A DNA stretch of 64,000 bases from an uncultured Ignavibacteriota bacterium (GTDB lineage Bacteria; Bacteroidota; Ignavibacteria; UBA10030; UBA8401), in the NCBI GenBank assembly GCA_903884005.1, contig CAISDA010000088.1, positions 62,001-126,000 of the forward strand, written 5' to 3'. Numbering within the stretch: position 1 is the stretch's first letter; each line of letters begins with the position of its first letter. The notes below the pieces were generated by a model that was not told the origin of the DNA, did not search any database, and worked only from the letters and a program-made list of their open reading frames with translations. This document shows positions 1-64,000 of the stretch, piece after piece. A program made the position numbers and the translations under genes.

Positions 1-11
1 TTGAGAAACGC

Positions 12-650
12 TTATTTCAGAATATCTATTCCAGTGACAGTGAACGCCATGGTGCTCACTTTGACGGAGATTTTTGTTGTTTTTAAAGTATCGATCACAG
101 CCGGACCGGTGTATTTGTTCCAGTTGAGAATGAGCTGCACATACAATTGCTTGCTGCACGAATCGGGGTGAACGCTCGGCGCATACGTGAACTGAGCGTC
201 GGAGACGAACGCGCGCGGCGACGTGAGCACACTGTCTTTACCATAGGTTCGAAGATTGCCGTGCACCGCGCCGAGTTGAAAGAACGTGTAGAGCGCGCCA
301 TTCGCGCCGGCAGTTTTGAGCTTCATCGAATCGGGCTTGGAAGCCACGGTGGCGAAGATCGTGAACTGCGCATCGGCACCGGTTTCGATATTAGAAATCA
401 TATACATTGTGGGAATAAACGTCAGCTTCACGCCGAGCGTGTCCACGACGTTCGCGGACGTGATCGAGGCGTCGAAACTGAACCCTCCATCCGTCGCTGA
501 AAAATTGGACGCGGACGAAGGCGAGCTCCAGACGGTGCTGGCATACGGCCGCCAGACGGAGTCGTATTCCGAGGAGGATGTGGATTTGATGCAGGACGAC
601 GTGAGACAGGCTCCTGCAACAACGAGCAGCATAGTGAAATTATGTTTCAT
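12..650 (-). CDS. Putative lipoprotein, unknown function
   Basis: 212 residues. I place the start at the ATG at 650, which puts a Lys/His n-region before a hydrophobic stretch (residues 7-14) and a Cys at 15 or 20, so this looks like a lipoprotein signal peptide; the longer reading from 686 would add a charged, non-signal extension and overlap the upstream gene. After the signal there is a Ser/Thr-rich linker, then a beta-rich body without a motif I recognise. It begins 19 bases after the stop of the T9SS-sorted protein at 670-2748 and is probably the last gene of the TonB receptor operon. Lipoproteins in this position often accompany receptors as surface partners; that is inference. Confidence 0.7.
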   Translation of the reverse strand: MKHNFTMLLVVAGACLTSSCIKSTSSSEYDSVWRPYASTVWSSPSSASNFSATDGGFSFDASITSANVVDTLGVKLTFIPTMYMISNIETGADAQFTIFATVASKPDSMKLKTAGANGALYTFFQLGAVHGNLRTYGKDSVLTSPRAFVSDAQFTYAPSVHPDSCSKQLYVQLILNWNKYTGPAVIDTLKTTKISVKVSTMAFTVTGIDILK

Positions 651-669
651 GCGAGTGTCCAAACTGTGA

Positions 670-2748
670 TTACCGAATAACAACAAATTTATAAATTCCG
701 CGATCCCCTTGCGGTGTGCTGATGACTGCGATATAGATACCGCTCACAATGATCTGTTGTGACGACGTTGTCAGGTTGTAATCCTGCGAGCCGGTTTGGT
801 CCGTATGCTCTATGGTATTGACCAATTCACCGAGTTCCGTGTAGATCTTTATAGTGCAGATACCCGGAATATTTTTGAATACGATCTTGTCCTGCTGTCC
901 CGGCCACAACATCGTGGAGGCTGCGCCGAGATTGTATGGATTGGGCACGATACGTACTTTATTGTGATCCATCGTCAGCGGAGCACCCAGCCGCCGATAT
1001 GCGGGTGAAAACGTGTTCGTATAATAACGACCGCTGCTCAATCTGCCGGCCGGTGTAAGCCCCACTCCGGTATTGTCCGACGCCTTGCCCACGGCAACGA
1101 CGTAGTAGTAATATGCCGCGTCGAATGTGGCCAGCGTATCGTCGAACGAACGCGATGACGCAGAACCTTCCCAAATTTTATAGTACGTGCTGTCGTACTG
1201 CGCCGATGCCCGCCACACTTCCCATCCGTCAATTTTGGGATCACCCGATGAGGTCCAATCGAGATGAATTTTATTCGCCTGGCTCGACACATTCACAAGC
1301 GTCGGCGGGGGCGGTCCCATGGGAATATTGTATCCGCTGTTGTAATTTGCCAGCGCGCGCCGCACCGAGGCAAAGAGGGAATCTTTTCCGGTAAAGACCC
1401 AGTCGTTTTTCGATAATGTGGTTCCGTTGTAGGTGATGGACGCGGTGCCATTCTTGAACGCCGCCCCGATCTTTATCGATGCATCGCGTGAAATGCCCGC
1501 GGCAACTTCGGCGATGACGATATGAACGCTTTCCGACGGAGCGATCGTATACGGCCCGTACCCCATGGCCATCGATTGTCCGCCCGAGGTGCCAAGCGCC
1601 GGATCACCGACTGTCGGCGTGAGCAGATCGGCATGACGCGGGATGACGTGCCCTTTGGTCATCATCTTAAATTGGGCGTCCATTGCAGTCGAATTGTATT
1701 GGTCGATGCTGCCGGATCCCACGAGCGGTCCGTCCGAGCCTTCATAGGACGTTGTGGCCGGCTGCCGCTTATCATCGCTGGTGTCCTTGGTGGATTTGTC
1801 TGCGTGCAGTGTCGCCCATCCGATGAATTGGTATGCGCCTAAACGACCGACGGTATCGCCGGCAAGGTGGCCTGTGGCCGGTTTAAAGATCGGGCCGCCG
1901 ATATTATCATATCCTCCCGAAAATGAGGGGTAAAAACCATGCCACGCAAAACTGACGCGAAGATCGTTGTTGTCTGTGTTCTTCGAAAAATATTTTGCCG
2001 GTCCGGGATTCGTCGTATCGCCGCGCACGTCATTCACGGTATTTTTTCCGTATGCGATCGGGTCGCCGATCACCGGCTGCACATCCCGGTTGATACCGAA
2101 GCGATTCTGGAAATACACCCACACGTTGTTCAGCGTGACCGGAGCGCGTTTGGTTCCGTTGGCGTCGATCACACCCGTGTTCGTGAACACGTAATCGAAG
2201 ATGATGTAATTATCATGATACTGCTGGCTGAAGCCGATGACTTTGCGGTGCACTGTGAGGCCGATCGGTGTCGCAGCAATATTATCGATCTGCCTGTCCC
2301 ATTTTTGCGTCGCATCGACATCGTCGTTTTCCACGAGCGTGTTGTACGATTCAACGCCGGTCACGAAGACCTGCGTCGGCTGGTATTTGCTCGTCATCTT
2401 AAAAAGGATCGGCAATGTTTCGCCGGGATATGAACCTGCAGTATTGCGCGGGCCCACGTGCACCACTTTGAAGGGAAAGTTTCCCTTGGTTTCCGTATAG
2501 TTCGTGGTCCCGATCCACATTCCTTTTGCAGCCTGCATGTCCTGCGTACGGTAGATGGCCGGCCAACGGAGCCCGTCCGACTGGTCGGCTGTCTTTCCCG
2601 TCCGGCCTGTCTCTATTTCGGAACCGTAGTTCGAAAAGAGATTTTGCAGCGACCCGACGGTCATCCACTTATAGTTATTCGCAACCTGAGCGACTGCGCA
2701 AGATGAGACAATAAACGCTAAAACGGTGACCAGACGAAAATATTTCAT
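670..2748 (-). CDS. Secreted protein with fibronectin-like domain and T9SS sorting domain
   Basis: 692 residues. It has an N-terminal signal peptide (residues 1-20, cleavage after CAVAQ) and a long middle region I do not recognise. A fibronectin type III-like segment follows around residues 485-580 (PPPTLVNVSS, then DGWEVWRAS and YYYVVAVG). The end carries IKIYTELGELVNTI, GIYIAVIS and a KFVVIR finish, the pattern of type A T9SS C-terminal sorting domains. The protein is therefore likely exported across the outer membrane and anchored or released. The start at 2748 has GAGGA just upstream. It follows the TonB receptor by 23 bases and is probably co-transcribed with it. The function of the middle region is unknown; it may bind or process the receptor's substrate. 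Confidence 0.75.
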   Translation of the reverse strand: MKYFRLVTVLAFIVSSCAVAQVANNYKWMTVGSLQNLFSNYGSEIETGRTGKTADQSDGLRWPAIYRTQDMQAAKGMWIGTTNYTETKGNFPFKVVHVGPRNTAGSYPGETLPILFKMTSKYQPTQVFVTGVESYNTLVENDDVDATQKWDRQIDNIAATPIGLTVHRKVIGFSQQYHDNYIIFDYVFTNTGVIDANGTKRAPVTLNNVWVYFQNRFGINRDVQPVIGDPIAYGKNTVNDVRGDTTNPGPAKYFSKNTDNNDLRVSFAWHGFYPSFSGGYDNIGGPIFKPATGHLAGDTVGRLGAYQFIGWATLHADKSTKDTSDDKRQPATTSYEGSDGPLVGSGSIDQYNSTAMDAQFKMMTKGHVIPRHADLLTPTVGDPALGTSGGQSMAMGYGPYTIAPSESVHIVIAEVAAGISRDASIKIGAAFKNGTASITYNGTTLSKNDWVFTGKDSLFASVRRALANYNSGYNIPMGPPPPTLVNVSSQANKIHLDWTSSGDPKIDGWEVWRASAQYDSTYYKIWEGSASSRSFDDTLATFDAAYYYYVVAVGKASDNTGVGLTPAGRLSSGRYYTNTFSPAYRRLGAPLTMDHNKVRIVPNPYNLGAASTMLWPGQQDKIVFKNIPGICTIKIYTELGELVNTIEHTDQTGSQDYNLTTSSQQIIVSGIYIAVISTPQGDRGIYKFVVIR

Positions 2749-2771
2749 AATATCCTCATTAACAACAATTT

Positions 2772-5700
2772 TTAAAGGTCGAAACTTACTTTAAGTCCCC
2801 AGAAAATATCCCGCGGATTCAGGAAGACAAGGAAATCCATGTTCGGCATATCGATGTACGCTTTGTCACTGAGGATCTGGCTCATGCGCGATGCATCGAC
2901 TTCCGTCCACGCTGTGCCTTTATTTTCCATATACTTGCCTGTGGACCTATCCCAATAGATCGCCGTCGGAACGATATACGTTGTGCTGGCGACGCTCGCC
3001 ACCGGTTCGATATGCTGGTAGGCGACGCCGTCTTTTCGTGCATCACCCGGACGATCGTCGCCGGGCACATTGATGTAATTGAACCGGGTTTGGTACACAT
3101 CCGTCGAGAGGTGCAGCGATTGCCAGTATTGATCCTCGTCCTGAACGGTTGTATATCCGTAGTTGGTGAAATTCTTGATGTTGAACAGATTGTTGAAGTC
3201 GGCAAACAATTGGATGTTGGTTGTGCCGATCTTGAAGTTTTTGCTGACGCGCATGTTGGCGGAATACGTGTCCCTCCACTGCACATTGTAGCGCACATCG
3301 GGAAGCGAACTGCTGCGGCTGCCGGTCCACGTGTCCCACGATCCGGACGACCAGCTTGCCGTCATATTCAAACGCCAGTCGCTCAACAACCCGACGCCGC
3401 CGATGCCAACCTCCTGCTGCATATAATCAGGCGGCGTGAAAAAATCCATGCTGATGCGTGCATACGGCTGGGGAACAGGTTTCGTCTGATACAGATCGCT
3501 GGAGTGAGTCGCCTCGTAATTTTGCTGGTCGTTGAGACTTTGCGAGAGCTGCCTGTACCCAAAGCGTCCTGTGGAACGCGCCATGTATGTGTAATTGGCA
3601 AACCCCGTGATCCAATCGCCGCGGTTGCGTGACAGTGTCACTTCGACGCCGCGCGTGTCTTCGTACGAATCCGGAACGTAGACCGAGTAATTGACTTTAG
3701 TTCCAACCACTGCCAGCGTCGTCGGCTGGTCGGACACGTTCTTATAGTAGCCGGCTACGCGGATCAGGTATTGGTCGAAGAGGCTGTGCTCGTATCCCAA
3801 TTCGTACATCACCGTTTTCGGAAGAGGAGCGTTCGGATCGGAGAGCGTTGAGACGCTCTTGCTCACCGGATCGTGCCGCACCATATAGAGCGCTTCCGGC
3901 TGGGGCATGGATCGGAAATGGCCGTAGTTGAAAAAGAGTTTTGCGTAGTCGGTGATCGGAAATGCCACTCCCAAGCGGGGACTGAAATTCACTTCTTTTT
4001 TGATCGGGGACATGATCAAGGTGGTATCGTTACCGCCGTAGAGCGCGGCGTCGAAGGGATTGTACACATACCATTCGCCGTTCGGATTGGAGAGGTCCAT
4101 GCGCACGCCGAAGTTTGCGATCATGCCTTCGTATTCGAATTTATCCTGAATATAGAGCGAGGCACGGTACGGGTATTTATCCCACACCGAGCGCGTGGCC
4201 GCGCCGTTCACACTGCTGACGGAAGCGTAATTGGAATTATTGTTCGACAGGACGAGTTCGGCCCCGACCTTCAACTGGTTAAATTTATTGATCTGACTGC
4301 TCAAATCGAATTTCAGCGTCGTGTTCGTGATTTTGCTTGAGTCGCGCGAACCGCTCTGTCCGTACTTGTTCGTGAAACTCGGCGTGAAGAAGAAATCGTT
4401 GTTTTGCTGCACGTAGCCGAACGGCTCTTCATCGACATAATAGCCGTTGCCGAAGAGGTTCACTCTCGATGTGTCGCGCGCGCGTCCGGGATTGGTGCTG
4501 TAATTGAAGGCCACGTAATTGATGCTCGCTTCATAAAACGTGACGGCAGACAGCAAGTGTGTGACCTTGCCGCCGAGGCTGCTCATTTTCACAGTGGAAG
4601 GAGCCCAATATTCGTTTGTAAACATCATGAGGTCGGAATAATTGGCTTCCGTCAGGGCCGACGCCATGTCTCCGGGAGTTTGCATGAGCCCGGAATTGCC
4701 CGAATTGTTGTTGCTCGTTCCATGCTGATAGCCTGTCATGCCCGACACCATTAATTTCAGCGACGATGTGATATCGGAAGTCACGCGGAGCTGGCCGTTG
4801 TAATCCTGATAGCCATCTTCGGACAGGGGTATCATGTACATCGATTTTTGCTGCCTGTAGGATGCAAAGAACCGGAGATTTCCCAGCTGCGAACTGATGA
4901 TGGGCACCGGCCCGCCGAAACCGGCGTCGACATCCCAATCGGGTTTCGTGATGTCGCCTTGTTTCCGGTGCTGGAACATGAACAAACGCTGCGCCGCCTG
5001 GGGCGAGAGGTCGTTCGTGGGATCGGCATCGGCCAGCGATGCCTGTGAAATGGCATTCCATCCGACGAATGTGCGGTATTGCTGACGCGTCCATTTATCC
5101 CATGCGCCGGGATCCTGATTCGCGCCGGTGCCCGTGAAGGCAACAGCCGGATCAAGGAACGGCCGTAAGAAATACGAATTGGTGTTGAAGGCTGAAGGGC
5201 CGAAATTTTTTGCGGTCGGCGGACTGATGCGGGCGGTCGCGGAGACGGAGTAGCCAGATGTACTTCCCTCTTTTGTGATGACGTTCACAACGCCCGAACG
5301 AATATTGCCGTATTCCGCATTGAACCCGCCGGTCTGCACTTGAATATCCTGGACGGAACTGAGACTGATGGACGAATACGGCTGATTGTTGCGCTCATCG
5401 CGGAGGGTCAACCCGTCGACGATAAACGCTGTCTGATCTGCGTTGCCTGAACCGCGAATGACGAGTCCGGCCTGAACGCCGGCCTGCAGTCCGACCACGG
5501 CGCTGATGCTCGAGACGGGAAGGCTCGCAATTTCCTTCGATGAAATATTTGCCGTGCTGGATGCGACGTCCTTTTGCACCACGGGGCGCGTAGCGACGAC
5601 GATCACTTCCTGGGCCTGGATAGCTTCTTCGGAGAGTGTAAGTTTGACTTCAGACGTCTGGTCGATGTACACGCGAACACCGACAACCGTTGTCGGCGTA

Positions 5701-5939
5701 TAGCCAAGCAGCGACGCTTTCAGCCGATACTCTCCCGAGGGCACATTCACGATGACAAAGCCGCCGTCAATGCCGGATGACGCCCCGATCCTGGCGCCTT
5801 CAACGAGAATATTGACGCCGACGAGCGGGTCGCCGGACCGGGAATCTTTTACGACGCCGATGATCTTCCCCGATGTTCCCGCAGCAAGGTTGGCGATATT
5901 GATGAGAAGAAGAAGTGAGAGTGTAGCAATTCGTTTCAC
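2772..5939 (-). CDS. TonB-dependent receptor with carboxypeptidase-regulatory N-domain
   Basis: 1055 residues. It starts with GTG at 5939, preceded by GGGAGA eight bases upstream. A signal peptide covers residues 1-21. A CarboxypepD_reg-like beta-sandwich follows at about 24-110 (GKIIGVVKDSRSGDPLVGVNI; this type is normal for Bacteroidetes and Chlorobi receptors), then a plug domain at about 120-235 with VIRGSGNADQTAFIVDGL and GGFNAEYGN motifs. The rest is a large beta-barrel ending in an aromatic/hydrophobic strand (KVSFDL). It would import a large or scarce substrate energised by TonB-ExbBD, none of which is encoded here. It is the first gene of a three-gene operon with the T9SS-sorted protein and a lipoprotein. 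No SusD homologue is present, so the substrate cannot be assigned to glycans. Confidence 0.9.
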   Translation of the reverse strand: MKRIATLSLLLLINIANLAAGTSGKIIGVVKDSRSGDPLVGVNILVEGARIGASSGIDGGFVIVNVPSGEYRLKASLLGYTPTTVVGVRVYIDQTSEVKLTLSEEAIQAQEVIVVATRPVVQKDVASSTANISSKEIASLPVSSISAVVGLQAGVQAGLVIRGSGNADQTAFIVDGLTLRDERNNQPYSSISLSSVQDIQVQTGGFNAEYGNIRSGVVNVITKEGSTSGYSVSATARISPPTAKNFGPSAFNTNSYFLRPFLDPAVAFTGTGANQDPGAWDKWTRQQYRTFVGWNAISQASLADADPTNDLSPQAAQRLFMFQHRKQGDITKPDWDVDAGFGGPVPIISSQLGNLRFFASYRQQKSMYMIPLSEDGYQDYNGQLRVTSDITSSLKLMVSGMTGYQHGTSNNNSGNSGLMQTPGDMASALTEANYSDLMMFTNEYWAPSTVKMSSLGGKVTHLLSAVTFYEASINYVAFNYSTNPGRARDTSRVNLFGNGYYVDEEPFGYVQQNNDFFFTPSFTNKYGQSGSRDSSKITNTTLKFDLSSQINKFNQLKVGAELVLSNNNSNYASVSSVNGAATRSVWDKYPYRASLYIQDKFEYEGMIANFGVRMDLSNPNGEWYVYNPFDAALYGGNDTTLIMSPIKKEVNFSPRLGVAFPITDYAKLFFNYGHFRSMPQPEALYMVRHDPVSKSVSTLSDPNAPLPKTVMYELGYEHSLFDQYLIRVAGYYKNVSDQPTTLAVVGTKVNYSVYVPDSYEDTRGVEVTLSRNRGDWITGFANYTYMARSTGRFGYRQLSQSLNDQQNYEATHSSDLYQTKPVPQPYARISMDFFTPPDYMQQEVGIGGVGLLSDWRLNMTASWSSGSWDTWTGSRSSSLPDVRYNVQWRDTYSANMRVSKNFKIGTTNIQLFADFNNLFNIKNFTNYGYTTVQDEDQYWQSLHLSTDVYQTRFNYINVPGDDRPGDARKDGVAYQHIEPVASVASTTYIVPTAIYWDRSTGKYMENKGTAWTEVDASRMSQILSDKAYIDMPNMDFLVFLNPRDIFWGLKVSFDL

Positions 5940-6483
5940 GGATTTCGTCTCCCTATTGAATCTTTACGTTCGAGAGCAGCACTACAATTAAAGTTAACGA
6001 TGGTCTCTGAAGAACGCGATTTTTTTGATTTACATTCGAGGATTATACTGCATCAGCATTGTACGAACGCATTGCCGCACTAGTAAGTCTACACACATTC
6101 CCGAGTTCCCGCCGTGATGCCGGCGGCATGGATCATTGATCCGTATGACACGACTATGAATGGTGCGGTTGAATGATACTGACTGACAATAAATGTTATG
6201 CGTTGAGGAAATGTTGTGTAATGTACTTGCGTAAAAGTTGAATTGAACAGCGATTGTATACAATATGTGTGTATACATTACGCAAAATTCTATATACAAT
6301 GCAAGTTAAAAATAAAAAATATTGTTCATTGTGTCGTCACACTTCACCATGCCACATTTCGAACACGAACAATCGTTGCATGATCGGCATCAAAAAACAC
6401 GATCCGTCCTCCCCATTGGAAAGCGGAGGGGCATCGGGAAAATACAATTTTTCCTCATAGCGCGCAACTGCATGAAATGGTAG
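5940..6483. promoter_or_regulatory. AT-rich intergenic region upstream of the receptor operon
   Basis: About 540 bases with no gene I can support. A 12-base perfect palindrome ATTGTATACAAT lies at 6253-6264. An inverted pair TTGCGTAA (6227-6234) and TTACGCAA (6278-6285) flanks it. The region is clearly poorer in GC than the genes on both sides. It should hold the promoter for the receptor operon, which reads leftwards from 5939, and the 3' end of that stretch adjoins the stop of the glycosyl hydrolase gene at 6484. The core TTGTATACAA recurs at 8875-8884 in front of that next gene. The regulatory role is inference. Confidence 0.45.
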
Positions 6484-8829
6484 TTATTTTTGGAGCAGCA
6501 TTTTTTTAACATCGCTGAAGGAACCGGAATTCAGCCGATAAAAATACATACCGCTCGGCACATCAGCCGCATTCCACTCAACCGCATACATACCCGGCTG
6601 CATATCCCTGTCGACGAGCGATGCAACGGCACGGCCGAGCACGTCGTACACATTCAATTGCACATGCTGCAATGCATTCACGGAAAACCGGATCGTTGTT
6701 GCAGGATTGAACGGGTTCGGATAATTCTGATAGAGCGCAAACGACTCCGGTATGCTCTCGCTCCTGCCGACTTCGGTCGCGGCCTGCGTTTTGAAGCGCC
6801 AGGTGTCTGACCAGTTGCTGATACCCGTCGGATTTATTCCTGCCACTCTCCAGAAATGAATTGTGGATACCGCCAGGTTCGTAAATGCGATGGTGGTATC
6901 TGCAAGGCCAGTTGTATCGATCACCAGGATCGAAAAATCGGCGGCGATGGATAACTGTGCCCGGTAGGTGGCGGCGGACTGAATTTTTTTCCAGACGAGC
7001 GATCCGGTGACAGGCACACTCGCATTCAAATTTGTGGGCAGCGCAAGCACTGGCGACGACGGGAAGCCGGTGGTGAACGAGCGGATTTCACTGAACGCTC
7101 CATATCCCGCCACATTCACACCACGCACGCGCCAAAAATATTTTTGCTGTCCCGATAAACCAGCCACCGATTTCACCGTATCGGCCAGCGATGCGTCGTT
7201 CACGATAAGGCCGAACTGCATCGACGAGTCTGAAGAGACCTGAAGATGATACGATGCGGCAAGATCAGTGCTCTTCCACGACAGGGTCACACCCTGCATC
7301 TGGTTCACGATGCCCGATACGGGCGATGCGAGAGCGATCGTTTGAGGGGCGGAGATCGATGCCACTGTGCTGGCGGCACTCTCATTGTTGTTGGCATCGA
7401 GCGATGTCGCCGCGAAATAGAGCGTCTGATTGGCCGCCGTGCCCGGCGGATTCACGGCACGCAATGACGTGACGAGCGCGATATTGCGCGGATCGTCGAT
7501 ATCCGACTGCTGTAGTGTGCCGTGATCGAGGCGATAGAGCACATACTTCGAGGCGGTGTCGCCGTCGGCTGCCTTCACCGGCACGTCCCATTGGAGTTGC
7601 GCCACCGGCTGCCCCGGAAGTTTTGCGTAGCGAAGGTTCCTCGGCGCGTTGGGTTTCAGCGAGTCTTTCCACGAATAGCTCGGACACAGCGCGTGGTAGC
7701 GAAAGAGATCGTTCACGAGCGTATCGGTAATTCCCCCGAGGTCGCCGGTGATGTTGTTAGCCGTATAGAGGATCGCTCCCTGCGTGTTGCCCAGTGTGCG
7801 ATTCAGTCGGATCTGCGATGCGGGCATGCTTGCATCGCCGTATGTTGTGGTGCCGATGCGGTAGATCGCGAGTCCGGGGTAGAAGTGGCGCCCATTCATC
7901 TGCGATGACCACCACGATTGGAGTTTCGCATAATCCTGGCTGCCTCCGGTCTTCCAATATAATTGCGGCGCGAGATAATCGATGTATTTTCCCTGCATCC
8001 ACGCAACGGGATCGCAATAGAGCACACTGTAATTGTCGTTGCCAACAATGCCAGCGGGAACGCCGTTTTTGTAGATGCCCGCAGGGCTTATGCCCCACCG
8101 TACGTTCGGCTTGATCACCTGTATGCTGTCGTACACCTGTTTCAGCAGTCTGTTGACATTATCGCGCCTCCAGTCGCCGAGCGACAGTCCCCGCGAATCG
8201 GCTGCGTACGTGGCGGCATCCTGCGTAGATGTGCCTTCCACATAAAAATAATCGTCCATATGCGCGGCGTCGATGTCGTAGCGGCGCACCACATCGGCAA
8301 TGACTTTCGCGTCATAGTCGCGGACGGCCTGCAGTCCGGGATTCAAAAATTTTATCGTCCCCTGCTGCAGCACCCAGTCGGGATGCATCTTTGTGACATG
8401 ATTGCCTGATGTCGTATAGTTGCCGGCTGCACGTTCGGCGCGATAGGGATTGAACCAGGCATGAAGTTCCATACCGCGTTTATGGGCTTCATCCACTGCA
8501 AATTTGAGCGGATCGTAATACGGCGACGGAGCGCGTCCCTGCGTTCCAGTGAGCCAGTACGACCACGGGTCGTATGGCGAATCGTACATCGCGTCGCACT
8601 CGGAGCGCACCTGGAAGATCACCGCGTTGCATCCCGAAGCTGCGAGCTTATCGAAGAGCACCGTCAGATCGCTCTTCTGTTTGTCGACGGTGGCGGTCGG
8701 GCTCGAGGGCCAGTCGATATTGGTGACGGTGGCCACCCAGACGCCGCGGAATTCGCGTTTTAACAATGTTTGTCCGTGTAACGGACCGCAGCAGAGTGAT
8801 GCAAGAACAAGGAGTAGAATTTTTTTCAT
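6484..8829 (-). CDS. GHL10/DUF187-family glycosyl hydrolase-like protein, T9SS-sorted
   Basis: 781 residues. The start at 8829 gives a standard signal peptide (MKKILLLVLASLCCGPLHGQ); the longer reading adds 13 polar residues before it. Residues about 24-400 match the GHL10 family (YngK-like; REFRGVWVATVTNIDWPS, then HAWFNPYRA and AHMDDYFY), a TIM-barrel group of putative glycoside hydrolases. Three fibronectin-like modules follow. The end is a textbook type A T9SS sorting domain: YQNYPNPFNPATTIRFS, then LNVYDVLGRAVASL, then GMYFYRL. The enzyme is predicted to act outside the cell on a polysaccharide or peptidoglycan-like substrate that cannot be named from sequence. It is the last of three minus-strand genes after the porin and the phosphatase, although a palindrome at 8874-8885 suggests its own promoter. 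Confidence 0.88.
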   Translation of the reverse strand: MKKILLLVLASLCCGPLHGQTLLKREFRGVWVATVTNIDWPSSPTATVDKQKSDLTVLFDKLAASGCNAVIFQVRSECDAMYDSPYDPWSYWLTGTQGRAPSPYYDPLKFAVDEAHKRGMELHAWFNPYRAERAAGNYTTSGNHVTKMHPDWVLQQGTIKFLNPGLQAVRDYDAKVIADVVRRYDIDAAHMDDYFYVEGTSTQDAATYAADSRGLSLGDWRRDNVNRLLKQVYDSIQVIKPNVRWGISPAGIYKNGVPAGIVGNDNYSVLYCDPVAWMQGKYIDYLAPQLYWKTGGSQDYAKLQSWWSSQMNGRHFYPGLAIYRIGTTTYGDASMPASQIRLNRTLGNTQGAILYTANNITGDLGGITDTLVNDLFRYHALCPSYSWKDSLKPNAPRNLRYAKLPGQPVAQLQWDVPVKAADGDTASKYVLYRLDHGTLQQSDIDDPRNIALVTSLRAVNPPGTAANQTLYFAATSLDANNNESAASTVASISAPQTIALASPVSGIVNQMQGVTLSWKSTDLAASYHLQVSSDSSMQFGLIVNDASLADTVKSVAGLSGQQKYFWRVRGVNVAGYGAFSEIRSFTTGFPSSPVLALPTNLNASVPVTGSLVWKKIQSAATYRAQLSIAADFSILVIDTTGLADTTIAFTNLAVSTIHFWRVAGINPTGISNWSDTWRFKTQAATEVGRSESIPESFALYQNYPNPFNPATTIRFSVNALQHVQLNVYDVLGRAVASLVDRDMQPGMYAVEWNAADVPSGMYFYRLNSGSFSDVKKMLLQK

Positions 8830-8873
8830 GTCGTCTTTGAATCGTTTCGGAGAAGAGGAGCGGTGCACCTAAA

Positions 8874-8885
8874 TTTGTATACAAA
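8874..8885. promoter_or_regulatory. 12-bp palindrome upstream of glycosyl hydrolase-like gene
   Basis: TTTGTATACAAA is a perfect palindrome 45 bases upstream of the start codon at 8829. Its ten-base core TTGTATACAA is identical to the core of the palindrome at 6253-6264 upstream of the TonB receptor operon. This may be an operator or a promoter element shared by two T9SS/outer-membrane operons; the assignment is inference. Confidence 0.3.
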
Positions 8886-8976
8886 ATACAAAATGGAACG
8901 ACATAGTGCAAGTGCAGCGAATGATCGGCGCATCGCTTTCGGCCGGCGTACACACGAGTGACTCGCACCGCATGCT

Positions 8977-10206
8977 CTATTTAATACGCTTCACTACGAC
9001 GATGGTTTTGTCGTCCGAATATTTTCCGTGCGTGCTGAAGGCGAGCACATCCTGGAGAATAACGCGGGCGATATCCTTCGCGCTGCTCTTTTTCAATTCC
9101 TTCAGTTTCTGTTCGAGCCGTGTCTCGGAATACTGGTTGCCCTGCACGTCCATCGCCTCGGACACGCCGTCTGTGTAGATGAGAAGAATATCTCCCTTGC
9201 CGATCATGACGCCTTCGCTGCGGTAATTCTGATCGGGAAACGGGCCGATGATGTTCCCGGTGGCTTCAAGGAGTTCGATCGTCGAGCTTTGCGCCCTGAA
9301 GAGCATGGGACTGCAGTGGCCCGCATTCACGTACGTACAGAGTCCCTGCTTGTCCTTCGCCAGCTCGGCGTAGAACAATGTGATGAAGCGGTCGTCGGTG
9401 AACGCATGGTGAACGAGGTTGTTGATCTTGCGGATGAGCGAGCTGATCTTGGTCTGGTAGCCCGCGCCCATTTTCAACGCGCCTGACACATAGAGCGCCT
9501 GCACGGCCGCCGAGATGCCCTTGCTTGCGGCGTCGCCCACGGCGATGCCGAGACGGTCGTCCTCGTCGTCGCGGATGTAGTCGAAAAAATCGCCGCCGAC
9601 AATGCGGTCGGCCATTGAGACGCCGAAGATCTCGTAATTATGGAACTTCATTTCATGCGCGGGAAGAATGCTTCGCTGAATCTCGCTCGCCTTGTCCAGG
9701 TCCTTCGTGAGCTGTTCCTGCTTCCGTTCGATGTGGCGGTCGCGGAGCATACGCGTCACCGCCATGCTGATGATGTTCAGCGTCGGCGCAACAGCGTCGT
9801 GATTGAGATTGGTATTGAAGGACAGCACGTACGGGAACAATTCGGTGCCATCGACGTTCACGAGCGTGCCCACGCCGGTGGCGGAATATTTGATGATCCC
9901 CTTGGAGCGCAGATACGAATCCGTCTCTTTCGCCACGATCGTCCGATGCTTGGCGAGCGACTTGAACATCTTGTACGCGCTCACGTTCACCATGTAGTCC
10001 GTTTCAATTTTTTCGACCGAGCCGACCTGCGCGATCAACCGGTATGCGTCCTTCGCCGCCTCGAGCTTCCACACACGGCCGCCCTGAATGGAGATCGTAT
10101 CGTGCTGCACAATTTGGTGGAGGACGTGATTGAGAAGTTCTTCGGACGACGAGAAGGTCTTGCTGTCGAAGCTTTCGATTGTTTTATGGAGCTGCCGCTG
10201 GTTCAT
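8977..10206 (-). CDS. SpoIIE/RsbU-type PP2C serine phosphatase with N-terminal sensor domain
   Basis: 409 residues, started at the ATG at 10206, which has AGGA just upstream; the longer reading gives 54 Arg/Ser-rich residues that look non-coding. Residues about 15-175 resemble a GAF-like sensory domain. A short coiled linker (ERKQEQLTKDLDKASEIQRSI) leads into a SpoIIE-type PP2C domain with its metal-binding acidic motifs: GGDFFDY, GDAASKGISAA, NAGHCSPML, YTDGVSEA and SDDKT. Such enzymes dephosphorylate anti-anti-sigma (STAS) proteins in partner-switching cascades, controlling stress or envelope responses. No STAS or anti-sigma gene lies in the window, so the target is unknown. It sits between the porin and hydrolase genes. 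Confidence 0.9.
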   Translation of the reverse strand: MNQRQLHKTIESFDSKTFSSSEELLNHVLHQIVQHDTISIQGGRVWKLEAAKDAYRLIAQVGSVEKIETDYMVNVSAYKMFKSLAKHRTIVAKETDSYLRSKGIIKYSATGVGTLVNVDGTELFPYVLSFNTNLNHDAVAPTLNIISMAVTRMLRDRHIERKQEQLTKDLDKASEIQRSILPAHEMKFHNYEIFGVSMADRIVGGDFFDYIRDDEDDRLGIAVGDAASKGISAAVQALYVSGALKMGAGYQTKISSLIRKINNLVHHAFTDDRFITLFYAELAKDKQGLCTYVNAGHCSPMLFRAQSSTIELLEATGNIIGPFPDQNYRSEGVMIGKGDILLIYTDGVSEAMDVQGNQYSETRLEQKLKELKKSSAKDIARVILQDVLAFSTHGKYSDDKTIVVVKRIK

Positions 10207-10291
10207 GCGTTCCTGAGAGTGTGACGGAATATGTGTTGAATGTACCGAGATCGAACGGAAGAAACAAGTGATGGTCGCGCGCACGCGTATA

Positions 10292-10326
10292 CACGATCGC
10301 CCTCCGGTGTTGGGAGGGCGATTGTG
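10292..10326. other. Strong intercistronic hairpin
   Basis: ATCGCCCTCC (10296-10305) pairs perfectly with GGAGGGCGAT (10313-10322) across a seven-base loop. Four more pairs outside, one of them G-T, give a 14-bp stem. It lies between the porin stop and the phosphatase start. No T-run follows on either strand, so it is more likely an mRNA-processing or stability hairpin, or a relative of the family 1 repeats, than an intrinsic terminator. Confidence 0.5.
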
Positions 10327-10380
10327 GAGCAATGCTGTATGTCGATCACTCGCATCGAGTGAAGACATTCTCTGCTGCCG

Positions 10381-11814
10381 TTAGAATCGGTATGAGATCG
10401 TGAAGTTGACGCGCGTGGCCGATATCGACTCGTCCGTGCGCGATGCATAGAGCAGCGCCGGATCGACGTAATTGCTGTGACGTGTATTGAAGGAACCGAA
10501 TGCCGCCCCAAGGTCGAGCAGCACATTATTCTGCAGCAGGATCCCTGCGCCGCCCGTATAGGTGATCTGATTGTAGGACGACGGATCGCCCGCATACTTC
10601 GATGGTTCGTTCATGTACCCCCCGCGGATTCTCAGATCGGTCCCGGGTATTTCATACTCTGCGCCAAGATGAATGTTTGTGACCGCGCGAAAATTTTTCT
10701 GTAGCGTGGTATTTTCGCGCTGGAGGTCCTTATTGTCCGACCATTCGATCTGCGTCCAATCCGAATAATCCACATCCGCCGCAAGGAGCAAGCCGTAGAA
10801 GGGTTCCACAGAAATGCCCGCACCGAACGTCCACGGCGACAGCACGCCATAGCTGTTCGCCGCATCGTACGAATAGAGTTTCTGTCCCGGATTGAAATTG
10901 CCATCGAACACGCTCTCGCCCGCATCGCTGTACGTTTCCGTCACCTTCACGCTTGTCGGCGTTGTGATCGTGAGGCCGATGCGGTAGCGGTCCGCGCGGT
11001 ACATCATGCCGAACATGAAGTTCACGCCGCTGAGCTCGCTGGTCACGATATTGTCGAGATAAAATTTATTGAAGCGGAGATACGCCGAGTCTGCGGGCAG
11101 ATTGGCCTGCGTGTTGTTGTAGACGTTGCGGCTGTCCGCTTCAACATAATTCCGTTCATACGAATACGTACCCCTGAGCGCGTTGAGCGTGACGCCGAAT
11201 GAGAGATCCTTTGCAACATCCATCGCGCCTGCAAACGCCCAGTTGCCCATGCCGCCCGATTCCTTCACGGTGCCGGTCTGCTGCACATTTTTTGTGACAG
11301 GCGTTGTGCCGTTTTTATTTTCCAAATAGACCTGGAAGGGAATGTCGTATGTCGCGTCGTTGTCATAGAGAGACGGAATGATGGAACTGTTCGGGTTAAA
11401 TCCGTCGTACGATGTGCCCGTCGTGTAATCTCCCACGTGATTGTATCCGAACGCCAGCACAAAGCTGCCTTGAAGGGTTGGAAAGGGGAAAGCGAATCCG
11501 AGATTATCAAGTTTCGTGCTCGATTGCTTGTCCGAGGTTGAAGAACCCAGGAACGACGCCGAGTTGCTGTAATTGAAATTAGAGACGCCGCCGGTGATCT
11601 CGATGCGCCGCATCTGCGCGAGGCCTGCGGGATTCCAATAGGTCGCACTATAATCGTCTGCAACGCCGATGTAGGCGTTGCCCATGCCGAGTGCGCGTGA
11701 ACCGACGCCCCTGCCCGGCGACGCGAATCGTAATGCGTCCTCGGACGACTGGGCAAGCCCGGTCGAAGTAAAGAGTACTGCCAATCCCAGAAGCAACAAT
11801 AATTTCGTTTTCAT
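10381..11814 (-). CDS. OmpP1/FadL-like outer-membrane beta-barrel protein
   Basis: 477 residues with signal peptide MKTKLLLLLGLAVLFTSTG cleaved after LAQ; the start at 11814 is chosen for that reason. Just after the signal comes SRALGMGNAYIGVADDYSATYWNPAGLA, the N-terminal hatch pattern shared by FadL-type hydrophobic-substrate channels and the PorV/PorQ branch used by T9SS (given here in two readable parts: SRALGMGNAYIGVADD and YSATYWNPAGLA). The remainder alternates polar and hydrophobic residues as in transmembrane strands and ends with FTISYRF, an aromatic-terminated last strand. It may import long-chain hydrophobic compounds, or assist T9SS cargo. Several T9SS-sorted proteins lie nearby, but the other T9SS components are not in the window. 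Confidence 0.82.
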   Translation of the reverse strand: MKTKLLLLLGLAVLFTSTGLAQSSEDALRFASPGRGVGSRALGMGNAYIGVADDYSATYWNPAGLAQMRRIEITGGVSNFNYSNSASFLGSSTSDKQSSTKLDNLGFAFPFPTLQGSFVLAFGYNHVGDYTTGTSYDGFNPNSSIIPSLYDNDATYDIPFQVYLENKNGTTPVTKNVQQTGTVKESGGMGNWAFAGAMDVAKDLSFGVTLNALRGTYSYERNYVEADSRNVYNNTQANLPADSAYLRFNKFYLDNIVTSELSGVNFMFGMMYRADRYRIGLTITTPTSVKVTETYSDAGESVFDGNFNPGQKLYSYDAANSYGVLSPWTFGAGISVEPFYGLLLAADVDYSDWTQIEWSDNKDLQRENTTLQKNFRAVTNIHLGAEYEIPGTDLRIRGGYMNEPSKYAGDPSSYNQITYTGGAGILLQNNVLLDLGAAFGSFNTRHSNYVDPALLYASRTDESISATRVNFTISYRF

Positions 11815-11888
11815 TGTCTGTTTGATTTTTTTCGTTGGGTGAACGGAGCCCCGTGTCCACAATGAGAATAGTATGATGAGCGGGCTCC

Positions 11889-12140
11889 CTAATAACTCAT
11901 AGAAATTTGCACCGCTTCGCTCGAGCGGGCGAGATACCATCGCGCCCTGTTATGACAATACTCGGCGGCATATGTGGTGCGTGTAGGACGAGCTGTTAGC
12001 TCGTCCTCTCGCGAGATACCATCTCGCCCTACAATGCTGCGTCTGCGAAACGGATATTTTCATGCGGGGTGGTGAGCCCCACAATCGTGGACGCTACATG
12101 CGCACCGATGCAACGGCAGCGAGTTACTTCCGAGAAAAAA
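11889..12140. repeat. Family 1 modular hairpin repeat, long composite copy
   Basis: About 250 bases between the stop codon of the lipoprotein gene (12142) and the porin start, and the only content of that gap. Order of parts: diverged end TAATAACTC; short hairpin around GCACCGCTTCGC; hairpin GGGCGAGAT / ATCGCGCCC (11927-11947); spacer ACTCGGCGGCATATGTGG; hairpin AGGACGAGCT / AGCTCGTCCT (11985-12007); hairpin GCGAGAT / ATCTCGC (12011-12027); module CTACAATGCTGCGTCTG to GTGGACGCTACA (12029-12098) with a GGGGT / GCCCC hairpin; and the far end ATGCAACGGC, GAGTTACTT, CCGAGAAAAAA. The spacer and double-hairpin arrangement recurs in the copy at 56695-56893. Confidence 0.85.
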
Positions 12141-12141
12141 A

Positions 12142-12819
12142 TTATTCGCGTCCCGATCCGGTTTTGCGCGTCTTCGATTCTTCTGTGCCGGAGGAGCGTG
12201 TGCGTTCATCGGTCGCCGGAGTCGCTGCGGACGCCGGGGTGGTGTGCGGCGGCGGAATTGTCGTCACAGCACCCGGTCCCGATTGTCCGACCGGTGTTGC
12301 CGGTGTCGTGGAGGCCGGCGTCGGTGTGATTGTTCCGGTCGGATTTGCTTCACGCGTTCGGTCCGTGCCTCGTGTTGTGCCCGTTGCGCGGCGTCTCTCG
12401 GCGTTCGACTGCGAACCCGTTGGTGCCGCTGTGCCCGCAGGATTCTTGATCAGTACGGGCTGCTTCGCGGATCCGACTGCAACGCCGATCTGTATCGGAG
12501 CGTACGGTTCCCACCATGTCGGCTGCGAATACGGATTCTGCCAGCCGTACGGATCGTACGCAAGCCCGTGCACGTTATGAATGCCTGCATAATCCATCTC
12601 TCCTGCGCGATCGTTCAGTTCGGCCTCGCTGTGGCACGAGAGGCAATTTTCGCGATAGTTCAGATCGGATGTAAAATTGCCCGGATGGTTTTGAATAACA
12701 GACGCCTGTCGCGTCGCAACCGCATCTCTGAATGGCATGAGTTTCGTATAGCATCCCGCAAATGCGCCGAGCGAGAGTGCGGCCGCAACGACTGCATATG
12801 TCAGTGATTGATGTTTCAT
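12142..12819 (-). CDS. Lipoprotein with a single CxxCH haem-binding motif
   Basis: 225 residues, started at the ATG at 12819. The lipoprotein signal ends in LGAFAGC with Cys23. CLSCH at residues 59-63 is a c-type cytochrome haem-attachment motif in a short domain (RENCLSCHSEAEL), followed by an aromatic Pro/Tyr/Trp region and a long low-complexity Pro/Thr/Ala/Arg tail that is probably disordered. One haem motif with no clear distal Met ligand could also be a structural zinc or redox site. The start lies one base after the stop of the lipoprotein gene at 12821-13852, so translation is coupled. Both proteins continue C-Y-T after the lipidated Cys. A possible role is an outer-membrane or periplasmic electron carrier; confidence in the haem is moderate. 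Confidence 0.7.
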   Translation of the reverse strand: MKHQSLTYAVVAAALSLGAFAGCYTKLMPFRDAVATRQASVIQNHPGNFTSDLNYRENCLSCHSEAELNDRAGEMDYAGIHNVHGLAYDPYGWQNPYSQPTWWEPYAPIQIGVAVGSAKQPVLIKNPAGTAAPTGSQSNAERRRATGTTRGTDRTREANPTGTITPTPASTTPATPVGQSGPGAVTTIPPPHTTPASAATPATDERTRSSGTEESKTRKTGSGRE

Positions 12820-12820
12820 G

Positions 12821-13852
12821 TTATCGTTCCCTTTGTCTTGTACCACTGCCCGATGATGAACCGCTGTTCGACGATGACCCGCCGGATGATGATCCGCCAG
12901 AGCGTTCGCGTCCGCCGCTCGATGCCGGCGGTGCGCTGCGAGGTTGAGACTGCGGCGGCGATACTTGCTGAGGCTGAGACCGCGTCTGGCCTCCGTCATT
13001 TCGTGTACGTTTCGATCGATCGCTTGCGCCCGGCGTGCTGTTCGGCCTGTTGTTCGGCCTGTTGTTCGGATTCGTGTTCGGCGCTTGCTGCACCCGGCGC
13101 TGCCGTCCGGAGCTCGCAGCAGGCTGTTGCGCCGGCGCCTGGGTAGTGACATTTTGATTCTGTCCGGCTTTAGTATCCTGCTGCTTCGTTCGTTCCCACC
13201 ATGGCACATCGTTGCCGCGTGTGCGCGTGCCGCTTGTTGTTGTAGACCGGCCTGGCTCTGCAGCGGACGGCTGCCGCGGTTCATCGACTATACCCCGTGT
13301 GCGAATGCCAGACCCAGGCGCCGTTGCACCGCCCGCCGATGCCGACGGCGTCACGAACGGTGTGCGCGTGCGCAGTCCTCTCGGATCGTCGCCGCGCGTC
13401 GTACCGATGGAGCGCGGACGGCTCGGCATTCCTCTGCCTCCCCCTGCCATGGCCCCGTTCGACCAGCCTTGGTTATGGTATCCCCAATAATGATCGTTCC
13501 CGTACATCGAACCGTACGCATACCATGTCGGGTACGGATAGAGCACATACGGCCTCCATCCCATCGGCCAGAACCAGGGATCGTCGAACCACGGATCGTA
13601 CACGCCGTCATAGTATGCCCAGCGGCCGGGACGATAATAATTGAAAGAAAGATTGAAGCGGTGATAGCGATAATCGTCATCGCCGAAATACGCGTTGTTC
13701 ACCGCCGTGGCGGATGTATCGGAAGAGGCATACGTCTCTTCATCCTCTACCGCGCCGCCGGCCCCTTCACGCGTTGCCAGCTGCGTATAGCATCCCGCCG
13801 ATACCATCGACAGCAGGAATGCAGCACAAGTCACTTTCATGGTGGATTTCAT
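12821..13852 (-). CDS. Lipoprotein, Tyr/Trp-rich with low-complexity tail
   Basis: 343 residues. The start at 13852 follows GGGAGG at good spacing. The signal peptide ends in VSAGC (Cys21), continuing CYTQL, which resembles the CYTKL of the next gene. Residues about 60-120 are extraordinarily rich in Tyr, Trp, Pro and Asp (FNYYRPGRWAYYDG, DPWFDDPWFWPMGW). From about residue 130 the chain is Arg/Ser/Gly/Thr/Gln/Pro low complexity, with an NPNNRPNNRPN repeat and a final Ser/Gly run. No enzyme motif is seen. Aromatic-rich repetitive lipoproteins may be surface or matrix proteins; I do not recognise the family. It probably forms a two-gene operon with the CxxCH lipoprotein. Confidence 0.72.
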   Translation of the reverse strand: MKSTMKVTCAAFLLSMVSAGCYTQLATREGAGGAVEDEETYASSDTSATAVNNAYFGDDDYRYHRFNLSFNYYRPGRWAYYDGVYDPWFDDPWFWPMGWRPYVLYPYPTWYAYGSMYGNDHYWGYHNQGWSNGAMAGGGRGMPSRPRSIGTTRGDDPRGLRTRTPFVTPSASAGGATAPGSGIRTRGIVDEPRQPSAAEPGRSTTTSGTRTRGNDVPWWERTKQQDTKAGQNQNVTTQAPAQQPAASSGRQRRVQQAPNTNPNNRPNNRPNSTPGASDRSKRTRNDGGQTRSQPQQVSPPQSQPRSAPPASSGGRERSGGSSSGGSSSNSGSSSGSGTRQRER

Positions 13853-13940
13853 AATGTCATACCTCCCAGTATACCACATACTCTCTTCACACGGGCAACT
13901 CTCCGTTCGGCACTAACACGTGTGCCGCATGCAACCGATA

Positions 13941-14783
13941 TCATAGTGACTTGACAAACTCTACTTTCATCGTGCGGTTTCCGATCGTCACGATGTTCTC
14001 CTGATTCTTAAGAACATCCTTCATGTCGAATCCGACGGTGACCCCATTTCCGAACGACCACCGCACGCCGAGATTCAGATATCCTTTGCCCTGGCCGAGG
14101 GAGCGGGGTCCGTTGTCATTGAACCCGAAGTCATACTCGCCCAACAGTGAAATATTCGTGCCGAACGATTTCTCCACGCCAAGGAATATATCCATATCTT
14201 TGTCGCCGTCGCCGCGCTCCATACTCAGGTTAACGCCGCCATGGACGCTGAAATTCCCGAGCATCGCATAATTTTTGCTCGCCACGGCATACACCCCGCG
14301 GCTCTTGATGGTGAAACGTTCTGTACTATCTATGTACGCTTCTTTCCCCTGTGAATCAAATCCGATCGCGATCGCCGGAAACGCCATCGACTCGTCGAAG
14401 AGGCGGAATTTGATATTCACGCCCGGCAGTTTCTGCATCGTCACGGAGCTATTGCCGATGATGCCGATGCCGCTGTACGAAATGCCGAAACTCAATCGAT
14501 CGAGCGCTCCGGCCGATACTGCAATGCCCAACCCGCCGTTCTGAAAAAAATCAGCGTCCAATGCAAACGCCCCCCGGCTCAAGAGTCCGGCCGTCGGGAT
14601 GTCGATGAGCTGGCGGGGTTCAACGGTGGAAGCATCTCCTGCCGTGGTCTGCGCTTGGATCATCGACGTCATGAGAACAACAAGCATGATAGCCGGGAGC
14701 AGACGGACCATGATCGGCCGTGCCGGCACCATAATGGATGCAACAGTATGACTCCGCTGAACAGCCAATCGGTGTTCCGTCAT
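13941..14783 (-). CDS. Outer-membrane beta-barrel protein, unknown substrate
   Basis: 280 residues from an ATG at 14783 that has GAGGA ten bases upstream; inner ATGs at 14732 and 14711 lack such a site. The long n-region leads to a hydrophobic signal (residues 24-43) cleaved near MIQAQ. The rest is glycine-rich amphipathic strands (ALDADFFQNGGLGIAVSAGA, DRLSFGISYSGIGIIG and YLNLGVRWSFGNGVTVGFDM), typical of a small barrel of 10-12 strands. This type is sometimes labelled YjbH-like in related genomes, but I see no motif proving that. It is monocistronic or heads the lipoprotein pair 89 bases downstream. Confidence 0.7.
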   Translation of the reverse strand: MTEHRLAVQRSHTVASIMVPARPIMVRLLPAIMLVVLMTSMIQAQTTAGDASTVEPRQLIDIPTAGLLSRGAFALDADFFQNGGLGIAVSAGALDRLSFGISYSGIGIIGNSSVTMQKLPGVNIKFRLFDESMAFPAIAIGFDSQGKEAYIDSTERFTIKSRGVYAVASKNYAMLGNFSVHGGVNLSMERGDGDKDMDIFLGVEKSFGTNISLLGEYDFGFNDNGPRSLGQGKGYLNLGVRWSFGNGVTVGFDMKDVLKNQENIVTIGNRTMKVEFVKSL

Positions 14784-14878
14784 AGCGTGTGGTTCCTCTA
14801 ATTGTTAGACGTAGTAAGGGGCGAAAAAGTTTACCGCTCCGGTGGTATATCTTTGGCGCACCGTTGTAACGGCGGCGC

Positions 14879-16318
14879 TTATATGCGTTTCCACGATGTG
14901 ACGTCTTTCCCGTCTTCGAGCGCCACGCCGGCCGCCTTCAATTCATCGCGTATCTTATCCGAGAGCGCCCATAATTTTTGCGTCCGTATGTCTTTACGAA
15001 TGGCGATGATGAGATCCATCAATTTCGGTTCGAGCGATTCTCCGGCCTGTTGCCGGCCGTCCGACAGTATCCCGAGCACGGATCCGCCGGCCTCATCGAA
15101 GAAGCGTTCCACATCCTTCAGCGACGCGCTCGACACGCCCTCGGGCTTGGCAAGCAGATCGTTCACGGCCCGGGCAAGTTCGAAGAGCACGCCGATCGCA
15201 GCGGGCGCATTGAAGTCGTCGTCCATCGCCTCGAAAAATTGCTTTCGGTAATTCTCCAGATTGTCCAGCACCAGCGGCCCGTCGCTGCCGCGCTCGATCT
15301 CGGCCTTCAGACGAGAGACCGAGCCCTGCAGTTTTTCGAGTCCCTTTCCCGACGCGTCGAGCGCCTGCTCGCTGAAATCGAGCGTGCTCCGGTAATGGCT
15401 TTGCATGATGAAGAAACGAACCGTCAGGGGAGAATGTGTTTTGAACGCGTCTTTCAGCGTGATGAAATTGCCGAGCGACTTGCCCATCTTCTGGCCGTTC
15501 ACCGTGACAAGATTGTTGTGCATCCAGTATTTCACGAACGGCCGATCGGTGGCGCATTCGCTTTGCGCAATCTCGCATTCGTGATGGGGAAATTGATTGT
15601 CCATTCCTCCGCCGTGTATGTCGAACGACTCCCCGAGATACTTCATGGACATTGCCGAACATTCCACATGCCATCCCGGAAATCCCTCGCCCCACGGAGA
15701 GGTCCAGTGCATGATGTGATTGGGCTCGGCCTTCTTCCACAGGGCAAAGTCCGAGGGATGCCGCTTTTCGGACTTCACCGATACGCGAGTGCCGCTTTCC
15801 TGATCGTCCAGAATTCGGCCGGAGAGTTTTCCGTAGCCGGGAAACGCATGCACATCAAAGTACACCGATCCGTTCACGTCGTATGCGACGCCGTGTGCAA
15901 GCAGCGCTTCGATCAACGCGATCTGTTCGGTGATGTGGCCGGTGGCGCGGGGAGAAATATCGGGGCGCAGTATGTTCAGCGCATCCATGTCGTTGAAGTA
16001 TTCGCGCGCGTACATTTCGACCACCTGCATCGGATGCAGGTGCTCCTGGCGCGATTGCTTCTGGATCTTGTCTTCCCCTTCGTCGGCGTCGTCGGTGAGA
16101 TGGCCGACATCCGTGATGTTCTGGACATACAGCACCGAATACTTGAGGTGGCGCAGATAGCGCACAACGACGTCGAACGAGACGTAGCTTTTAGCGTGGC
16201 CGAGATGCGACAGCCCGTACACCGTTGGCCCGCAGACGTACATGCCGACGCGGTCCGGGACGATCGGCGTGAAAAATTCTTTGCTCCGTGAGAGCGTATT
16301 ATAAATGTGAAGAGCCAT
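14879..16318 (-). CDS. cysS: Cysteinyl-tRNA synthetase
   Basis: 479 residues, started at the ATG at 16318 ([10 protein letters not shown]); the longer reading adds 13 residues not found in the family. Class I synthetase: HLGH at 38-41 is the HIGH signature, KMGKS at 277-281 is the KMSKS loop, and the zinc ligands are Cys29, Cys220, His245 and Glu249. [17 protein letters not shown] is the hallmark N-terminus. It charges tRNA-Cys with cysteine in the cytoplasm. The length is close to the usual 460-480. The C-terminal anticodon-binding helices are present. It is flanked by family 2 repeat material upstream. Confidence 0.98.
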
Positions 16319-16373
16319 AAATAATTTTTTTATCCGTAGAGTGAGACTGCACAACAAATAAATCAGTGCCTGC

Positions 16374-16491
16374 CATTATTAGGAGTGCCGCGACTGAAGG
16401 ATCTAAAATGCACACAACAACAGCCAGCATTGATTATTGGCTGCTACTGGCGGCTAATATTTTAGATCCTTCGCTCCGCTACTAATGACAG
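16374..16491. repeat. Family 2 inverted-repeat element, copy 1
   Basis: GAAGGATCTAAAAT (16396-16409) and ATTTTAGATCCTTC (16459-16472) form a perfect 14-bp inverted repeat. A nested CAGCCA / TGGCTG stem lies inside. Imperfect outer arms run from CATTATTAGGAG on the left to CGCTACTAATGAC on the right. It lies between recN and cysS. The outer pattern (cat-ta-ag, a GCG-rich piece, GAAG then ATC) matches the second copy at 60118-60202, so both are probably non-autonomous MITE-like elements of the common class that reads CATTCTGAGCG then GAAGAATC. Confidence 0.75.
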
Positions 16492-16531
16492 TCGTGAGAA
16501 GGCATCCAAATAAGCGGGAATTCCATAATTG

Positions 16532-18250
16532 CTAGTTTTTTGCCGCGCGCATGAGTTCGCGCGCGCTCTTGAGTCCGGCATCGGTCACTTCGGCGCCGCT
16601 GAGCAGCTTCGCCACTTCGCGCACGCGTTCCTCACCGTCGAGTTTCCGCAGGCGTGTAACCGTGCGTTTGTTCTGTTCAGCTTTTTCAACCGCGAGGTGC
16701 GTAGTGCCGAGTGCGGCGATCTGCGGAAGATGCGTGATGGCGACGATCTGGTGATACTTGGACAATTTGTTCAGGCTCAATCCGACAGCCTGGCCGATGC
16801 GCCCGCTCACGCCCGTATCGATCTCGTCGAAGATCAGCAGCGGCGTTTTATCCGAATGTGCGAGTGCCGATTTCAGGGCGAGCATGATGCGCGAGACTTC
16901 GCCGCCCGACGCCACTTTCGCCAGCGGTTTGACCTCCTCGCCCACATTCGTTGAAATGAAAAATTCGACATCGTCGACGCCGTTCGGCAGCGCCGCGATT
17001 TTTTCCGCGCCGGCAACAATATAGAGCGCGTGAGCGGATTCTCCGTCGAGCACGCGGTGCGTGAGCGTCACTGAAAATTTCGCCTTGGCAATGCCCAGGT
17101 CCACCAGCGCCGTTAAAATTTCCTTCTCGATCCTTTTTCCGGTGTCCCTGCGCTTTGCCGTCACGGCCTGCGCGCGGTCTCCGCACGACGAACGGGCGGC
17201 ATCGATGTCGGCATCGATCCGGGCGATCTCAGCTTCGAAATGTTCGGCAAGCAAGTATTCTTCGCCGATCTGTTTCCGGTGCGCAAGCACGGCAGCCATT
17301 GTGCCGCCGTATTTTTTTTTCAGGAGCGTAAATGCGCCGAGGCGGTCGCGAATTTCGTCCAGGCGATCCGTATTGAATTCGATGCGGGAGCGATAGCGCT
17401 GCACGAATTTCGCGAGCTCTTCCACGATCACCGCCGCCGATTTTGCTTCGGCAAGCGAATCGGCGAACGCGGCGTCGATCTCGCAGAGCTCTTCGAACTT
17501 CAGGCGCACCCGCACCAGATTGTCGCGCACCGATGCGTCGCCTTCGTACAGCGTCTCGTTGATCTGCGACGTCGTGAGAGACAGGGTCTCCGAATTTTCC
17601 AGCACTTTCAATTCGGCTTCGAGCAGGTCTTCCTCGTTTTCGAGCGGCGCCACGGCGTCGATATCCCTCAGCTGAAATTCGAACAGCGTCTTCCGTTCCT
17701 TCAACTGCTTCTCGCGCTCATGGAGCGATCGCTTGCGCGCGGCCAACGTTCCGAGCAGCGCGTATGCTTCCTTATATTCCGACAGTTCTTTGTGATACGT
17801 GCCGAAATCGTCGAGAAAGCCGCAGTGCGTTTCGGCTCGCAGGAGCGACTGATGTTCGTGTTGTCCGTGCATATCGACGAGGATGTCGCCGAGTTCCTTC
17901 AACTGCGCAAGCGTCACGGGCGAGTCGTTGACGAAGCAGCGGCTTGACCCTTTGGACGAGACTTCGCGGCGCACGATCAGTTCCGTCGACGGTTCGGCCT
18001 CGTTGGCACGGAACCAGCTGTCGATCCTGTCCACAGCGCTCACGTCGAATGTGCCCTCGACCACCGCCTTGTCGGCCCCGGTCCGGACAGCGTCCGTGCT
18101 CGCCCGGTCGCCCAGGAGCAGTCCCAGAGCGCCGATCAGTATAGACTTGCCCGCGCCGGTCTCGCCGGTGATCACCGTCAATCCCCTCTCGAGGGTGAGG
18201 GAGATCTCTTCGATGAGCGCATAATTTTTAATAGAGAGAAATGTCAGCAT
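16532..18250 (-). CDS. recN: DNA repair ATPase RecN
   Basis: 572 residues, started at the ATG at 18250 (MLTFLSIKNYALIEE), the conserved N-terminus of the family. SMC-like architecture: Walker A GETGAGKS at 29-36; two coiled-coil arms around residues 150-370; the signature ASGGEVSRIMLALK; Walker B LLIFDEIDTGVSG; and the D-loop and H-loop VAITHLPQIAA. RecN works with RecA in double-strand break repair, tethering DNA ends. The length is normal for RecN (about 550-570). It stands alone between family 1 and family 2 repeats. SOS control is common for recN, but I see no LexA-type box to support it here. Confidence 0.97.
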   Translation of the reverse strand: MLTFLSIKNYALIEEISLTLERGLTVITGETGAGKSILIGALGLLLGDRASTDAVRTGADKAVVEGTFDVSAVDRIDSWFRANEAEPSTELIVRREVSSKGSSRCFVNDSPVTLAQLKELGDILVDMHGQHEHQSLLRAETHCGFLDDFGTYHKELSEYKEAYALLGTLAARKRSLHEREKQLKERKTLFEFQLRDIDAVAPLENEEDLLEAELKVLENSETLSLTTSQINETLYEGDASVRDNLVRVRLKFEELCEIDAAFADSLAEAKSAAVIVEELAKFVQRYRSRIEFNTDRLDEIRDRLGAFTLLKKKYGGTMAAVLAHRKQIGEEYLLAEHFEAEIARIDADIDAARSSCGDRAQAVTAKRRDTGKRIEKEILTALVDLGIAKAKFSVTLTHRVLDGESAHALYIVAGAEKIAALPNGVDDVEFFISTNVGEEVKPLAKVASGGEVSRIMLALKSALAHSDKTPLLIFDEIDTGVSGRIGQAVGLSLNKLSKYHQIVAITHLPQIAALGTTHLAVEKAEQNKRTVTRLRKLDGEERVREVAKLLSGAEVTDAGLKSARELMRAAKN

Positions 18251-18351
18251 ATGTGAAAAGTAAGCGGAATTTGCGAGAGATTCAACTGTTGAGTGGGTTT
18301 CTTTTTTTTGCCCGCGATGCTCCGCATGACGGCACACGGTGTGATCAACGC

Positions 18352-18443
18352 AAAAGGGCGAGATAACATCTCGCCCTGCAATGCTGCGTCTACGAAACTG
18401 GTATTTTCATGCGGGGTGGTGAACCCCACATTCATGAACGCTA
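18352..18443. repeat. Family 1 repeat, copy abutting the mqnA stop codon
   Basis: Hairpin GGGCGAGAT / ATCTCGCCC with loop AAC at 18356-18376. Then comes the module TGCAATGCTGCGTCTACG, GGTATTTTCATGCGGGG, and AACCCCACATTCATGAACG, closing with CTACA at 18441-18445. The module is closely similar to 12029-12098 and, inverted, to 34290-34356. Its final CTA is the complement of the TAG stop codon of the mqnA-like gene, so the element border and the end of the gene coincide. Confidence 0.85.
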
Positions 18444-19265
18444 CAATGATTCCTCGTCGTCGGCCTCATCGCCCGAAGTCATGTTAATGTCCGGCACATC
18501 CTGAAGAACGCCGTGAAAGTACGCGAGCCGGAAGAACTCATCGATCGCCTCGCGGTGTGTGGGGAGCAGTTCGTACTGGTAGAGGGCGAACTGTTCCTCG
18601 ATCCGTTCGGCGGGAATGTTCATCACGGCTGCGACCGACGACACGGTTGCGGCGCGGTCCTCTCGTCCCTCGCGCTGCGCCTCGGCCATGATTGCCTCGA
18701 GGGCGCTCGTGTCCGAACCATCGGCGAGCACGGCGCACACGGCATGCACGAACGGCAGGCCCGTCATTTCCGTCCACTCTTCGATGAGGTCGATCACAGG
18801 CCCGTCCCACTCGTTCGTCAGGACGGCGTCGCCGCAGAGCAATGCGGCATCGGCTTTCGAGAGCAGTTCGCGGACATTGCCGACGGCCGGAACGAACGTC
18901 ACGCTGGACTTAAATTGCTCCTTCAGTATCACCTTGGCAAGCACGACGTCGGTGGCGGTGGCGTATCCGACGGCGACAGTGTTCAGCTCGCGGATATCCC
19001 GGTTGACGCACAGCACGACCGTATTGCTCTCGATGATAGACGCGATGCCGATAGCGGGAAGCAGGCGAAGATCAGAACTCATGCGGGCATAGTCGATGGG
19101 CGTGAGCACGGCGGCATCGATCTCGCGTGACATGAGTTTGTCGATCAGGGTTGAGGGCGCATCAATAAAAAGTCCCGCCACGGCGGGACTCTTTTCAAGA
19201 CTGTGCGTTAAGGGCGCACAGTAAAATTCCTTCAGCGCACCGATACGAAACGACGTTGTCGGCAT
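18441..19265 (-). CDS. mqnA: MqnA/MqnD-family protein, probable chorismate dehydratase
   Basis: 274 residues from the ATG at 19265. It matches the MqnA fold of futalosine-pathway menaquinone synthesis: FRIGALKEFYCAPLTHSLE at the start, then STLIDKLMSREIDAAVLTPIDYAR and LLPAIGIAS. MqnA dehydrates chorismate to 3-enolpyruvyl-benzoate. Compared with typical MqnA (about 270-290) the length is normal, but the substrate loop is divergent, so a related periplasmic-binding-type role is possible. The reading frame contains a perfect terminator-like hairpin at 19167-19195, roughly codons 24-33. Its TAG stop is contributed by a family 1 repeat. No other mqn genes are in the window. Confidence 0.75.
   Translation of the reverse strand: MPTTSFRIGALKEFYCAPLTHSLEKSPAVAGLFIDAPSTLIDKLMSREIDAAVLTPIDYARMSSDLRLLPAIGIASIIESNTVVLCVNRDIRELNTVAVGYATATDVVLAKVILKEQFKSSVTFVPAVGNVRELLSKADAALLCGDAVLTNEWDGPVIDLIEEWTEMTGLPFVHAVCAVLADGSDTSALEAIMAEAQREGREDRAATVSSVAAVMNIPAERIEEQFALYQYELLPTHREAIDEFFRLAYFHGVLQDVPDINMTSGDEADDEESL
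19167..19195. terminator. Bidirectional terminator-like hairpin inside the 5' end of mqnA
   Basis: AGTCCCGC (19171-19178) and GCGGGACT (19183-19190) form a perfect stem around loop CACG. Going leftwards the stem is followed by TTTTATT, and going rightwards by CTTTTC, so it has terminator form on both strands. It lies about 75 bases inside the mqnA coding frame, downstream of rplS in the direction of transcription. It may stop read-through from the trmD-rplS operon or act as an attenuator; that is inference. Confidence 0.6.
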
Positions 19266-19414
19266 ACGAATGATGTTATGTGAGTATTGTTCAGCGGCGC
19301 AGTGCAATCGCGAGCAGCATCCCGCTCAGCTCGCACCGCATGCAGTGAACGCCGTCGTCAGGATAACCAACGGCAGTGCATGCGACGGCGTTTGACAAAG
19401 AACGAACCCGAATC

Positions 19415-19756
19415 TTAGCCGCTGGTCTTCTGTCGGATCTGTTTCGCACCGAGATCGCGGAGGTAATACAGCTTCGAGCGGCGGACATTGCCTGCGCGAA
19501 CTTTTTCGATCTTTGCGATGCGGGGCGAATGAATCGGGAAAATACGCTCGACGCCGACGCCGTCGGAGACTTTCCGAACGCGGAATGTCGCGCCGATGCC
19601 TGAGCCGCGCTTGCCGATGACAACGCCTTGAAATTGCTGAATACGTTCCTTATCGCCTTCGACGACGCGAACGTGCACAATGATCGTATCGCCGGCTTTG
19701 AAATCCGGGATATCGCTCCTCAGTTGTGCCGCTTCCACAAGTTGAATCATATCCAT
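19415..19756 (-). CDS. rplS: 50S ribosomal protein L19
   Basis: 113 residues, started at the ATG at 19756 preceded by AAGGA at nine bases. Family signatures are present throughout: [49 protein letters not shown] and the basic end [12 protein letters not shown]19 sits at the 30S-50S interface. It is the last gene of the classic ffh-rpsP-khpA-rimM-trmD-rplS order and is separated from trmD by a family 1 repeat. The long upstream in-frame extension to 20014 overlaps trmD and the repeat and is not coding. Confidence 0.98.
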
Positions 19757-19802
19757 TAGAGTATTCCTTCGTGATAAAGTAATGTTGTTCTTTTTTTTAA
19801 TT

Positions 19803-19901
19803 CCTACGTAATTTGCACCGCTGCGCGGTGGGGGCGAAACACCAGGTCGCCCTACAAAATAAATTTTGCCGCAGATGGGGGAGAGATAACATCTCGCCCT
19901 A
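19803..19901. repeat. Family 1 repeat, copy that supplies the trmD stop codon
   Basis: Starts with a diverged end and TTTGCACCGCTGCGCGGTG (short hairpin), then hairpin GGGCGAAAC / AGGTCGCCC (19832-19852) followed by CTACAAAAT. A second hairpin GGGAGAGAT / ATCTCGCCC with loop AAC lies at 19879-19899, followed by CTACAA. The CTA at 19899-19901 is the complement of the TAG stop of trmD. It fills the 142-base gap between trmD and rplS, inside an operon that is usually tightly packed. Confidence 0.85.
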
Positions 19902-20588
19902 CAAATGATCTCCAAAGAGATCGGCACGCCGTTCTTTAGTGCGCTGCAGGCGCTGTTCATCGCGCCATGCTGCAATTTTTTTATGATCGCCCGAGAGAAG
20001 GATCTCCGGAACATTCATGCCCCGATATTCGGGCGGCCGCGTATAATGCGGACAATCGAGCAGTCCGTCCTGAAACGAATCCGTCAGCGCCGATTCCCCG
20101 TCTCCGATCGCTCCGGGTATCAGCCGGATGACAGCATCGGTGACAATGAGGGCCGCGAGTTCGCCGCCTGTCAGCACATAGTCGCCAATGGACAACTCGC
20201 GCGTGACGAGCGCTACGCGTATGCGTTCATCGATGCCCTTATAGTGGCCGCAGAGCAATATGATGTTTGTTTTAAGCGACAGTTCGTTGGCGACGCTTTG
20301 TGTGAAGCGTTCGCCGTCGGCCGTCAGGTAAATAATTTCATCGTACTGCCGTTCCGCCGTCAATGCATCGATGCATTCGAAGATCGGTTCCGGTTTCAGG
20401 ATCATGCCGGCACCTCCGCCGTAGGGCGGTTCATCGAGCGTATGATGCTTGTCGTGCGTGAACTCGCGCAGGTCATGCACCACGATCTCCGCGACTCCCT
20501 TGTTCGATGCCCGCTTCAGAATGCTTTCACGCAGCGGACTCTCGACCAGTTTCGGAAGCGCCGTCAGAATGTCGAAGCGGATGCTCAC
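19899..20588 (-). CDS. trmD: tRNA (guanine37-N1)-methyltransferase TrmD
   Basis: 229 residues, beginning with GTG at 20588 that overlaps the rimM stop as GTGA. It has the SPOUT trefoil-knot signature: [28 protein letters not shown], then [13 protein letters not shown] and [16 protein letters not shown]. It methylates G37 of tRNAs reading CNN codons, preventing +1 frameshifting, using S-adenosylmethionine. The length is close to the usual 230-250. The TAG stop lies inside the terminal sequence of a family 1 repeat, so the last residue or two may have been set by that insertion. Translation is coupled to rimM. Confidence 0.98.
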
Positions 20589-21121
20589 AGCGCCTCTCCC
20601 TCGAACAAGCCTTCGGGAGGGGTAACGGTGACGGCCTTTGCGGCAATGTTCACATCGGCAATAAATTCCTTCACTGCCGGCATAAGCACATCGCCGTGTG
20701 TTGTCGCCACGACATAGAGCGTGCCGCCCGGAGCGTTCATCACATCTTTCAGCGTCCCGAGCTCCCGCCCTTCCACGCTGAGCACGCGGCATCCGATCAG
20801 ATCATGAACGTAATAGCGTCCGGCCTGCGGCGGTTTGCGGCGCTCTTCCTCGATGTAGATGAAGTGATTCACGATCTCCTCGGCGGCATTTCTGTCGTCG
20901 ATGCCGTGAAACTTCAGGTACACATCGCCGCCGCGGTCGCGGGCCGAATCGATGATTCTCTCGCTTGTCGTCTGATCGTTGGAACCGACCTTCACCGTTT
21001 CCAGCACCGCGTATTCGTCGGATGTCCGGGCGTATGAATATACTTTCACTTCGCCTTTAATGCCGAAAACTTTGACGATCTTGCCTGCGGCATAAAGGCT
21101 CTGTCGATGTTCTGTGTTCAA
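20585..21121 (-). CDS. rimM: 16S rRNA-processing protein RimM
   Basis: 178 residues. The start is a TTG at 21121 that overlaps the khpA stop as TTGA, an unusual coupled start supported by the N-terminal match ([20 protein letters not shown]). N-terminal RimM beta-barrel (residues 10-90) and C-terminal PRC-barrel ([21 protein letters not shown], then LMPAVKEFI). It helps 30S subunit maturation by binding S19. It lies between khpA and trmD with four-base overlaps on both sides. Apart from the start codon nothing is odd. Confidence 0.97.
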
Positions 21122-21348
21122 TCGTCCACTTCAAGAATTGCGCGCTTGCCGTTTTTCGCGGCGATCGCGCTCAGCAGCACGCGCATGGCTTGGGCTGAAC
21201 GCCCCTTCCGGCCGATGATCTTGCCGACATCGGGATCCGCGACCCGCAGCTTCAGCACGATTTTACCTTCCTTCTCCTCTTCAGTGATCGTGACCTTATC
21301 AGGACTGTCGACCAGCTGTCTCGCGATGTACTCGATGAATTCCTTCAT
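21118..21348 (-). CDS. khpA: KH-domain RNA-binding protein KhpA
   Basis: 76 residues with a very strong ribosome-binding site (AAGGAGG seven bases before the ATG at 21348). Single KH domain with the GxxG loop in IIGRKGRSAQAMR. KhpA proteins bind RNA, often with KhpB/EloR, and influence cell length and envelope growth in Gram-positives; the role here is not known. The position between rpsP and rimM is conserved across many phyla. There is a 142-base gap to rpsP upstream and a four-base overlap with rimM downstream. Confidence 0.95.
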   Translation of the reverse strand: MKEFIEYIARQLVDSPDKVTITEEEKEGKIVLKLRVADPDVGKIIGRKGRSAQAMRVLLSAIAAKNGKRAILEVDD

Positions 21349-21490
21349 GTCCGCCTCCTTGGAAGATGTTCGACCGTTGATTGAGTATCGTCCCGGTTGT
21401 GCCAGGAACGAAAGTAATGGTCATGTGGTTCAACATCATTCACCCAACTGCACACATCATCTGGCATCGGCTGTACTGCGCCGTGTCCTG

Positions 21491-21901
21491 TTACGCCTCT
21501 GCAGGCTTGGCTTCGGCTGCTTTCTTCTTCCGGGCAATCTTGCGGCGTGCCTTGCGCTCGATCTCGTGTTCGAGCTTCAGGGCCTGCATTGACTGCCATT
21601 TTTCCATTTCAAGCGTGATCGTGGCCTCGTCCTTTTTCTTGCGGATGAGATGCCATTTCAGCCACAGACCTTTGCGGCTGAACAAATTGCGCACCGTATC
21701 GGTCGGCAAAGCACCGTTCTTCAACCAGCGGAGGATCTTGTCTTCCTTCAGATCGACAGACATCGGGTTGGTTTGGGGGTTGTAGATGCCGAGGGCTTCC
21801 AGGAAAGATCCATCACGGCGTGCGCGTGAATCTGCGGCTACTATTTTATAGATGGGCAATTTTTTCTTGCCCATGCGTTGAAGTCGTAATCGTACTGCCA
21901 C
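21491..21901 (-). CDS. rpsP: 30S ribosomal protein S16 with Lys/Ala-rich C-terminal extension
   Basis: 136 residues from a GTG at 21901 preceded by AAAGGAG. The S16 core is residues 1-80: [36 protein letters not shown], and [21 protein letters not shown]16 is a core 30S assembly protein. Typical bacterial S16 has 80-90 residues; here about 50 more form a charged helix ending in an Ala/Lys/Pro-rich tail ([20 protein letters not shown]). Such tails are common in Bacteroidetes and Chlorobi S16. It follows ffh by 61 bases. Confidence 0.97.
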
Positions 21902-21962
21902 GGTACTGCTCCTTTGTTCGTTGATCCTATATATCAGGAATGTATGGGTTGTGTAATGTACA

Positions 21963-23285
21963 TTATCCGAAGCGCTGCGACAAGACCTTGCTGATGGATT
22001 TCCCTTTCGAGAAATTTTTCATCAGTTTCTGCATGTCGGAGAACTGTTTCAGGAGCCGGTTAACTTCCTGAATGCTTGTGCCGCTGCCGCTTGCGATACG
22101 TTTTCTGCGCGGCCCATTGATGATGTGTGGATGTTCGCGCTCGTCCCTCGTCATCGAGAGAATGATCGCCTCCACGTACTTCAATTCTTTTTCGTCCACG
22201 TCGTCGATCTTACCGAGCCGGCTCACACCGGGGATCATCGAGAGCACCTGGCTCAGGGGACCCATCTTTTTGATCTCCTGCAGCTGGTCGTAAAAATCTT
22301 CGAGCGTAAACTGTGATTTTCTGATCTTCTGTTCGAGCTTTTCGGCCTTATCCTGATCGAACGACTGCTGCGCCTTCTCGACGAACGAGACGATGTCGCC
22401 CATGCCGAGGATGCGGCTGGCCATGCGCTCGGGATAGAAGGGTTCGAGTGCGTCGAGCTTTTCGCCGGTGCCCACGAACTTGATCGGCTTTTCGACCACA
22501 GCGCGGATCGACAGCGCCGCGCCGCCTCGGGTGTCGCCGTCGAGTTTGGTCAAGACCACGCCGTCGAAATCCAAACGGTCGTGGAACGCCCGCGCCGTGT
22601 TGACCGCATCCTGGCCCGTCATCGAGTCGACGACGAAGAGGATCTCGTGCGGCGAGACTGCCTTTTTGATGTTCTCGACCTCGCGCATCATCTCTTCGTC
22701 GATCGCAAGGCGGCCGGCGGTATCGATGATGACGGTGTCGCGCGCATTTTTCCGCGCGAAGTCGATCGAATTCTTTGCGATCGCCAGCGCCGTGTCCGTG
22801 CGGCTCGTGAACACGGGAACCTGAATCTGTTCGCCCAGGAGCATCAGCTGGTCGATGGCGGCAGGGCGATACACGTCCGCCGCAACGAGCAGGACCTGAC
22901 GGCCCTTGCCCTTGAGCATATTGGCGAGCTTGCCCGCAAATGTCGTCTTGCCGGAACCCTGGAGGCCGGCGATCAGGATGATACTGGGGGGCGTGTTCGA
23001 AAGCGTGATGTCCGCCTTCTCTGTGCCCATCAACGCGACGAGCTCATCATAGATGATCTTGATGATGAGCTGACCGGGAGAAACGCTCGTGATGACTTCC
23101 TGGCCGACCGACTTCTGCTGCACCTTCTCGATGAAGTCTTTGACAACCTTGAAGTTCACGTCTGCATCGAGCAGCACGGTCCGAACTTCGCGAAGGCTTT
23201 CGGCAATATTTTCGGACGATATTCTTCCCTGACCGCGGAGGCGTTTCAGGGCATCGTCTAATTTTTGTGATAACGCGTCAAACAT
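21963..23285 (-). CDS. ffh: Signal recognition particle protein Ffh
   Basis: 440 residues. N-domain four-helix bundle (1-90); G-domain with P-loop [15 protein letters not shown], then [17 protein letters not shown] and [13 protein letters not shown]; and a C-terminal Met-rich M-domain ([35 protein letters not shown]) that binds 4.5S RNA and signal sequences. It targets inner-membrane proteins co-translationally through FtsY. The length is normal. It is the first gene of the ffh-rpsP-khpA-rimM-trmD-rplS group. I found no 4.5S RNA gene near it. Confidence 0.98.
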
Positions 23286-23402
23286 ACTCTAAATAAAACG
23301 CGGGGTTGTCCGGAGACGGCAATCCTCCGCCATCGATGAGCCCGATTGGGGCCCCGACGGCAAGAGGTCATATGTCCCAAACAATCCCTATGATAAAAAT
23401 TT

Positions 23403-24287
23403 TTAACTGGCCTGTCTCAGTGCTTCGGCGCCGCTGACGATCTCCAGCAATTCCTTCGTGATCGCAGCCTGCCGCGCTTTATTGTAATTCAGCTCGAGCA
23501 CGCGTATGAGATCGCGCGCATTCGTGCTGGCATTTTCCATTGCTGTCATACGGGCCCCCTGTTCGGCCGCATTCGACTCGAGCAGCACCCGCCACATCTG
23601 AAAATTCAGATGTTTTGGCACCAGCGACTGGATAATTGCATCGCCTGTGGGCTCGTAAATATAATCAATTTTTTTGTGAGATGCATGATTTTTTTCTTGC
23701 GGCAGCAGGGGTAAAAATTGTTCCACGGTCAGGCGCTGCTGCGCGGCATTCTTAAATTCATTATAGACGATCTCCACTTTGTCGAAATCGCCCTTGTTGA
23801 AGCCGTCGACCACTTCCTGCGCTATCCTCTGCGCCGTGCCGAAGTTCAGTCCCTGATAGATGCCGACATGTTTCGCGTAGATGGTGTAGCCGCGCTTCGT
23901 AAAATATTCAGCCCCCTTCTTCCCGGCCATGATTAGCTTCACGCCGCCCTCGGCAGCGAGTTCCTTGTAGTTGGCTTCGATATGCGCGGTGACGGCCTTG
24001 AAAATATTGGAATTGAATGCGCCGCACATGCCGCGGTCGGCCGTGACAACGACGATCGCGACGGCGTTGATCTCTCTCGGAGCAAGGTGCGGAAAGAGTG
24101 CAGGATCGATCGAGGCAGTCAGGTCTCGCAGCATCTCCGCCATTTTACGCGCATACGGACGCGCCGCCATGATGCTTTCCTGGGCGCGGCGCATTTTTGC
24201 CGCGGCCACCATTTTCATCGCTTTCGTGATCTTCTGTGTGCTCTTCACACCGGCAATGCGCCGTTTTATATCTCTCAGTGTAGGCAT
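23403..24287 (-). CDS. atpG: ATP synthase F1 subunit gamma
   Basis: 294 residues. N-terminal MPTLRDIKRRIAGVKSTQKITKAM and C-terminal MTAMENASTNARDLIRVLELNYNKARQAAIT (given here by its parts TAMENASTNA and NYNKARQAAIT) are the two conserved helices of the rotor stalk. Gamma turns inside the alpha3beta3 head. It is the last gene of this ATP synthase cluster. The expected atpD and atpC do not follow; instead ffh lies 117 bases downstream. An 86-base gap upstream holds an imperfect CCGGCTCCCTC / GAGGGAACCGG hairpin. Confidence 0.97.
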   Translation of the reverse strand: MPTLRDIKRRIAGVKSTQKITKAMKMVAAAKMRRAQESIMAARPYARKMAEMLRDLTASIDPALFPHLAPREINAVAIVVVTADRGMCGAFNSNIFKAVTAHIEANYKELAAEGGVKLIMAGKKGAEYFTKRGYTIYAKHVGIYQGLNFGTAQRIAQEVVDGFNKGDFDKVEIVYNEFKNAAQQRLTVEQFLPLLPQEKNHASHKKIDYIYEPTGDAIIQSLVPKHLNFQMWRVLLESNAAEQGARMTAMENASTNARDLIRVLELNYNKARQAAITKELLEIVSGAEALRQAS

Positions 24288-24373
24288 AGGTAGACGATAA
24301 GTAGACCGCAGGCAGAACGCTCGTGGCCGGCTCCCTCACCGCGTGGAGAGGGAACCGGGCGCCCTGCACAGTA

Positions 24374-25939
24374 TTATTTTCCGACGGCCGCGGCCGCAGG
24401 CTTGAATGTAGCAAGGAAGTCTTTGGTGATAGAGTCCACTTTATCCTGGATCTCTTTCGTCAATTCGCCCTTCAGCGCGAGCGCATCGAGCAGATCCTTG
24501 TATTTCACGTCCATCATCTCGAACAATTCCTTTTCGAAGCGCTGGATCTCGCTCACGGCCACGTCGTCCAGTTTTCCGTTGGTGCCGAGATAAATGATGA
24601 TGATCTGTTTCTCGACCGCCATCGGCACGTACTGGCCCTGCTTCAGGAGCTCGATGAGGCGCGCGCCGCGGCGCAGCTGCTGCTGTGTTGCCTTGTCGAG
24701 ATCGGAACCGAATTTCGAGAACGCCTCGAGTTCGCGGTACTGCGCAAGGTCCAAGCGCAGGCGGCCGGCGACTTTTTTCATGCCTTTGACCTGCGCGTTG
24801 CCGCCGACGCGGGAGACCGAGATGCCGACATCGATCGCGGGACGAATGCCCGCGTTGAAGAGGTTCGGCAGCAGATAGATCTGTCCGTCGGTGATCGAAA
24901 TGACGTTCGTGGGAATGTATGCCGACACGTCGCTCGCCTGCGTTTCGATGATCGGCAGCGCGGTGAGACTGCCGCCGCCTTCGGCTTCGCTCAGTTTCGA
25001 TGCGCGCTCGAGCAGCCGCGAATGGAGATAGAACACGTCGCCGGGATATGCTTCGCGTCCGGGCGGACGGCGCAGCAACAGAGAGACCTGACGGTAGGCC
25101 GCAGCCTGTTTTGAAAGATCGTCGTAGACCACGAGCGCGTCTCGCCCGCTGTCGCGAAAAAATTCGCCGAGCGTGGCGCCGGCATACGGGGCGAGATACT
25201 GCAGCGGCGCGGGATCGCTCGCGTTGGCGGCGACCACGGTCGTGTATTCCATCGCGCCTTCTTCCTCGAGCTTCGTCACGACCTGTGCAACGGTAGACGC
25301 CTTCTGTCCGATGGCGACGTAGATGCAATACACGGGACGGATGCCTTCGGTCTTCGCCTTATCCGTGTGCGTATATTTTTGATTGATGATCGCGTCGAGC
25401 GCAATGGCGGTCTTGCCGGTCTGGCGGTCGCCGATGATCAATTCGCGCTGGCCGCGGCCGATGGGGATCATGCCGTCCACAGCCTTGATGCCGGTCTGCA
25501 GCGGCTGCTTCACGGGCTGGCGCTGAATGACGCCGAGCGCCTTGCGCTCCAGCGGAGAGATCACGTCGGTCTTGATCACGCCGCGGCCGTCCAGGGGCTG
25601 TCCCAGCGGATTGATGACGCGGCCGAGCATCGCTTCGCCGACGGGCATGGACACGACGCGCTTTGTGCGGCGCACCGTATCGCCTTCTTTGATCTTCGTA
25701 TCGTCGCCGAAGAGCATGCACCCGACATTGTCCTCTTCAAGGTTCAACACCATGCCGAACACGTCATTCGGGAACTCAACCAATTCGCTCGCCATCACCT
25801 GCGACAAGCCGTAGACGCGCGCGATACCGTCGCCCACTTGCAATACCGTACCGACATCGTACACGTCGATCTCTTTTTCAAATCCCGCAAGTTGTCTGCG
25901 AAGAATTGCGGTGATTTCGTCTGGTCTTACGTCTGCCAT
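24374..25939 (-). CDS. atpA: ATP synthase F1 subunit alpha
   Basis: 521 residues, started at the ATG at 25939 ([17 protein letters not shown]). Nucleotide-binding P-loop [13 protein letters not shown], then the alpha-specific [29 protein letters not shown] region (conserved catalytic-interface Arg within [11 protein letters not shown]). Alpha forms the non-catalytic sites of the F1 head. The length is normal (500-520). It lies between atpH and atpG. A tandem CACGCGTTGGG repeat sits in the 114-base gap in front of it. Confidence 0.98.
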
Positions 25940-25997
25940 GTTGTGTCGTCCTTTGTGCGATCGTTTCAAGAATATGGATGCAAAAAATGTTTTCTTT

Positions 25998-26026
25998 CAC
26001 GCGTTGGGCACGCGTTGGGCACGCGT
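25998..26026. repeat. Short tandem repeat between atpH and atpA
   Basis: CACGCGTTGGG occurs twice in direct tandem and a third time in part (CACGCGT), placing three ACGCGT palindromes 11 bases apart. Next to it CATCACTC / GAGTGATG can pair (26028-26052) just before the atpH stop complement. It may be a small mRNA-structure element in the intercistronic gap; no known motif fits. Confidence 0.6.
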
Positions 26027-26053
26027 CCATCACTCGAGCCTCGTGAGTGATGC

Positions 26054-26605
26054 TTAATTTTTCAAACCGCCTTCATACATTCGCGTCTTGAGCAATTCGA
26101 GCTGCCGGCGGATGCTGCCGTCGAGCACGGTGTCTCCCACGCGCGCGACGAAGCCGCCCTTGAGCGACGTGTCGAGGCTGAAAACGATCGACACTTTTTT
26201 CTTCGTGAACTGCTCGAGTTGTTTTTCGAGTTCCTTTCTCTGCTTCGGAGAAAAGTCCACGGACGTGCTCACGCTCACCCGGACGATGCCCATCTGGTCG
26301 TCGCGCAATTCAAAATACTGCGTCAGCATGTCCGGCAGATACCGTTCCCGTCCCTTCGCGACGATCTCCAGCAGATAGCCGCGCACCAGGTTGCCGATCT
26401 TCTTCTTGAAGATCTCGGCGAGTATCTGCTGCTTTTTGTCGGCGCGGATGATGGGGCTGACCAGGAGCATCCGCAGGTCGCGCGATGCGGCGATGGCGGT
26501 CTTGAGTGTCATCAGATCGGCGGCGATCGCCTCCGGTTTCTTACTCTCGGATGTCAGCAGCATTAATGCGCCGGCATAACGATGTGCAATGCGATACGTG
26601 CTCAT
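26054..26605 (-). CDS. atpH: ATP synthase F1 subunit delta
   Basis: 183 residues, started at the ATG at 26605 (MSTYRIAHRYAGALM). The family N-terminus is RYAxAL, and the C-terminus has LDTSLKGGFVARVGDTVLDGSIRRQLE, split here as LDTSLKGGFVARVGD and DGSIRRQLELL, the diagnostic delta/OSCP motif. Delta links the F1 head to the peripheral stalk b subunits. The length matches the family (about 180). It lies 90 bases after atpF. Confidence 0.96.
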   Translation of the reverse strand: MSTYRIAHRYAGALMLLTSESKKPEAIAADLMTLKTAIAASRDLRMLLVSPIIRADKKQQILAEIFKKKIGNLVRGYLLEIVAKGRERYLPDMLTQYFELRDDQMGIVRVSVSTSVDFSPKQRKELEKQLEQFTKKKVSIVFSLDTSLKGGFVARVGDTVLDGSIRRQLELLKTRMYEGGLKN

Positions 26606-26695
26606 GATTCCCTGCGAAATAGACCGTGCTGTTGCGGTGCGGCGCGCGAGTACAGAGCCCTGCAAACGGCACGCACCGGCTCGCCTGACACCGCG

Positions 26696-27181
26696 TTAAT
26701 TTTTCGGAAACTGCTGAAGAACCTTGTCGATCATTTTTTTCTGCTTCGGTGTATCCAGCGCTTCATCGAGCAGCTTCTCCGCCGCCGCGATCGCCATGGA
26801 CGCAATTTCACCGCGCATCTCGCTCAGCGCCGATTCTTTTTCACGCTGAATTTCCTCCTTCGCGCGTTCCATTTCCGCTTTCGCCTGGGTGTGCGCCTTC
26901 ACGACGATCTCGTGCTTCATCTGTTCGGCAAGGTCGCGTCCTTCTTTCAGGATGCGCGAGGTCTCGTCGTTCGCAGCGGCCATGGCGCTCTTGTTTTCAG
27001 CAAGCAGGCGTTCCGATTCCTTGCGCGCCTGCTCTGCCTTGTCCAGCGCATCGCCGATGCTTTTTTCACGGTCCTGCAGCGCCTGGACGAGCGGCTTCCA
27101 CGCCACCTTGCCTAAGACGAGCAGGAGCAGGACGAACGTGACAGTCGTCCAAATCATCAATCCCGGATTGATATCTAACAT
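26696..27181 (-). CDS. atpF: ATP synthase F0 subunit b
   Basis: 161 residues. One N-terminal membrane helix (MIWTTVTFVLLLLVLGKVAW, residues 9-28) is followed by a long, charged right-handed coiled coil (residues 35-150) rich in Glu, Lys and Ala. Two b subunits make the peripheral stalk that holds F1 against rotation. Start at 27181 with GAGGA in front. Only one b-type gene is present, so a b2 homodimer is expected. A structured 172-base gap separates it from atpE. Confidence 0.96.
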   Translation of the reverse strand: MLDINPGLMIWTTVTFVLLLLVLGKVAWKPLVQALQDREKSIGDALDKAEQARKESERLLAENKSAMAAANDETSRILKEGRDLAEQMKHEIVVKAHTQAKAEMERAKEEIQREKESALSEMRGEIASMAIAAAEKLLDEALDTPKQKKMIDKVLQQFPKN

Positions 27182-27236
27182 ACCGATTTCCTCAGTTTAG
27201 CGGTGCATATCGAAACGCGATGTGAACAATTCTGCG

Positions 27237-27281
27237 TGTGCACGCTGTGACGCGGGCGCGCAGAGACATTCACAGCGCACA
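27237..27281 (-). other. Intercistronic mRNA hairpin between atpE and atpF
   Basis: CGCTGTGA (27243-27250) pairs perfectly with TCACAGCG (27270-27277), and TGTG / CACA extend the stem outside a two-base bulge. It lies just after the atpE coding region in the direction of transcription. Hairpins at this place can protect the upstream mRNA end, raising c-subunit output relative to the other subunits; that is inference. No T-run follows, so it is not a standard terminator. Confidence 0.5.
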
Positions 27282-27353
27282 AAGAGCACAAACGCAGCCC
27301 ATCGCGACGGACTTGCTGCGCTTGCACACGTACATCACACACACGTGCCTGTC

Positions 27354-27581
27354 TTACTTTGTCGCAAGAATGATGCAGATGGCCAACGCAAAGAATGTCG
27401 CGCCTTCGATCAGTGCGGCGGCGATCAGCATCGAGGTGCGCACCTGTCCGGCAACTTCCGGCTGACGACCGCTGGCTTCCATCGCGGCGGCGGCGAGCTT
27501 GCCGATTCCGAGACCTGCACCGATAACCGTTAACGCAGCGCCGAAACCGGCAGCTAAAAATCCAAAGGCTTTGGGATCCAT
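27354..27581 (-). CDS. atpE: ATP synthase F0 subunit c
   Basis: 75 residues from the ATG at 27581 (MDPKAFGFLAAG). Two membrane helices joined by the polar loop ASGRQPEVAGQ. Helix 1 carries the glycine motif GAGLGIG. Helix 2 carries the ion-binding carboxylate Glu59 in LIEGATFFAL. The lack of the usual Gln in helix 1 and of a hydroxyl residue right after Glu59 argues for protons, not sodium, as the coupling ion; this is inference. The c-ring turns against subunit a. Confidence 0.96.
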   Translation of the reverse strand: MDPKAFGFLAAGFGAALTVIGAGLGIGKLAAAAMEASGRQPEVAGQVRTSMLIAAALIEGATFFALAICIILATK

Positions 27582-27642
27582 TGTATATCTCCTACGATAG
27601 TGTTGATGTGAAGTTGGTTTGTTGATGTTTGGTAATTTTTTT

Positions 27643-28551
27643 TCAATGCGCGTGTTTTTCGTCCGCATGTTCGCTCACCATTCCAAGGCCCATGAAGAGG
27701 CTCGTGAGCATGGTAAAAATATACGCCTGAAGGAACGACACGAACAGTTCCAGAAAATTGATGGCCAGCACGAATCCAACGGAGACCGGCGCGACCCACA
27801 GCGTCTTGAAGACAAAGATCAATCCGATCAAGGCGACGATAACGATATGGCCGCCGGTCATGTTCGCGAACAAACGAATGCAGAGCGCGAACGGTTTCGT
27901 GAAGAGTCCGAGCACCTCGATCGGTATCATGATGATCCACAATCCCCAATGCACGCCGCCGGTGAGATGCGCGAAATAATGTCCGACGCCCTGTTCGCGG
28001 ATCGCCGAGACCTGTATCATGACGAACGCGATGATCGCCAGTGCGGCGGTGACGCTCACGTTCCCCGTTGCCGAGGCGCCATAGGGAATGAGGCCGAAGA
28101 GGTTCATCGCGAGGATGAAAAAGAACGTCGTGAGCAGGTACGAGAGGTACTTGAGCCCGCCCTTGCCCATGTTCGGCAGGACGATTTCGTCGCGTATGAA
28201 GACGATAAAAATTTCAATGAGGTTTCCGAAGCCGGTCGGCACTTTGCGCTTCGCATTCTGCCTGGCGGCGTACGTGAGCGCAACGACGAGCACGACGGCC
28301 GAGAGCAGCATGAACACGACATGTTTCGTGATCGAGACGTCGATCCCGAAGAGCTGGAGGTGCGGCAGTTCGATGGCGCCAAGAAACGGCAGATGCAATT
28401 CGGGGGAGTCCTGCGTATGATGAAGGAGCTCGGTGAAGAGATTCCCCTCGTGTTCCGCGCCCGCATGCACGGCGAGTGTATCCGCACCGTGCGCGAGCGA
28501 GTCTGCCGCGGCATGGAGTGTATCGGTGACAACGTGCGATTCAACGATCAT
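27643..28551 (-). CDS. atpB: ATP synthase F0 subunit a
   Basis: 302 residues. A long His-rich N-terminal segment (residues 1-55) precedes five or six membrane helices. The key Arg226 lies in FALCIRLFANMTGGH and faces the c-ring; the last helices carry NFLELFVSFLQAYIFTML. It forms the half-channels for ion entry and exit. The extended N-terminus before the first helix is usual for Chlorobi/Bacteroidetes a-subunits. It ends with a His-rich tail (EHADEKHAH). Confidence 0.97.
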   Translation of the reverse strand: MIVESHVVTDTLHAAADSLAHGADTLAVHAGAEHEGNLFTELLHHTQDSPELHLPFLGAIELPHLQLFGIDVSITKHVVFMLLSAVVLVVALTYAARQNAKRKVPTGFGNLIEIFIVFIRDEIVLPNMGKGGLKYLSYLLTTFFFILAMNLFGLIPYGASATGNVSVTAALAIIAFVMIQVSAIREQGVGHYFAHLTGGVHWGLWIIMIPIEVLGLFTKPFALCIRLFANMTGGHIVIVALIGLIFVFKTLWVAPVSVGFVLAINFLELFVSFLQAYIFTMLTSLFMGLGMVSEHADEKHAH

Positions 28552-28594
28552 ACAGATAGATCCTCTGGTAACATGTGCAAAGCTGCGCGGCCGG

Positions 28595-29020
28595 TTACGT
28601 GACCGGCTGCGATCTCAATTCCATTTTTTTCTGAAGAAAGAAAATTTCAAGCGTCAGGTTCACGGCATAAAAAAACATCAGCGACGAGATGAGCGCCGCC
28701 ACGTGCCAATGGAGGAGCGTGATCATCGCAACGAGCACGGCGGCCGAGACCAGCATCCTGATCCCCATCCCGCCGAGCACTGCCTTCATGAACACGGTGA
28801 ACGATTTATCGAACGCATATTCGATCGCGACGAATCCCGCCACGGCGTTCGCGTAACTGATCGCCGCGCCGCCCATGCAGCCGACGAGGATCTCGTGCGT
28901 GCCGTAGCGGACCAGCGGATATGCCGCACAGGCAACGATAATGCTGAACGAGCCGGCCAGGTTTCTGAGAAACGAATAGTCTATACTATGATTTTTTTTT
29001 ATTGCGTGCGCGTTCATCAT
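28595..29020 (-). CDS. AtpI-like small membrane protein
   Basis: About 141 residues with four hydrophobic helices. GGAAISYANAVAGFVAIEYAF resembles the second-helix region of ATP synthase I-chain proteins, where a Gly-rich start leads to an Asn. It sits between atpZ and atpB, the normal place for atpI. I proteins assist c-ring assembly or magnesium supply. The frame overlaps the end of atpZ by about 35 bases, and starts at 29038, 29020 or 29017 are possible; the ribosome-binding site is weak. Sequence similarity is low, so the name is provisional. Confidence 0.65.
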   Translation of the reverse strand: MMNAHAIKKNHSIDYSFLRNLAGSFSIIVACAAYPLVRYGTHEILVGCMGGAAISYANAVAGFVAIEYAFDKSFTVFMKAVLGGMGIRMLVSAAVLVAMITLLHWHVAALISSLMFFYAVNLTLEIFFLQKKMELRSQPVT

Positions 29021-29255
29021 CCTGCTTTGCCAAGTCATTGACCGTACGGATAAATTTGATCAGTCCGCCGGCACTACCCGCAACGATTGCCGTGATCATG
29101 AGCCACGGCGCGGTGGAAAATTTTTCATCGCACAAGCGGCCTATAAAGAACGCCGCCACAACGGTCATCGCCAGCTGGATGCCGAGTGTGAGATAGGGCC
29201 CGGCAGACAGCATCGCCGAACGGTTTACTTCTTCCTTGTCCTCTTCTGGCGTCAC
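28986..29255 (-). CDS. atpZ: AtpZ/AtpI-family F0F1 assembly protein
   Basis: 89 residues starting with GTG at 29255, overlapping the bactofilin stop as GTGA. Two membrane helices: LTLGIQLAMTVVAAFFIGRL and PWLMITAIVAGSAGGLIKFI, ending in a basic KKKS tail. This is the small two-helix protein that opens many atp operons, in some species with AtpI forming a magnesium/calcium channel. Direct coupling to a cytoskeletal gene upstream is unusual. Confidence 0.85.
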   Translation of the reverse strand: MTPEEDKEEVNRSAMLSAGPYLTLGIQLAMTVVAAFFIGRLCDEKFSTAPWLMITAIVAGSAGGLIKFIRTVNDLAKQDDERARNKKKS

Positions 29256-29893
29256 CGTATTTGCTGTTTTTGCTGATTATGCTGCTGGTATGTGGGCTGC
29301 TGGTCCCGCCGCTGTTGCAGCTGCTGCTGCGTTTGTTGCTGCTGCGTTTGTTGCTGTTGCGTTTGTTGCTGCTGCGTTTGTTGCTGTTGCGTTTGTTGCT
29401 GCTGCGTTTGTTGCTGTTGCGTTTGTTGCTGCTGCTGCGATTGCTGCTGCTGCGATTGCTGTTGCTGCGATTGCTGCTGCTGCGATTGCTGTTGCTGCGA
29501 TTGCTGCTGCTGCGATTGCTGCTGCCACGGATGTTCACCGGGGTTCTTCACGACGGTTTTATCCGCCATCGCCACACGTCCGTCGAAGATGGCGCCTTCG
29601 TCGATCACAAGCCGCTGTGCGCGGATATCGCCCTGCACCACCGACCGTGATTCGAGCACGAGTTTTTCGACGGATGACACATTGCCCTTCACGCGGCCGC
29701 CGATGGTCACATTTTTTCCGGCCACGGCGCCTTCGATTTCGCCGGTTGCTCCGACGGCCAAATTTTCAGTCGAGTGGACTTCTCCCCTGACCTTTCCGTC
29801 CACACGGATGTTGCCCTTCGTGCGGATGCTGCCTTCCACAACCGTTCCCGAACCGATAAGGTTCAATTCCTTGGTCATCGATTTATCAGACAT
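29252..29893 (-). CDS. Bactofilin with polyglutamine C-terminal tail
   Basis: 213 residues, started at the ATG at 29893 with GAGAGG in front. Residues 12-112 are the bactofilin (DUF583) beta-helix: short repeats with alternating Val/Ile and Gly (GTVVEGSIRTKGNIRVDGKV and AGKNVTIGGRVKGNVSS). Bactofilins polymerise without nucleotide and scaffold cell-wall enzymes or set cell shape. From residue 124 the chain is almost pure Gln: six QQQQS-type units, then seven QQQQT units, then a Gln-rich tail ending QQKQQIR. The M23 peptidase 34 bases upstream is a typical bactofilin partner. The tail is encoded by a tandem repeat and may vary in length. Confidence 0.93.
   Translation of the reverse strand: MSDKSMTKELNLIGSGTVVEGSIRTKGNIRVDGKVRGEVHSTENLAVGATGEIEGAVAGKNVTIGGRVKGNVSSVEKLVLESRSVVQGDIRAQRLVIDEGAIFDGRVAMADKTVVKNPGEHPWQQQSQQQQSQQQQSQQQQSQQQQSQQQQSQQQQQTQQQQTQQQQTQQQQTQQQQTQQQQTQQQQTQQQLQQRRDQQPTYQQHNQQKQQIR
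29330..29524 (-). repeat. 15/30-bp in-frame tandem repeat coding for polyglutamine
   Basis: Thirteen units of about 15 bases, each coding QQQQS or QQQQT, inside the bactofilin gene. On the plus strand the T-type units alternate TTGCTGCTGCGTTTG and TTGCTGTTGCGTTTG, so a 30-base higher-order period is visible; the S-type units similarly alternate CTGCTG and CTGTTG. All units are multiples of three, so gain or loss of units would keep the frame. Confidence 0.95.
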
Positions 29894-29927
29894 GATACCT
29901 CTCTCACTTTCACTGCCCACATGTCAA

Positions 29928-30839
29928 TCATTTTTCGCTTGCGATCAAATATTCGGCCGGATTTTGCGGCTGCCCGTCTTTCCACAGTTCAAAATGAAGA
30001 TGGGGACCGTAGCTTGTGGCCCCCGAATCGCCCAGGAGCGCAATCGGCGTTCCTCGTTTCACAAAATCGCCCTGCTGTTTCAACAGCGACTGATTATGCT
30101 GATAGACAGTCACGTAGCCGCCGCCGTGAGAGAGAATAATAATATTGCCGCCTTCGTGCGTCCAGTTCGAAAAAATGACGTATCCGTCTGCGGCCGCGGT
30201 GATGATCGTGCCGCGCTTGCCCGCATAGTCGATGCCGAAATGTAACTTCTCACTTTGAAACGTTCGCGTGATGTATCCGTCCACCGGCGCCGAAATCGGG
30301 AACGCGGCGCGATACGCAGGACCGCGCTGAGCGATCGGCGATTCAGGCGCGGCGTCTGCCTGCACGGTGCGTTGGCCGTGCGCCGCTTTCTTCTTCACAA
30401 CGGGCTGCGGGGTGTCGCTCGTTTCGTCTTTCGCATCCACGGGCTGATCGGGAGCTTGTGCAAGGTGCTCGGCGATGCCCGTCATCAAACTGTCCATATC
30501 GGTATTATCGCCCAGCGCAAACCGGAGTTTCCTGTTGTAATCGCGCATGACGAGCATTTCCTGAGACAGGTTGATCACCCTGCGCTGCAGCGAAACAAGC
30601 TCCGCTCCATAGCGCTGCGACAGTTCCGCATCCGAAACGGGAATCAGCCGTCCGAGAGGCGTGAAGACGATAGCGGCGATGCTCGCGCTTGCGATCAACA
30701 GCACGATACCCACGATGCCCGCAACAAATTCCCATCGGTGCGCTGAAAATGAAAAACCTTTTTCGCCGTTCTCTTCGGGAACAATGACGACTTGGAGTTT
30801 ACTCTTTTTCGAAGAATGATGATCTCGATGTCCCGCCAT
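29928..30839 (-). CDS. Membrane-anchored M23 (LytM) peptidase
   Basis: 303 residues, started at the ATG at 30839 (MAGHRDHHSSKKSK). Cytoplasmic basic N-terminus, one membrane helix (38-60), a periplasmic coiled coil (70-105), a Pro/Ala linker, then a LytM domain (180-300) with zinc ligands His200 and Asp204 in HFGIDYAG, and His280-Leu-His282 in GPHLHFEL, all present, so it should be an active endopeptidase on peptidoglycan cross-links. Paired bactofilin-M23 genes shape cells in other bacteria (for example CcmA-Csd1 in Helicobacter). It overlaps no gene and reads into the bactofilin gene 34 bases on. Confidence 0.93.
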   Translation of the reverse strand: MAGHRDHHSSKKSKLQVVIVPEENGEKGFSFSAHRWEFVAGIVGIVLLIASASIAAIVFTPLGRLIPVSDAELSQRYGAELVSLQRRVINLSQEMLVMRDYNRKLRFALGDNTDMDSLMTGIAEHLAQAPDQPVDAKDETSDTPQPVVKKKAAHGQRTVQADAAPESPIAQRGPAYRAAFPISAPVDGYITRTFQSEKLHFGIDYAGKRGTIITAAADGYVIFSNWTHEGGNIIILSHGGGYVTVYQHNQSLLKQQGDFVKRGTPIALLGDSGATSYGPHLHFELWKDGQPQNPAEYLIASEK

Positions 30840-30978
30840 TGCCAACAGTTTCTTCCAGGTGTACAATGGAAAATAAAGAATAAATATAGAAAGAACCTGA
30901 ATTAAAATCAATCCTGATGTGCGGATGATTGGCTGTGGCTGTCTACACCCCGAAGGGGCGCCGGCGACACCCGCATCG

Positions 30979-32082
30979 TTACCAATGGAACGCGATCTTT
31001 TCCTCGATAAAGGCGAGCATATCATTTTTATACCGCTCGCGAGAGAACAACAGGGCGTGGGCGCGTATCGCCTCGGGACTGAAGATGATCGATTCCGTGC
31101 GGGAAACAGCATCTATCAGGGCATGGGCCGACTGGGATCCAAAGAAAGTTCCGGTGACGCCCTCGACAACAGTTTCGAGCGCCCCGCCCTTGCCGAATGC
31201 GACGACCGGCTTGCCGCAGGCCATCGCCTCAAGGGGGACGATCCCGAAATCTTCTTCACCAGGAAAAATGAGTGAACGGCACCCGGCATACAACCCTGCC
31301 AGATCGGCGTCGTTGCGCCATCCCAAAAATTCTACCGACGGTCCGGCCATCGCGTGCAGTTTTTTTTCCTCAGGGCCCTTGCCGACGATCACCAGTCGTC
31401 GGCCGGTCCGGTTGAACGCCTCGATCGCCACATCGACCTTCTTATAGGGAACGAGCGCGCTGACGATCAGAGAATACCCTTCGTCCCGATCCGAGAGGAT
31501 AAAATGTCCGGTGTCGACCGGAGGGAAGATCACCGCAGCGTCCTTCCCGTAATGTGTCCGAATGCGTGTGCGGACATTTTCGGAATTGGCAATGTAGTGA
31601 TGGACGCGCCCGGCGGTGCGAACATCCCATGCGCGCAGCAGCGGCGCAGCGAGCGCCATTGCCGCGCGCGTCACGACGTCCGCTTTTCCTTTTCCGAAAT
31701 ATTCATCGTACATCTCCCACACATACCGCATCGGCGTGTGGCAGTAGCAGATGTGCAGCGCGTCCGGGCGCACGACGGCTCCTTTGGCAACGCAATGGCT
31801 CGTGGAGAGCACCACATCGAATGCGGAAAAGTCGAGCGATTCGATCGCCGACGGGAACAACGGAAGATACGACCGGTATTTCGATGCGACGCGAGGCAGG
31901 CGCTGTATGAAGGAGGTCCGGATGTCCCGCGATTCGATCAGCGGCGACATCGATCCCTTTACATGCAGAAGCGAATACAGCGGAGCGTCGGGAAATAGTT
32001 CGCACAGGACCTCGAGACATTTTTCGCCGCCCCGCATCCCGGTCAGCCAGTCGTGCACCAGTGCAATGCGTAAGTGTTTCAT
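30979..32082 (-). CDS. GT4-family glycosyltransferase
   Basis: 367 residues, started at the ATG at 32082 (MKHLRIALVHDWLTGMRGGE). GT-B fold: N-terminal Gly-rich motif MRGGEKCLEVL for the acceptor side, and a C-terminal nucleotide-sugar domain with SALVPYKKVDVAIEAF, GKGPEEKKL and the E-x7-E motif PGEEDFGIVPLEAMACGKPV. It transfers a sugar from an activated donor onto a lipid-linked or surface glycan; donor and acceptor cannot be told. It is divergent from the aminotransferase at 32194 and is followed by the M23 peptidase after 139 bases. Confidence 0.9.
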   Translation of the reverse strand: MKHLRIALVHDWLTGMRGGEKCLEVLCELFPDAPLYSLLHVKGSMSPLIESRDIRTSFIQRLPRVASKYRSYLPLFPSAIESLDFSAFDVVLSTSHCVAKGAVVRPDALHICYCHTPMRYVWEMYDEYFGKGKADVVTRAAMALAAPLLRAWDVRTAGRVHHYIANSENVRTRIRTHYGKDAAVIFPPVDTGHFILSDRDEGYSLIVSALVPYKKVDVAIEAFNRTGRRLVIVGKGPEEKKLHAMAGPSVEFLGWRNDADLAGLYAGCRSLIFPGEEDFGIVPLEAMACGKPVVAFGKGGALETVVEGVTGTFFGSQSAHALIDAVSRTESIIFSPEAIRAHALLFSRERYKNDMLAFIEEKIAFHW

Positions 32083-32193
32083 CGTGGCATCAATATAGCA
32101 AAGAATGGCCGCTCGGTCAAACTCTTGCATCCCTTGTACACTCTTTTTATATTGCATCCAGACAACTATTTGTGCAGACACTTGAAGCAGACA

Positions 32194-33348
32194 ATGCAGC
32201 CATACACACTTCCCCTCTACCGATCGTGGTTTCCGTTTCTTGAGACGAACAAAATCTGGCTCAATCATGCGTCGATCAGTCCCCTGTCCACACGCGTCGA
32301 AGCGTCTGTCGAAGCGTACATGGAGAGCCGCATGACCGGAGAGATCGATGTCTACATGGAGGCACAGAACACCGTGCGCCAGACAAAAATCAATCTCGGG
32401 GCGCTCGTGAATGCCTCGCCGGACCGGATCGGATTTGTGGGCAACACGTCCGAAGGGCTCAACATTCTCGCCAATGGCCTTGAGTGGAAGACAGGAGACC
32501 GCATACTCCTGAACGACATGGAATTTCCGACGAACGTCGTTCCATTTCTCAACTGCCGGCGGCACGGCGTCGAGATCGATTTCGTGAAAAATGTGCGCGG
32601 AGAAATTTTACTGGAGGACGTTGAACGCGCGATCACACCGAAGACGAAGCTGCTTGCCATCAGTTTCGTGCAGTTTTTATCCGGGTTCCGCGCCGACCTC
32701 AATGCCATCGGAGCACTGTGCGCAAAGCACGGCATCATTTTTTGCGTGGACAGCATGCAGGGCCTCGGCGTGTCGCCACTGGATACCGCGGCGGCACAGA
32801 TCGACTTCCTTTCGAATGGCGGAAACAAATGGCTCATGGGAATGATGGGGACGGGGTTCATCTTCATCACTCCCGAACTGCAGTCGCGCATCGAGCAGTG
32901 CCATATCGGGTGGACGAGCAACCGGAATTTTTTCGGCGATTTTTTCAACTACCGCATCGACCCGGACGAGACTGCGCGGCGGTATGAGAACGGCACACAA
33001 AATTATTGCGGCATTGCTGCATTGCAAGCATCGACATCGACGCTGTTGGAGGTAGGCATCGACAATATTGCACGCCATGTCGGCGGCCTTACCGATGCCG
33101 TCATCGATATCTGCGACGAACTCGGATTCACCACGGTGACCCCGCGCGAGCGCGCAAAGCGAGCGGGCATTGTCTCGTTCACCTGCCCGGATGCCGGGCG
33201 GCGTTTTGAACAGCTGACGAACAGCAGCGTTATGACGGCCATGCGCGAAGGAATGGTGCGCATCGCCCCGCATTTTTACAATACGATAGAGGAAATCGGC
33301 GTCCTGAAAAGCGTGCTGGCAACGGGCGTCCGGGCCGGATCCTTATGA
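32194..33348 (+). CDS. Class V aminotransferase (cysteine desulfurase/selenocysteine lyase-like)
   Basis: 384 residues, started at the ATG at 32194 (MQPYTLPLYRSWFP). PLP fold type I: NHASISPLSTRV at the start, NTSEGLNILANGL for phosphate binding, CVDSMQG with Asp186, and the Schiff-base Lys212 in SNGGNKWLMG. It lacks an obvious desulfurase-type active-site Cys loop, so it may be a kynureninase-like, isopenicillin-epimerase-like or other aminotransferase. It overlaps the following hydrolase by four bases (ATGA). The weak ribosome-binding site is AGCAG. Confidence 0.85.
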   Translation: MQPYTLPLYRSWFPFLETNKIWLNHASISPLSTRVEASVEAYMESRMTGEIDVYMEAQNTVRQTKINLGALVNASPDRIGFVGNTSEGLNILANGLEWKTGDRILLNDMEFPTNVVPFLNCRRHGVEIDFVKNVRGEILLEDVERAITPKTKLLAISFVQFLSGFRADLNAIGALCAKHGIIFCVDSMQGLGVSPLDTAAAQIDFLSNGGNKWLMGMMGTGFIFITPELQSRIEQCHIGWTSNRNFFGDFFNYRIDPDETARRYENGTQNYCGIAALQASTSTLLEVGIDNIARHVGGLTDAVIDICDELGFTTVTPRERAKRAGIVSFTCPDAGRRFEQLTNSSVMTAMREGMVRIAPHFYNTIEEIGVLKSVLATGVRAGSL

Positions 33349-34280
33349 TCTCCCTGCTCGCCATATTCCTGACATTGGCCGCGTTTTTTTGCGCTGCGAC
33401 TGCCATCGTGTTCGTGATCGGGCCTGTGATGATTTTGAATCCCAGGCGGCGGGGGGCGCATTTTTATGCGCACCGGGGCCTGCCCGTGAAACCCGCCGAT
33501 GTGCAGCTTGAGAGCGAAGAATTTATGATCACTGCGGCCGAAGGATTTCGGCTGTACGGATGGTTCATCGCCGCCGATGGCGCGCCGAAGGGAACGATCA
33601 TTTATCTTCATGGCGTCGGCGACAATAAAATGAGCGGCCTGCTGCTCGCCAAAGTGTTTCACGATCACGCCTTCAATGTGATGATGTACGATTCTCGCGC
33701 ACACGGCGAAAGCGAGGGAAAATACTGCACGTTCGGGTACTATGAAAAATACGACGTGGTGAAAGCGGTGGAGTGGGCGCTGGAGCATGAACGAGCACGC
33801 GGGAACGCAGCGGACAAGATAGGCGTGTTCGGCACATCCATGGGAGCGGCGATCGCCCTTCAGGCGGCGGGCGTCGAACCGCGGATAGAAGCGGTTGTGG
33901 CTGAAGGCTGCTTCACGAATCTCCGCACCATCACCGTCGATTATCAGAAACGCCTCCTGCGCCTGCCCTGGCATTTTTTACGGAACATCGCGATCAAACG
34001 CGCCGAAGGCAAGGCGCACTTCCGGCACCACGATGTCTCTCCCCTCAAGGCGGTGTCCGGCGTCCGCTCGCCGATCCTCTTCATACACGGCACCGCTGAT
34101 ACGCACATCAAATATCAGTACAGCCAAAAACTGTACGCAGCGGCAAATCAGCCGAAAGAATTATTCCTCGTCGACTTCGCCAACCATACGGACGTCCACT
34201 CGGTCGGCAAAAGCGATTACGAAAAAAAAATCATCAGTTTCTTCGAACGCACGCTCGCGCCCGAATCACCGCTTCAGTAA
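33345..34280 (+). CDS. Membrane-anchored alpha/beta hydrolase
   Basis: 311 residues. An N-terminal membrane helix (3-28) is followed by an alpha/beta-hydrolase domain. Oxyanion region YLHGVGDNK (87-95); nucleophile elbow GTSMG with Ser165; acid Asp252 in GTADTHI; and His281 or His285 in NHTDVH. This resembles the ABHD12/13-type serine hydrolases that act on lipids or peptides at the membrane. Its start overlaps the aminotransferase stop, so the two genes are one operon. Substrate unknown. Confidence 0.87.
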   Translation: MISLLAIFLTLAAFFCAATAIVFVIGPVMILNPRRRGAHFYAHRGLPVKPADVQLESEEFMITAAEGFRLYGWFIAADGAPKGTIIYLHGVGDNKMSGLLLAKVFHDHAFNVMMYDSRAHGESEGKYCTFGYYEKYDVVKAVEWALEHERARGNAADKIGVFGTSMGAAIALQAAGVEPRIEAVVAEGCFTNLRTITVDYQKRLLRLPWHFLRNIAIKRAEGKAHFRHHDVSPLKAVSGVRSPILFIHGTADTHIKYQYSQKLYAAANQPKELFLVDFANHTDVHSVGKSDYEKKIISFFERTLAPESPLQ

Positions 34281-34289
34281 TACGTTCTA

Positions 34290-34384
34290 TGGTAGCGTTC
34301 ATGAATGTGATGTTCACCACCACACATGAAAATACCCGTTTCACAGAGGCAGCATTGTAGGGCCAAATAACATTTCGCCCTGCA
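34290..34384. repeat. Family 1 repeat, inverted copy after the hydrolase gene
   Basis: Starts about 10 bases after the hydrolase stop codon with ATGGTAGCGTTCATGAATG, the inverse of the module border at 18428-18445. It continues through CATGAAAATACCCGTTTCA and GGCAGCATTGTAGG and ends in hairpin GGGCCAAAT / ATTTCGCCC with loop AAC (34360-34380) and CTGCAC. It accounts for most of the 156-base gap between the two convergent genes. Confidence 0.82.
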
Positions 34385-34436
34385 CTATCGTACGGCAGTG
34401 ATGCGCTTCATACGCCGATCGCACTGTCGTCCATCA

Positions 34437-36023
34437 TCACTTCGTGATGAGCCGGAGCTGTGCGACGGCTTCGATGTGGTAGGTGTGAGGGAACATGTCG
34501 ACTGGCTGCACACGTTCGATCACGTATCCGTACGGCACGAGCATCTGCAGATCGCGCGCGAGTGTGGCCGGATTGCAGCTCACATAGACGATGCGCGGGA
34601 TCTTCATCGAGCCGAGTTCCGCGACGGCCTTCGGATGCATGCCGGAGCGCGGCGGATCGATGACGAGCACATCGGGATGCGCACAGCGCTCGCGCCAGGC
34701 AACGTCCTTCGTCAGCAGGTCCTTCAGGTCGCCCGTAATGAATTCGCAGTTGGCGATGCCGTTGAACTGCGCATTCATCTTCGCGTTGGCGATCGAACTT
34801 TCAATAAGTTCGATACCGACAACGTGCTTCACCGCGTCGGCGATGAAGAGCGAGATCGATCCCGTGCCGCAATACAGGTCGTAGACGACATCCTCCGGCG
34901 TGAAGGCGCCGAATTCTTTGACCACCGTATACAGCCGTTCGGCCTGCAGGCTGTTGGTTTGGAAAAAGGAGTTCGCCGAAATTTCGAACGTGTGTGAGCC
35001 CAATTGTTCGCGGATCATGCCGGTGCCGAAATATATTTTTTCGGTCTCGCCCGTGGCGACCTGCGATTTTTTCGCCGTCACATTGTTGAGCACGGTGGTG
35101 ATGCGGGGAAATGCGGCGACAAGCAGCGCGGTCAGCCGCGTCATCACCGCCGGGTCGTCCTCGTACGTGACGACATTCACCATGACGTCGCCGGTGCGCT
35201 TACCTTCGCGTATCACCAGATTCCGGAAATATCCCGTCTGTGTCTCCGATGAATATGCCGGAATCTTTTCGCCGATGCCGAACGCGCGCACCGCGCGAAG
35301 AATATCGACGCTCAGCGTCGATTGGAGGTGGCATTCCTCGATGTCGATGATCTTATCATATCGCTGGGGCGCATGAAAGCCCAGGACGAAATCGTCGCTG
35401 CGGAGTTCTGTGGAATCGGCGGTCACATCGGTGCTGCCGGCCGCTGCGCGTGTCGTCTGCAGCGCTTCATTCACCATCGGGACGGCGGTGACGGCGGCAT
35501 CTCCTCCATCGCACCTGATCGCGATTTCCGCAACCCTGCTTTCCGCTTCCATGCGTTCCGCGGTCCGCTGGTCGTTCTCGGCATGCGTGAGCCATCTGTC
35601 CGTGCCAAACGAAAATTCGAGTTTATTGCGGTAAAAATATTCTTCGCCGGAGGGAAGCGTCGGGAGCACCTCCACGCCTTTGAATCCGCCGATGCGTTCG
35701 AGAGCGTCCACCACATGCTGGCGCTTGAACTCGAGCTGCGACGCGTACTGGACATGCTGCCATTTGCACCCGCCGCAGGTGCCGAAATGCCTGCACCGGG
35801 GGGTGGTGCGCTGCGCCGAGGGCGCGAGCACCTCGAGCACCCTGGCTTCGATATGCTTCTTCTTCGTCTTCACAACGCGCGCACGCACGGTATCGCCCGC
35901 CACCGCGCCATCGACGAACACCACGATGCCCTGATACCGGGCAATGCTCGTGCCTTCGAATCCGGAGGATTCGATCTCAAGATCCAACACATCCCCGCGC
36001 ACCGGCAGCGCCACTGATTCCAT
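34437..36023 (-). CDS. rlmD: TrmA/RlmD-type RNA (uracil-C5)-methyltransferase
   Basis: 528 residues, started at the ATG at 36023 with AAGGA seven bases upstream. N-terminal TRAM domain (residues 1-65); [4Fe-4S] ligands Cys77, Cys83 and Cys86 in CRHFGTCGGCKW with a fourth Cys near DIEECH; a methyltransferase domain with YDLYCGTGSISLF and VIDPPRSGM; and the catalytic Cys in VYVSCNPATLARDL. It methylates a uracil in rRNA or tRNA; 23S U1939 is the usual target of this architecture, but RlmC or RlmCD specificity cannot be excluded. An insert of about 55 residues (roughly 160-215, Ala/Thr-rich) separates the Fe-S domain from FVLGFHAPQRYDK, longer than usual. Confidence 0.88.
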   Translation of the reverse strand: MESVALPVRGDVLDLEIESSGFEGTSIARYQGIVVFVDGAVAGDTVRARVVKTKKKHIEARVLEVLAPSAQRTTPRCRHFGTCGGCKWQHVQYASQLEFKRQHVVDALERIGGFKGVEVLPTLPSGEEYFYRNKLEFSFGTDRWLTHAENDQRTAERMEAESRVAEIAIRCDGGDAAVTAVPMVNEALQTTRAAAGSTDVTADSTELRSDDFVLGFHAPQRYDKIIDIEECHLQSTLSVDILRAVRAFGIGEKIPAYSSETQTGYFRNLVIREGKRTGDVMVNVVTYEDDPAVMTRLTALLVAAFPRITTVLNNVTAKKSQVATGETEKIYFGTGMIREQLGSHTFEISANSFFQTNSLQAERLYTVVKEFGAFTPEDVVYDLYCGTGSISLFIADAVKHVVGIELIESSIANAKMNAQFNGIANCEFITGDLKDLLTKDVAWRERCAHPDVLVIDPPRSGMHPKAVAELGSMKIPRIVYVSCNPATLARDLQMLVPYGYVIERVQPVDMFPHTYHIEAVAQLRLITK

Positions 36024-36086
36024 ACATCGTTCCTTCTGCAGACAATACACGAAAAATATTTCTACGGCTCAATTATAAGACACCCT

Positions 36087-36214
36087 TAAGTAACTCACAA
36101 AACCTTGCACCGCTTCGCGGTGCGGGCGAGATACCATCTCGCCCTGCATGCGCTCCGATGCAACGGCAGCGAGGTACTTCGAGAAAACAGTGCGCCGTTG
36201 GCGAACAGACTGCG
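36087..36214. repeat. Family 1 repeat, best-preserved short copy
   Basis: Reads AAGTAACTC at 36088-36096, then hairpin GCACCGC / GCGGTGC (36107-36123), hairpin GGGCGAGAT / ATCTCGCCC with loop ACC (36124-36144), then GATGCAACGGCAGCGAG, and GAGGTACTT at 36171-36179. The homology to other copies continues with CGAGAAAA and GCGCCGTTGGCGAACAGAC, ending about five bases from the stop codon of the ABC-F gene (36219). This copy shows the whole simple form of the element and its inverted ends most clearly. Confidence 0.88.
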
Positions 36215-36218
36215 CGTT

Positions 36219-38186
36219 TTAGACGAGCGGCACGGTGTTCGCAATTTTATCGACCTCTGCAGAGATGGGCTCCCATTGGGCATAGAGCTTTTCAATGGAC
36301 GCCTGCAGTTCCTTATATTCGGCGGTGATGGACTTGGAGCGGTCGGCATGCTGATAGAACGAGGCATGGGCCATGATCTCCTCGACCTCCGTTTTGCGCT
36401 TCTCCAGTATTTCGATCTTCTTCTCCAGCACTTCCATTTTTTTCTTCAGCGGTTTGGTGAGACTGTAGATGTGCTGACGGCGCTCGGCCTCGAGCCGTTT
36501 GCGGTCCTTGTCCGAGAGTCCCGAGAGTGCGGATGAGGAACGGTTTTTCTTTCCGTCTCCGTTCTCGCCGCCCTGGGCCGCATCTTTCTTTTTCCTGTCC
36601 AGATATTCGGTCACATTGCCGAGATACACCGTGACGCCGTCCTTGCGGACCTCAAGCACCTTGTTCACGATCGGATCGAGGAAGGACCGGTCGTGAGACA
36701 CGATGAGGAACGTTCCGGTGTACTCACTGAGCGCCTGCTGAAGCACTTTTTTCGAGCGCATGTCCAGATGGTTCGTGGGCTCATCCATGATGAGGAAGTT
36801 CACCGGCGTCAGCAGCATCTTCGCGAGTGCGAGGCGGCTTTTTTCCCCTCCGGAAAGCACTTTCACTTTTTTAAACACATCATCCCCATGGAAGAGGAAC
36901 GCGCCGAGGATGGAACGGAGTCGTGTGCGGATATCGCCGACGGCGACGTCGTCCACGATCTGGAGCGCTTCCTTGGTCAGGTCGAGTTCATCGGCCTGAT
37001 GCTGTGCGAAGTACGACAACTGCACATTGTAGCCGAGCGTGCGCGTGCCCGCATCGAAGGGTTCGACGCCCGCGGCAATTTTTGCCAGCGTCGATTTTCC
37101 AGCGCCGTTCACGCCCACAACCGCGATACGGTCGCCGCGCTCGATCGCATAATTGATCCCCCGGAACACCGTCAGGTCGCCGTAGTGCTTGCCGAGATTC
37201 GCAAGGTCGAGCACGATGCGGCCCGGCTGCTGCGCCTCGGGAAAATTAAAATGGATCCCTTCCTCCTCGTCGTCGATCTCGACGAGTTCAATTTTTTCCA
37301 TCTGCTTGATGCGGCTCTGCACCTGGCGCGCCTTCGTGGATTTGTACCGGAAGCGCTCAATGAACTGCTCCGTCTGCTTCATCTGCTGCTGCTGGTTTTT
37401 GGCGGCATTGACGAGCAGTTCTTTCCGCAGCGCGTTCTCTTTTTCGTAGTAGGTATAATTGCCCGCGTAGTCTTCAAGACGTCCCGAGCGCAGCGAGTAG
37501 GTCCTGTTCGTGAGCCCGTCCAGGAATGCCCTGTCGTGGGAAACGAGCATCACGGCGCCGTTGTAATTGCGGAGGTAATTCTCGAGCCACTGCAACGATT
37601 CGAGATCCAAATGGTTCGTCGGTTCATCCAACAGCAAGAGCGAGGGCTCGGTCAGCAGCAGCTTCGCGAGCGCGATGCGCATCTGCCATCCGCCGCTGAA
37701 TTCTTTCGTGTCGCGATCGAAATCGCTCACGGCAAAACCGAGGCCCATGAGCACGCGTTCGATCTTTGATTTCATCCGAAACGCATCGAGGTCTTCGAGC
37801 TTGTGCTGGAGCTCCCCGTAGAGGTCGAGCGTGTCCGCATATTCGGGGCTGACGGGATCAAACGCGCCCAGATTGAGCCGTGCCTCCTCCATCTCCGATT
37901 GGATCAGAAGAATATCCTCGAATGCTGTTTCGGCCTCATGATACAGCGACTTGCCTTCGGCAGCCATGCCGTCCTGCGGCAGGTACCCCACCGTAACGTA
38001 TTTCGCCTTGTTGACCGTGCCAGAGTCGGCGGGCGCGAGCCCGGTAATGATCTTCAGCAGCGTCGATTTTCCGGCGCCGTTCGATCCGACGAGGCCGATG
38101 CGGTCGTGCGCGTTGATCGTGCACGAAACGCCGTCGAACAACGGCCGTTCTCCGAAATATAATTCTATTGTGTTTAACGACAGCAT
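36219..38186 (-). CDS. ABC-F family ATPase (Uup/YfmR-like)
   Basis: 655 residues with two ATP-binding domains and no membrane domain. Walker A GSNGAGKSTLL and GVNGAGKSTLA; signatures EFSGGWQMRIALAK and VLSGGEKSRLALAK; Walker B LLLLDEPTNHLDLES and FLIMDEPTNHLDMRS. The interdomain linker (about 245-315) is the P-site tRNA-interaction motif. A C-terminal coiled-coil domain (residues 545-650) matches Uup. ABC-F proteins bind the ribosomal E site to relieve stalls. The branch assignment is from the C-terminal coil only. An antibiotic-resistance role is not supported. Confidence 0.94.
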   Translation of the reverse strand: MLSLNTIELYFGERPLFDGVSCTINAHDRIGLVGSNGAGKSTLLKIITGLAPADSGTVNKAKYVTVGYLPQDGMAAEGKSLYHEAETAFEDILLIQSEMEEARLNLGAFDPVSPEYADTLDLYGELQHKLEDLDAFRMKSKIERVLMGLGFAVSDFDRDTKEFSGGWQMRIALAKLLLTEPSLLLLDEPTNHLDLESLQWLENYLRNYNGAVMLVSHDRAFLDGLTNRTYSLRSGRLEDYAGNYTYYEKENALRKELLVNAAKNQQQQMKQTEQFIERFRYKSTKARQVQSRIKQMEKIELVEIDDEEEGIHFNFPEAQQPGRIVLDLANLGKHYGDLTVFRGINYAIERGDRIAVVGVNGAGKSTLAKIAAGVEPFDAGTRTLGYNVQLSYFAQHQADELDLTKEALQIVDDVAVGDIRTRLRSILGAFLFHGDDVFKKVKVLSGGEKSRLALAKMLLTPVNFLIMDEPTNHLDMRSKKVLQQALSEYTGTFLIVSHDRSFLDPIVNKVLEVRKDGVTVYLGNVTEYLDRKKKDAAQGGENGDGKKNRSSSALSGLSDKDRKRLEAERRQHIYSLTKPLKKKMEVLEKKIEILEKRKTEVEEIMAHASFYQHADRSKSITAEYKELQASIEKLYAQWEPISAEVDKIANTVPLV

Positions 38187-38213
38187 AGAGCTCTTTTCTG
38201 TAAATGATAATGA

Positions 38214-39428
38214 TTATTTCAATTGCGACGGCAACCGCGGCGAGGAGATCAGCAGTGCAAACTCGGCCCATCGTTTGTCGTGGTCCGTACCGGCACCGCG
38301 CGTCTGCTCGATGTAGGCCTTCACCATATCCTGGCCGACATTATAATTGATAACGTAGCTTCGGTATTTTTCGAAAAATGCGATGCGCTGTTCGGCCCGG
38401 TCGCGCGACATGAGCGAGTATTGGATGAGCCATTCGACCGCCTGAGGGCGCGTCATCGTACCGTTTAAAAATCCGCGCGCGGCTTCGTTGCCTGCGTACG
38501 ATAATTTACCGATGACCTCATGCACTTTGTAATACCGGTTGGTTTCGGCTTCGTCCAGCTTCGCCAATTTGAACAAGATGTCGCGCTCGAAAGTGATCCG
38601 GTCCTCTTTCGAGAAGACGACTTCGATGCCGTAGTTCGCCGTCCCCTCGGCAATAAGCGATTGGGGGCTGAAGAGCGCGTACACGCTGAATTCAAGCCAG
38701 CCTTTTTCTTTCAGCATCACTTGTTCGAGGAGGGCATTGTAGACGTGATGCCCCGGATAGCCCTCGTGCGCGGCAAGGTCGATCGCCCGGTCGATATAGA
38801 TCGGCAGATCGGTATTGACCTGGATGAGGCTGGTGTAATTTCCCTTGAACCAGTTATACCCGCTCCATGGCTTGCCCGTGACGTACTCGACTGAAAAATT
38901 TTCACTTGCGGGAAGATGAATATATTTTTTCGTGCGTGTGCGGCATTCGCCGATCGCGGTGCCGAAGACGCTGTCCAGATCGTCCTTCTGTATGATGAAA
39001 TGATTCTTGAACGCAAGATACCGATCTTCGACAGGGCCCTTGCCGGGAAGCAGGCTGTTCAAATCATCGAGCGTGCGCTGGAAATGCGACTCGGGAAACA
39101 CCGGCGCGACCGCATCGTAGAGCGCAAGGGATTCCTCGTCGAATGTCATAGTCGTTCCTCTCAGCAGTGCAACGCGCGCCGAGAGCGATTCAAGCTGCCG
39201 TTGAAGGAACAGGAACCGCAGCATCTCGTCGCCGGCCGGCGGCACAGGCATCGCCGCCAATTTCTCCCGCGTCCGGTCGGTGGCCTGCTGTATCGCCTCG
39301 AGCGTCGGAACATCGCGGTCAATTTGTTCACGCCACGCGTCCGGTCCGTGATACGCATCGACGTAATCCGAATCGTGCCTGCCGACGGCAAGCACTAGCT
39401 TCACGTATTCTTCGGCAATGTGATTCAT
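38214..39428 (-). CDS. DUF885-like putative metallopeptidase
   Basis: 404 residues without a signal peptide. HEGYPGHH at 221-228 corresponds to the HEAYPGHH-type motif of DUF885 proteins, and SLIAEGTANYGIE about 35 residues later gives the likely third zinc ligand Glu. DUF885 proteins are putative zinc peptidases related to the gluzincins; most are about 550 residues, so this is a short member lacking the N-terminal part. One base separates its start from the prfC stop at 39430, so the two genes are translated together. The physiological substrate is unknown. Confidence 0.8.
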   Translation of the reverse strand: MNHIAEEYVKLVLAVGRHDSDYVDAYHGPDAWREQIDRDVPTLEAIQQATDRTREKLAAMPVPPAGDEMLRFLFLQRQLESLSARVALLRGTTMTFDEESLALYDAVAPVFPESHFQRTLDDLNSLLPGKGPVEDRYLAFKNHFIIQKDDLDSVFGTAIGECRTRTKKYIHLPASENFSVEYVTGKPWSGYNWFKGNYTSLIQVNTDLPIYIDRAIDLAAHEGYPGHHVYNALLEQVMLKEKGWLEFSVYALFSPQSLIAEGTANYGIEVVFSKEDRITFERDILFKLAKLDEAETNRYYKVHEVIGKLSYAGNEAARGFLNGTMTRPQAVEWLIQYSLMSRDRAEQRIAFFEKYRSYVINYNVGQDMVKAYIEQTRGAGTDHDKRWAEFALLISSPRLPSQLK

Positions 39429-39429
39429 A

Positions 39430-41016
39430 TTATTCTTCCTCGAATGGTTGGGGAGATAGTTGCAGCTTCGGATATTTATCGGAAAAATAATTCAACGCCC
39501 AATCGTTGGTGAAGAGGATCACGGTGCTGCCTTCGGAATCTTCGGCCAGCACGCAATTGGACGGCAGCAAGAGCGATGACAGCTGGGTTTGGTCGAACCG
39601 GGGATCGACCCAGCGGAGATATTTCCAATCAGTCGGTTCAAGCCGTGCAGCAGCGCCGTATTCGCTTTCCAAACGGAACGCGACGACTTCAAACTGCAGC
39701 GGGCCGACGGCCGCCAGGATCGGCGTGTTCGTTCCGGCATGCTTCAATTGAAATGCCTGCACAACGCCTTCCTGCAGCAGCTGGTCGAGGCCGTCGCGAA
39801 GCCGCTTATAATTCGCGGGATTCGGATTATGCAGCCTCGTGAAGCATTCGGGTGGGAAGCGCGGTATTTCGTTGAACACGATGGACGGATCTTCGGAGAG
39901 CGTATCGCCGATGCCGAATTCGTCGTGCCCGACGAGGCCGATGATGTCGCCCGGCAGCCCTTCGTCGACCGTCTCGCGCGTCTGTCCGAAAAGCTTTGCC
40001 GCGTTGGAGAGCCTGATTTTTTTTCCCGTCCGGGAATGCGTCGCCGGCATATCGCGCGTGAATTTCCCCGAGCAGATGCGCATGAACGCGATGCGGTCCC
40101 GGTGGCGCGGGTCCATATTTGCCTGTATCTTAAAAATAAATCCGGAAAACGTATCGTGCTCGGGCCCGATCATGCCGGCGGAGCTGTCGTGCGCCTGCGG
40201 TCCCATCGAGAGCGCAAGGTAGTGGTCGAGCAACAGCTGCACGCCGAAATTATTTTTGGCGCTGCCGAAAAACACCGGCGTCTGCTGCCCGGACAGTATC
40301 AGCGATGCGTCGAATTCTTCTCCCGCGCCGTTGAGCATGTCGATCTCGTCCCGCACTCGCTGCAGGACAGCCGCATCGATCTCCTGGCGCACGGAGAGAT
40401 CGTCGAGTCCCGCGATCGCCACGGGCGCACGGTACATGCCTCCGACCGTTCGTTCGAACACATGCATTTGATTCTTCCGCCGGTCCAGCACTCCTCGGAA
40501 GCGGCTGCCTGTACCGATCGGCCAATTCATCGGATACGCGCCGATCTTGAGGATCGATTCCAATTCGTCGATCAACTCCAGCGGATCCTTCGTTTCGTGA
40601 TCGCACTTGTTGATGAACGTGAAGATGGGCACGCCGCGCTTGCGGCACACCTCGAATAATTTGCGCGTCTGTGTTTCAATGCCCTTGGCGGCGTCTATAA
40701 CCATGACCACAGAATCCACAGCCGTCAGCACGCGGTAGGTGTCCTCCGAAAAGTCCTGATGGCCCGGTGTGTCCAGCAGATTGATGCGGTAGCCGTCGTA
40801 ATCGAACTGGAGCACAGTGGAACTGATGGAAATGCCTCGCTTGCGTTCCAGTTCCATCCAATCGGATGTGGACTGGCGCTGGTTTTTTCGCGCAGTGACC
40901 GAGCCGGCCAGTTGCACGGCGCCGCCGTAGAGCAAAAATTTTTCAGTTAATGTCGTTTTTCCGGCATCAGGATGCGAAATGATCGCAAACGTCCGCCGTG
41001 TTTGTATGTCGCTCAT
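39430..41016 (-). CDS. prfC: Peptide chain release factor 3
   Basis: 528 residues. GTPase domain with SHPDAGKTTLTEKFLLYGG, switch II DTPGHQDFSEDTYR, and NKCD; then domain II and a C-terminal domain with the RF3-specific FQLKHAGTNTPILAAVGPLQFEVV region (shown as PILAAVGPLQFEVV). RF3 promotes recycling of RF1 and RF2 from the ribosome after peptide release. The length is the normal 525-530. Start at 41016. Confidence 0.97.
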   Translation of the reverse strand: MSDIQTRRTFAIISHPDAGKTTLTEKFLLYGGAVQLAGSVTARKNQRQSTSDWMELERKRGISISSTVLQFDYDGYRINLLDTPGHQDFSEDTYRVLTAVDSVVMVIDAAKGIETQTRKLFEVCRKRGVPIFTFINKCDHETKDPLELIDELESILKIGAYPMNWPIGTGSRFRGVLDRRKNQMHVFERTVGGMYRAPVAIAGLDDLSVRQEIDAAVLQRVRDEIDMLNGAGEEFDASLILSGQQTPVFFGSAKNNFGVQLLLDHYLALSMGPQAHDSSAGMIGPEHDTFSGFIFKIQANMDPRHRDRIAFMRICSGKFTRDMPATHSRTGKKIRLSNAAKLFGQTRETVDEGLPGDIIGLVGHDEFGIGDTLSEDPSIVFNEIPRFPPECFTRLHNPNPANYKRLRDGLDQLLQEGVVQAFQLKHAGTNTPILAAVGPLQFEVVAFRLESEYGAAARLEPTDWKYLRWVDPRFDQTQLSSLLLPSNCVLAEDSEGSTVILFTNDWALNYFSDKYPKLQLSPQPFEEE

Positions 41017-41187
41017 TCGTCTTTTCTCGAGTGGTGCTTCCGTGTTGGTTTTCTCTAGCCTATAATATACACATTTTATTCGGCACTAAAAAATCCCGTT
41101 CGGGGGCGGAATCCACCGGAATGGGGTGAATTGTGACAGGATTGGACAGACACGGAACATGAGATGACAAACCGGTTTAAAACAGCG

Positions 41188-41214
41188 GCACCCGCACTGA
41201 ACGAGTGCGGGTGC
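41188..41214 (-). terminator. Intrinsic terminator after the FKBP gene
   Basis: GCACCCGCACT (41188-41198) and AGTGCGGGTGC (41204-41214) form an 11-bp perfect stem with a five-base loop. On the minus strand it is followed by CGCTGTTTTAAA. It lies about 60 bases after the FKBP stop codon and matches a rho-independent terminator for that gene. The rest of the gap to prfC at 41017 shows nothing I can name. Confidence 0.8.
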
Positions 41215-41275
41215 GCAACCATTGTTCGAACCACAGGACGCATCGATCGGATGCATCCGGGGCATCGTTGAATCG

Positions 41276-42055
41276 TTATTTTTTCTCGACCGGTGATTTC
41301 ACCGTTTCCTTCGGTGCGAGGACGGGCTGTGCCACGGGACCCGGTTTCACAGCGATCAATTCGATCTGGAACATAAGCGTTTCGTTCGGTCCGATCATCT
41401 GGCCCGCGCCGTGTTCGCCGTATGCCAGCGATGCAGGAATGACTAATTCCCACTTCGATCCGACCTTCATTAATTGGAGCGCCTCTGTCCATCCCTTGAT
41501 CACGCCGGTGACGGGGAACGAAATGGGTTCGCCTCGGGAATAGGATTCGTCGAACACTTTGCCGTCGATGAGCGAGCCGCGGTAATGCGTGGTGACAGTA
41601 TCATTCACCGTGGGCATGGCGCCGGTGCCTTCGCGCAGAACTTTATACTGCAGTCCGCTCGGGAGCACTTTTACCGAATCTTTTTTGGCGTTGGCGGCCA
41701 GGAATTCTTCGCCTTCCTTCTGTTTCTTTTCTCCGGTCATTTTTGCGGCGGCCTGCTGTTTTTCCATCATCATTTGTTGAAACGCCATCATGGCACCCGT
41801 CATTTCAGAATCGGGCAGCGTCGCCTTGGTGCCGCTGATCGCTTCTTTCATGCCGCGAAGGAACGCATCAACGTTAAAGTCCAAACCTTGTTTCTTGATA
41901 TCGCCGCCGATTTTCGATCCGAGATCGTATCCGACCACATAACTCACTTTGTCTTTTTGTGATTTCAGCGGGGTGGGTTTTTCGGTTTTCTTCTGTGCAA
42001 AAGAGATGGAGGCGACGAGAAGAACGCTCATCATCGTCAGAATTATACGTTTCAT
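41276..42055 (-). CDS. FKBP-type peptidyl-prolyl isomerase, exported
   Basis: 259 residues with a signal peptide (residues 1-21, cleaved after SISFA). Residues 30-130 form the FKBP N-terminal dimerisation domain (KVSYVVGYDLGSKIG, then FLRGMKEAI). Residues 145-240 are the FKBP fold: VTTHYRGSLIDGKVFDESYS, FPVTGVIKGWTEALQLMKVG, and PASLAYGEHGAGQMIGPNETL. It is like FkpA/Mip and assists folding of envelope proteins. AAGGAG lies five bases before the ATG. A terminator follows at 41188-41214. Confidence 0.95.
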   Translation of the reverse strand: MKRIILTMMSVLLVASISFAQKKTEKPTPLKSQKDKVSYVVGYDLGSKIGGDIKKQGLDFNVDAFLRGMKEAISGTKATLPDSEMTGAMMAFQQMMMEKQQAAAKMTGEKKQKEGEEFLAANAKKDSVKVLPSGLQYKVLREGTGAMPTVNDTVTTHYRGSLIDGKVFDESYSRGEPISFPVTGVIKGWTEALQLMKVGSKWELVIPASLAYGEHGAGQMIGPNETLMFQIELIAVKPGPVAQPVLAPKETVKSPVEKK

Positions 42056-42138
42056 TAAAGCTCCTTCAAAGTATGATAGTGTATGTGGTCAACGGCAAAG
42101 AAAAAAGATACAAAAAAAATATTTAAAATGCTCCGGCC

Positions 42139-43032
42139 TTATTTTAAAAACAGCAGCACCACTCCCCCCACCGCCACGAACGCGCCGGCGATGGATTTCC
42201 ATGTGAGGTGCTCCTTATAGAAGATGCGCAGCAACGGAAGCATCATGATCGGGACCGTCGCCATGATGGTTGCGGCCACGCCGACATGCGTATGCGCCAC
42301 GGCGATGAGGCTGAATGTGATCCCCAGAAACGGACCGACCACCGCGCCTCCGATGGTCTGCCACAGCGCCCGCCGTTCGGTGCGGAAGGTCGTTATCGGA
42401 TTCTTGAAATTTTTCGTCATCGCGGCCAAGGGCAGCAGTATGAGCCACGCTGCGGCAATGCGTATGAGCGTGGCAACGAGGCCGTTCACCGTTGATTCAT
42501 GAAAGGCAAGTTTTGCGAAGACGAGCCCCAAACCCTGCCCGGTCGCCCCGAAGAATGCATAGACGAGGCCGATCTTCGATACGGCGCGGGGGCTTTCCGG
42601 TGTTGAGGCGTTGCGTTCGGCAACGACCCAAATGATCCCCGCAAGCGTCACGGCTATGCCGATCAGACCCAGCATCGGCATTTGTTCGCCAAGAATGACA
42701 TACGCGGCGAATGTCGCGATCGCCGGAGAGAGAGCCATAACGAGCATGGTGATGCGGGCGCCGATATACTGAAAGGCCTTGAACATGAACGAGTCGCCGA
42801 ATACCAATCCGAGAAAACCGGAGAGGCTCAAATACGCGTATTGAGAGAACGACAGGTCTATGGAATAGCGCATCACGAGCACCGACGCGAATAGAAACAC
42901 AAGCGCGAAGCTGAGGCGCGTGATGTTCACCGTGACCGTACCCACGCGGTTTATTGCGGCAGTAAAGAAGAGCGGCGACATAGACCAAAAGACGGCAGTG
43001 ACAAGCGCGCTGATTTCACCAAGAAAGGGCAT
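42139..43032 (-). CDS. EamA/DMT-superfamily transporter
   Basis: 297 residues, started at the ATG at 43032 (MPFLGEISALVTAVFWS), two bases after the SGNH gene's stop. Ten predicted membrane helices arranged as two EamA repeats; each repeat ends with a helix such as GEQMPMLGLIGIAVTLAGII and KEHLTWKSIAGAFVAVGG. Members export amino acids, nucleotides or other metabolites by proton antiport. The substrate cannot be predicted. It is probably co-transcribed with the SGNH hydrolase. Confidence 0.9.
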   Translation of the reverse strand: MPFLGEISALVTAVFWSMSPLFFTAAINRVGTVTVNITRLSFALVFLFASVLVMRYSIDLSFSQYAYLSLSGFLGLVFGDSFMFKAFQYIGARITMLVMALSPAIATFAAYVILGEQMPMLGLIGIAVTLAGIIWVVAERNASTPESPRAVSKIGLVYAFFGATGQGLGLVFAKLAFHESTVNGLVATLIRIAAAWLILLPLAAMTKNFKNPITTFRTERRALWQTIGGAVVGPFLGITFSLIAVAHTHVGVAATIMATVPIMMLPLLRIFYKEHLTWKSIAGAFVAVGGVVLLFLK

Positions 43033-43034
43033 TA

Positions 43035-43706
43035 TTACAATCCGTATTTTTTGAAGATCTCTTCCAGTTCCGTACGCCACGGCGCGTATCCCGCTGCGGT
43101 CAGATGAAGGCCGTCATAGGTGCATTCGTCGCGCAATGCATGTTCGGGAGCGATATGCTTGTTGATATCGAGGAAATCGATCTTCTCTGCAGCTGCAAAT
43201 TTTTTCAGAAGGTCGTTCAACTGCGTCACGAGAAGATTGTTCTCGTCCGCCTTCTTCCATTTGGTATTGACGTAGAGTGTCGATTGGATCACCGGAACGA
43301 CGTGGTGTGTGCGAAGTCCATCGATCATTTTTTTATAGTTCGAAAAGATCGTATCAACGGGTATGCCCGCGTAAATGTCGTTGATGCCCGCCATCACGCA
43401 GCAGAGTTTCGGCTGGAGCGAATAGACATGGTCCATCCGGTTCAGCATGCCGTACGTGTTGTCGCCTCCGATGCCGCGGTTGGCGATCGTCTGCCTGCCC
43501 ATGAGTTCAACCCAATTCACGCCGTAGGTGATCGAATTGCCAAGCATGACAATGGCTGCACGCTGCATCGAATAGAGCCTGTGCAGACCCATCTGCACGG
43601 TATACGTCTTATTGACGCGGTAGAGCGTGTCGTATCCCTGCGCGGAAGCGCCGGAGGCAAGGACCAGAAGCAGGCAGGAAACGAGTATAATTTTTTTCAT
43701 CATCAT
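43035..43706 (-). CDS. Exported SGNH/GDSL hydrolase
   Basis: 223 residues with a signal peptide (LVSCLLLVLASGASAQ). Three consecutive ATGs (43706, 43703, 43700) make the exact start uncertain. SGNH blocks: VMLGNSITYG (Ser nucleophile in block I), NRGIGGDNT (block II Gly), MAGINDI (block III Asn), and YDGLHLTAAGY (block V Asp and His). Such enzymes deacylate lipids, acetylated sugars or peptidoglycan modifications. The export signal suggests a periplasmic or surface substrate. Confidence 0.93.
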   Translation of the reverse strand: MMMKKIILVSCLLLVLASGASAQGYDTLYRVNKTYTVQMGLHRLYSMQRAAIVMLGNSITYGVNWVELMGRQTIANRGIGGDNTYGMLNRMDHVYSLQPKLCCVMAGINDIYAGIPVDTIFSNYKKMIDGLRTHHVVPVIQSTLYVNTKWKKADENNLLVTQLNDLLKKFAAAEKIDFLDINKHIAPEHALRDECTYDGLHLTAAGYAPWRTELEEIFKKYGL

Positions 43707-43837
43707 CCATTATTAACGCGATGGCACATGCAATCGCCGTGTGAGTATATCAGAAATCGCGGCCGCAACGCTCCCGCCAAACAGTGCGGCCCGTTTCAAA
43801 ATGTTCTACGCTGAGAAACGTAGATATGTATAATACG

Positions 43838-43876
43838 AAAAAAAAAGCGCGATGCCAATCGGCACGGCGCTTTCTT
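43838..43876 (-). terminator. Intrinsic terminator of murB
   Basis: AAAGCGC and GCGCTTT with an inner TGCC / GGCA pair form a nearly continuous stem (43844-43873). On the minus strand a run of nine T follows. It is placed 180 bases after the murB stop, beyond a family 1 repeat, so the repeat must be transcribed as part of the murB 3' end. Confidence 0.82.
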
Positions 43877-43903
43877 CATCTCTTACGCATTCGAATCCTG
43901 TAT

Positions 43904-44021
43904 GCGGTCTGTTCGCAAACGGTAACCTTTTTTCTCGAAGTAACTCGGGGCCGTTGCATTGGCGCATTGCAGGGCGAAATGGTATTTCGCCACGCGCCGC
44001 AAGGCGCGTGGGTTACTTGAG
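43904..44021. repeat. Family 1 repeat, inverted copy with GCAA-looped stem
   Basis: Inverse orientation: GCGGTCTGTTCGC, then CTCGAAGTAACTC, CCGTTGCATTGGCGCATTGC, hairpin GGGCGAAAT / ATTTCGCC (loop GGT), then CACGCGCC / GGCGCGTG with a GCAA loop in place of the usual GCACCGC / GCGGTGC hairpin, and GGGTTACTTGAGAG. Both terminal arms (AAGTAAC and GTTACTT) are intact. The second stem has a different sequence but the same position, so structure rather than sequence seems to be kept. Confidence 0.86.
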
Positions 44022-44050
44022 AGCGCGGACAGTGCGCCCGCAGCGAAGCA

Positions 44051-45157
44051 TCATTCAACAACGATGGCTTCACGTTCGAGGCTGATCCCAAACACGGTCA
44101 AGACGCGATCCTCTATTTCCTGCGCCAATTCGAGCACATCGCGCGTCGTGCATCCGTAGTTGACGAGAGCAAGCGTGTGGTTCGCAGATATGCCTGCTCC
44201 TCCCTGGCCCCTATAACCTTTGTTGAATCCGGCATGTTCAATGAGCCATGCGGCAGGCACTTTCACCATACGGCCCGAGGGATACGAGGGAATCGGTTCG
44301 CCGGGGTGGCGGACGTTCCACTGCAGTTGAAGCACCGAAAAAACGTCGGGTCCGAGAATGGGATTCATGAAGAACGAACCGACCGATCGCGTATTCGGAT
44401 CATTCGGATCGATCACCATTGATTTTTTCCGGCGCAGGGCAATCACTGCGTCACGCACGAGCGTGAGCCGTGCCGATGCTTCCTGCTGCGTCGCCGGAGT
44501 GCCGAGGTCGCCTGATCCGAGCGTGTGTTCGAGGTGGCGCCTCAATTCGGGGTACACGATCACCGGCGCGCCGTTAGTGCGAAGCCTGAACCGGACTTCC
44601 GTCACGATCCATCGATCTTTTTCCTGCGACTTGAAGAGGCTGTCGCGGTACCCGAATCCGCAATCGGCATTCGTGAATTCGACCTCTTCGCCGGTTGCTC
44701 TGTGTAACGCCTTGACGGAAACGATGGTGTCTTTCACTTCCTGCCCGTATGCGCCGACATTTTGTATCGGCGTGGCGCCGACGCTGCCGGGAATGCCCGA
44801 GAGGCATTCGATGCCGCTGTATCCGTGTTCCACGCAGGCACGCACAAACTCGTCCCACGTCTCGCCCGCCTGCACAGAGGCGAGCACCGAACCGCCTTCA
44901 TCCGTCCACACGACACCGCGATTAGCCACCTTCAGCACGAGACCATTGAAGCCCGTGTCATTGAAAATGAGATTGCTGCCGCCGCCGAGTATTTGAACGC
45001 GCAGGTGTTGACTCTTCACGTATTCGACTGCCGCACGGATATCGTCGGCCGCTGCGCATGTCACAAAATACTTCGCCTCGCCTCCAAGGCCTATCGTTGT
45101 GAGAGATGAGAGTGCTATGTGTTCTTGAATGTGGAGAGCTTGGCGTTGGTGACCCAT
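44051..45157 (-). CDS. murB: UDP-N-acetylmuramate dehydrogenase MurB
   Basis: 368 residues, started at the ATG at 45157 (MGHQRQALHIQEHIAL). FAD-binding domain with TTIGLGGEAKYF, LGGGSNLIFND, and GIECLSGIPGSVGATPIQNVGAYGQE (shown as GIPGSVGATPIQNVGAYG); the catalytic Ser lies in RSVGSFFMNP; and the C-terminal substrate domain includes PAAWLIEHAGFKG-like and GISANHTLALVN motifs. It reduces UDP-GlcNAc-enolpyruvate to UDP-MurNAc using NADPH. The layout and length fit type I MurB, as in E. coli. Confidence 0.96.
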   Translation of the reverse strand: MGHQRQALHIQEHIALSSLTTIGLGGEAKYFVTCAAADDIRAAVEYVKSQHLRVQILGGGSNLIFNDTGFNGLVLKVANRGVVWTDEGGSVLASVQAGETWDEFVRACVEHGYSGIECLSGIPGSVGATPIQNVGAYGQEVKDTIVSVKALHRATGEEVEFTNADCGFGYRDSLFKSQEKDRWIVTEVRFRLRTNGAPVIVYPELRRHLEHTLGSGDLGTPATQQEASARLTLVRDAVIALRRKKSMVIDPNDPNTRSVGSFFMNPILGPDVFSVLQLQWNVRHPGEPIPSYPSGRMVKVPAAWLIEHAGFNKGYRGQGGAGISANHTLALVNYGCTTRDVLELAQEIEDRVLTVFGISLEREAIVVE

Positions 45158-45425
45158 CGATAGTAATATTAATATAGTAGGAAACTGTTCATCCTTGTCC
45201 GACTCACTCGGCATAGAACATGATACTTCTAAATAACTTTAAAATCGAGTGCCGCGATGCTTGAACGATGCTGCAAAGGCGCATGCGAACGGATACCCGA
45301 TCGTATGCCGCTAATTTTTTTCTTTTTGAGTCCGAATGTTTTGATGCCTTTGGTTTTGATACATCTTCAGTTCCGGGTCCGCTTACTTGTCCCGTTACGT
45401 AACAAGACAGGAAAGGCACCGTTCT

Positions 45426-47048
45426 CTACACAGCCGCATCAGATTCAAGCGTGATCTTTATCAACGAGAATATGATGAATGCGAGCACGGTGGAAAAAAT
45501 CGGATATATTGGATCGAAGATAATCCTGAACGAAAAAAAGATCCAGATGGCGAAACCGATGATCCCGGCGATGAGAAGCATTGCAATGCAGAGCGTCCAT
45601 CTGATCCTAACGAATGTCGAGAACAATGCAAGAAAGAGGATCGAAAAGATGACGAACATCGTCGTGATTGAATCAATTTTCTTATATGCCGTATTCCTGA
45701 GCACACTGGAGATGATGTTCGCGGTGACAACCTTTGAATACGCGTCCGAAGATCCGATGTTATTCAGGCATTCCACAACAACGACTTTGCCGGCAAAAAA
45801 ATCTTTATACTTCATAAAATTCTGCAGGGTATCAGCATCAAGACAATCCTGTGGCATCACGCCCGGCTGCAACGGTTCGTGATACCAAACGCGATCCGGA
45901 TTATCTTCGCGCCGTCCCAAGCGGACATACCCACGTGTCGCGGTAACCGGTTGCGGCGGTAAGATCAGATGGAGATCGGAAAATGCAGTGCCATCGGAAG
46001 AAAGCGGAATCGTCAGGTCCTGAAGATGAAGCGCGTGTCCGTCGTTCACGAGCTCGCAGGTATCCGGTATGTTGAAATACTTTTGGGCCGCCACGATCGC
46101 GACATCGAGGTTGTATTTGGAGGGACCGGGGTCATGCCGAAATTTCGTGATCGGATACCAACGTACAATCGGCTTTATCATCAGCGTTAAGAAAGGCGAG
46201 TTCACATCACGCTCACTTGAATAGACAACATTCCGGCTCGACGCGCCACGAGAGAGGTCAGACCGCAACGGATTGAGTCGAACGACAGAATCACGTGCAT
46301 AATCCACACTCTGCGGGTGTATAAAACGATTCACCCAGATGACAATATCGAGCGATGCAATGTTCCGAAGAACGGCTATCGATGTGTCGCCTGGGAACAA
46401 TCCAGGAGGATTAAAAATCGATCCAGGGGATAAAGACGGCCAACCCGGCTCATCGGCCACAACTACTTTTGCACCGGCATTTTTCAGGTCTTTCGCGATC
46501 GTATAGATATCGTCGATGTACTTCAAATTATTATTGTCCACACTAGAGAGAATAAAATACCGGACCGGTTCATCTTTCAGATAGAGATCGTACCCACCCT
46601 GCACCCAATACCTTCCGTAGATCTGGTTGCCGAGAGTGCCCTTCATCCAGCGAAAACCAAGAAAAAACGTCTCTTTTTTATCGAAGACGCTCGTCGTTTC
46701 CAGGAATAGTATAAACAGATAGATCAGGAGACTCCATCCTCCAAGAAGCAGCCACTTCCGCTGCCTCATCGAGAATCTCTTCACAAAGATCCCCTTCACC
46801 GTACCAAGAATCCCACGATCGAGAAACGTCGCGATCCATGGAGAGGGATTGTTCGTCAATGTCAGCACATACAGACCAGAGAGAAAGATCTGATAGAACG
46901 CAATGGGCAGGATGATAAGCTGAATGGGCAGGTTCATAATCACATACAGTAGCCGCTGGAAATCAGGCTGCCTGTTAATGTAGATCGCCCAGACGATACA
47001 TAAGGCACCGGCGATACAACGTAATAGATATTGGACAGTTTTCTTCAT
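45426..47048 (-). CDS. CHASE2-like multi-pass membrane protein without output domain
   Basis: 540 residues from the ATG at 47048. About four helices at the N-terminus (CIAGALCIVWAIYI, LPIQLIILPIAFYQIFLSGL, and WLLLGGWSLLIYLFILFLE), then an extracytoplasmic domain (about 130-450) with YFILSSVDNNNLKYIDDIYT, NAGAKVVVADEP, and a late FFAGKVVVVECLN... region, and three or four C-terminal helices ending near the chain end. The order (sensor domain, then tandem helices) matches CHASE2, but no kinase, cyclase or regulator follows. GC content is visibly lower than in neighbours (30-40 percent in lines I counted), which suggests acquisition by transfer. The function is unknown. Confidence 0.62.
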   Translation of the reverse strand: MKKTVQYLLRCIAGALCIVWAIYINRQPDFQRLLYVIMNLPIQLIILPIAFYQIFLSGLYVLTLTNNPSPWIATFLDRGILGTVKGIFVKRFSMRQRKWLLLGGWSLLIYLFILFLETTSVFDKKETFFLGFRWMKGTLGNQIYGRYWVQGGYDLYLKDEPVRYFILSSVDNNNLKYIDDIYTIAKDLKNAGAKVVVADEPGWPSLSPGSIFNPPGLFPGDTSIAVLRNIASLDIVIWVNRFIHPQSVDYARDSVVRLNPLRSDLSRGASSRNVVYSSERDVNSPFLTLMIKPIVRWYPITKFRHDPGPSKYNLDVAIVAAQKYFNIPDTCELVNDGHALHLQDLTIPLSSDGTAFSDLHLILPPQPVTATRGYVRLGRREDNPDRVWYHEPLQPGVMPQDCLDADTLQNFMKYKDFFAGKVVVVECLNNIGSSDAYSKVVTANIISSVLRNTAYKKIDSITTMFVIFSILFLALFSTFVRIRWTLCIAMLLIAGIIGFAIWIFFSFRIIFDPIYPIFSTVLAFIIFSLIKITLESDAAV

Positions 47049-47453
47049 GCGATCCTCAGTGGAAACTGCGTTGGTTGATCTGTGTGCTTGCGGCACCCTG
47101 GTCGTCTTGCAACATACCGGCGACAAAATAATAGATATGCCGCTTGTAACGTTCATAAAGAACGCCTCCCGCCGAAATGTCGCCATTTCGTAGGCTGATA
47201 ACCAATTCTATGTCGGGGGAAGTATTCACAATGGTTTCATCTCTTTATATGATAGATGCACGAGAACGACAAAGATCGCTCAATATTCAATATATATTTT
47301 CCTGAAAGTCCGAATATCTGCCGACAGAGGCAAATACGGCATTATAACCTTTAATAGCACCTACTATTTATATACGCGGTCTACGCACATCTAAAATTTC
47401 GTGACAAGTACGCTTTTTGCCCATATATTACTTTTAAAATGGAGAATTTCTAC
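47049..47453. promoter_or_regulatory. AT-rich divergent intergenic region between CHASE2-like gene and hicB
   Basis: About 400 bases with no supported gene. It separates the leftward CHASE2-like gene from the rightward hicB gene and should contain both promoters. The right half is strongly AT-rich (for example ATATATATTTTCC near 47290 and CCATATATTACTTTTAAA just before hicB). An open frame that continues the CHASE2-like gene upstream to 47186 has no ribosome-binding site and looks non-coding. Confidence 0.4.
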
Positions 47454-47666
47454 ATGACCCGATCATTCAATGTGATAATAGAAAAAGACGAGGATGGGTA
47501 TTTTGTCGCCACAGTCCCCTCACTGCGAGGATGCCATACGCAGGCAAAATCTTTGGACAAGTTGATGGAACGGACGAAGGAAGCAATAGGACTCTGCCTT
47601 TCAGTCGAGGAAGATATCTCTGAAAATGAATTCATCGGTGTCCAGCGTTTGGCTGTTTCCGTATGA
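47454..47666 (+). CDS. hicB: HicB-type antitoxin
   Basis: 70 residues, started at the ATG at 47454 because GGAG lies nine bases before it; an ATG at 47439 has no such site. RNase H-like HicB fold: FNVIIEKDEDGYFVATVPSL, GCHTQAKSLDKLMERTKEAI, and GLCLSVEED. HicB neutralises the mRNA-cleaving toxin HicA. This copy lacks the C-terminal DNA-binding domain found in long HicB proteins. Its TGA overlaps the ATG of a hicA remnant, as in intact hicBA loci. Confidence 0.85.
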   Translation: MTRSFNVIIEKDEDGYFVATVPSLRGCHTQAKSLDKLMERTKEAIGLCLSVEEDISENEFIGVQRLAVSV

Positions 47667-47737
47667 GTACACTTCCTCCTCTTACGGGCAAAGTTCTCAT
47701 AAAGGCATTGAAGAAAGCCGGATTCAAAGATAAATGA
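47663..47737 (+). pseudogene. hicA: hicA toxin remnant, truncated after 24 codons
   Basis: Starts with an ATG that overlaps the hicB stop (ATGA). The 24-residue product MSTLPPLTGKVLIKALKKAG plus FKDK matches the conserved first helix of HicA (LPxLTGKxxIKALxKAGF) and then stops. The diagnostic G-S-H-x-x-x motif with the catalytic His is absent, and I could not find it in the other frames downstream. The toxin is therefore probably dead and the antitoxin is an orphan. A premature stop or 3' deletion would both explain it. Confidence 0.75.
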
Positions 47738-47794
47738 AATTATCTTCTTCTGTACCCTGAGTGGGGCGCACACGGGCTGGTGTGAACAAACAGC

Positions 47795-47828
47795 ATGGGC
47801 TCCGTACACGATCGTGTACGGAGCCCAT
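47795..47828. terminator. Perfect 34-bp palindrome between converging genes
   Basis: ATGGGCTCCGTACACGA reads the same on both strands around the central GATC, giving a 15-bp stem with a GATC loop. It lies between the hicA remnant (plus) and the M13 peptidase gene (minus). On the minus strand GCTGTTTGTTC follows, so it could end M13 transcripts; a two-way terminator or a protein-binding palindrome are alternatives. A second 14-bp perfect palindrome CGCCGCATGCGGCG is at 47844-47857. Confidence 0.55.
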
Positions 47829-47861
47829 TGAGGTACATGTCATCGCCGCATGCGGCGCGAG

Positions 47862-49910
47862 TTAGTTCCAGATTCTGGCACGTTCCGTTGTCGGGCGGAC
47901 GGCGGTATCGCCGGCCGAGCAGCCGAATGCATCTTCGAATTCCTTCAAATTGGACAGGGGGCCGAGCACGCGGAAATTACCGGGCGAGTGCGGATCTGTT
48001 TTCACCTGCAGGCGAAGCGCTTCGGGGCGCGAATTTTTACGCCACACCTGAGCCCACGAAAGGAAGAATCGCTGTTCGGGTGTGTATCCGTCTATCACTC
48101 CCGGTTTTCCTTTTGCCGTGAACGCCTTTTGCAGCGCGGCATAGGAGATCGAGAGACCGCCGAGATCGGCAATATTCTCGCCGAGTGTAAGTTTGCCGTC
48201 GAGGTGAAGCGAGTCGATCGCAACGTACGCGTCGAATTGTTTCTTCACGGCATCGGCGCGTTCGTCAAAGCGTTTTTTCACATCGGGCGTCCACCAGTCT
48301 TTCATGTTGCCTTCCGCATCGTATTTGCATCCCTGATCATCGAATCCGTGCGTCAGTTCATGACCGATGACGGCGCCGATACCGCCGTAGTTCACGGCAT
48401 CGTCAGCGTCGGCATTAAAGAAGGGAGGCTGCAGGATGGCGGCCGGGAACACGATCTCGTTCTTTGCGGGATTGTAATATGCATTCACGGTCGAGGGGGA
48501 CATTCCCCATTCGTTGCGGTCGATCGGCGTGCCTAACTTCGCGAATTCGCGGCGGCCTTCAAATTCGTTCGCACGGAGCGTGTTCATGACATACGAGTCG
48601 CGTGTAACGGCAAGATCAGAATAATCGCGCCATTTATCGGGATATCCGATCTTCACGGCGAACGCAGACAGTTTCACGAGCGCCGCTTTTTTCGTGGCGT
48701 CGTCCATCCACTCGATCGTCGTGACGCGATCGCGGAATGCGGCGATAAGGTTGTTCACCATTTCCAGCGCGCGGGCTTTCGCCGTCGGGCTGAATGTTTT
48801 CTGAACAAAGAGCTGGCCGAGCGCTTCGCCCAGCGCGCCGTTGGTCGAACCCAGGATGCGTTTCCAGCGGGGCTGCAATTCTTTTGCACCGGTCATGACC
48901 GTGCCGTAGAATCGGAAGTTTTCGTTGACGAACGGCGAGCTCAATTTCGACGCGGTCGAACGGATCACGTTCCAGCGCATGTATGCTTTCCAATCGGCGG
49001 TCGGCACATCTTTCAGCATCGCACTCACTTCCTTCAGGAAGTCCGGCTGGCTCACGTTGATCTCGCCGGGATTCGGCACGTTCATCGCCGCGAAATATTT
49101 ATTCCAATCGAATGCAGGCGCGAGCGCCTTCACCGATGCAAGCGGCATCTTGTGGTACACTTTTTCGGGATCGCGCCGATCGACGCGTGACATCGAGGCA
49201 TTCGCCAGGCGTGTTTCCATCGACATGACCGTTGCGGCAATGGCGCGGGCGGAAGAGGGATTCTCGCCCATGAACCGGAACATCGCGGCGATATGTTTCA
49301 CATATTCATCGCGGATCTTTTTCGAACGGTCATCGTCCTTGGTGTAATAATCGCGGTCCGGAAGGCCGAGTCCGCTCTGATTCAGTTCGAGGATGTAGGA
49401 GGTGCTGTTCTTCGCATCCTGATCGACGCCGCTGTTGAACGCCGCATTGATGCCCATTACATGCAGACGCGTGATCATTTTCTGGATGCCTGCCGCGTCG
49501 TTCACGGCATTGATGTCCGAAAATATTCCGCTCAAGGGGGCGATGCCGTCTTTTTCAATTTTCGCGCTGTCCATGCCGGCGGCATAAAAATCGCCGATCT
49601 TCTGACTGACGCTGCCCTTGGGTGCTTTCGTGTTGGCTGCGGCCTGATCTAAAATTTCATGGATGACAATATTGTTTTTTTCCGTCAGTTCGTTGAAGCT
49701 GCCCCACTGGCTGTAGGCGGCGGGAACCGGGTTGTGTGTGATCCAGCCGCCGTTGGCGAATTGATAAAAATCCTGGCAGGGCTTCACAGCTTTATCCAAA
49801 TTGGCAACATCCAACGAGGGTGAAACGCTCGCCGGTGCCGGTTGTTGTGAGAACAGCGATGCCGTTGCAACACACAGCACTGCGACGATTGGTAGAAATT
49901 TCTGAAACAT
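47862..49910 (-). CDS. M13-family metallopeptidase (neprilysin/PepO-like), exported
   Basis: 682 residues with a signal peptide (VAVLCVATASLFSQQ). N-terminal M13 domain (about 35-430) and C-terminal catalytic domain. NAYYNPAKNEIVFPAAIL binds substrate; the zinc site is HELTH at 517-521 with Glu578 in ENIADLGG. Members cleave oligopeptides at hydrophobic residues. The family end CxxW is replaced by RARIWN. It should act in the periplasm or on the surface. The gene stands alone, with a palindromic terminator candidate after it. Confidence 0.96.
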   Translation of the reverse strand: MFQKFLPIVAVLCVATASLFSQQPAPASVSPSLDVANLDKAVKPCQDFYQFANGGWITHNPVPAAYSQWGSFNELTEKNNIVIHEILDQAAANTKAPKGSVSQKIGDFYAAGMDSAKIEKDGIAPLSGIFSDINAVNDAAGIQKMITRLHVMGINAAFNSGVDQDAKNSTSYILELNQSGLGLPDRDYYTKDDDRSKKIRDEYVKHIAAMFRFMGENPSSARAIAATVMSMETRLANASMSRVDRRDPEKVYHKMPLASVKALAPAFDWNKYFAAMNVPNPGEINVSQPDFLKEVSAMLKDVPTADWKAYMRWNVIRSTASKLSSPFVNENFRFYGTVMTGAKELQPRWKRILGSTNGALGEALGQLFVQKTFSPTAKARALEMVNNLIAAFRDRVTTIEWMDDATKKAALVKLSAFAVKIGYPDKWRDYSDLAVTRDSYVMNTLRANEFEGRREFAKLGTPIDRNEWGMSPSTVNAYYNPAKNEIVFPAAILQPPFFNADADDAVNYGGIGAVIGHELTHGFDDQGCKYDAEGNMKDWWTPDVKKRFDERADAVKKQFDAYVAIDSLHLDGKLTLGENIADLGGLSISYAALQKAFTAKGKPGVIDGYTPEQRFFLSWAQVWRKNSRPEALRLQVKTDPHSPGNFRVLGPLSNLKEFEDAFGCSAGDTAVRPTTERARIWN

Positions 49911-50029
49911 GGGAATTCCCTTCTATTATAGTAATGGAGCCTGAACTTGACACCGCTCAATATACGGAAATATTCCCGTGAAGTTGCAGAATCGCACGAG
50001 AAAAATAAATTAATCGGGTGGTCAGGGTG

Positions 50030-51028
50030 CTAAAATAATTTTTTCTTTCGGAAGGCGAACAGCATGAAGCCGGCCACGAGGATCATGGCGGCGATGGTGC
50101 CGAGGAATCCGTATTCCCATTCGGAGCCGGGAATGTATTTGAAATTCATGCCGAACAGCCCCGTGATGACGCTCATCGGCAGAAATATCGTGGAAATGAT
50201 CGTGAGCACCTTCATGATCTGGTTCAGATTGTTGGACGTGACGGAGAGGTATGCATCGAGCAGGCCCGATGTGATATCGCGGTACGTGTCCGCAACATCG
50301 GTCATGCGGACAAGATGGTCGTAGACATTCCGGTAGTAGATCATTTCCTCGCGCGTGATGAGCGAGAACTCTCCGCGAGAGAGGCGATTGAGCATTTCGC
50401 GCTGATAGGTGGCCACGCGCCGGATCGTCATGATATTTTTTTTGATGCGCAGGATGCGCGCCATCGTGCGCTGCGAGGCCGAACCGAACACTTCCAATTC
50501 GATCTCGTCGATCTCATCGTCCAGGGATTCGAGCAGCGGCGCATAGTCGTCCACGATCTTGTCGATGATCAGATGGAACAGGAAATCAGGTCCGCGCGAT
50601 AATGTCTGTGCATTTTTTTGACACAGTTCGTCTGCAAACCGTATGCCTTCGAGCTTCGTATAATGGTGTGTCACGAGCACGCGTTCGGTGATGAAGGCGC
50701 TGAGCTGCACGGACGTGATATCCGCGTGTTCGATGAGGCGGTCGGTGGCGAACCGGGTTTCGACCGGATTGAAAATAATGAAGAGGTATGAGCCGAAGTC
50801 CTCGACCTTCGGCAGATGGGGGGCGTCCTCGCGCCTGGCGCGCTGGCAATCTTCGATGGCGAGAGGGTGAAAGTCGAAGAGCGACACCAGCACGGTTTCT
50901 TCTTCGGCTTCGGTGGGGTCCAGAAGATCGACCCACAGGACGCCATCGACGTCGCGCGCCGCGCTTGCGAGCTCTTTCATGGACAGGGCGTGAAGCACAC
51001 CCTCGCGCAGGTACTGTGCAGTGATCAT
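50030..51028 (-). CDS. corA: CorA-family magnesium/cobalt channel
   Basis: 332 residues, started at the ATG at 51028 (MITAQYLREGVLH). Large cytoplasmic N-domain (residues 1-230), long stalk helix, and two C-terminal membrane helices joined by a loop with the selectivity motif GMN at 293-295 in GLFGMNF; the chain ends in a basic KKKLF. Forms a pentameric Mg2+ (or Co2+/Ni2+) channel gated by intracellular Mg2+. Length typical (about 320-350). The last helix loop carries acidic YIPGSEWE as in the family. Confidence 0.95.
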   Translation of the reverse strand: MITAQYLREGVLHALSMKELASAARDVDGVLWVDLLDPTEAEEETVLVSLFDFHPLAIEDCQRARREDAPHLPKVEDFGSYLFIIFNPVETRFATDRLIEHADITSVQLSAFITERVLVTHHYTKLEGIRFADELCQKNAQTLSRGPDFLFHLIIDKIVDDYAPLLESLDDEIDEIELEVFGSASQRTMARILRIKKNIMTIRRVATYQREMLNRLSRGEFSLITREEMIYYRNVYDHLVRMTDVADTYRDITSGLLDAYLSVTSNNLNQIMKVLTIISTIFLPMSVITGLFGMNFKYIPGSEWEYGFLGTIAAMILVAGFMLFAFRKKKLF

Positions 51029-51122
51029 AGGAAAGAGTATTGTCGAATATTCTTGGCGAGCTAACAGCACGTCCAACACGGCGTCAACAGATATTTCATG
51101 CGTTCTGCGGGGAGACACGCAC

Positions 51123-51150
51123 GCCGCCCGGGATGCCGGGCGGTATTTTT
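51123..51150 (+). terminator. Plus-strand terminator with no known plus-strand gene before it
   Basis: CCGCCCGG and CCGGGCGG form an 8-bp perfect stem around GATG, followed by TATTTTT on the plus strand. Both flanking genes (corA and nfnB) run on the minus strand, so no coding transcript reaches it. It may end a small RNA or an antisense transcript arising near the corA start. Confidence 0.5.
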
Positions 51151-51158
51151 CTGCGCGC

Positions 51159-51223
51159 TTAAGCAACCAACAGAAACTCGCACCGCTTCGCGGTGCAGGC
51201 GAGCTGACAGCTCACCCTACACG
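51159..51223. repeat. Family 1 repeat, short copy after nfnB
   Basis: Reads TTAAGCAACCAACAGAAACT, hairpin GCACCGC / GCGGTGC, hairpin AGGCGAGCT / AGCTCACCC with loop GAC (one arm mismatch), and CTACACG. It lacks the far ATGCAACGG-GTTACTT half. It lies between the nfnB stop and the corA start, 50 bases from the stop. Confidence 0.8.
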
Positions 51224-51272
51224 TGCCTTGAAGATGTTTCGGTTGAGCTGCTCCTGGTGAAAATACCGCCGC

Positions 51273-52694
51273 TTATTTTGACCGGAGGTACTCGTCGATG
51301 GAGGCGGCGGCTTCTTTGCCGGCACCCATGGCCTTGATCACCGTTGCCGCGCCGATGACGATATCGCCGCCGGCCCACACGCCTTCGCGGGAGGTTTTTC
51401 CGAACCCGTCGGCGATGATGTTCCCGTATTTGTTGGTGGTCAATCCCGGCGTCGTCTTATTGATGAGCGGATTCGAGCCGTTGCCGATGGCAATGATCGC
51501 CGCACCGACCTCCAGAATGAACTCGCTCCCCTTCACCGGAACGGGCTTGCGCCTGCCCGATGCATCGGGTTCGCCCAATTCCATGCGCTGGCATTCCATG
51601 CCGGTGAGCCAACCCTCTGCGCCGACGAACTTTGTGGGATTGGTGAGGAGCAGAAATTCGACACCCTCCTGTTCGCCGTGATGAATTTCCTCTTTCCGCG
51701 CCGGCATCTCGGCGAGCGACCGGCGGTACACGATCGACACTTTCTCCGTCCACGGCAGCCGCTTCGCCGTGCGCGCGGAGTCCATTGCCGTGTTGCCGCC
51801 GCCGATGACAGCCACGTGCGTGGCCATCGGCACGGGAGTATCGGAAAGGTTCGGGAAGACGAATCCCTTCATAAGGTTCACGCGCGTCAGGAATTCGTTC
51901 GCCGAATAGACGCCGTTCAAATTCTCTCCCGGAATGCCCATGAAGTACGGGAGCCCTGCGCCCGATCCGATGAACACAGCATCGAAGCCGTCCTCTTCCA
52001 TCAGTTCGTCGATCGTCCGTGTCATGCCGACGACAAAATCGCACTCGATCTTCACGCCGAGTTTTCGCAGGTAATCCACTTCCGCATCCACAATATTCTT
52101 GGGAAGCCGGAATTCGGGAATGCCATAGACAAGCACGCCGCCGGCCTTGTGCAGTGCTTCATAGATCGTGACATCGTGGCCTTTCTTCGCCAGATCGCCC
52201 GCGCACGTCAGTCCGGCGGGGCCTGCGCCGATGATCGCCACTTTTTTTCCGGTCGCTGCGGGAATGGGCGGAATCGTCACGACGCCAGAGGCACGCTCCC
52301 AATCGGCGACGAAGCGCTCAAGGCGTCCGATGGCGACGGGTTCATTCTTCCCGCCGATGACGCACACGGCCTCGCATTGGTCTTCCTGCGGACAGACGCG
52401 TCCGCACACGGCGGGGAGCGCATTGGTCTCTTTGAGCGTCTGTGCGGCGAGGGAAAAATTTCCCATTGCGACATGAAAGATGAAGTCGGGAATTTTAACA
52501 TTCACCGGGCAGCCGGCAACGCATTTCGGATTTTTACATTGAAGACAGCGGTCGGCTTCTTCCATCGCTGTTTCGGGGGTGAATCCAAGCGGCACTTCTA
52601 AAAAGTTCTGCGCTCGCACGGCCGGTTCCTGTTCCGGCATGTCATGACGCGGAATTTTCATCCGGTCCTTGTTCGATAATTTAATTTTTTCCAT
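51273..52694 (-). CDS. NADPH-dependent flavoprotein subunit (NfnB/GltD/SudA family)
   Basis: 473 residues, started at the ATG at 52694 (MEKIKLSNKDRMKIPRHD). N-terminal Fe-S domain with CLQCKNPKCVAGCPV (two [4Fe-4S] clusters); FAD motif VAIIGAGPAGLTCAGDLAKKG; NADP motif VAVIGGGNTAMDSARTAKR; and C-terminal WAGGDIVIGAATVIKAM. Taken alone this could be GltD, the small glutamate synthase subunit; the adjacent NfnA-type gene at 52761, read first in the same direction, makes NfnAB (ferredoxin:NADP oxidoreductase that couples NADH) or SudAB more likely. No gltB is nearby. Confidence 0.9.
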   Translation of the reverse strand: MEKIKLSNKDRMKIPRHDMPEQEPAVRAQNFLEVPLGFTPETAMEEADRCLQCKNPKCVAGCPVNVKIPDFIFHVAMGNFSLAAQTLKETNALPAVCGRVCPQEDQCEAVCVIGGKNEPVAIGRLERFVADWERASGVVTIPPIPAATGKKVAIIGAGPAGLTCAGDLAKKGHDVTIYEALHKAGGVLVYGIPEFRLPKNIVDAEVDYLRKLGVKIECDFVVGMTRTIDELMEEDGFDAVFIGSGAGLPYFMGIPGENLNGVYSANEFLTRVNLMKGFVFPNLSDTPVPMATHVAVIGGGNTAMDSARTAKRLPWTEKVSIVYRRSLAEMPARKEEIHHGEQEGVEFLLLTNPTKFVGAEGWLTGMECQRMELGEPDASGRRKPVPVKGSEFILEVGAAIIAIGNGSNPLINKTTPGLTTNKYGNIIADGFGKTSREGVWAGGDIVIGAATVIKAMGAGKEAAASIDEYLRSK

Positions 52695-52760
52695 ACACAA
52701 CACTTTGTCCGTTCAAAAAAAATAATGACCGCCCTTCATGGGCGTTCTACCCAAGGCCTA

Positions 52761-53621
52761 TCACCACGCTGCAGTCTCACGCTGTTCCTGAGCCTTGCAC
52801 AGCTTATCAAAAATTTCCATCGACAATTTTTCCTGGGGGGAATACATTTTCTGGCGCGCCACGAGCAGATCGAAATCCACTTTGTGAGCGTCGAACTCCG
52901 GTCCGTCCACGCAGGCGAACTGTACCGAGTCTCCCACCATCACGCGGCAGGCTCCGCACATTCCGGTGCCGTCCATCATGATCGGATTGAGGCTGACGAG
53001 CGTCTCGACGTCCGAGGCGCGGGTGAGTTCGGCGACAGCCTTCATCATCACCACCGGGCCGATGGCGAGCACGACATCCATCGCTTCGTGTGTTGTGAGC
53101 ATCTTTTTCAGGATCGTGGTCACGAAGCCTTTTGTGCCGCAGCTTCCGTCGTCGGTCGCAATGCGCACCTCGTCGGAAGCCGCGCGCATTTCGTCTTCCA
53201 TAATGAGCAGTTCCTTCGAGCGAGCACCGATGATCGAAATGGTTCTATTGCCGATGCGTTTGTGCGCGCGCACGATCGGGTGGATCGCCGCAATGCCGAA
53301 TCCGCCTCCGAGCGCCACGAGTGTCTTTCCTTTTTCGACATGGCTCGGTATTCCCAGCGGACCGACCACATCGAGGAGCGCATCGCCGGCCTTCATCTGG
53401 CTCATGATCGTTGTCGTCTTGCCGATCGCCTGCACATAGAGCGTGATCGTGCCCGAAATCGGATCCCAATCCGCCAGCGTGATGGGAATCCGCTCTCCGT
53501 CATCAATAAGCCGAAGGATCACAAATTGCCCCGCCTTTGCCTTGCGCGCGACGTTGGGCGCGTTGATCACATACCGGTATACCTTTGCGGCCAGATCGTT
53601 TTTTTCGAGAATCGTAAACAT
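52761..53621 (-). CDS. NfnA/SudB-type FAD/NAD-binding reductase subunit
   Basis: 286 residues. FAD-binding domain (residues 1-95: AKAGQFVILRLIDDGERIPIT), NAD-binding domain with LVALGGGFGIAAIHPI, and a C-terminal [2Fe-2S] site DGTGMCGACRVMVG with a further Cys in FACVDGPEFDAHKVD. This family comprises dihydroorotate dehydrogenase electron-transfer subunits and NfnA; the C-terminal motif with FACVDGPEFD is the NfnA/SudB form. Together with NfnB it can balance NADH, NADPH and reduced ferredoxin. AAGGA precedes the ATG. A weak 5-bp stem with a T-rich tail lies between the two genes (52728-52746). Confidence 0.92.
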   Translation of the reverse strand: MFTILEKNDLAAKVYRYVINAPNVARKAKAGQFVILRLIDDGERIPITLADWDPISGTITLYVQAIGKTTTIMSQMKAGDALLDVVGPLGIPSHVEKGKTLVALGGGFGIAAIHPIVRAHKRIGNRTISIIGARSKELLIMEDEMRAASDEVRIATDDGSCGTKGFVTTILKKMLTTHEAMDVVLAIGPVVMMKAVAELTRASDVETLVSLNPIMMDGTGMCGACRVMVGDSVQFACVDGPEFDAHKVDFDLLVARQKMYSPQEKLSMEIFDKLCKAQEQRETAAW

Positions 53622-53672
53622 GCACTGTCCTTCTGAACGTGAAACTCCTGAAATAACCGGAACCTCCGGTTG

Positions 53673-54074
53673 TTATGCCACTGTATCCTGTTCGATGTCC
53701 TTCAGGTGTACATTAAGAGCATCGACAGAAATTTTAATTTCTCTAATGGTAAAGATGAGCGATACAGCCATGAGCACGAGACTTCCTCCGAACATCACCT
53801 GAGCGGCCGTCGTGCTTCCGACGAACAGCAGGAACATGGCGATGACGCAGCACAGCAGGCTGACAATGCCGAACCCCTGCATGTCGCGTATGAGATAGAC
53901 GCGGCTTCGGAGGCTTTCAATTTGGGTGATGATGCGCGGATCGGGCTGCCGCTGGTACTGGACTTTCAGATCGCGTATCAATGCCGCCAGGGCGAGGAAT
54001 CTGTTCGTATATGCCAGGAGCAGCAGCGAAATTGCCGGAAACAGCAGTGCCGGCGTTGTGATGTTGAGTTCCAT
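53673..54074 (-). CDS. DUF2721-type small membrane protein
   Basis: 133 residues, started at the ATG at 54074 (MELNITTPALLFPAISLLLL). One N-terminal helix, a charged cytoplasmic stretch (LIRDLKVQYQRQPDPRIITQ), then two more helices (GFGIVSLLCCVIAMFLLFVG and QVMFGGSLVLMAVSLIF). This layout and the RxxxxR motif resemble DUF2721; no function is known for the family. It lies downstream of nothing on its strand and divergent from tex, with a 278-base gap that should hold both promoters. Confidence 0.75.
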   Translation of the reverse strand: MELNITTPALLFPAISLLLLAYTNRFLALAALIRDLKVQYQRQPDPRIITQIESLRSRVYLIRDMQGFGIVSLLCCVIAMFLLFVGSTTAAQVMFGGSLVLMAVSLIFTIREIKISVDALNVHLKDIEQDTVA

Positions 54075-54352
54075 AGCAGATCGTTCATCCAATACTAGTG
54101 TCGCCGTTGGCTTACCATACACAAAAAACTCACGCCGGAGTGCCATTCGGCCGCCGCCGGCTCTTGTCTCTATCATAAGAATGTAAAATACAAATTTTTC
54201 ATTAAAATTCCGCGTTATCCCCGATTCTTTTTTTGCCGTCATTTTTGATTTGGAATTTGCGTAATTCATCGTATCTTTCTGTCTGTCTTTTAAACAATAT
54301 TTTTCCGATGACCCGCAACCGGATCGTCACGACCAACAGGCATTGTGCTCTT

Positions 54353-56617
54353 ATGATCAATATTCTTCAATTACTTTCCAAAGAATTATCACTGCTCCCC
54401 AAACAGTTAGAAAGCGAACTGATGCTCCGCGAGGAAGGCGGAACGCTTCCCTTCATCGCGCGGTATCGAAAGGAAGCAACCGGTGAAATGAACGAGATCC
54501 AGCTGCGCGATCTGTTCGATCGGGCCGATTATCTGCTCGAGCTGCAGGAACGGAAAGCGGCGATCCTCAAATCGATCGAAGACCAGGGCAAATTGACGGA
54601 TCCGCTGCGCGAACAGATCGAAGCATGCCTCCAGAAAAACGAACTCGAAGACCTCTATCTTCCGTATAAGCCGAAGAAACGAACCCGCGCCACGATCGCC
54701 AGGGAGAAGGGCCTCGAACCGCTGGCCGAGTATATCCGCGCAAAGAACAATCCCGATGCCAAGCGCGTGAATCTGGAAAAAGAGGCCGAAAAATTTATCT
54801 CCGAAGAGAAGGGCGTCATGACGGTGCAGGAAGCCCTCGGCGGGGCGGCGGATATTCTGGCCGAGGAAGTATCCGAGAAGGCAGAATATCGCGCCTTCCT
54901 GCGCGAATACTTCATCAACGAAGGCGTGTTTGTGTCGTCGATCAACGAAAAAAAACATCCCATCGGCACGACCAAGTATGAAATGTACCGCGACTATAAG
55001 GTGCGCGTGAAGGATATCCAGTCGCACAATATGCTCGCGCTGCGCCGCGGCGAGGCGGAGGAAGTGATCGGCTTCGACCTGGTGTACGACGAGGCATTCG
55101 TGCAGCAGTATCTGGAAAGCAAGGAGATCGTCGCATCGGTGGCGAGCGTCCGTGAATTTTTTCAGGCGATGATCAAGGATGCGTTCGACCGACTGATGCG
55201 CGCCACGCTCATCGGCGACGCTCGGCTCGAGAAAAAAGACGCCGCCGACATCGAATCGATCAAGACATTCGAATCGAACCTGCGGCAGCTGCTGCTGGCT
55301 TCACCTGCGGGGATGAAGCCGACGCTCGGCGTCGATCCGGGTTTCAGGACGGGCTGCAAGATGGTCGCGATCGACGAGACGGGAAAATTCATGGAATACC
55401 ACGCGATCTTCCCGCACGCAGCCGAAGCGCAGCGCGAGGCCGCATCGAAAATGGTCCTCATGCAGCTAGAGAAGTACGACATCGAACTGATCGCCATCGG
55501 CAACGGCACGGCGGGCAGAGAGACCGAAGAGTTCATAGCCGCAACAATCAAAAAAATGAAGAAGAAGCCCGTGATCGTGATCGTGAACGAGTCGGGGGCC
55601 TCCGTCTACTCGGCGAGCCAGGCGGCGATCGACGAGTTTCCCGAACTCGATCTCACCATCCGCGGAGCGATCTCGATCGGCCGCCGGCTGCAAGACCCGC
55701 TGGCGGAACTCGTGAAGATCGACCCGAAATCGATCGGTGTCGGGCAGTACCAGCACGATGTGGATCAGCGCATGCTGAAGAAAAAATTGGAAGAGACTGT
55801 GGAAAGCTGCGTCAACTTCGTGGGCGTCGACCTCAACATGGCATCGAAGGAACTCTTAAGCCACGTTGCCGGCGTCAACTCGGGCCTGGCGAAGAGCATC
55901 GTCAGTTACCGGAACGAACATGGGGCATTTCACAGCCGGGACGAATTGCGGAAAGTGCCGAAATTCGGGCCTAAAGCGTTCGAACAGGCAGCCGGATTCC
56001 TGAGGATCAGGGGCGGCAAAAATCCGCTCGACAATTCGGCCGTCCATCCCGAAAGCTATCCGATCGCGGAACAGATCCTGAACGACCTGAAACTGCCGCT
56101 CGAAGACCTGGCAAAAGCCCCCGAGGCGCTCTCGTCGATCAATATCAAAAAATACGTGACGGAGACGGTCGGCGAGCCGACGCTGCGGGACATCATTGCC
56201 GAGCTTAAAAAACCGGGCCGCGATCCGCGCGCCGAATTCAAATACGCCACGTTCAAGCAAGGCATCACCGAACTGAAGGACCTCACGGTCGGGATGGAAC
56301 TCGAAGGCATTGTCACCAACGTCGCCAACTTCGGTGCGTTCGTGGACATCGGCGTACATCAGGACGGACTCGTCCATATCTCGCAGCTTGCAGACCGGTT
56401 TGTGGAGGATGCGAAGACGGTCGTTAAAGTCGGGCAGATCGTGAAAGTGCGTGTGCTGGAAGTGAACGAGGGACTGAAGCGCATTGCGCTCACAATGAAA
56501 TCGGCGGCATCGGCGGCGTCAGGACCCGGACCGGGATCGGGCAGGCCGAAAGGCGCTCCCGCGCCGGAAAAGGCATTCACACTCAACGACCTGAAAGCGA
56601 AATTCGGCAGCCGGTAG
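54353..56617 (+). CDS. tex: Tex-family RNA-binding transcription accessory protein
   Basis: 754 residues, started at the ATG at 54353 (MINILQLLSKELSLLPKQL); an in-frame ATG at 54308 is possible but has no better ribosome-binding site. Domains in order: N-terminal helical Tex domain with GGTLPFIARYRKEATGEM; YqgF/RNase H-like domain with LGVDPGFRTGCKMVAID; helix-hairpin-helix segments (NMASKELLSHVAGV and VPKFGPKAFEQAAGFLRI); and a C-terminal S1 domain (VGMELEGIVTNVANFGAFVD). Tex binds nucleic acids and modulates transcription. The last 40 residues are a Pro/Gly/Lys tail. A clear terminator follows. Confidence 0.97.
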   Translation: MINILQLLSKELSLLPKQLESELMLREEGGTLPFIARYRKEATGEMNEIQLRDLFDRADYLLELQERKAAILKSIEDQGKLTDPLREQIEACLQKNELEDLYLPYKPKKRTRATIAREKGLEPLAEYIRAKNNPDAKRVNLEKEAEKFISEEKGVMTVQEALGGAADILAEEVSEKAEYRAFLREYFINEGVFVSSINEKKHPIGTTKYEMYRDYKVRVKDIQSHNMLALRRGEAEEVIGFDLVYDEAFVQQYLESKEIVASVASVREFFQAMIKDAFDRLMRATLIGDARLEKKDAADIESIKTFESNLRQLLLASPAGMKPTLGVDPGFRTGCKMVAIDETGKFMEYHAIFPHAAEAQREAASKMVLMQLEKYDIELIAIGNGTAGRETEEFIAATIKKMKKKPVIVIVNESGASVYSASQAAIDEFPELDLTIRGAISIGRRLQDPLAELVKIDPKSIGVGQYQHDVDQRMLKKKLEETVESCVNFVGVDLNMASKELLSHVAGVNSGLAKSIVSYRNEHGAFHSRDELRKVPKFGPKAFEQAAGFLRIRGGKNPLDNSAVHPESYPIAEQILNDLKLPLEDLAKAPEALSSINIKKYVTETVGEPTLRDIIAELKKPGRDPRAEFKYATFKQGITELKDLTVGMELEGIVTNVANFGAFVDIGVHQDGLVHISQLADRFVEDAKTVVKVGQIVKVRVLEVNEGLKRIALTMKSAASAASGPGPGSGRPKGAPAPEKAFTLNDLKAKFGSR

Positions 56618-56649
56618 CGAGCGCCTCCACTAACGCCGGAATTCACCCA

Positions 56650-56690
56650 CTCCCGCACACGGGCTCTCATCCCGTGTGCGGGAGTTTCTT
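56650..56690 (+). terminator. Intrinsic terminator of tex
   Basis: CTCCCGCACACGGG and CCCGTGTGCGGGAG form a 14-bp perfect stem with a seven-base loop, then TTTCTT. It lies 32 bases after the tex stop codon. A family 1 repeat begins at 56695, immediately after the T-run. Confidence 0.9.
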
Positions 56691-56694
56691 ATGA

Positions 56695-56893
56695 GCGCGG
56701 TCTGTTCGCCAGCGGCGCATTTTTTTTTCTGAAGTAACTCGGGGTCGTTGCAGTGGCGCATTGTAGGGCGAAATGGTATTTTGGCCTGGGCGAGCTAACA
56801 GCTCGCCCTACACGCACTACATATGCCGCCGAGTGTTTCCATAGCTGGGCGAAATGGTATTTCGCCCGTACCGCGAAGCGGTGCAGCGGACAT
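56695..56893. repeat. Family 1 repeat, long composite inverted copy
   Basis: Inverse of the long form at 11889-12140: GCGCGGTCTGTTCGCC, poly-T, GAAGTAACTCGGGGTCG, GCATTGTAGG, hairpin GGGCGAAAT / ATTTTGGCC (56766-56786), hairpin GGGCGAGCT / AGCTCGCCC with loop AAC (56788-56808), CACTACATATGCCGCCGAG, hairpin GGGCGAAAT / ATTTCGCCC (56847-56867), and a short hairpin ACCGC / GCGGT. The spacer between the second and third hairpins matches that of the first copy (ACTCGGCGGCATATG), showing that long copies share one ancestor. It fills the convergent gap between tex and the amidase gene. Confidence 0.87.
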
Positions 56894-56913
56894 GAACACC
56901 GCGATTCGTTTTA

Positions 56914-57546
56914 TTATTTTTTTGCAAGTTCCTTCTTCACTTCATTCCTGAAAAAGCCGCTTTGCAAAAACGGATATAGAAATTTTCCGGGACACACCGT
57001 GCCCGATGCGACGTCCTTATGCCCGTTGATGCTGTCCGGAGGCACCGAGTACGTCCTGCAGAGCCAGGCAAAGAGTCTGACGATCGTTTCGAGCTGGCGT
57101 TCGTTCGGCGCAATGTCCTCGTAATTGCCGACCACCTCCACAAGGGCATGGCCGGCCGGGTCGTACTGCGTGTTCGTGTCGCCTGCAAAACGGATGTCCC
57201 TTCCCTCGTACACAATGCCATCGAAGTCGATGATATAATGATAGGGAACATCGATCCACTTTTTCTCCCTGCGCGACCAGTCCTGCAGATTCCGCAGATA
57301 CGCCGGCACATTCCTGTCCCGGGTGAATGTTTCCCCCTGGTGATGGAGCGTGATCGACGTGATGGTATGTTTGCGTGCAACGGAATCGGGAGCCGGTATG
57401 CCGCCCCACTCCTTCATCGATACGATCGATTCGGGGAAATGCTGTTCCTTCTGCGCCGCAGCGCGCGTCGAACAGCCGACGCCGGCAAGCACAATGCAGC
57501 ACAATACTGCAACTGCACATATTGTCGTTCGGTAGAATCTGTTCAT
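56914..57546 (-). CDS. N-acetylmuramoyl-L-alanine amidase (amidase_2/PGRP), lipoprotein
   Basis: 210 residues with an excellent ribosome-binding site (AAGGAGG) before the ATG at 57546. The signal peptide ends in LAGVGC, so it is a lipoprotein at about Cys25. The amidase_2 domain carries zinc ligands: His-His in ITLHHQGE, Tyr-His in YHYIIDFDG, His in GHALVEVVGNY, and a late His in NGHKDVASGTVCPG; the final Cys-Pro-Gly matches the Cys ligand of active enzymes. It cleaves the bond between MurNAc and L-Ala of peptidoglycan, working in the periplasm. Family 1 repeats flank the gene on both sides. Confidence 0.93.
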   Translation of the reverse strand: MNRFYRTTICAVAVLCCIVLAGVGCSTRAAAQKEQHFPESIVSMKEWGGIPAPDSVARKHTITSITLHHQGETFTRDRNVPAYLRNLQDWSRREKKWIDVPYHYIIDFDGIVYEGRDIRFAGDTNTQYDPAGHALVEVVGNYEDIAPNERQLETIVRLFAWLCRTYSVPPDSINGHKDVASGTVCPGKFLYPFLQSGFFRNEVKKELAKK

Positions 57547-57578
57547 TACTCCTCCTTCGTATGCGTCACTGATACGTC

Positions 57579-57679
57579 TTATGTAACTATGCCGAACCTC
57601 GCACCGCTGTACGGTGCAGGCGAGGTACCATTTCGCCCTGCTATGAAAAGCACGGGGCGAGCTGTTAGCTCGCCCTGTC
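57579..57679. repeat. Family 1 repeat, copy after the DUF5686 gene
   Basis: Reads ATGTAACTATGCCGAACCTC, hairpin GCACCG / CGGTGC, hairpin AGGCGAGGT / ATTTCGCCC with loop ACC, TGCTATG, then hairpin GGGCGAGCT / AGCTCGCCC with loop GTT (57655-57675). It ends 10 bases from the DUF5686 gene's stop codon. The second hairpin has a GTT loop and GC-CT arms, as in the long copies, showing the module types mix freely. Confidence 0.83.
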
Positions 57680-57685
57680 TCGCAT

Positions 57686-60043
57686 TTACAGTCCCGACAA
57701 CAGATCGGCGAGGCTGAGTGAGAAAATGATCCCTCGCGGCGAGGCAAGCCGGTAGGTGAGATCGACGCGCAGAAGATCGAACATATTATTGATGCCGAAG
57801 CCCGCCTCCGCATACATGCCGTCGCTGTTCGGAGTGCGGGCAATGCTGCCGGACACGATGAATTCCCAATTTGTCTTATACAGCGGGGCGATGCCCAGGT
57901 AAAGGAACAACGAGCGTCTGAAATTATGCTCGGCAGTCACCGAAAAAAACCAATCGCCGTAAAATTCGCGCGAGTCGATGCCGCGCAGAGCCCCGACCTG
58001 CCCGTACCCCCCCATTCCGGCGATGAGGGAAAACAGACGCTGTTCGGGCAGCACGCCCCGAGACGCGCCGCCGGACGCGATGATGCTCAGGCACTGCGGG
58101 TAGAGCAGATCGCTTCCCATCGTCATGATCTTGGTGAGCGATGAAAATTTAAATCGCGTGTATGAAAAGTCGCTCTTCAACAGATCGCTGTCCGAATATT
58201 CTATAGCGGCGTCCATCATCATGCCGTGCGACTGCATATTCCAGATCAATCGATTCCCGTACGAAAACGAGAGCGTCACCGCGCACAGCCGTCCGTCGTC
58301 GATCGCCGGCTGGTCCCGGTAATGCTGCGATGTGTAAAAAAATGCGAAGTCGGTGTGTTGAGTGACCGACCGGTCTTGTTCAGAAAAATATCCGAGCCTC
58401 GAGACAAGCATGGCGACAGGCTGGCAGGTAACGTCGATGTTCCATCCTTCGGCTTGGTAATAATCATAATAATCTATTTTGCTCACAAGTGCCGCGATCG
58501 AATTATCGAACGTGCCAAACGGTGCATCCTCGGGCAGCATGTTCAGCCGTCTGTACACATCGCCCCCGACGGAAAATTGCCGTGTGCGGACCGTTGCGTT
58601 CGCAAAGCCAATGGAAGAAGAATCCCTCATGGTTGCACCGAAACGGACGGTCGCCCCGCCCCCATATTTCCACACCATGTCCGAAAGGCCATAGCCAAGA
58701 CGGGCGCGGAGATCCACATTGTCGATGAGAGTGGAGAAGGTCTTGTCTGCTCCGATAAACAGCCCTTCAACACGGTTGAAATGGATGTCCGGCACCGACA
58801 GGAGGCTGCCCGATGTGGCGCTGAGCAGCGCTGCGACCGCCCCCTTCGGCTTGAACTTTTCCTCAAGCGTCTGTGTGCTGTCGAGCGTCCTGTACGCGGT
58901 TTCCTGTTCGCCGGTGAGCGGCAGCACATTGGTCTGGCGCCAGAATGTCGAGTCGAACCGGGTGGAGGACGAATCGAATGACACCGCCTTCATCGCATGG
59001 ATCGAATCGGGGATGACGGGGTTGATCGTGTAATCATAGATCACGACATCCTTTTCCATACCGATCGCCGGAAACGTGATGCCGGCAAGACTGATGCTGA
59101 AACTTCCCGTCGTGCCATAATCCGTTGGCAGCCAGTACTGTGATTCATAGAGGCGGAAATGCTGGACGTAGTGAATGGCGTTGATGAGAATAAACGGCAG
59201 GACGAGCGCCTCATTCGGACGGACATCGACCTCCATGACGGCGTAGGAGCGTTCTGCGATGGAGATGCGGCCGGAAAACAGCGGCGTCGAACGTGAACGA
59301 GGAATGAGCTGGATATCGTACACCTCAAAATCGTCCTGCACCCGGGTGCGGAGCAGCTTATACTCGTAATGATCGAATGCAGCGGGCGCTGTCGGCCCCA
59401 CGAATCGGAATCCGAATTGCCGGATCTCATCGTCGTTGAAATTGATGATGCTCCCGACGACCGACGGCGGAAAACCATGTTGAAGATTTCCCGTCTTTCG
59501 CGTTTGGGTGATCACTTCATGGAGCGTGTCGCGGCGCGACCAATACAGCGTCGAATAGGCTTCGGTGAGAAGGGCAATGGATGAATCGGTGCGAAGCGTC
59601 GAACGGGAGAATGCTTTCCCTTCGAACGTCTGCAGCCGCTGCATCCATCGCCGCTTTTCATCGATCGCCCGCCGGATGATCTCATACGCCGGATCTTCGT
59701 CGGTCACCGTCACGCCCGGCAGTTGAATGGCGATGGGCTGCAAGCGGACGTGGAACGTCGGAGCAAACGAGTCCCCGGGCGTCAGCGTGTCTGAGCGGTA
59801 GCCCACATAACTGATGATGACCGGCGCAGCGCCCGAGAGCGGGATCTGGAATTCCCCGCGCGCGTTGGTGACCGTGCCTTTGGACGAGCCCGTAATGCGC
59901 ACCGTTGCTCCAGGCAGCACGCCGCCAGAGACAGCATCGCTCACGACGCCCGAGGCGGTGCGCACCTGCGCATGCAGCGCCGGGTGCAACGCACCGGACA
60001 GGAAGAACACAAGCAGTACGGTCATCATTCGGAACATGCGCAT
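57686..60043 (-). CDS. DUF5686 outer-membrane protein with carboxypeptidase-regulatory N-domain
   Basis: 785 residues from 60043; a second in-frame ATG at 60037 has a better-placed AGGA. Signal peptide (MTVLLVFFLSGALHPALHAQ), CarboxypepD_reg-like domain (about 27-110: SGVVSDAVSGGVLPGATVRI), then a DUF5686 region (120-785) with AYEIIRRAIDEKRRWMQ and many barrel-like strands ending in FSLSLADLL. These are outer-membrane proteins of unknown role, typical of Bacteroidetes relatives, with no plug domain or TonB box. It stands alone; the amidase follows across a family 1 repeat. Confidence 0.87.
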   Translation of the reverse strand: MRMFRMMTVLLVFFLSGALHPALHAQVRTASGVVSDAVSGGVLPGATVRITGSSKGTVTNARGEFQIPLSGAAPVIISYVGYRSDTLTPGDSFAPTFHVRLQPIAIQLPGVTVTDEDPAYEIIRRAIDEKRRWMQRLQTFEGKAFSRSTLRTDSSIALLTEAYSTLYWSRRDTLHEVITQTRKTGNLQHGFPPSVVGSIINFNDDEIRQFGFRFVGPTAPAAFDHYEYKLLRTRVQDDFEVYDIQLIPRSRSTPLFSGRISIAERSYAVMEVDVRPNEALVLPFILINAIHYVQHFRLYESQYWLPTDYGTTGSFSISLAGITFPAIGMEKDVVIYDYTINPVIPDSIHAMKAVSFDSSSTRFDSTFWRQTNVLPLTGEQETAYRTLDSTQTLEEKFKPKGAVAALLSATSGSLLSVPDIHFNRVEGLFIGADKTFSTLIDNVDLRARLGYGLSDMVWKYGGGATVRFGATMRDSSSIGFANATVRTRQFSVGGDVYRRLNMLPEDAPFGTFDNSIAALVSKIDYYDYYQAEGWNIDVTCQPVAMLVSRLGYFSEQDRSVTQHTDFAFFYTSQHYRDQPAIDDGRLCAVTLSFSYGNRLIWNMQSHGMMMDAAIEYSDSDLLKSDFSYTRFKFSSLTKIMTMGSDLLYPQCLSIIASGGASRGVLPEQRLFSLIAGMGGYGQVGALRGIDSREFYGDWFFSVTAEHNFRRSLFLYLGIAPLYKTNWEFIVSGSIARTPNSDGMYAEAGFGINNMFDLLRVDLTYRLASPRGIIFSLSLADLLSGL

Positions 60044-60117
60044 CCTGCGGCCACGATGGAGTGAGAGTATGTGTTCGAGTACGAACTATTTTGCAACTCA
60101 CCGTAACACGGATCCTG

Positions 60118-60202
60118 TCATTCGGATGAGCGCAGCGACTGAAGAATCTTGCCGACTGCTAGCACGATGCACGATTCTTCGCTTGCGCTCAGAATTAGTG
60201 AC
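60118..60202. repeat. Family 2 inverted-repeat element, copy 2
   Basis: CATTCGGATGAGCGCAGCG, then GAAGAATC (60141-60148), and the opposite arm GATTCTTC (60173-60180) with GCTTGCGCTC. The ends read TCATTC and TAGTGAC. The pattern CATTC-GAGCG-AGCG-GAAGAATC is the widespread bacterial MITE-like repeat; the other copy here is at 16374-16491. It lies between the DUF5686 gene and the nucleotidyltransferase gene. Confidence 0.8.
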
Positions 60203-60320
60203 TGGTATAAAATAGTACGCTGAGCGGTTACAATATTTTTTTATTTCAGAACAAAATTCGCTATACTTTTACATCGTCCCGTTCGGGGAGGATATTCTTT
60301 TCACACACACCGGAGCCACC

Positions 60321-61049
60321 ATGCATTGTGTCATTCTTGCCGCCGGCACAGCGACGCGGCTGAGACCGCTCACGGCTGAAACGCCGAAATGCCTGCTTCC
60401 GATCGGTTCGCAGCCGATGCTGGAACGCATCGTCAATGCCGTCCTGCGAGCGTACGTGCACGACATAACGATCGTCCTCGGCTTTGAAGAACAAAAAATC
60501 AGGAACTTCATTGCCGAACGGTTTCCGGCGCTCGGTGTGCGCTTCATCGTCAATCCGGAATATGCGTCGACGAACAATGCGTATTCCCTGCTCATGGCGC
60601 GCGGCAGCGTCGGCGGGGACAGCTTGCTGCTGCTCGACAGCGATATTCTCTTCGATGAATCGATACTCACGCTCCTGACCGGGTCGAAGCATCAGAGTTG
60701 TTGTGCCGTGAGGACCGCGGGCGAGATCGGCGATGAAGAGATCAAGGTCCGGATCAACCCGAACAAGGAAATACTCGAGATCGGCAAGCATGTGGCGCTC
60801 GAATCGACGTATGGCGAATCCATCGGCATCGAAAAATTTTCGCAGGAGGCGACACAGCTCCTCTTCCATACGCTCCAGAAGCGAGTCATCACTGAACGCC
60901 GCATCAACGAATTGTACGAGGCATCGTTCCAGGAGATGATCGATGCCGGGGCCGCGATCTTCGCGGAGGATGTCGGCATGCGCCGGTGCATGGAAGTGGA
61001 CACGGCGGAGGATCTCCGGAACGCCGAACTCGTCTTCGCCGCCCAATGA
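60321..61049 (+). CDS. Nucleotidyltransferase, sugar/alcohol-phosphate type
   Basis: 242 residues. NTP_transferase fold: CVILAAGTATRLRPLTAETPKCLLPIG is the donor loop (given as LAAGTATRLRPLT and PKCLLPIG), LLDSDILFD is the metal site, and VDTAEDLRNAEL is a typical end. Members activate phosphorylated sugars, choline or inositol as CDP or NDP derivatives. The next gene, overlapping by four bases, encodes a CDP-alcohol phosphatidyltransferase, so the product is likely a CDP-alcohol (CDP-inositol or CDP-choline type) passed to that enzyme. Fused versions exist in some thermophiles for di-inositol-phosphate synthesis; here the two are separate. Confidence 0.88.
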   Translation: MHCVILAAGTATRLRPLTAETPKCLLPIGSQPMLERIVNAVLRAYVHDITIVLGFEEQKIRNFIAERFPALGVRFIVNPEYASTNNAYSLLMARGSVGGDSLLLLDSDILFDESILTLLTGSKHQSCCAVRTAGEIGDEEIKVRINPNKEILEIGKHVALESTYGESIGIEKFSQEATQLLFHTLQKRVITERRINELYEASFQEMIDAGAAIFAEDVGMRRCMEVDTAEDLRNAELVFAAQ

Positions 61050-61915
61050 GGCCGACGTTCAGGGAATTGTACCGCTCGTCCATCAAGTCCGACATTTCGG
61101 ACGAGCTGGCCAATACGTACCTGCAGCGTCCGGTTGCGGGCGTCATCACCTATATCGCAGCATCCACCCCGGTCACGCCGAATCAGGTGACGCTGTTGTC
61201 GACGCTGAGCGGCATCGCCGGAGGGATCGTCCTGATGACGCATCCGCCGTCACTCGCATCGGCCGCAGCGCTCCTCTATTTAAAGGACATTCTCGATTCC
61301 GTCGACGGCCAACTCGCGCGGGCGACGCGGCAGTTCAGCCGCCGCGGCCGGTTCTGGGATTCGCTCGGCGATTTCGCCGTGAACTGCGTCCTGTTCGCGG
61401 GAATCTGCATTGCACTCATCGGAGAAGGATCACCGCCGGCGCGTGCATTCTTTCTGTCGCTCGCCGGCTGGTGCTGCGTCAGCCTCCGTGTTTCGTATCA
61501 GGTGTTCTATCAGACATCGTACCTTCATCATCATGGCGCCTACTCAACAAACCGCGTGACAGAAGAACTGCGCGATGAGGATCTCGCGGGAGACGTACTG
61601 ACATTGCTGCTGCAAAAAATTTTTCTGCTCCTCTACGGCTGGCAGGACAGGCTTATCGCCGCGCTCGACGCGCGCTGCAGGCACATGCGGGGCGATCCGC
61701 CCATAGACGCATGGTACACGGATAAAGCCGGTTTGCGCATCAATGCGCTGTTCGGCATGGGAACGGAATTCGTTGCCGTGACACTATGCTTCGCCGCCGG
61801 GTCGCTTCACTCCTATCTGCTGATAACGCTCGTCGGATTCAACGTAGTGTGGGGAGCGGCGATCCTCTACCGGCTCTTGTTCGCATTCCGCAATTCGTCT
61901 TCGATCAGGAAATGA
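61046..61915 (+). CDS. CDP-alcohol phosphatidyltransferase family membrane enzyme
   Basis: 289 residues, start overlapping the previous stop (ATGA at 61046). The CDP-OH motif is complete: Asp84, Asp87-Gly88, Ala91-Arg92, Gly101, Asp105 and Asp109 in DSVDGQLARA, then GRFWDSLGD. About six membrane helices surround it. These enzymes move a phospho-alcohol from a CDP carrier onto another alcohol. The N-terminal FRELYRSSIKSDISDEL segment is soluble, as in di-inositol-phosphate synthases and some phospholipid synthases. The last 49 bases overlap the end of the convergent coiled-coil gene. Confidence 0.9.
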   Translation: MRPTFRELYRSSIKSDISDELANTYLQRPVAGVITYIAASTPVTPNQVTLLSTLSGIAGGIVLMTHPPSLASAAALLYLKDILDSVDGQLARATRQFSRRGRFWDSLGDFAVNCVLFAGICIALIGEGSPPARAFFLSLAGWCCVSLRVSYQVFYQTSYLHHHGAYSTNRVTEELRDEDLAGDVLTLLLQKIFLLLYGWQDRLIAALDARCRHMRGDPPIDAWYTDKAGLRINALFGMGTEFVAVTLCFAAGSLHSYLLITLVGFNVVWGAAILYRLLFAFRNSSSIRK

Positions 61916-63030
61916 CTCTCCGGCGAGATGCCGATCTTTCTGCGAAGCATGGCGAGTGCGTCCGCTTTTTCCGGCGTGATGTACCCGTCTTCCCACGCTT
62001 GCTCAAGCGCAGTCCGATAGATGCCGTATTTCGCATCGGTCTGCAACTGCGCAAATTCCTCGCCGGTCATTCCGATATCGGCCCGGACGATGTTCAGTAT
62101 CTGCATTCCTTCGGCTGAGATCGTTTCTGACCGAAGCAGCGTGGTCAGTGTCGTTCGGAGCAGCGACTCACCCAGGGCGCGCCGCCGGTGTTCGTCGTCC
62201 GCGGTCGCCTCTTTCAGATGCGCTTCCTGATCGGCGGCCGCTTTCCGCAGCGCTGCATTTTCCACCACTGCCTCGCGCAATTGTTTCTCGATCTGCACAT
62301 GCTCCTCGGCCATCTGCTGGCAGTCCTTATTCACAAGAAGCATCTCCTGTTGATGGGCAGCCGCCAGCATTGCCGCTTCCGACCCGAGCCGCAGCAGTTC
62401 CTCCTTGTGATCGGCCTCGCGGGCTTCGCGCTCGGTATCTGCGGCACGCCTCGATTCCGCCATGCTCTCGTTCAGCCGCACGACTTCAGCGTACAATTCT
62501 TCGACGCGCCGGTACGACTCTTCGGCATCGTCGACGACCGCACGGTATTTATCGATCGCTTCTTTTTCCCCCGTGCGCGCATGCTGGCCCTCTCCGGCCA
62601 TCACCGCAATTTCCTGCTGATGCTTGACGCGCAGCGACTCGATCTCTTCCTTGAACCGCTCGATCTGCGCGCGCTGCTGCCGGATCGTAAAGAGATCCTC
62701 CTCGCTCGACCCGTGGGAGGCAGCGGGAGCGGTCTCGGCAGGGACGGTCTCGGCAACACCGGGTTTCGCGTGTGCAGCCGTGTTCGGTGCCTGCGACTTT
62801 TCCTCGCTTAATTTTTTTACCCGATCCTCGTCGTCCTTTTTTTTCCTGGCTGCAAGCGCCGCCTTGATACGCTGGTTGTAGGCAAGCGCATACATGTTGT
62901 CCGGCTCGACAGCGAGCGCCTTGTTCACTTCTCCCATGGCATCGGTGTACTCGGCGCTTTGTATATACCGGTCGGCCGCCTTCAGCAAATCGCCGATAAT
63001 TTTTTTCTTCTCTTCTCTGCTTGTACCCAT
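61867..63030 (-). CDS. TPR and coiled-coil protein with duplicated C-terminal helical motif
   Basis: 387 residues, started at the ATG at 63030 (MGTSREEKKKIIGDLL); the longer reading starts in a region with no signal. A TPR-like pair (residues 8-55: AADRYIQSAEYTDAMGEVNK, then ALAVEPDNMYALAYNQ), a charged linker, a long coiled coil (about 115-300), and a C-terminal part with two copies of a helical unit: MQILNIVRADIGMTGEEF and DALAMLRRKIGISPESHF. I do not recognise the family; similar units occur at the end of other TPR proteins. The gene is convergent with the CDP-alcohol transferase, and their coding ends overlap by 49 bases. Confidence 0.8.
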   Translation of the reverse strand: MGTSREEKKKIIGDLLKAADRYIQSAEYTDAMGEVNKALAVEPDNMYALAYNQRIKAALAARKKKDDEDRVKKLSEEKSQAPNTAAHAKPGVAETVPAETAPAASHGSSEEDLFTIRQQRAQIERFKEEIESLRVKHQQEIAVMAGEGQHARTGEKEAIDKYRAVVDDAEESYRRVEELYAEVVRLNESMAESRRAADTEREAREADHKEELLRLGSEAAMLAAAHQQEMLLVNKDCQQMAEEHVQIEKQLREAVVENAALRKAAADQEAHLKEATADDEHRRRALGESLLRTTLTTLLRSETISAEGMQILNIVRADIGMTGEEFAQLQTDAKYGIYRTALEQAWEDGYITPEKADALAMLRRKIGISPESHFLIEDELRNANKSR

Positions 63031-63259
63031 CCCTGTCCTCGCAAAAAAAAATTTATTCCTCCGGCAGATTTTATTAACGCACATTTTCCTCACGCACGAC
63101 GCGCGGCATGCCCTTCAGTAAAATAGGTGATGAGGCGTGAAATAGCAAACGGTAACGCGACAAAGATACTTCTTGCATAAGCGTTAAAATATTTTATTAT
63201 AGGAAGGGTGACAACAACGCCCTACACCAGCTGCAGGCTCCATTCATGATCTATTTTAA

Positions 63260-64000
<741 letters not shown>

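Follow-up and report, generated by a model that had tools for sequence, protein, structure and literature searches.

The locus described here lies in a 64,000-nucleotide stretch of DNA from an uncultured Ignavibacteriota bacterium, referred to as the window, and carries genes in the order M23 peptidase, bactofilin, atpZ, a protein in the AtpI position and atpB (Table 1). This order is kept in nearly all relatives fetched; the bactofilin is therefore taken to be the resident orthologue, and its long glutamine-rich tail to be an addition.

Table 1 Features of the bactofilin locus (positions are those of the window)
Feature	Position	Strand	Basis
M23 peptidase ORF, LmdC-like layout	29928..31112	-	PF01551 E 2.9e-30
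Bactofilin gene	29252..29893	-	213 aa, ATG start, TGA stop; PF04519 E 6.6e-26; AlphaFold fold like that of 2N3D and 6RIB
Residues 1-107: short N-terminus and beta-helix core of the bactofilin	29573..29893	-	
Tandem array for QQQQS and, after these, QQQQT units; period 15 nt, higher-order period 30 nt	29320..29525	-	Tandem Repeats Finder score 266; unit listing and autocorrelation
Gln-rich C-terminal end following the array, degenerate, with QQ pairs at a spacing of 3-5 residues	29252..29319	-	
AtpZ-like gene	28986..29255	-	PF09527 E 3.3e-12; GTG start
147-aa protein in the AtpI position	28595..29038	-	No Pfam match; syntenic homologues in relatives
ATP synthase subunit a (atpB)	27643..28551	-	PF00119 E 9.2e-60

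The bactofilin gene and its neighbours

The bactofilin gene is complete and its limits are exact, with 213 codons followed by TGA. A sequence-only reading of this DNA had named it a bactofilin, and this was borne out by both profile and fold. Residues 12-107 match PF04519 with 90.9 bits against a curated cut-off of 27.9; among solved bactofilins, phmmer gave E-values of 4e-15 for 6RIA/6RIB and 4e-14 for 2N3D; and the AlphaFold model, built on 64 sequences, has a core pLDDT of 94-99 and target TM-scores of 0.87 to 2N3D and 0.94 to 6RIB. Nucleotide-independent polymerisation is a bactofilin trait, and a short N-terminal membrane-binding peptide is common in bactofilins but not universal. By eye, the N-terminus found here (MSDKSMTKELN) is without the MALF- or MFG-type start of several phylum bactofilins, and the relatives at the same locus likewise are without it.

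The adjacent, co-directional M23 peptidase was found to have a short cytoplasmic N-terminus, one transmembrane stretch (by inspection), a periplasmic part and the M23 domain. The peptidases of relatives align from about residue 92 of the ORF, where a conserved cytoplasmic start is followed by a hydrophobic stretch, and the true start is probably at about residue 91 (MAGHRDHH...). Judged from its sequence and setting, the bactofilin gene is an ordinary single-copy one of the M23-peptidase-linked type with an added tail.

On the other side, the GTG of atpZ overlaps the bactofilin stop by 4 nt, and relatives show similar 4-nt overlaps as well as short gaps. Translation of atpZ may be coupled to ribosomes reading through the Gln tail. 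A separate observation, made by eye, is that the GTG start of atpZ has no clear ribosome-binding site.

Glutamine-rich tail and tandem array

Beyond the core the bactofilin carries a tail of 106 residues, 65 of them Gln. The earlier description, about 65 residues of QQQQS and QQQQT units encoded by a 15-base repeat with a 30-base higher order, was accurate for the units and for the periodicity but too short for the Gln-rich part, which runs past the array into the non-repetitive C-terminal end QQLQQRRDQQPTYQQHNQQKQQIR; this end is possibly an earlier portion of the repeat that has decayed. Tandem Repeats Finder gave the array a period of 15, 13.5 copies, 90% matches and a score of 266, the second-best tandem array in the window scoring 64. 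The array has five full QQQQS units and a partial one, a QQQQQ junction and then seven QQQQT units. The QQQQS block alternates CAG CAG CAG CAA TCG with CAG CAA CAG CAA TCG, and the QQQQT block alternates CAG CAG CAA CAA ACG with CAA CAG CAA CAA ACG; autocorrelation accordingly gave higher identity at lag 30 than at lag 15 in both blocks (0.98 versus 0.94 and 0.97 versus 0.92). This periodicity, together with an exact internal repeat of 78 nt, points to recent duplication.

Twelve of the 17 lag-15 mismatches fall at third codon positions, mostly as CAG/CAA synonyms, and the remaining ones were located by inspection at the Ser/Thr switch, the junction and the array end. Each of the approximately 65 Gln codons is one C-to-T change short of a stop, and none is a stop. 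The open Gln codons and the mostly synonymous changes fit a translated tract, a young tract, or both. Since the units are of 15 nt, gain or loss of a unit keeps the frame, as had been proposed; the further suggestion was that such changes could tune polymer bundling or the binding of partners.

The expression 'pure polyglutamine', also used in the sequence-only reading, had to be given up: Ser or Thr interrupts every fifth residue, and the longest Gln run is 5, below the working threshold for a polyglutamine-run protein (an uninterrupted Gln run of 10 or more). AlphaFold modelled tail residues 127-197 as one helix with a pLDDT of about 93, a prediction made there from no sequence other than that of the window; confident helical predictions are common for polyQ (PMC10531472).

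A search for the Q4[S/T] array in the 4.53-Mb genome of the organism found no second copy (reversed control pattern 0), and on this ground another site of the same genome was rejected as its source. In NCBIfam the tail gives low-complexity matches to RNase E and DnaX, far under cut-off, and the Leu-, Ala- and Cys-rich ORFs in other frames or on the opposite strand over the array are mirror frames of the repeat.

Distribution of tails and glutamine arrays

The core of the bactofilin is up to 68% identical to those of 64 distinct relatives. Their tails are 8-38 residues long with at most 4 Gln, in agreement with the earlier statement that bactofilin tails are usually short. Bactofilin was present in 157 of 247 phylum genomes, and in 20 loci drawn from the longest-framed bactofilins elsewhere in the phylum the tails measure 16-65 residues and contain no more than 3 Gln; the idea that Q-rich tails are hidden among long-framed bactofilins was rejected on these loci (0/20). 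The Q4[S/T] array occurs in one of 391 class genomes, namely this one, and there at the bactofilin gene only; a shared family trait was rejected because the array is absent from all the others. The sole same-genus genome (G001, 71% complete) lacks bactofilin, atpB and any close M23 peptidase, and in the same-family genome G009 the contig breaks inside atpB. Within the sample, the restriction of the tail to one lineage is clear.

The sequence-only reading had set beforehand that relatives lacking any Gln-rich tail would count against it, and such a tail is indeed found in none of the 64. To judge from the comparison, the array is still real, but its absence from relatives argues against a conserved function: with the tail found in none of them, conservation gives no argument for a function.

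Of 395 phylum genomes, 13 have arrays of Q4X type or longer Gln arrays. The substantial ORFs in which Q4D or Q4N units were read encode BatC-like TPR proteins, whose best NCBIfam match is BatC, under cut-off. QQQQD or QQQQN arrays of 15-nt units were observed in such proteins at loci L147 (G149:C20), L150 (G673:C1) and L154 (G495:C35), and in Bacteroidota these proteins look like a hot spot for Gln minisatellites; the BatC-like protein of the window's own genome is only Q/K-rich. Long pure Gln runs were also read in a few others; at locus L142 (G515:C3:71139-71198), an ORF resembling RdgB/XTP pyrophosphatase, named from its sequence alone, ends in some 20 uninterrupted Gln codons, most of them CAA, immediately before the stop. 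Very long CAA runs in short ORFs were seen at L145 (G412:C12:274280 onward) and L143 (G500:C26:146918 onward); these are perhaps plain DNA repeats and not coding sequence, because the reversed control pattern also fires in those genomes.

The earlier judgement that such a tail is 'very unusual in bacteria' was thus too broad, since Q4X arrays and pure Gln runs occur in other Bacteroidota proteins; what stands is that the location on a bactofilin is unusual. Gln minisatellites appear to be sporadic in the phylum, and on a bactofilin one was seen only here. Q4X arrays are not new; the placement on a bactofilin is.

Interpretation and known systems

The gene has an in-frame, repeat-built tail on an intact bactofilin core. 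The explanation that we prefer, and to which we give about an even chance, is that a lineage-specific coding minisatellite grew a solvent-exposed filament tail that adds lateral contacts or spacing, while the core still polymerises and scaffolds the M23 peptidase. A Gln-rich C-terminal tail would have seeded the 15-nt minisatellite, in one lineage as far as sampled, and the tail would have grown to about 100 residues by duplication of 15- and 30-nt units, presumably through replication slippage or unequal recombination. Family membership and synteny lead one to expect that the beta-helix core is still able to form polymers and to act as a scaffold for the adjacent peptidase. The tail would then stand out from the filament as a brush, weakly charged and either disordered or prone to form a helix, whose most likely effect would be to add weak lateral contacts from one filament to another or to space them.

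A close rival, which we regard as quite possible, is neutral expansion, in which the end of the protein is evolutionarily free, the repeat slipped and the extra residues are merely tolerated. Several facts suit this rival: the tails of bactofilins show little conservation and can sometimes be dispensed with (PMC12448750), the array is confined to one lineage, and sporadic Gln arrays lie on other phylum proteins, as in the C-terminal Gln run of the RdgB-like ORF. It is less readily reconciled with an array in which the Gln frame is kept by every unit, most changes are synonymous and none has produced a stop, or with the degenerate Gln-rich end, which suggests that the tail persisted for some time; yet these features could also follow from the youth of the array.

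Studies of other bactofilins point both ways. In M. xanthus, BacM that lacks its C-terminus is still able to polymerise, but the fibres are kinked and braided; the C-terminus shapes lateral packing (PMC4372379). The C-terminus of A. biprosthecum BacA is required for localisation and SpmX binding (PMC12364344), whereas H. pylori CcmA without its C-terminal domain keeps cell shape (stated in PMC12364344). Because of BacM packing, of the BacA C-terminus as against the dispensable tails, and of the caveat on polyQ helices, lateral contact or spacing may be placed slightly ahead of neutrality, with low confidence. A further version, in which the length of the Gln-rich side-brush would set lateral association of the filament and would vary among cells or strains through in-frame repeat gain or loss, is in our view unlikely.

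It is improbable that the copy number of the array, or part of the array, is a product of short-read assembly over the 206-nt repeat. The genome is in 89 contigs, the unit count is known from the assembly alone, and the 78-nt exact repeat is longer than many assembler k-mers; against this, the array is internal to a 187-kb contig, it keeps the frame, and it has ordered CAG/CAA alternation, two distinct blocks and a unique Gln-rich coding segment at its end. A specific docking site for a partner, like the PadC-binding long tail of M. xanthus BacP, is very improbable, for although long bactofilin tails can bear binding sites (PMC12448750, PMC12364344), this tail is composed almost only of Gln, Ser and Thr with no recognisable motif, and the neighbouring M23 N-terminus resembles that of relatives without the tail.

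We read the tail as a real but apparently lineage-specific oddity. Tails are the least understood part of this widespread cytoskeletal family. In this natural orthologue, about 100 Gln-rich residues have been added while core and gene order are otherwise conserved, which makes it well suited to learning what a tail is capable of and how a bacterial polymer copes with a tract prone to aggregation. Should the tail prove neutral, it would show the permissiveness of the filament end.

In the literature searched, no paper was found with both 'bactofilin' and 'glutamine-rich'; 'bactofilin' and 'polyglutamine' co-occur in PMC4372379, the use of the latter not being located in the available part of that paper. 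The locus shares with bacA-lmdC of Hyphomonas neptunium and Rhodospirillum rubrum a bactofilin core and an adjacent gene for a bitopic M23 peptidase with a short cytoplasmic N-terminus, and in that system the peptidase LmdC binds bactofilin (PMC10945521); here, by contrast, ATP synthase genes follow, and the tail is Gln-rich and about 100 residues long instead of short. Myxococcus xanthus BacP is likewise a bactofilin whose core is followed by an exceptionally long C-terminal tail (PMC12448750), but that tail has a KKKVVVKK motif and binds PadC, whereas the tail described here consists of Q4S/T repeats with no known motif. The BatC-like TPR proteins of Bacteroidota have comparable QQQQD/QQQQN tracts from 15-nt CAR-rich units, but they are unrelated proteins and their tract lies between the TPR repeats and a conserved C-terminus. 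Eukaryotic polyglutamine proteins share a Gln-rich, repeat-encoded, helix- or aggregation-prone tract; the bactofilin tail differs from them in its short pure runs, in its regular Ser/Thr interruptions and in being built of 15/30-nt units and not of CAG triplets.
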